Below, one piece after another: positions 1 through 14,249 of a stretch of DNA of 14,249 nt. The notes under the pieces are model-generated. The model was not told the origin of the DNA, ran no database searches, and saw only the letters and a program-made list of their open reading frames with translations. Source of the stretch: Flavobacteriales bacterium (GTDB taxonomy: Bacteria > Bacteroidota > Bacteroidia > Flavobacteriales > Flavobacteriaceae). The stretch covers positions 1 through 14,249 of the forward strand of contig NSHO01000030.1 of NCBI GenBank assembly GCA_002737105.1, written 5' to 3'. Every line of letters begins with the position of its first letter. The first letter of the stretch is position 1. The translations under genes and the position numbers were made by a program.

Positions 1-272
1 CCTGGGATAATTTCTTCTGGTTGAACCACATAAGGAATTGACTTGATTACTGGACCTTCACAAGCTGCCAAAGATGCTGCAGCAGTACTGAAGCCAACGT
101 ACTTTAAAAAGTCACGACGCGAAGTAGATGAATTTGAAAGATTTTCTTTATCACCTAGAAACGCATCAACAGGGATTTGCTCTACAAATTCGTTGCTTTG
201 TAACGCCTCAACAATAGAACTATTTTCATTTAGTTCTTCAACACTTTTCCAGTATTTTTTGTTTGATGCCAT
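1..272 (-). CDS. actB: Alternative complex III iron-sulfur subunit ActB, N-terminal part (cut by window edge)
   Basis: Only the first 90 codons are in the window; the frame runs open off the left edge. The start is the ATG at 272, giving MASNKKYWKSVEELNE. The N-terminus has the usual ActB layout: a soluble leader of about 50 residues, then a Tat-type motif SRRDFLK (residues 51-57), a short hydrophobic stretch, and a lipobox-like LAAC with Cys71, followed by EGPVIKSIPYV. ActB is the large periplasmic subunit of alternative complex III, the quinol:cytochrome c (or oxidase) oxidoreductase that replaces bc1 in many Bacteroidota; it carries the iron-sulfur clusters in a molybdopterin-oxidoreductase-like fold. 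The clusters lie beyond the window and cannot be seen here. It sits 31 bp downstream of actA on the same strand, the standard act gene order. The family call rests on the leader and the neighbour, and is secure. Confidence 0.9.
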   Translation of the reverse strand, partial: MASNKKYWKSVEELNENSSIVEALQSNEFVEQIPVDAFLGDKENLSNSSTSRRDFLKYVGFSTAAASLAACEGPVIKSIPYVVQPEEIIP

Positions 273-303
273 TGTATATAGATATTAACTTCTTATATTA
301 TTA

Positions 304-1650
304 TTAATAGTGACACTTACCACATTCTAAACCCCCCATTTGAGCAGCAGTCAGCTTAGAAACACCTAATTTCTTAGATAATTGTTCGTGGATTTTTTTG
401 TAATAACCATTGTCTTCAACTTTAACATTTGTTTCTCTGTGACAATTGATACACCAACCCATTGTTAAAGGTTGTGCTTGCTTCATTACTTCATAAGTTT
501 CAACTTCTCCGTGACATTTTTGACATTCGATCCCCCCAACAGTTACGTGTTGTGCGTGATTAAAGTATACAAAATCAGGTAAATTATGAATTCTAACCCA
601 TTTTACAGGTTTTGTTTTTCCAGTATATTTTTGAGTGGCTTTGTCCCAACCAACCGCGTCATATAATTTCTGAATTTCTCCAGTGTAAAATTCTTTAGTA
701 TATTCCACATAGGTAGAATCTTTTGAACCTTGGAATTCAGCAATATTTTTATGACAATTCATACACACATTTAATGAAGGAATTCCTGAATGCTTAGAAA
801 CCCTTGCAGAAGAGTGACAGTATTTACAATCAATACCATTTTCGCCAGCATGTATTTTGTGGGAATAATGTATAGGTTGAATTGGCTCATATCCTTGATC
901 TACGCCAATTTGCATAAAATAACCATACATAAAATAAGCAGATGTTAATAAGAATAATACAGCAGTAACCACCATTATAAACTGGTTTTTCACATAAGCT
1001 TTGGCAAAAGAAACAACCGCAGTAGCTGGGCTTATAACTTCTGGAATATTAGCACCTTCTTTTTTTGCAAGGTTACGCATTAATTTGTTTACAGAGAAAA
1101 GTACAAAAATCAAAGCACCTAATATAAAAGCTAAAACACCCAATATTAAATTATTTGAAAGACCGCCACCATCTGTCTTTTCAGCAGTTGCACCTACAGC
1201 AGTTTTTGTAGTTTCAGCAGCCGGAGCAACTTCCATAGTATAGGCTATAATATTATCAATGTCACCATTAGATAATTGAGGAAAAGCCGTCATATTTGCT
1301 TTTGCAAATTCTTCGTATACTTTTACTGCCTTAGCATCACCAGACTTAATAAGGTCTGAACTATTTTTAATCCATTTGTACAACCATGCTTTGTCATACT
1401 TATCGCCAACACCTCTCAATGCAGGGCCAGTCATTTTTGCATCTAATTTGTGACAAGCGGCACAATTAGTGTTAAACAATTCTTTTCCTTTTACTGGATC
1501 ACCTGAACCAGTTGCTGGTGCCGTTGAAACTACAGCAGGCACCGCAGCTGCAACTGCTTCTTGCGCAGAAACGCCCAAAGCAAACATTGTAAAAAACGCT
1601 AAAGAAAAGATAGTTTTTGAAAACGATTTAGGGTTACCCAACTTTTTCAT
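304..1650 (-). CDS. actA: Alternative complex III multiheme cytochrome ActA, with fused N-terminal monoheme domain
   Basis: 448 residues. An N-terminal signal sequence (about 1-30, ending FALGVSAQ) is followed by a class I monoheme cytochrome c domain: CAACH at 63-67, with Met120 in NMTAFPQLS as the likely sixth heme ligand. An Ala/Thr-rich linker leads to a hydrophobic segment at about 166-187 and a second at about 224-247. The C-terminal periplasmic part holds five more CxxCH motifs at 275-279, 296-300, 376-380, 400-404 and 443-447, the last two residues from the C-terminus. That is six heme c sites in all. The five-heme part is ActA, which passes electrons from the ActB/ActC side of alternative complex III towards a cytochrome or the terminal oxidase. 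The fused monoheme domain probably acts as a tethered electron carrier to the oxidase. It is the first gene of the act operon, transcribed divergently from the SPOR-domain gene. Confidence 0.95.
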   Translation of the reverse strand: MKKLGNPKSFSKTIFSLAFFTMFALGVSAQEAVAAAVPAVVSTAPATGSGDPVKGKELFNTNCAACHKLDAKMTGPALRGVGDKYDKAWLYKWIKNSSDLIKSGDAKAVKVYEEFAKANMTAFPQLSNGDIDNIIAYTMEVAPAAETTKTAVGATAEKTDGGGLSNNLILGVLAFILGALIFVLFSVNKLMRNLAKKEGANIPEVISPATAVVSFAKAYVKNQFIMVVTAVLFLLTSAYFMYGYFMQIGVDQGYEPIQPIHYSHKIHAGENGIDCKYCHSSARVSKHSGIPSLNVCMNCHKNIAEFQGSKDSTYVEYTKEFYTGEIQKLYDAVGWDKATQKYTGKTKPVKWVRIHNLPDFVYFNHAQHVTVGGIECQKCHGEVETYEVMKQAQPLTMGWCINCHRETNVKVEDNGYYKKIHEQLSKKLGVSKLTAAQMGGLECGKCHY

Positions 1651-1726
1651 ATTAAAAATTAATTATCAAACTTATTTTTGGTATGGTTTTAGCTAATGCT
1701 TTAACATACTTCTTTAAAAACTGGCA

Positions 1727-1734
1727 CAAAAATA
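1727..1734 (-). promoter_or_regulatory. Possible -7 box for the act operon
   Basis: Read on the minus strand this is TATTTTTG, a match to the Bacteroidota -7 consensus TAnnTTTG, about 77 bp upstream of the actA start. No TTG is found at the expected 17-23 bp further upstream, so it is only a half-match. A second half-match, TAAGTTTG, lies closer to the gene at 1667-1674 and also lacks a -33 partner. The act operon must start in the 207-bp divergent gap, but the exact site is uncertain. Confidence 0.3.
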
Positions 1735-1809
1735 CAACATTACAATAATTATAAAAACCTTAAATTTGCCTTAAAATGTAATTTATTTTAATTCTAAATA
1801 AGATTAGGG

Positions 1810-1839
1810 TTGATAATTTAAATCTTAGTAATAAATTTG
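1810..1839 (+). promoter_or_regulatory. Bacteroidota-type promoter for the SPOR-domain gene
   Basis: TTG at 1810-1812 and TAAATTTG at 1832-1839 are separated by 19 bp. This fits the flavobacterial sigma-A pattern TTG-N17..23-TAnnTTTG. Transcription would begin around 1845, leaving a very short leader before the ATG at 1858, with no Shine-Dalgarno sequence, as is usual in this group. It probably also serves the receptor gene that starts 52 bp after the SPOR gene. Confidence 0.55.
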
Positions 1840-1857
1840 CAATAAATACCATTCATT

Positions 1858-2250
1858 ATGAAGACTTTAAATAAAATTTTACCATTTTCTATCTTATTTG
1901 CAACACTTTTATTTGCGCAAAATATTTTTTCACAAACCTCAAAAAAAATAATTGAGCAAGATGAAAAAATTGAAAAATTGCTACTTGAAAAGCGAAAAAA
2001 TAACTCTGCTATAACTATAAACGACAAATTTAAGATTCAAATATTTTTTGGAAATATAGAAGAATCTAAAAAAACTTTACTTGCGTTTAAAAAAGACTTT
2101 TTGTTAATAGACGGCACTATCGTTTATAGCAATCCATCATATAAAGTTTGGGTAGGTAGTTTTAAAAGTAAAATTGAAGCTGAAAAATCATTAATTCAGA
2201 TAAAGAAGAAATATCCAAGCGCCGTAATTATTGAACCTAATAAAAAATAA
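1858..2250 (+). CDS. Exported SPOR-domain protein
   Basis: 130 residues. The N-terminus (MKTLNKILPF through FAQNIFSQ) is a signal peptide with likely cleavage near residue 25. A charged, probably helical stretch follows (about 27-48, rich in Lys and Glu). From about residue 56 there is a SPOR-like fold: FKIQIFFGNIEESKKTLLAF, then YSNPSYKVWVGSFKSKIEAE and a final KKYPSAVIIEP. The YKVWVGSF / EAEKSL..IKKKYP pattern is the SPOR signature. SPOR domains bind denuded glycan strands of peptidoglycan and often mark cell-division or envelope proteins. Here the domain is almost the whole mature protein, so it is probably a free periplasmic wall-binding protein. It is followed after 52 bp by the TonB-dependent receptor on the same strand, and the two may be co-transcribed, although no functional link is obvious. 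Confidence 0.8.
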   Translation: MKTLNKILPFSILFATLLFAQNIFSQTSKKIIEQDEKIEKLLLEKRKNNSAITINDKFKIQIFFGNIEESKKTLLAFKKDFLLIDGTIVYSNPSYKVWVGSFKSKIEAEKSLIQIKKKYPSAVIIEPNKK

Positions 2251-2302
2251 AAATTTTTTCATGGCATAATTTTTGAGGCGTTTATTATTTAAATAATTTA
2301 AC

Positions 2303-4501
2303 ATGTTAAAAAAATACTCATTCCTTTTAGGTTTTCTGATAATAAATTTACAATTATCTTTTAGTCAAGAAGTTACAGATACTATCAAAACACAAAACAT
2401 TGAAGAAATAAAAATTAATTCTAAAAAAATTTCAATAAATAAAAACCAAACGCCCTCACAAATTGAACTCTTTTCAAAAGAAAAAATAGAATTTCAAAAC
2501 TTTCAAAGCACGGCAGATATGTTGGCCAACTCGGGTGCTTTATTTGTACAAAAATCGCAACAAGGTGGCGGAAGTCCTGTAATTAGAGGATTTGAATCTA
2601 GCCGAATTTTACTTTTAGTAGATGGTATACGAATGAACAACCTAATTTTCAGATCCGGTCACTTGCAAAATGTAATTACAGTTGATGAAAATTTCTTGGA
2701 AACGGCATTGGTACAATATGGCCCAACATCATCATTATACGGGAGTGATGCACTAGGAGGTTCGGTCAACATGATTACCAAAAACGCAAAATTTATAAAC
2801 GGATTTACCGGAAATTTTAACACCCGATATTCTTCTGTAAATGAAGAAAAATCTGGCTATTTCGATTTGAATTATGGAACAACAAATTTTGCCTCGTTAA
2901 CCGCATTTTCATATAACGATTTTGGTGATTTGAAAATGGGAAAATCTAAAAATCATAACGGTGATTTCTTTGGAGAAAGAACAAAATATGTGGAAACAGT
3001 TAACGGAACAGATGTTTTAACAGAAAATAAAAACAAATACAATCAAGTTGGCAGTGCATTTAAACAATACAACTTTATGCAAAAATTAGTGTATAAATCA
3101 AAAAATGGTTTTATACATAATGCTAATTTTCAGTATTCAACTTCTTCAAACATCAATAGATACGACCGATTAACAGATCCTTTAGGCACTGGTTTAAAAA
3201 GCGCCGAATGGTATTACGGACCACAAAAAAGGCTTTTAGGCGTATATAGTTTGGAAAAAGAAAATGTGTTTGCTAATACCGATTTCAAATTAGATGCGGG
3301 TTATCAAAACGTTGAAGAAAGTAGGATGAATAGAAATTTTGGAAATTACAACCTCCAAAACAGAATTGAAGATGTGAACATTTATTCTTTAGCCGCAAAC
3401 TTTGAAACCAAATTAAAAAAAGGAAATCTGTATTATGGTATGGAAAATTACTATGATGATTTAAAATCGACTGCCTTTAAAAACAATATCAAAACTGGCA
3501 TAATTGTGCCTTTAGATACAAGATATCCAAACGGAAAAAACAATATGATGCGAAATGAGTTATATATTTCCTACACTTCCAAAAGATACATAGCTACAAA
3601 CTTTTCAATGGGCGCAAGAATTGGATATGCTACTCTAAACAGCACGATTGCTGATAATTCATTAATGCCATTACCTTTTAACGAAATAAAACAACAAAAT
3701 CTAACTTACAGCGGTAATATAGGTTTGGTGCACAACGCTTCGGAAAATTTTATTTTTAAAACCAATTTAAGCTCTGGTTTCAGAGTGCCAAATATTGATG
3801 ATTTAGCAAAAATATTTGAATCTGGCGCAGGAACTTTGATAGTGCCAAACAAAGATTTAAAACCGGAACAAACTGTAACTGGAGATTTTGGATTTGTGTT
3901 AAAGTCTAAATCAAATAAACATCAATTTGATACTACGTATTTTTACACCCAATTATACGATGCTATAGTAACAGACAGCTTTACTTTTAATGGTCAAAAC
4001 ACCTACGATTTTGGCAGTGGAGAAGTAAGAACCGTAATCGCCAATCAAAATTTAGGGAAAGCATTTGTAACGGGATTGAACGGAAATATCAAAACAACGC
4101 TCGCTAAAAATGTACAATTTAATGGTTCTTACAATATTACTTTAGGAAGAGTAACTACTAATGGAAACAAAAGACCTTTAGATCATATTCCTCCTCATTT
4201 TGGAAAATTAGGAATATACTTCAATCCAAAATGGGCGGATTTTGAAGCTTACATGTTGTTTAACGGGAAAAAACAATTAAGGGATTATTCTACAAGTGGC
4301 GAAGACAACTTGGTTTACGCCACTGAAAATGGCATGCCAGCTTGGGAGACTTACAATTTTAAAGCCGCTACTAAAACAATGGAAGGATTTACTTTGTTTA
4401 CCGGAATTGAAAACATTTTAGACACGCAATATAGAAATTTTGCATCCGGAATTAATGCCGCAGGAAGGAATGTTTATGGTGGGGCAAAGTATAGTTTTTA
4501 A
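2303..4501 (+). CDS. TonB-dependent outer-membrane receptor, heme-receptor-like
   Basis: 732 residues. A signal peptide (about 1-21, ending LQLSFSQ) precedes a short segment with IEEIKIN as a TonB-box-like stretch, then the plug (about 45-165) with the conserved GGGSPVIRGFESSRILLLVDG and YGPTSSLYGSDALGGSVNMIT. The rest is a 22-strand-type beta barrel ending in Phe (YGGAKYSF), as outer-membrane proteins do. There is no N-terminal carboxypeptidase-regulatory-like domain, so it is not a SusC-type glycan importer. A FRVP motif at 493-496 followed by NKDLKPEQ from residue 516 resembles the FRAP/NPxL signature of hemoglobin/heme receptors, and the plug motif also fits that family. Heme, a siderophore or another metal chelate are therefore the likely ligands, but substrate cannot be fixed from sequence. 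No hemophore, HmuY or ABC transporter gene is adjacent. Start chosen for the signal peptide. Confidence 0.88.
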   Translation: MLKKYSFLLGFLIINLQLSFSQEVTDTIKTQNIEEIKINSKKISINKNQTPSQIELFSKEKIEFQNFQSTADMLANSGALFVQKSQQGGGSPVIRGFESSRILLLVDGIRMNNLIFRSGHLQNVITVDENFLETALVQYGPTSSLYGSDALGGSVNMITKNAKFINGFTGNFNTRYSSVNEEKSGYFDLNYGTTNFASLTAFSYNDFGDLKMGKSKNHNGDFFGERTKYVETVNGTDVLTENKNKYNQVGSAFKQYNFMQKLVYKSKNGFIHNANFQYSTSSNINRYDRLTDPLGTGLKSAEWYYGPQKRLLGVYSLEKENVFANTDFKLDAGYQNVEESRMNRNFGNYNLQNRIEDVNIYSLAANFETKLKKGNLYYGMENYYDDLKSTAFKNNIKTGIIVPLDTRYPNGKNNMMRNELYISYTSKRYIATNFSMGARIGYATLNSTIADNSLMPLPFNEIKQQNLTYSGNIGLVHNASENFIFKTNLSSGFRVPNIDDLAKIFESGAGTLIVPNKDLKPEQTVTGDFGFVLKSKSNKHQFDTTYFYTQLYDAIVTDSFTFNGQNTYDFGSGEVRTVIANQNLGKAFVTGLNGNIKTTLAKNVQFNGSYNITLGRVTTNGNKRPLDHIPPHFGKLGIYFNPKWADFEAYMLFNGKKQLRDYSTSGEDNLVYATENGMPAWETYNFKAATKTMEGFTLFTGIENILDTQYRNFASGINAAGRNVYGGAKYSF

Positions 4502-4594
4502 TTTATGATTCTTATTTTTAAAAAATAATCTTCTTACAAATACTGTTTCAAAAAGTCAAAAATGTTGCAAAAATTCTATCTAATTTTAAAAGTT

Positions 4595-4834
4595 TTAATT
4601 GGAAAATAAATCATCCATTTTTTCAGCCAGTTGATAATCTAAATTGGTGATTTCATTCTTGTCGTAAGTGTATAAAGTGATTTCTAATTGAAAGGCTTTG
4701 TGAATTTTACAATCGGGATGGTGCTTAATTTCATCAGCATATTTAGCTACTTTCACAAGAAAATGTACCAATTCTGTTTGCGATTTAAACTTAAAATTGT
4801 TTACTAGTTTTCCATCAATTATGTTCCAATCCAT
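4595..4834 (-). CDS. Pterin-4a-carbinolamine dehydratase-like protein (divergent)
   Basis: 79 residues, a normal length for the short bacterial members. The pattern WNIIDGKLVNNFKFKS, then VAKYADEIKHHPD and ITLYTYDKNEITNLDYQLAE, follows the PCD/DCoH fold from the first strand to the last helix. The family enzyme dehydrates 4a-hydroxytetrahydropterin, recycling the cofactor of aromatic amino acid hydroxylases. The two catalytic His and the Pro are present (His38-His39-Pro40). The third active-site His, expected in the THD position, is Tyr57 here, and the usual W-x-N-x-Y after HHP is replaced by CKIHKAF. It is therefore a divergent member; dehydratase activity is plausible but not certain. The gene starts 5 bp after the maleate isomerase stop and ends the catabolic cluster, so it is almost certainly co-transcribed. 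No pterin-dependent hydroxylase is seen in the window. Confidence 0.75.
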   Translation of the reverse strand: MDWNIIDGKLVNNFKFKSQTELVHFLVKVAKYADEIKHHPDCKIHKAFQLEITLYTYDKNEITNLDYQLAEKMDDLFSN

Positions 4835-4839
4835 ATTAT

Positions 4840-5586
4840 TTAGTAATTACCGTTAAGAAGTTCCCCGCCAATTGCAGATTTAGCTTCGATTCCTAGCTTT
4901 TTCATCATTTCAAAGGTAGTACAAACCGCAGCTGATGTTACGGGAATACCACATTCAGCTTGAATTAAATCAATCGCTTCCAATGATGGCATTTGTACAC
5001 AAGCTGAAGCAACTAAAACATCAACATCAGTTAAATCTAATTGCTTGTATATTTCCAATAAATTCATTGGGTTTTGCGCAGCTACTTCCAAATTATCTGG
5101 TATTTCTAAAGCAATACTTTGTTTTACTTTTATGCCTTGATTTTCGATATAATCCACCACCATATCGGTTAATGGCCGCATATAAGGTGTAATAATTGAA
5201 ATTTGTTTCGCCCCTAAAACATTCAACCCATTAATTAAGGCACCTGCAGAAGTAACAATTGGCGTTGGAAAATCATTAGCCACTGTTTCTTGATGTAAAT
5301 TTACTTCCGACACACAATGATAACCTCGTCCCATACTCATAATCGCTACCAAGCAAGCATAACCCATCACATCTACGTGAGCATCTGACAATTCTTGTGC
5401 GCATTTCAAGCTCATCGCATCCATCGCTTCTAATTCTTCTTTGGTGACTTTTTTCATACGCATTCTACTGCTATGAAACGTAAAACGCTCGGGTAAAATG
5501 GTTTCGCGTGAACGAAAAATGGCTGGTATTTCGGTTTCCATCGTTACGTTTGATGATGGAACTATTTGTCCTATTCTGTATTTCAT
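4840..5586 (-). CDS. maiA: Maleate cis-trans isomerase
   Basis: 248 residues from the ATG at 5586. Almost the whole length follows known maleate isomerases of the Asp/Glu racemase superfamily: KYRIGQIVPSSNVTMETEIP at the N-terminus, FHSSRMRMKKVTKEEL, YACLVAIMSMG around Cys78, VTSAGALINGL, and ASACVQMPS around Cys196. Cys78 and Cys196 correspond to the two catalytic cysteines of the family. The enzyme converts maleate to fumarate in the cytoplasm, as NicE/MaiA does at the end of nicotinate degradation. An upstream in-frame ATG at 5631 would add 15 residues (MYKLCEFLRNKINNN) unlike any family N-terminus and encoded within repeat-derived sequence, so it is rejected. Here the enzyme supplies the last step of the ring-cleavage pathway and feeds the TCA cycle. 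Its presence implies that maleate, not fumarylpyruvate, is formed upstream. It is 5 bp ahead of the PCD-like gene. Confidence 0.93.
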   Translation of the reverse strand: MKYRIGQIVPSSNVTMETEIPAIFRSRETILPERFTFHSSRMRMKKVTKEELEAMDAMSLKCAQELSDAHVDVMGYACLVAIMSMGRGYHCVSEVNLHQETVANDFPTPIVTSAGALINGLNVLGAKQISIITPYMRPLTDMVVDYIENQGIKVKQSIALEIPDNLEVAAQNPMNLLEIYKQLDLTDVDVLVASACVQMPSLEAIDLIQAECGIPVTSAAVCTTFEMMKKLGIEAKSAIGGELLNGNY

Positions 5587-5605
5587 ATTATTATTTATTT
5601 TGTTT

Positions 5606-5690
5606 CGCAAAAATTCGCAAAGTTTATACAAAGATTCACAAAAAATTTTGTGTTACTCTGTGCTTTTCTCTGTGGAACTCTGTGTAATAA
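5606..5690. repeat. Decayed tandem short repeats between the FAH-family and maleate isomerase genes
   Basis: Most of the 106-bp intergenic space is degenerate repeat. CTCTGTG occurs exactly at 5656-5662, 5668-5674 and 5678-5684 (spacing 12 and 10 bp), with a relative TTTTGTG just before. On the other side TTCGCAAA is repeated in tandem from about 5606 to 5621. Between them is a 16-bp palindrome CACAAAAAATTTTGTG at 5637-5652. This looks like the simple intergenic repeats common in flavobacterial genomes. No function is evident, and no full promoter match was found in it. Confidence 0.6.
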
Positions 5691-5692
5691 CT

Positions 5693-6601
5693 TTATATTT
5701 CTTTAACCGTATTAACAATTGTTCCAATCCCTTCCACAGTCGCTTCTACAACATCCCCATCATATAACCATTCTTGTGGATTTCTTCCTGCGCCAACACC
5801 TGCTGGAGTTCCTGTTGCGATAATGTCGCCTGGTTCTAAAGTAAAAACAATACTCAAATCTTCAATCAAATCATTAATATTGAAAAGCATAAATTTTGTG
5901 TTGGAATTTTGTTTTTCCAATCCATTTAATTTTAACGATAAATTCAAGTTATGTGGGTTTTCAATTTCGTCTTTCGTAACCAAATAGGGTCCCATTGGTG
6001 CAAAAGTATCTTGCCCTTTAGATACAATCCATTGTCCTTCTCTACGACAATCGCGAGCAGAAATATCATTAATTACGGTGTAACCAAACACATAATCCAT
6101 CGCATTTTCTTTTGTTACATATTTACCTTTTTTTGCAATCACAACCGCCAATTCACATTCCCAGTCTAATTGAGAAGTCAATTTTGTATTTTTTATAATT
6201 CCCGTATTTGTTCCTATTACTGTTGTAGGTGGTTTTGAAAAAATAATTGGTTTTGTTGGTAATTTCCCTGTAGTATCTAAACCACGAGCACTTTCAGCTA
6301 CGTGTTCGGTGTAATTTAATCCAATTCCGATGATGTTTTTTCTTGGTTTTTCGATAGGCGCTAAAATCGTAACTTCATTCATTTCATAAGAAATTTCTTC
6401 GAAGAAATTTTCTGGTGTTTCTGAAATTAACTCGCTTATTTCAGCAATAATTTCAAATCCCATATCAATTAAATCCAACATATCATTAGGCAATGGGAAA
6501 TTAGAAATTTCTCCAAAATCTTCCATATCAATAACTTGATTGTTATGAATGAAGCCCAAACGTGGCTCAGTGTCTTGTGTTTTGTAGGTAAGTAGTTTCA
6601 T
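5693..6601 (-). CDS. Fumarylacetoacetate hydrolase-family enzyme, probable maleylpyruvate (or maleamoylpyruvate) hydrolase
   Basis: 302 residues. The C-terminal two thirds (about 85-298) form the FAH fold: NIIGIGLNYTEHVAESA, then KPIIFSKPPTTVIG, DWECELAVVI, GYTVINDISARDCR, KGQDTFAPMGPY and GDIIATGTPAGVG. The metal ligands are expected to be Glu148, Glu150 and Asp179, all present. The N-terminal 70 residues are the variable lid domain. Family members cleave C-C bonds of acylpyruvates and beta-diketones with Mg2+ or Mn2+. Next to a gentisate-type dioxygenase the natural substrate is the ring-cleavage product. Because no maleylpyruvate isomerase is seen and a maleate isomerase follows, direct hydrolysis to maleate (or maleamate) plus pyruvate is more likely than fumarylpyruvate hydrolysis. 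The gene lies 44 bp after the protease-like gene and 106 bp before the isomerase. The family is certain; the substrate is inferred from context. Confidence 0.88.
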   Translation of the reverse strand: MKLLTYKTQDTEPRLGFIHNNQVIDMEDFGEISNFPLPNDMLDLIDMGFEIIAEISELISETPENFFEEISYEMNEVTILAPIEKPRKNIIGIGLNYTEHVAESARGLDTTGKLPTKPIIFSKPPTTVIGTNTGIIKNTKLTSQLDWECELAVVIAKKGKYVTKENAMDYVFGYTVINDISARDCRREGQWIVSKGQDTFAPMGPYLVTKDEIENPHNLNLSLKLNGLEKQNSNTKFMLFNINDLIEDLSIVFTLEPGDIIATGTPAGVGAGRNPQEWLYDGDVVEATVEGIGTIVNTVKEI

Positions 6602-6611
6602 TTTTTTGTTT

Positions 6612-6636
6612 CAAAGTTACTAAGTAGCAAAGTTTT
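6612..6636. repeat. Short degenerate repeat tract (CAAAGTTACT / GCAAAGTT)
   Basis: The 44-bp gap before the FAH-family gene contains CAAAGTTACTAAGTAGCAAAG, two CAAAGT-type units 16 bp apart, resembling the CAAAGTTAC simple repeats scattered between flavobacterial genes. On the minus strand it includes TAACTTTG, which matches a -7 box by chance or design, but no -33 element is found upstream. Probably inert repeat debris. Confidence 0.35.
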
Positions 6637-6645
6637 TTGTAGTTA

Positions 6646-7827
6646 TTAATTTTCAATATTTATTTTGCTGATTTGACCTTCTTTATTTTTGACTACTATA
6701 GTGTAAAAAAATTTGTTTTTAACGTATTTTTTTAAATTTAGAATCTCACACGACTTCATTTCATTTGTATTAAATGCATCTATGCTGAGTATCTCGTCAC
6801 CAAATTTAATTTTTTCAGCCAAATTTTTATCCCAAACTAAACCAATTATAAGTTTATTGTCAAAAATTGTTAGTGCAAATTTAGGTTCTTTAATTGTAAG
6901 TAGTATTGTGTCATTTGCTTCAAAATAAAAATTCTTCTTTTTGAAATCTATAATTATATTTCCATAATCCAGAAATTTTAAACCAATTCTTGAATTAACA
7001 TCATCTGTTGTATCAGCATATAAGTTTTTTATTGATTTATTATTTAAAAAAGTATTTTCAAGCAAAACTAATTTTTGCAAGCTTGGTTTTCCTAATCCAA
7101 ATAGTCCAACGCTACTTAATCCTTCTGATTTTCCTTTAATTTCAAAAATATTTTGATTTTCAAATATAGCAAATGCACGATTTGACATATCATACAAACC
7201 ATCCATACCTGTATCGACTAAAACCATATCTGAAGCTTTTTCTTTGTTTTTTCCTAAAAAATTAAGCTCAATATACGGTGCTTTTTGACTTCCGATTAAT
7301 TTTATTTTTGTTGGTTTTATCTTAACATTTAATAATTCGAATTGATCTGTAATCACAAGGTTCTGATTTGTTTTATCAATTTTTAAAATGGAATTTTTCA
7401 ATAAATTACTACCTATAAATCCGTCAATTTTATAACAACTTAATAAATTATGATTTTTAAAATCAAAAACCAAAGCTATTTGTTCTTCAAATATTAATTT
7501 TCCAATTTCAATTTTCGGAATCACTACCGATTGCATTGATTGATTTAAATTATTTGCATCACTTATATTAACACTTTTCGTTGATACTGAATTTAATTCT
7601 TGCATAACTTCATTTGAGATCAAATTTGGTGCTCCAGTATCTAATAGAAACCTAAAAATTTTACTGTTTATGGTAACAGAAATAATAATTTTATCATATA
7701 TAGATTCGTATTGAATTACTTCATAATATTTTTTTTGAAGAATAGTGCCTTTATCAAAATCAACATTTTGAGCAATACAAAATTGTGATAAGGATACAAT
7801 TAAAAATGTTATTTTTTTAAAAATCAT
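6646..7827 (-). CDS. Exported retropepsin-like aspartic protease with C-terminal PDZ-like domain
   Basis: 393 residues. A signal peptide (about 1-20, ending SQFCIAQ) is followed by two protease half-domains, each with an active-site-like motif: LLDTGAPN (Asp63) and LVDTGMDG (Asp205). Each half also has a downstream flap/strand pattern (IDGFIGSNLL; RIGLKFLDY). The last 85 or so residues (IIGLVWDKNLAEKIKFGDEILSID) look like a PDZ domain. Bacteroidota encode many such exported aspartyl protease/PDZ proteins, few of them characterised. It should be periplasmic or surface-exposed, unlike every other product of this cluster. It sits between the dioxygenase (15 bp) and the FAH-family gene (44 bp) in the same direction. 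It is visibly more AT-rich than the flanking catabolic genes, which suggests a separate origin and later insertion. No role in the pathway is apparent. Confidence 0.8.
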   Translation of the reverse strand: MIFKKITFLIVSLSQFCIAQNVDFDKGTILQKKYYEVIQYESIYDKIIISVTINSKIFRFLLDTGAPNLISNEVMQELNSVSTKSVNISDANNLNQSMQSVVIPKIEIGKLIFEEQIALVFDFKNHNLLSCYKIDGFIGSNLLKNSILKIDKTNQNLVITDQFELLNVKIKPTKIKLIGSQKAPYIELNFLGKNKEKASDMVLVDTGMDGLYDMSNRAFAIFENQNIFEIKGKSEGLSSVGLFGLGKPSLQKLVLLENTFLNNKSIKNLYADTTDDVNSRIGLKFLDYGNIIIDFKKKNFYFEANDTILLTIKEPKFALTIFDNKLIIGLVWDKNLAEKIKFGDEILSIDAFNTNEMKSCEILNLKKYVKNKFFYTIVVKNKEGQISKINIEN

Positions 7828-7842
7828 AATTGTTTATATTTT

Positions 7843-8940
7843 CTAATGACCACCATTTTCTTCTAATACTTTTTCTTGAAACAATCCCAGCGCTTCCATA
7901 ACAGGCAAATCGTTGAATTGAAATAAGCAAGCATCTTCAGTTTCGGATAAATTGTGATGTTCGTGCCAAGCCCAACTCGGAACACAGAAAATATCTCTTT
8001 CCTTCCAATCAAAGCGTTGTCCGTTGATGATAGAAAATCCTTTTCCTTTCGCACATTGATACACAAACGAACCAGTATGCTTGTGTGCTTTTCCTTTGAA
8101 GCCGGCTGGTAATAATTGCATCGCTGCCCCCATGGTTTGCATGACGTGACCGCCTGTTAATGGATTAGAATATTGCATAAAAATTCCATCAAACGGATTA
8201 ATTTCATTCACTTTTTGAGCTTCTAAAAGAGCTGGATATACGTTTTTCCAAGAATATTTGAATAACGGTGAATAGGGTTTGTCCCAGATTTTATCCGCTG
8301 GAATCAATCCGGCACAACCGTAAATTATAGGAGAAAAATTTAAAGGTTTTAGTATTTCTTGTTTGCCATCATAAACCGCATAATCATTGGCTTCTAAAGC
8401 ATTTACTAAAGGAATATCCAATCCGTCTTGCCAAATACAGGTTTTTCCGCCCTCTATTACACCATGTTCGTGCCAAGTGGAATTTGGAGTGATTACAAAA
8501 TCATTGACTTCAAATGTGATTTTATTGCCATCAACAACCGTGTAACCGCCTTCGCCTTCCATTATAAATCGCAATGCTGAAGCTTTGTGTTTGTGAGCCG
8601 AAGTACTTTCGCCAGGGCGAGTTACTTGAATTCCGGTGTACAACCAACCCACAGCAGCTGAAACGTGTTTTCGCTTGTCGTTTACCAAATACACGACACG
8701 TCTTCCTGCTTGTTCGGGAGTAACTAATTCAGATGATTTTAAAACCAATTCGCGTAAATCGTCATATTTCCAAAGCATCGGAACGGATGAAGAACGCGGT
8801 TCCCAAGGTTCGATATCATTGGCTACCGTCCATAAAGCGCCTGCACCTAATGTTTCCAATTCTTTATAATACGCTTCAAGTTCGGGAGTGTTTTGAACTC
8901 GTGCTCTTCCAATTTGATCGTCTGAATGTTTTGCTTCCAT
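7843..8940 (-). CDS. Gentisate 1,2-dioxygenase-type bicupin ring-cleavage enzyme
   Basis: 365 residues, the usual family length. The N-terminal cupin has AHKHKASALRFIMEGEGGYT, then TPNSTWHEHG, giving the Fe(II) ligands His116, His118 and His157. WQDGLDIPLVNALEAN, typical of gentisate/salicylate-type dioxygenases, follows. The C-terminal cupin has KAHKHTGSFVYQCAKGKG and VPSWAWHEHHN, so its three His (286, 288, 326) are also kept. Gentisate 1,2-dioxygenase opens the ring between C1 and C2 to give maleylpyruvate; relatives act on 1-hydroxy-2-naphthoate, salicylate, 5-aminosalicylate or 5-hydroxyanthranilate. The gene begins 3 bp after the nitrilase-family gene, so the two are translationally close. 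Whether the substrate has 2-OH (gentisate) or 2-NH2 (5-hydroxyanthranilate) cannot be read from the motifs; the C-N hydrolase next door points to the amine. Confidence 0.88.
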   Translation of the reverse strand: MEAKHSDDQIGRARVQNTPELEAYYKELETLGAGALWTVANDIEPWEPRSSSVPMLWKYDDLRELVLKSSELVTPEQAGRRVVYLVNDKRKHVSAAVGWLYTGIQVTRPGESTSAHKHKASALRFIMEGEGGYTVVDGNKITFEVNDFVITPNSTWHEHGVIEGGKTCIWQDGLDIPLVNALEANDYAVYDGKQEILKPLNFSPIIYGCAGLIPADKIWDKPYSPLFKYSWKNVYPALLEAQKVNEINPFDGIFMQYSNPLTGGHVMQTMGAAMQLLPAGFKGKAHKHTGSFVYQCAKGKGFSIINGQRFDWKERDIFCVPSWAWHEHHNLSETEDACLFQFNDLPVMEALGLFQEKVLEENGGH

Positions 8941-8943
8941 AGT

Positions 8944-9924
8944 TTATTTCTTATTAAAATCTTCGTGATTGTCAATAAACGTAATATTTCTTGTTGGTGC
9001 TGTATTTACTCGCAAATCGAAAATATCAAAGCGGTTGTAATGTCCGAGAATATCGTGCATTTGTTTCGGTTGGATGCACTTTTCTAAGTCGATTTCAGCA
9101 TACACTACTCCTTCCTCATCAATTAGCGGTTGCCCAATTACTGCACCATTTGGACCAATAAATCCTGAGAAAGCCGAACTTTTTCTGTCTAATAATTCAT
9201 CTACATTTGGCACATCAGCACGAAGCGCATCTTTAATTTCTTGAGAAATGGTGGAACATGACACAATCGTAAATAATTTCCCTTCAAAAGAATGTGCTGC
9301 GGCACGAATTTTAATTGCTTCCGCCATATCATAATCTGGTGGCGCTACGGGCAAAGAAATGTAATTGGCAATATGTATCAATTCGCCTTGCGAAAGTAGC
9401 GTAAAACGTGCCAAAGTATTGGTGTTTTCGCCACAAGCTAATGTTCCGATAGGTCCTATTTCGGTATCATAAACTTTTAAGGATGATCCATCGCCTGAAG
9501 TCCACGTTAATTTTTCTGCCCAAGTTGGCACTAACTTTCTGTGTTTTCCAATGATAACGCCTTTATTATCGATAATTAAATTGGTATTGTAAATTTCTCC
9601 ATAGCTTGAACCTCTTTCGTTGATACCTACAACAACATGCATAGCGTTTTCTTTCGCAGCCAAGCATAATTTCTTGATTTCAGGTCCAGAAATGTCTACC
9701 GAATTTTTATATAATTCTTCGTACCACTTGCTTCCTTGAACAGGCGTCATAATCCAATTCCAATAGGGATATCCTGAAATAAATACTTCGGGAAAAGCAA
9801 TAAGTTTTGCTTGGTTTGAGGCCGCTTCTTTAATAAAAGAAATCGCTTTATCAACTGTCTTTTCTACGTTTAGAAATACAGGCGAGGTTTGAACAGTAGC
9901 GGCTTTGAATTTTTTGAATTCCAT
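8944..9924 (-). CDS. Nitrilase-superfamily carbon-nitrogen hydrolase
   Basis: 326 residues. The catalytic set is complete: Glu46 in FPEVFISGYPYW, Lys130 in KHRKLVPT, Cys164 with Glu166 in TLACGENTNTLARF. The SGDGSSLKVYDTEIGPIGTLACGEN and QGELIHIANY stretches place it with the branch-1 (true nitrilase-like) enzymes rather than with aliphatic amidases or beta-ureidopropionases. Such enzymes hydrolyse nitriles to acids and ammonia, and some act on amides. In this cluster it lies between the thioesterase and the ring-cleavage dioxygenase (3 bp from the latter). Two roles fit: releasing ammonia from an amide formed when a 2-amino-substituted ring is cleaved (maleamoylpyruvate or maleamate), or converting an aromatic nitrile to the acid that enters the pathway. 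The family is secure; the substrate is not known. Confidence 0.85.
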   Translation of the reverse strand: MEFKKFKAATVQTSPVFLNVEKTVDKAISFIKEAASNQAKLIAFPEVFISGYPYWNWIMTPVQGSKWYEELYKNSVDISGPEIKKLCLAAKENAMHVVVGINERGSSYGEIYNTNLIIDNKGVIIGKHRKLVPTWAEKLTWTSGDGSSLKVYDTEIGPIGTLACGENTNTLARFTLLSQGELIHIANYISLPVAPPDYDMAEAIKIRAAAHSFEGKLFTIVSCSTISQEIKDALRADVPNVDELLDRKSSAFSGFIGPNGAVIGQPLIDEEGVVYAEIDLEKCIQPKQMHDILGHYNRFDIFDLRVNTAPTRNITFIDNHEDFNKK

Positions 9925-9946
9925 AGTTATTTAATTACGAATTTAA

Positions 9947-9999
9947 AATTACGAATTATGAATTAAACGCTATTGCATCTTAATTCATAATTTGTAATT
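9947..9999. repeat. 19-bp inverted repeat overlapping the thioesterase stop codon
   Basis: Arms at 9947-9965 (AATTACGAATTATGAATTA) and 9981-9999 (TAATTCATAATTTGTAATT) are complementary at 18 of 19 positions, and the odd pair can be G-U in RNA. The loop is 15 nt. Further AATTACGAA-type units flank the left arm. The structure lies in the 60-bp gap between the thioesterase and nitrilase genes, and the thioesterase stop (TGA, 9987-9985) and its last residues MNYKL are encoded inside the right arm. In the transcript it would form a long A-U hairpin without a following U-run, so it is more likely a repeat element or an mRNA stability/processing point than a terminator. Confidence 0.7.
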
Positions 10000-10401
10000 C
10001 ATAATTTTATTTTTCATTTCTTCTGAAAAAGGTTCGGCTTTGATGCCGTTTCTTTCTGGGTTGAAAGCTACGTTGACTAAAGTAACTTCGCCTTCTAAAA
10101 CCAAATTATTGTTTTCGTTTTCAAACTCAAATCCACAAAGAATAGAGGCGTTTTTTAACTCTTTTACCCAAAGTTTTTTAGTTAAGATTTCACCCAAACG
10201 TGCGGCATTTTTGAATTGAATTTTTAAATCAACTGTTGGAATCCCATTGGTTTCGTGCATTTTTGAAAAAGGTCGGTCTAAGGCTTCTTCAAACCAATCT
10301 TCCACTAAACCATTGAGCATTTCTAAAAATCTTGGATAGAAAACTATTCCGGCATAATCTATATGTTGAAAACGAACTTTTTCTTGTTTTATAAATTGCA
10401 T
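9985..10401 (-). CDS. 4HBT-type acyl-CoA thioesterase
   Basis: 138 residues, one hot-dog domain. The N-terminal VRFQHIDYAGIVFYPRFLEMLN is the 4-hydroxybenzoyl-CoA thioesterase signature, with Asp15 as the expected catalytic residue. The central strand pairs (VDLKIQFKNAARLGEILTKK; LEGEVTLVNVAF) complete the fold. Between an aryl-CoA ligase/aryl-CoA hydroxylase pair and a dioxygenase that needs a free acid, its role should be to release the hydroxylated arylcarboxylate (5-hydroxyanthranilate or gentisate) from CoA. It starts 26 bp after the ligase stop. Its C-terminal five residues, MNYKL, are encoded by the inverted repeat that follows, so the natural end of the protein may have been replaced by repeat sequence. 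Start taken at the ATG at 10401, which leaves the usual eight residues before the catalytic strand. Confidence 0.85.
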   Translation of the reverse strand: MQFIKQEKVRFQHIDYAGIVFYPRFLEMLNGLVEDWFEEALDRPFSKMHETNGIPTVDLKIQFKNAARLGEILTKKLWVKELKNASILCGFEFENENNNLVLEGEVTLVNVAFNPERNGIKAEPFSEEMKNKIMNYKL

Positions 10402-10427
10402 ATTTCTGTTTTTTTAAACACTAATTA

Positions 10428-12008
10428 TTATTTCAATTTAAATCGTTGAATTTTCCCTGTTTCAGTTTTTGGCAAACTTGTAACAAAGTTAATTACTCTT
10501 GGATATTTATACGGCGCTGCTGTGTTTTTAAACCAATTTTGAATTTGAATTTTTAATGCTTCATCTGCCATTTCTTGTTCTTTTAAAACTATGTGCGCAC
10601 AAACCAACATCCCTCGTTCTTCATCGGGTAAACCCACAACGGCACATTCTAAAACAGCTTCATGTGTTAAAAGTACGGATTCTACTTCAATTGCGGCAAT
10701 ATTATAGCCTGAAGAAATTATCATATCATCGCCACGAGCCACAAAATGGAAATACCCTTCATCATCTTGTCGGAAAATATCACCTGTAATATTCCAGCCG
10801 TTTTCAACGTATTCCTTTTGTTTTTCTTCTCGATTCAGATATTTACAACCTGTAATTCCTCGCACCGCTAATCTTCCAGCTTCATTTCTTGGTAATTCGT
10901 TGCCTTGTTGGTCAATAATTTTAGCTTCGTAACCTGAAATCGCTTTTCCAGTTGCGCCAGGTTTCATGTTTTCTTCGTTGGAGGAAATAAAAATATGCAA
11001 CATTTCGGTAGCGCCAATGCCATCAATAATTTTTAGTCCTGTGGCATCATACCAATCCTGCCAAACTTTTAACGGTAATGTTTCTCCTGCAGAAACGCAT
11101 TTTCGTAAACTCGAAATATCGTAGTCTTGAATTTTTGTTGTAATAATGCGCCAAGCGGTTGGCGCAGTAAAACAAATTGTGATTTTATAATCTTGAATGG
11201 CTTTTAATAACACCTCAGGACTTGGTTTTTCGATTAAAAAAGTGGATGCTCCAAAATACATGGGAAACAACACCAATCCGCCTAAACCAAAAGTAAAACC
11301 AATGGGCGGACTTCCAATAAAAATATCATTTGAAGAAGGTTGCAACGAATAATTTGGAAATGCTTCGCAAATATTTAAAATATCTTTGTGAAAATGTGCC
11401 GTCATTTTTGGCAAACCTGTGGTACCCGAAGTAAAGCCAATTAAAGCTACATCATTTGATTTTGAGGGATAATTGTCGAATGTTTTGGGTTTATTTTCCA
11501 TTAACTTTTCTAAATCGGAATTTCTGTAGAAACTTACTTTTTTTAGAAAATTCGATTGGACTAAATTCATTTCTTCGGCTAAATCGCTATCGCAAAAGGC
11601 GTGAGAAATTTCAGCACAATCAATTATAGTGGTTATTTCTTTAGCACGCAATAAGGGCATCGTAGCTACGACTATTCCGCCTGCTTTTAAAACGGCAAAC
11701 CAACACGCGACCATCATTGGGTTATTTGCCGAACGCAACAAGACACGATTTCCGGATTGTAAACCTAAATCTTCAACTAAAACATGCTCAATTTGATTGG
11801 CTTTTTCATACAAATCTTGGTACGTCCAAGTTTCCTCAAACGTTCTTATGCAAACCGCATTTCCTCGACCTTCTTTGATGTGATTATCTAGTAATTTTTC
11901 TACGCAATTCAACATTTCTGAATGTTGGAATTGCGGTAAATCCAAAAAGGTATATTCTGGTTGTAATTCCAGTGGCGGTAAGCTTATATGAGTAAAATTA
12001 TCTTTCAT
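10428..12008 (-). CDS. Aryl-CoA ligase (2-aminobenzoate/salicylate/benzoate-CoA ligase type)
   Basis: 526 residues, an ANL-superfamily acyl-CoA synthetase. Visible motifs are the phosphate-binding loop FTSGTTGLPK (192-201), the aromatic-pocket region GSPPIGFTFGLGG (232-244), DGIGATEMLHIF (329-340) with the adenine-contacting ATE, NGWNITGDIF (403-412), GRGDDMIISSGYNI-type hinge (residues 425-437) and the catalytic Lys519 in KTETGKIQRFK. The N-terminus (LPPLELQPEYTFLDLPQF) and the TEMLHIF motif are those of the benzoate-CoA ligase branch, which includes the 2-aminobenzoate-CoA ligases of the aerobic CoA pathway. It activates an aromatic acid with ATP and CoA before hydroxylation. It starts 6 bp after the stop of the bifunctional hydroxylase gene. 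The exact acid (anthranilate, salicylate or benzoate) cannot be decided from the motifs; the partner hydroxylase makes anthranilate or salicylate most likely. Confidence 0.87.
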   Translation of the reverse strand: MKDNFTHISLPPLELQPEYTFLDLPQFQHSEMLNCVEKLLDNHIKEGRGNAVCIRTFEETWTYQDLYEKANQIEHVLVEDLGLQSGNRVLLRSANNPMMVACWFAVLKAGGIVVATMPLLRAKEITTIIDCAEISHAFCDSDLAEEMNLVQSNFLKKVSFYRNSDLEKLMENKPKTFDNYPSKSNDVALIGFTSGTTGLPKMTAHFHKDILNICEAFPNYSLQPSSNDIFIGSPPIGFTFGLGGLVLFPMYFGASTFLIEKPSPEVLLKAIQDYKITICFTAPTAWRIITTKIQDYDISSLRKCVSAGETLPLKVWQDWYDATGLKIIDGIGATEMLHIFISSNEENMKPGATGKAISGYEAKIIDQQGNELPRNEAGRLAVRGITGCKYLNREEKQKEYVENGWNITGDIFRQDDEGYFHFVARGDDMIISSGYNIAAIEVESVLLTHEAVLECAVVGLPDEERGMLVCAHIVLKEQEMADEALKIQIQNWFKNTAAPYKYPRVINFVTSLPKTETGKIQRFKLK

Positions 12009-12014
12009 TATTAA

Positions 12015-14249
12015 TTACTTCTTATTACTCTTCGGTTTCAATGCTTTTTTCATGCCTTCTGCTTGTTTTCTTTCTGTAGCTTTTAATGGATACAAATGTG
12101 AAATGCCCATTTTATAGGAATTTGGAATGTCATTCGCTTGAAATTGTTCGTACGCTTGCGCATTTCGTACAAAATTTGCATCCAATAATAAAGGTCTTCC
12201 AAGTGCAACTAAATCGGCTCTTCCGTTTAAAATTATGGTATTAATTTGGTCAATATCTTGAATATATCCTGCAGTTATTGTTGGAATATGAACCGTATTT
12301 CGTACCGCATCTGAGAAAGGTGTTTGCCACATTCTGCCGGTTTGTGGTTTTTGGTTAGCAACTGTATTTCCTGTAGAAACATTAATGATATCAGCCCCAG
12401 CCGTTTTAAATGCTTCCGAAATTACCAGAACATCAGTTTCTGAAATGCCGTTTTCTGCCCAATCTGTAGCGGATATTCTTACAGAGATTGGCTTTTCAGA
12501 AGGATATACTTCACGAATAGCTGTAAAAACCTCTAATGGATATTTTAAACGATTTTGAACACTTCCACCAAATTCATCGGTACGAATATTGGTTAACGGC
12601 GATAAAAAGGAAGCCAATAAAAACCCGTGATGTGCTTGTAATTCAATCATGTCAAAACCAGATTTATTAGCATTTATTGCGGCTTGCACGAATTGATTTT
12701 TGACAACTTGCATGTCTTCCAAAGTCATCTCTTTTGGACAATCAGAATTTTCAATGAAAGGAATAGCAGAAGCTGAAAGCAACTCCCATTTATTACCTTG
12801 AAATTGGTCTTCCCAAGGAATTTTTGAACAGCCTTTTCTTCCTGAATGTCCTAATTGAATTCCGATTTTTGTTTGGGTATATTGATGTACAAAAGAAGTA
12901 ATTCGCTGCCAAGCTACTATTTGATTTTCGGTGTAAATACCTGCGCAACCTTCTGTAATTCTTCCGGTTTCAGAAACGGCAGTCATTTCTGTTAATATTA
13001 ATCCTAAACCGCCAACAGCTCTTGAAGTATAATGTTGAAAATGCCAATCATTTACAACTCCGTTTTCTGCTACATATTGCCCCATAGAGGACATTACGAT
13101 ACGATTTTGCAACTCTACATTTCTTAGTTTGAAAGTCGTAAAAGCTGGAGATGCGGTAACAAGTTCAGCATGACATTTGTGGTTAAATTCTTTCAAAACT
13201 TTATCTGTAAACGAACTATCTCTTAGGCGTATATTCTCATACGTTACTTTTTTAGAACGGGTCATGCAACCAAATGCAAATTGCTGAAATGAATGCTGCA
13301 TGTGACGGTCCATATTCTCAAACCAATCCAACGAAACGACGGCTGCATATTGAATCATTTCAACCGTATTTCTTCGAGATTTATCATACTGTCGAAAAGC
13401 AGCTTGAACGTCATTCGGATTTGCAATCACGGCATCCGATAACCCGATTGCAGAATCCATGGCTAATTTTGTTCCTGAACCAATAGAATAATGGGCTGTA
13501 GCTTTGGCATCACCTAATAAAACAATGTTGTTATAGTACCAATTTTGATTCGTAACATGAGGAAACTGACGCCAATATGATTTATTTGAAATTAATGGGT
13601 GACCGTCTAATTCTGCTGCAAATATTTCGGCAATTTTTGACATGGTATCTGCTTCATTCGTAACTTCAAAACCATGTTTTTGCCAGGTTTCGTCACTACA
13701 TTCAAAAATCCAAGTACTCATGCCTTCTTCGTATTGATAAGAATGCGCAACAATGGTTCCGTGTGCTGTACTTCTGAAAAAATAAGTAAAAGCGTCTAAC
13801 GGTTTTGTGGAACCCATCCAAACAAAGCGGTTCTTTTTTAATTCAACTTTTGTTCCAAATTCTTTTTGATATTGTGTGCGAATGGCACTTCCAATTCCGT
13901 CAGTTGCTAGAATTATATCAGAGTCTGCAAATTGAGATAAATCATCTACATTTTGTTCGAAATGCAAATTTACGCCTTCTTCCAAGCAACGTTGTTGTAA
14001 TAATTGTAATAATGTTTTTCGAGAACAACCACAAAAACCATTTCCGGCAATATTAACGGATTCTCCATCTCTAGCAATTATTATGTCATCCCAATACGCA
14101 AATTTACTTCGAATTAATTCATACGATTGCATGTCGCGTTTTAAGAATTCGCCTAATGTTTCATCTGAAAAAACTACACCAAAACCAAAACTATCATCGG
14201 GTTTGTTTCTTTCGTAAATATCGATTTGGCAATGCGGCATTGCTTTCTT
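12015..14249 (-). CDS. Bifunctional aryl-CoA 5-hydroxylase/OYE-type oxidoreductase (2-aminobenzoyl-CoA monooxygenase/reductase or salicylyl-CoA 5-hydroxylase family), 5' end missing
   Basis: The frame is open to the right edge: codons KKA precede the Met at 14240, and that Met is internal because the FAD-binding GxGxxG strand expected just before IDIYERN is absent. About 20-25 residues should lie beyond the window. Numbering from this Met, residues 1-355 are a class A flavin monooxygenase with the family hallmark ERNKPDDSFGFGVVFSDETL (10-29), ATDGIGSAIR (112-121) and GDAKATAHYSIGSG (243-256). Residues about 366-725 are an Old Yellow Enzyme domain: RIVMSSMGQY, IQLGHSGRKG, FLSPLTNIRTDEFGGS and the FMN-phosphate site ITAGYI / LVALGRPLL. 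This two-domain order is known from 2-aminobenzoyl-CoA monooxygenase/reductase and salicylyl-CoA 5-hydroxylases, which use NAD(P)H and O2 to hydroxylate the thioester at C5. In the OYE part the expected active-site His is Gln535. The linker holds a repeat relic. It lies 6 bp upstream of the ligase gene. Confidence 0.88.
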   Translation of the reverse strand, partial: KKAMPHCQIDIYERNKPDDSFGFGVVFSDETLGEFLKRDMQSYELIRSKFAYWDDIIIARDGESVNIAGNGFCGCSRKTLLQLLQQRCLEEGVNLHFEQNVDDLSQFADSDIILATDGIGSAIRTQYQKEFGTKVELKKNRFVWMGSTKPLDAFTYFFRSTAHGTIVAHSYQYEEGMSTWIFECSDETWQKHGFEVTNEADTMSKIAEIFAAELDGHPLISNKSYWRQFPHVTNQNWYYNNIVLLGDAKATAHYSIGSGTKLAMDSAIGLSDAVIANPNDVQAAFRQYDKSRRNTVEMIQYAAVVSLDWFENMDRHMQHSFQQFAFGCMTRSKKVTYENIRLRDSSFTDKVLKEFNHKCHAELVTASPAFTTFKLRNVELQNRIVMSSMGQYVAENGVVNDWHFQHYTSRAVGGLGLILTEMTAVSETGRITEGCAGIYTENQIVAWQRITSFVHQYTQTKIGIQLGHSGRKGCSKIPWEDQFQGNKWELLSASAIPFIENSDCPKEMTLEDMQVVKNQFVQAAINANKSGFDMIELQAHHGFLLASFLSPLTNIRTDEFGGSVQNRLKYPLEVFTAIREVYPSEKPISVRISATDWAENGISETDVLVISEAFKTAGADIINVSTGNTVANQKPQTGRMWQTPFSDAVRNTVHIPTITAGYIQDIDQINTIILNGRADLVALGRPLLLDANFVRNAQAYEQFQANDIPNSYKMGISHLYPLKATERKQAEGMKKALKPKSNKK
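13148..13175 (-). repeat. Relic of a dispersed palindromic repeat inside the coding linker (CHAELVTAS)
   Basis: On the minus strand the bases from 13175 down to 13148 read in frame as CHAELVTAS. They closely resemble the short palindromic element whose usual translation, CHAELVSAS, is seen in many intergenic and mis-called reading frames of Bacteroidota. The element's palindrome (ATGCTGAA ... TTCAGCAT) is still half visible: TTCAGCAT is intact at 13165-13172, while the other arm has drifted to ATGCGGTA at 13151-13158. It sits exactly at the junction of the monooxygenase and OYE domains, where an in-frame insertion would be tolerated. Confidence 0.6.

Follow-up and report, generated by a model that had tools for sequence, protein, structure and literature searches.

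The genes at positions 4595–14249 of the window (the whole stretch of DNA that was analyzed, 14,249 nucleotides) raise a question: which compound do they break down, and by what chemistry? Nine genes fill this interval, all on the minus strand and separated, from low to high coordinate, by 5, 106, 44, 15, 3, 60, 26, and 6 bp. From high to low coordinate, they are:

12015–14249, minus strand: proposed anthraniloyl-CoA 5-hydroxylase, an FAD monooxygenase–Old Yellow Enzyme (OYE) fusion, ABCM/SdgC-like (families, alignments)
10428–12008, minus strand: aryl-CoA ligase, nearest to anthranilate-CoA ligases (PDB match 4wv3, identity to the Rue61a ligase)
9985–10401, minus strand: 4HBT-type acyl-CoA thioesterase, proposed 5-hydroxyanthraniloyl-CoA thioesterase (Pfam/NCBIfam)
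8944–9924, minus strand: NIT, a nitrilase-superfamily C-N hydrolase, proposed maleamate (or maleamoylpyruvate) amidase (Pfam, active site CGENTN)
7843–8940, minus strand: GDO, a bicupin gentisate-type dioxygenase, proposed 5-hydroxyanthranilate 1,2-dioxygenase (families, both metal triads)
6646–7827, minus strand: retropepsin-like aspartyl protease, accessory (Pfam; 7 of 80 loci)
5693–6601, minus strand: FAH-family hydrolase, proposed maleamoylpyruvate hydrolase forming pyruvate and maleamate (Pfam/NCBIfam, PDB matches)
4840–5586, minus strand: maleate cis-trans isomerase, maleate to fumarate (PDB match 4fq7, both cysteines)
4595–4834, minus strand: pterin-4a-carbinolamine dehydratase (PCD)-like gene (not conserved; follows the isomerase by 5 bp)

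The recomputed coordinates agree with the initial annotation, which had described nine same-strand genes with gaps of 3–106 bp. Pfam and NCBIfam searches also recovered the seven enzyme families that it had named: an FMO+OYE hydroxylase, an AMP ligase, a 4HBT thioesterase, a CN_hydrolase, a bicupin gentisate-type dioxygenase, an FAA_hydrolase, and an isomerase of the Asp/Glu-racemase type. The two genes that it left unnamed encode the aspartyl protease and the PCD-like protein. The window ends inside the hydroxylase gene, whose product is missing about 20 N-terminal residues by comparison with that of locus L009. For the isomerase, the internal ATG at 5586 was taken as the start; the listed open reading frame reaches 5631 with a TTG start.

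We consider it likely that this operon serves to degrade anthranilate, with pyruvate, fumarate, and ammonia as end products, and we infer the substrate and each reaction as follows. The ligase would convert anthranilate to anthraniloyl-CoA; the hydroxylase, having lost a catalytic histidine of its reductase domain, would add a 5-hydroxyl group and leave the ring aromatic; and the thioesterase would release 5-hydroxyanthranilate. The two-metal gentisate-type dioxygenase would cut the latter between C1 and C2, yielding maleamoylpyruvate: because C2 bears the amino group, the new end would be a carboxamide. The FAH-family enzyme would split this compound into pyruvate and maleamate, NIT would convert maleamate to maleate and ammonia (or act one step earlier), and the isomerase would turn maleate into fumarate. 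The ring would probably be opened with its nitrogen still attached, and the nitrogen then freed by the amidase.

Linkage and distribution of the seven core genes

The synteny of the cluster was examined in flavobacteria, as had been suggested with the initial annotation. The order of the seven core genes was collinear in all 80 loci kept (L001–L080), which excludes chance: the seven-gene unit is real. All seven genes were present in 65 of the 80, and each missing gene falls off a contig end; the ligase and hydroxylase accompany the lower genes wherever the contigs reach. Two culturable carriers, Flavobacterium aquatile (L057) and F. saliperosum (L075), have all seven. These loci were collected with NIT as the query, and its presence in 80/80 is therefore by construction. 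An independent test came from a single Flavobacterium genus group, the one to which G001 (carrying the F. tibetense locus L007) belongs: of 121 genomes examined, 51 had both NIT and the hydroxylase, two had only the hydroxylase, none had only NIT, and 68 had neither (Fisher p = 3e-32, a statistic that ignores relatedness).

This conservation upholds the earlier proposal of one operon-like unit in which CoA-primed upper steps lead into a lower half of the gentisate type that includes a maleate isomerase. The initial annotation had not recognized the combination as a described pathway for the phylum; the combination is supported, and it is not rare, as NIT occurs in 51 of the 121 genomes. The aspartyl protease (in 7/80 loci) and PCD (a match anywhere in the fetched flanks in 9/80) were set aside as pathway members.

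The ligase and a hydroxylase with an altered reductase motif

The best PDB match of the ligase was the anthranilate-CoA ligase 4wv3 (289 bits), followed by a benzoate-CoA ligase (223 bits). The protein is 47% identical to the ligase that adjoins the hydroxylase on the Rue61a plasmid, and 47, 49, and 51% identical to ligases of 2-aminobenzoyl-CoA type clusters (L092, L102, and L103, respectively). The window operon thus resembles the 2-aminobenzoyl-CoA pathway of Azoarcus evansii and Arthrobacter Rue61a in pairing a CoA ligase with an FMO-OYE hydroxylase of one family. In that pathway, the ring is also reduced, and genes of beta-oxidation type, often joined by RidA, complete the degradation (available text of PMC3534580 and PMC4539516). 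The window operon, in contrast, has a glutamine in place of the reductase histidine, followed by the ring-cleavage dioxygenase, FAH, NIT, and the isomerase. Across the 80 loci, searches for RidA and an acyl-CoA dehydrogenase (ACAD) gave no match above 60 bits.

The fusion is evident in the hydroxylase: the OYE domain was found by Pfam, alignments to VioD-type structures cover the N-terminal half, and the protein as a whole aligns to its best NCBIfam match, NF006101 (salicylyl-CoA 5-hydroxylase/oxidoreductase). The score of this N-terminally incomplete protein, 923.6 bits, lies below the family cut-off of 1078, which none of 296 genomes of the phylum passed. Records of the hydroxylase family are mostly annotated “salicylyl-CoA 5-hydroxylase.”

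The OYE motif of the window hydroxylase reads IELQAHHGF; that is, the first histidine of the OYE His pair is replaced by glutamine. By alignment, histidine occupies the corresponding position in the three solved OYEs compared. Glutamine was found in 71 of 71 loci of L001–L080 with the motif on the contig and also in L083, L110, and L114, making 74 in all that lie beside the dioxygenase. Histidine was kept in 16/16 hydroxylases examined from ring-reducing type clusters, which were hand-picked (14 of the 40 hydroxylase matches listed and two found later). On a hydroxylase tree of 59 rows (34 from a listing of 120 proteins, taken as every fourth plus four more), the position changed at least three times; this count was read from the tree's group table, and the trait column was included in the alignment. 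L114 sits on a long branch in this tree, as do the flavobacterial sequences, whose branch joins other long ones. Among 120 further relatives (P0121–P0240), which are sequences without genomic context, 57 had glutamine, 58 had histidine, and five were unreadable. 5-Hydroxyanthraniloyl-CoA is among the products reported for the family, under NADH limitation, in the available text of PMC3534580. One residue, Gln or His, may serve as a marker that separates two fates of anthraniloyl-CoA among annotated records.

The proposed lower pathway and its occurrence in other bacteria

GDO shares its bicupin family with gentisate 1,2-dioxygenases (including GDOsp, 3bu7), salicylate 1,2-dioxygenase, and 5-aminosalicylate dioxygenase. 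It scored 307 bits against the gentisate 1,2-dioxygenase family TIGR02272, short of the 442.1-bit cut-off, which was passed in 0/121 genomes of the genus. GDOsp has been described with two ferrous centers; both metal triads are kept in GDO and in the aligned members of its subclade, which is set off from gtdA by a gap in identity. On plasmids, subclade members are at least 54.9% identical to GDO, and those on the gtdA side at most 39.7%. The same module (NIT, dioxygenase, FAH, isomerase) occurs in R. pomeroyi, where its dioxygenase is the crystallized protein 3bu7; that enzyme entered the literature as a gentisate 1,2-dioxygenase, as referenced in the available text of PMC13280823. If our reading is correct, it offers this “gentisate” dioxygenase a natural substrate and predicts a dioxygenase that forms an amide.

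NIT matched the Pfam family CN_hydrolase (PF00795) with 147.8 bits, above the threshold of 23.2; among solved structures, it is nearest to nitrilases and enzymes that degrade cyanide. True nitrilases (branch 1) typically carry a Cys-Trp-Glu active-site motif. This motif is absent from NIT and 17 other aligned sequences, all of which have CGENTN. The initial annotation had noted a C-N hydrolase, correctly, and had left it without a role, yet such a gene is the usual partner of the dioxygenase subclade: of 17 plasmid records whose dioxygenase shares at least 54.9% identity with GDO, 15 had a nitrilase-superfamily gene within about 6 kb. In the other two, from C. taiwanensis (L110) and S. alexandrii (L113), there was none within 10 kb of the dioxygenase. 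These plasmid genes fall into two lineages that are about 32% identical, and the second has the motif CWENYMP; given this motif and the nitrilase relatives of NIT, a nitrile is a possible substrate. An amidase has work in the proposed pathway because the ring opening of 5-hydroxyanthranilate would yield an amide; it would have none on gentisate. If so, a nitrilase-family clade that lacks an assignment would gain an amidase role.

The best PDB match of the FAH protein, 8sky (216 bits), is named only as an FAH-family protein, and the maleylpyruvate hydrolase 6jvv scored only 96 bits. Among solved proteins, the isomerase is closest to 4fq7, a maleate cis-trans isomerase (312 bits); the cysteines in both motifs align. 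The tail of the nicotinate (nic) pathway likewise comprises a maleamate amidase and then a maleate isomerase, with NicF being an isochorismatase-like enzyme. Maleamate, maleate, and fumarate would follow one another in both routes; the amidase of the window would be a nitrilase-superfamily enzyme.

The order dioxygenase–FAH–NIT–isomerase in L083 and L088 equals the proposed order of reactions. Isatin hydrolase adjoins the module in two Proteobacteria; the Caballeronia protein scored 461 bits against 5nmp, and that of Shinella 336 bits against 5nna. IorAB-like genes lie beside the module in five records, and tryptophan 2,3-dioxygenase (TDO) and kynureninase do so in Embleya. The hydroxylase is not near the module in R. 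pomeroyi, Shinella, Sulfitobacter, Sagittula, or Embleya. Among six module records that were wholly searched, none had it in the fetched flanks; three had no match anywhere at E 1e-60, and three had only a His-type protein elsewhere. The 5-hydroxyl must therefore have another source in these six. With slightly less assurance than for the window operon itself, we favor a wider reading: Bacteroidota, Pseudomonadota, and Actinomycetota would share a further aerobic route for anthranilate, in which a two-metal bicupin would open 5-hydroxyanthranilate to maleamoylpyruvate with the nitrogen on, two nitrilase-superfamily lineages would have been recruited separately as maleamate amidases, and a monooxygenase/reductase would have become a plain hydroxylase feeding this route about three times, each through an identical His-to-Gln change. 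Modules without the hydroxylase may serve the breakdown products of indoles that are already 5-hydroxylated, such as serotonin or 5-hydroxyindoleacetate.

Alternative substrates and earlier proposals

Could the substrate be salicylate instead? The initial annotation had pointed to that precedent, and the Streptomyces sdgABCD system does share CoA activation, 5-hydroxylation, and a gentisate-type dioxygenase with the window operon. Activation in sdg uses two genes, as opposed to the one ligase here, and to our knowledge neither a nitrilase-family gene nor a maleate isomerase is part of that system. The route would run through salicylyl-CoA, gentisyl-CoA, gentisate, and maleylpyruvate to pyruvate and maleate, then fumarate, leaving NIT as an accessory that, for example, frees salicylate from a nitrile or amide. 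The NCBIfam name of the hydroxylase family and the published activity of the R. pomeroyi relative of GDO fit this route, and the loss of ring reduction would suit it equally well. However, it gives no lower-pathway role to NIT, which accompanies the hydroxylase in 51 of 53 genomes (and in the 80 loci by construction), or to the second nitrilase-superfamily lineage. The ligase is nearest to an anthranilate-CoA ligase; the isatin hydrolase, TDO, and kynureninase neighbors produce amino-substituted compounds; and GDO falls short of the gentisate-family cut-off. We thus regard salicylate as unlikely. Ligase relatives, module neighbors, and the role for an amidase make anthranilate the likelier substrate, and 5-hydroxyanthranilate was indeed among the metabolites earlier suggested for tracing.

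Two other readings retain an aminobenzoate. Anthranilate might proceed through true gentisate, with 5-hydroxyanthranilate deaminated before ring cleavage and NIT acting as the deaminase or being unrelated. Nitrilase-superfamily enzymes act on nitriles and amides and not on aryl amines, which argues against NIT as that deaminase, and the conserved core genes include no other candidate, RidA being without a match in the 80 loci as described above. Such a route has nonetheless been put forward, for the bacteria Nocardia opaca and Alcaligenes In3 (Cain 1968; Claus and Kutzner 1983; cited in the available text of PMC4539516 and PMC6221969); for the window, we judge it improbable. It is more doubtful still that the true substrate is some ortho-aminobenzoate distinct from anthranilate, hydroxylated or bearing another substituent, with the lower path as proposed. 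A substrate already 5-hydroxylated would account for the modules listed above that have no hydroxylase nearby, yet the ligase and hydroxylase are paired with the module throughout L001–L080 wherever the contigs reach.

The degradation of anthranilate to pyruvate, fumarate, and ammonia, our preferred reading, bears on a proposal of long standing. The gentisate route of anthranilate dates to work on N. opaca (1968) and an Alcaligenes (1983), and a 2018 review describes it as “catalyzed by an unreported enzyme,” with the functional gene not revealed (available text of PMC6221969, with PMC4539516 for the history). In the portions available, papers on anthranilate with maleamate, including PMC10005059, do not describe the route proposed here; the term “maleamylpyruvate” had no literature match, and the gene context of isatin hydrolase was not found in PMC6117287 under the terms tried. 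Tryptophan breakdown via anthraniloyl-CoA monooxygenase/reductase is among the pathways omitted for lack of knowledge in the available text of PMC9007349. The operon could supply concrete genes for an anthranilate route proposed decades ago. If ring cleavage precedes the loss of nitrogen, the route need not pass through gentisate, a chemical reason that such genes could be missed.

Anthranilate is a by-product of tryptophan, and many Flavobacterium relatives carry this candidate route. Kynurenine genes were considered as a discriminator of substrate and rejected: TDO (112/121), kynureninase (117/121), and 3-hydroxyanthranilate dioxygenase (106/121) are nearly universal in the genus genomes, with or without the operon.

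Operon layout and conservation

The gene listing of the initial annotation (nine same-strand genes with gaps of 3 to 106 bp, seven of them named by family) proved correct; read from 14249 down to 4595, the gaps are 6, 26, 60, 3, 15, 44, 106, and 5 bp. The hydroxylase gene is incomplete: the window end cuts through it.

Features of the window
14249 down to 4595, minus strand: hydroxylase, ligase, thioesterase, C-N hydrolase (NIT), gentisate-type dioxygenase (GDO), aspartyl protease, FAH hydrolase, maleate isomerase, small pterin-4a-carbinolamine dehydratase
304-1650: flanking gene, cytochrome c7/c3-type protein
1858-2250: flanking gene, protein whose SPOR match is weak and under the cut-off
2303-4501: flanking gene, TonB-dependent receptor, nearest to haem/haemoglobin types

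Contigs of GTDB representatives were scanned with NIT; at least 598 stretches matched, 556 of these encoding relatives, and the best 80 loci were kept. The seven core genes (those above without the protease and the dehydratase) were collinear in all 80 and all present in 65; every core gene missing from any of these loci falls beyond a contig end. Upstream of the hydroxylase, 69 of the 80 loci carry a flavin-reductase-like gene (PF01613), a position that the window ends short of.

We also sampled 121 genomes from the genus of G001, the Flavobacterium tibetense genome carrying locus L007. NIT was found in 51, the hydroxylase in 53, the gentisate-type dioxygenase in 51, and the isomerase in 52. 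All 51 NIT genomes had the hydroxylase (Fisher p = 3e-32 for co-occurrence across the 121, a statistic that ignores relatedness); only G394 and G409, both 1.7 Mb assemblies, had the hydroxylase without NIT. NIT and the dioxygenase occurred together in 50 genomes, with one genome holding each alone (G397, G379). All dioxygenase matches in the 121 genomes lay under the gentisate family cut-off, i.e., none was a canonical gentisate dioxygenase by that model. Across the phylum, 5 of 296 genomes, G001 among them, had the hydroxylase at E 1e-150. That the operon is a conserved catabolic gene cluster is nearly certain.

Several other features of these loci were observed. A glutamate-synthase-like gene (PF01645), which might handle released ammonia, occurs in 21 of the 80, usually between ligase and thioesterase (e.g., L023:7753-9336). 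The retropepsin-like aspartyl protease gene inside the operon (6646-7827) has counterparts in 7 of the 80. The dehydratase gene (4595-4834) starts 5 bp after the isomerase gene and adjoins it in the closest relative, L001, too; L001 and L002 likewise have receptor and cytochrome genes downstream of the operon. The flavobacterial operon, with 86-87% NIT identity, is also on contigs L045, L051, L055, and L056, whose titles name Rhizobium, Sphingobacterium, and Bifidobacterium breve; these MAG titles look wrong.

Ring cleavage and the C-N hydrolase

Gentisate dioxygenases break the ring between C1, which bears the carboxyl group, and C2. With gentisate as substrate, the hydroxyl-bearing C2 becomes a carboxylate; with 5-hydroxyanthranilate, the amino-bearing C2 would become a carboxamide. 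FAH cleavage of the latter product would give maleamate, and an amidase would therefore be needed before the isomerase. The genes of two comparison loci, L083 and L088, are arranged in the order of these proposed reactions (GDO, FAH, NIT, isomerase); NIT precedes GDO in the window and most other loci.

Among the best 60 of 206 plasmid records, 17 had a dioxygenase with 54.9% identity or more to that of the window, the next being at most 39.7% identical. NIT lies beside it in nine of the 17. In six more (four Novosphingobium, Aminobacter, and Tistrella), the nitrilase-superfamily protein is a different one, with a CWENYMP site and about 32% identity to NIT; it is about 6 kb from the dioxygenase in Tistrella, and three of the four Novosphingobium cases were placed by coordinates only. 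Near the dioxygenases of the other two, C. taiwanensis and S. alexandrii, no nitrilase-superfamily gene was found; insertion-sequence genes are close by in the former, and the locus of the latter has RidA. Among these 17 records, the link between dioxygenase and C-N hydrolase extends beyond one gene family. The fetched flanks of Aminobacter and Tistrella gave no isomerase match.

Pairs of a nitrilase-superfamily protein of the second lineage (CWENYMP site) and a flavin-reductase-like protein, in the vicinity of this dioxygenase subclade
L111:12039-13603
L112:17047-18651
L114:8295-9841

The Aminobacter flavin reductase shares about 35% identity with the flavin reductase at the head of the flavobacterial operon. 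Ring opening probably comes before nitrogen loss, with NIT as the amidase.

One published name stands against a 5-hydroxyanthranilate substrate. The dioxygenase of the Ruegeria pomeroyi module is GDOsp, solved as crystal structure 3bu7 (901 bits) and called gentisate 1,2-dioxygenase, which tells against that reading unless GDOsp takes 5-hydroxyanthranilate too. PMC10306065 describes GDOsp with two ferrous centres; the window GDO and 12 other sequences aligned across the two His triads have both of them, L090 (Leisingera) being only partly covered. The 5-nitrosalicylate dioxygenase was reported inactive on 5-hydroxyanthranilate and on gentisate alike; its inactivity on the former thus decides nothing. 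The literature found on 5-hydroxyanthranilate, salicylyl-CoA, anthraniloyl-CoA, and isatin routes, which mostly excludes subscription papers, gave no account of the operon or of amide-forming cleavage; one review says of anthranilate degradation by the gentisate route that it is “catalyzed by an unreported enzyme” (PMC6221969).

The hydroxylase, the ligase, and the substrate

According to two reports, the enzyme of the 2-aminobenzoyl-CoA pathway performs both hydroxylation and ring reduction (PMC4539516, PMC3534580). We chose 16 ring-reducing-type hydroxylases for comparison (L091, L092, L098-L109, L115, and L117; 14 of the 40 hydroxylase matches listed, plus two others). Their neighbours include an SDR and an enoyl-CoA hydratase in 13, an SDR and RidA in L098, and RidA and a ligase in L092 and L104. 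All 16 have His as the first residue of the OYE His pair, as do three solved OYEs shown as alignments. That residue is Gln in the window, in all 71 readable loci of L001-L080 (the contigs of the other nine lack the hydroxylase), and in L083, L110, and L114; a dioxygenase is near in all of these Gln loci. A tree of 59 sequences requires three His/Gln changes, all three forced by well-supported branches (5-95% range 3-3 over 200 bootstrap trees, to which long-branch warnings apply). The Gln presumably abolishes ring reduction. Under NADH limitation, 5-hydroxyanthraniloyl-CoA was reported from this family (PMC3534580).

The His-to-Gln change alone would equally suit a salicylyl-CoA hydroxylase. 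Against solved structures, the ligase best matches anthranilate-CoA ligase (4wv3, 289 bits), followed by benzoate-CoA ligase (223). It is also 47% identical to the ligase that adjoins the hydroxylase on pAL1, a plasmid of Arthrobacter Rue61a (L092). In our reading of the gene order, that pAL1 ligase is ARUE_113p00220; anthranilate-CoA ligase activity is reported for this protein, the hydroxylase being ARUE_113p00230 (PMC3534580). An ortho-amino benzoyl compound is common to the plasmid contexts below (isatin hydrolase; tryptophan 2,3-dioxygenase with kynureninase). Very likely, the substrate is amino-substituted, anthranilate being the foremost candidate.

The module on plasmids

Nine plasmid records have NIT at 59% identity or more. 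All eight that were fetched (Ruegeria pomeroyi, two Shinella, Caballeronia, Sagittula, Sulfitobacter, Leisingera in pieces, and Embleya) show NIT-GDO-FAH-isomerase; in the ninth, a second Leisingera plasmid, NIT and the dioxygenase are adjacent, judged by coordinates. No such module surrounds the NIT relatives at 50-53% identity in Polaromonas and Salinigranum.

Isatin hydrolase yields isatinate (2-aminophenylglyoxylate). Judged by sequence, the “cyclase family” genes near the Caballeronia and Shinella modules encode isatin hydrolases (461 bits to 5nmp and 336 bits to 5nna, respectively); similar genes lie some kilobases from the modules in L085 and L089, and none was found in the fetched flanks of the Ruegeria module. 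An indolepyruvate-ferredoxin-oxidoreductase-like pair and a thioesterase adjoin the module in Ruegeria, Shinella (L082), Caballeronia, Sulfitobacter, and Sagittula; the pair may convert isatinate to anthraniloyl-CoA. In the actinomycete Embleya, genes for tryptophan 2,3-dioxygenase, an amidohydrolase-family ORF, kynureninase, and an AraC regulator precede the module in one run (L087:6741-15876).

In the six module records that were searched over their full length, the fetched module flanks contain no hydroxylase, which weighs against a simple anthranilate story. Three of the six lack one altogether at E 1e-60 (the 5.7 Mb Embleya record has none of the family at that threshold), and Ruegeria, Shinella, and Leisingera have one only elsewhere, of the His type. 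There, the substrate would have to arrive with its 5-hydroxyl in place or receive it from another enzyme.

The modules of L081, L082, L085, and L089 (Ruegeria, Shinella, Sulfitobacter, and Sagittula) accompany IorAB-like genes, with isatin hydrolase in three of the four, and their fetched flanks lack a hydroxylase; these modules may act on an indole derivative that already carries the 5-hydroxyl. The R. pomeroyi megaplasmid bearing the module also has, apart from it, a cluster that combines a His-type hydroxylase with tryptophan dioxygenase (L091). On the Leisingera plasmid (L090:5245-8043), the dioxygenase, FAH, and isomerase matches are split into several pieces, some overlapping, and this copy looks degraded or affected by sequence errors; another plasmid of the same species has a one-piece dioxygenase match.
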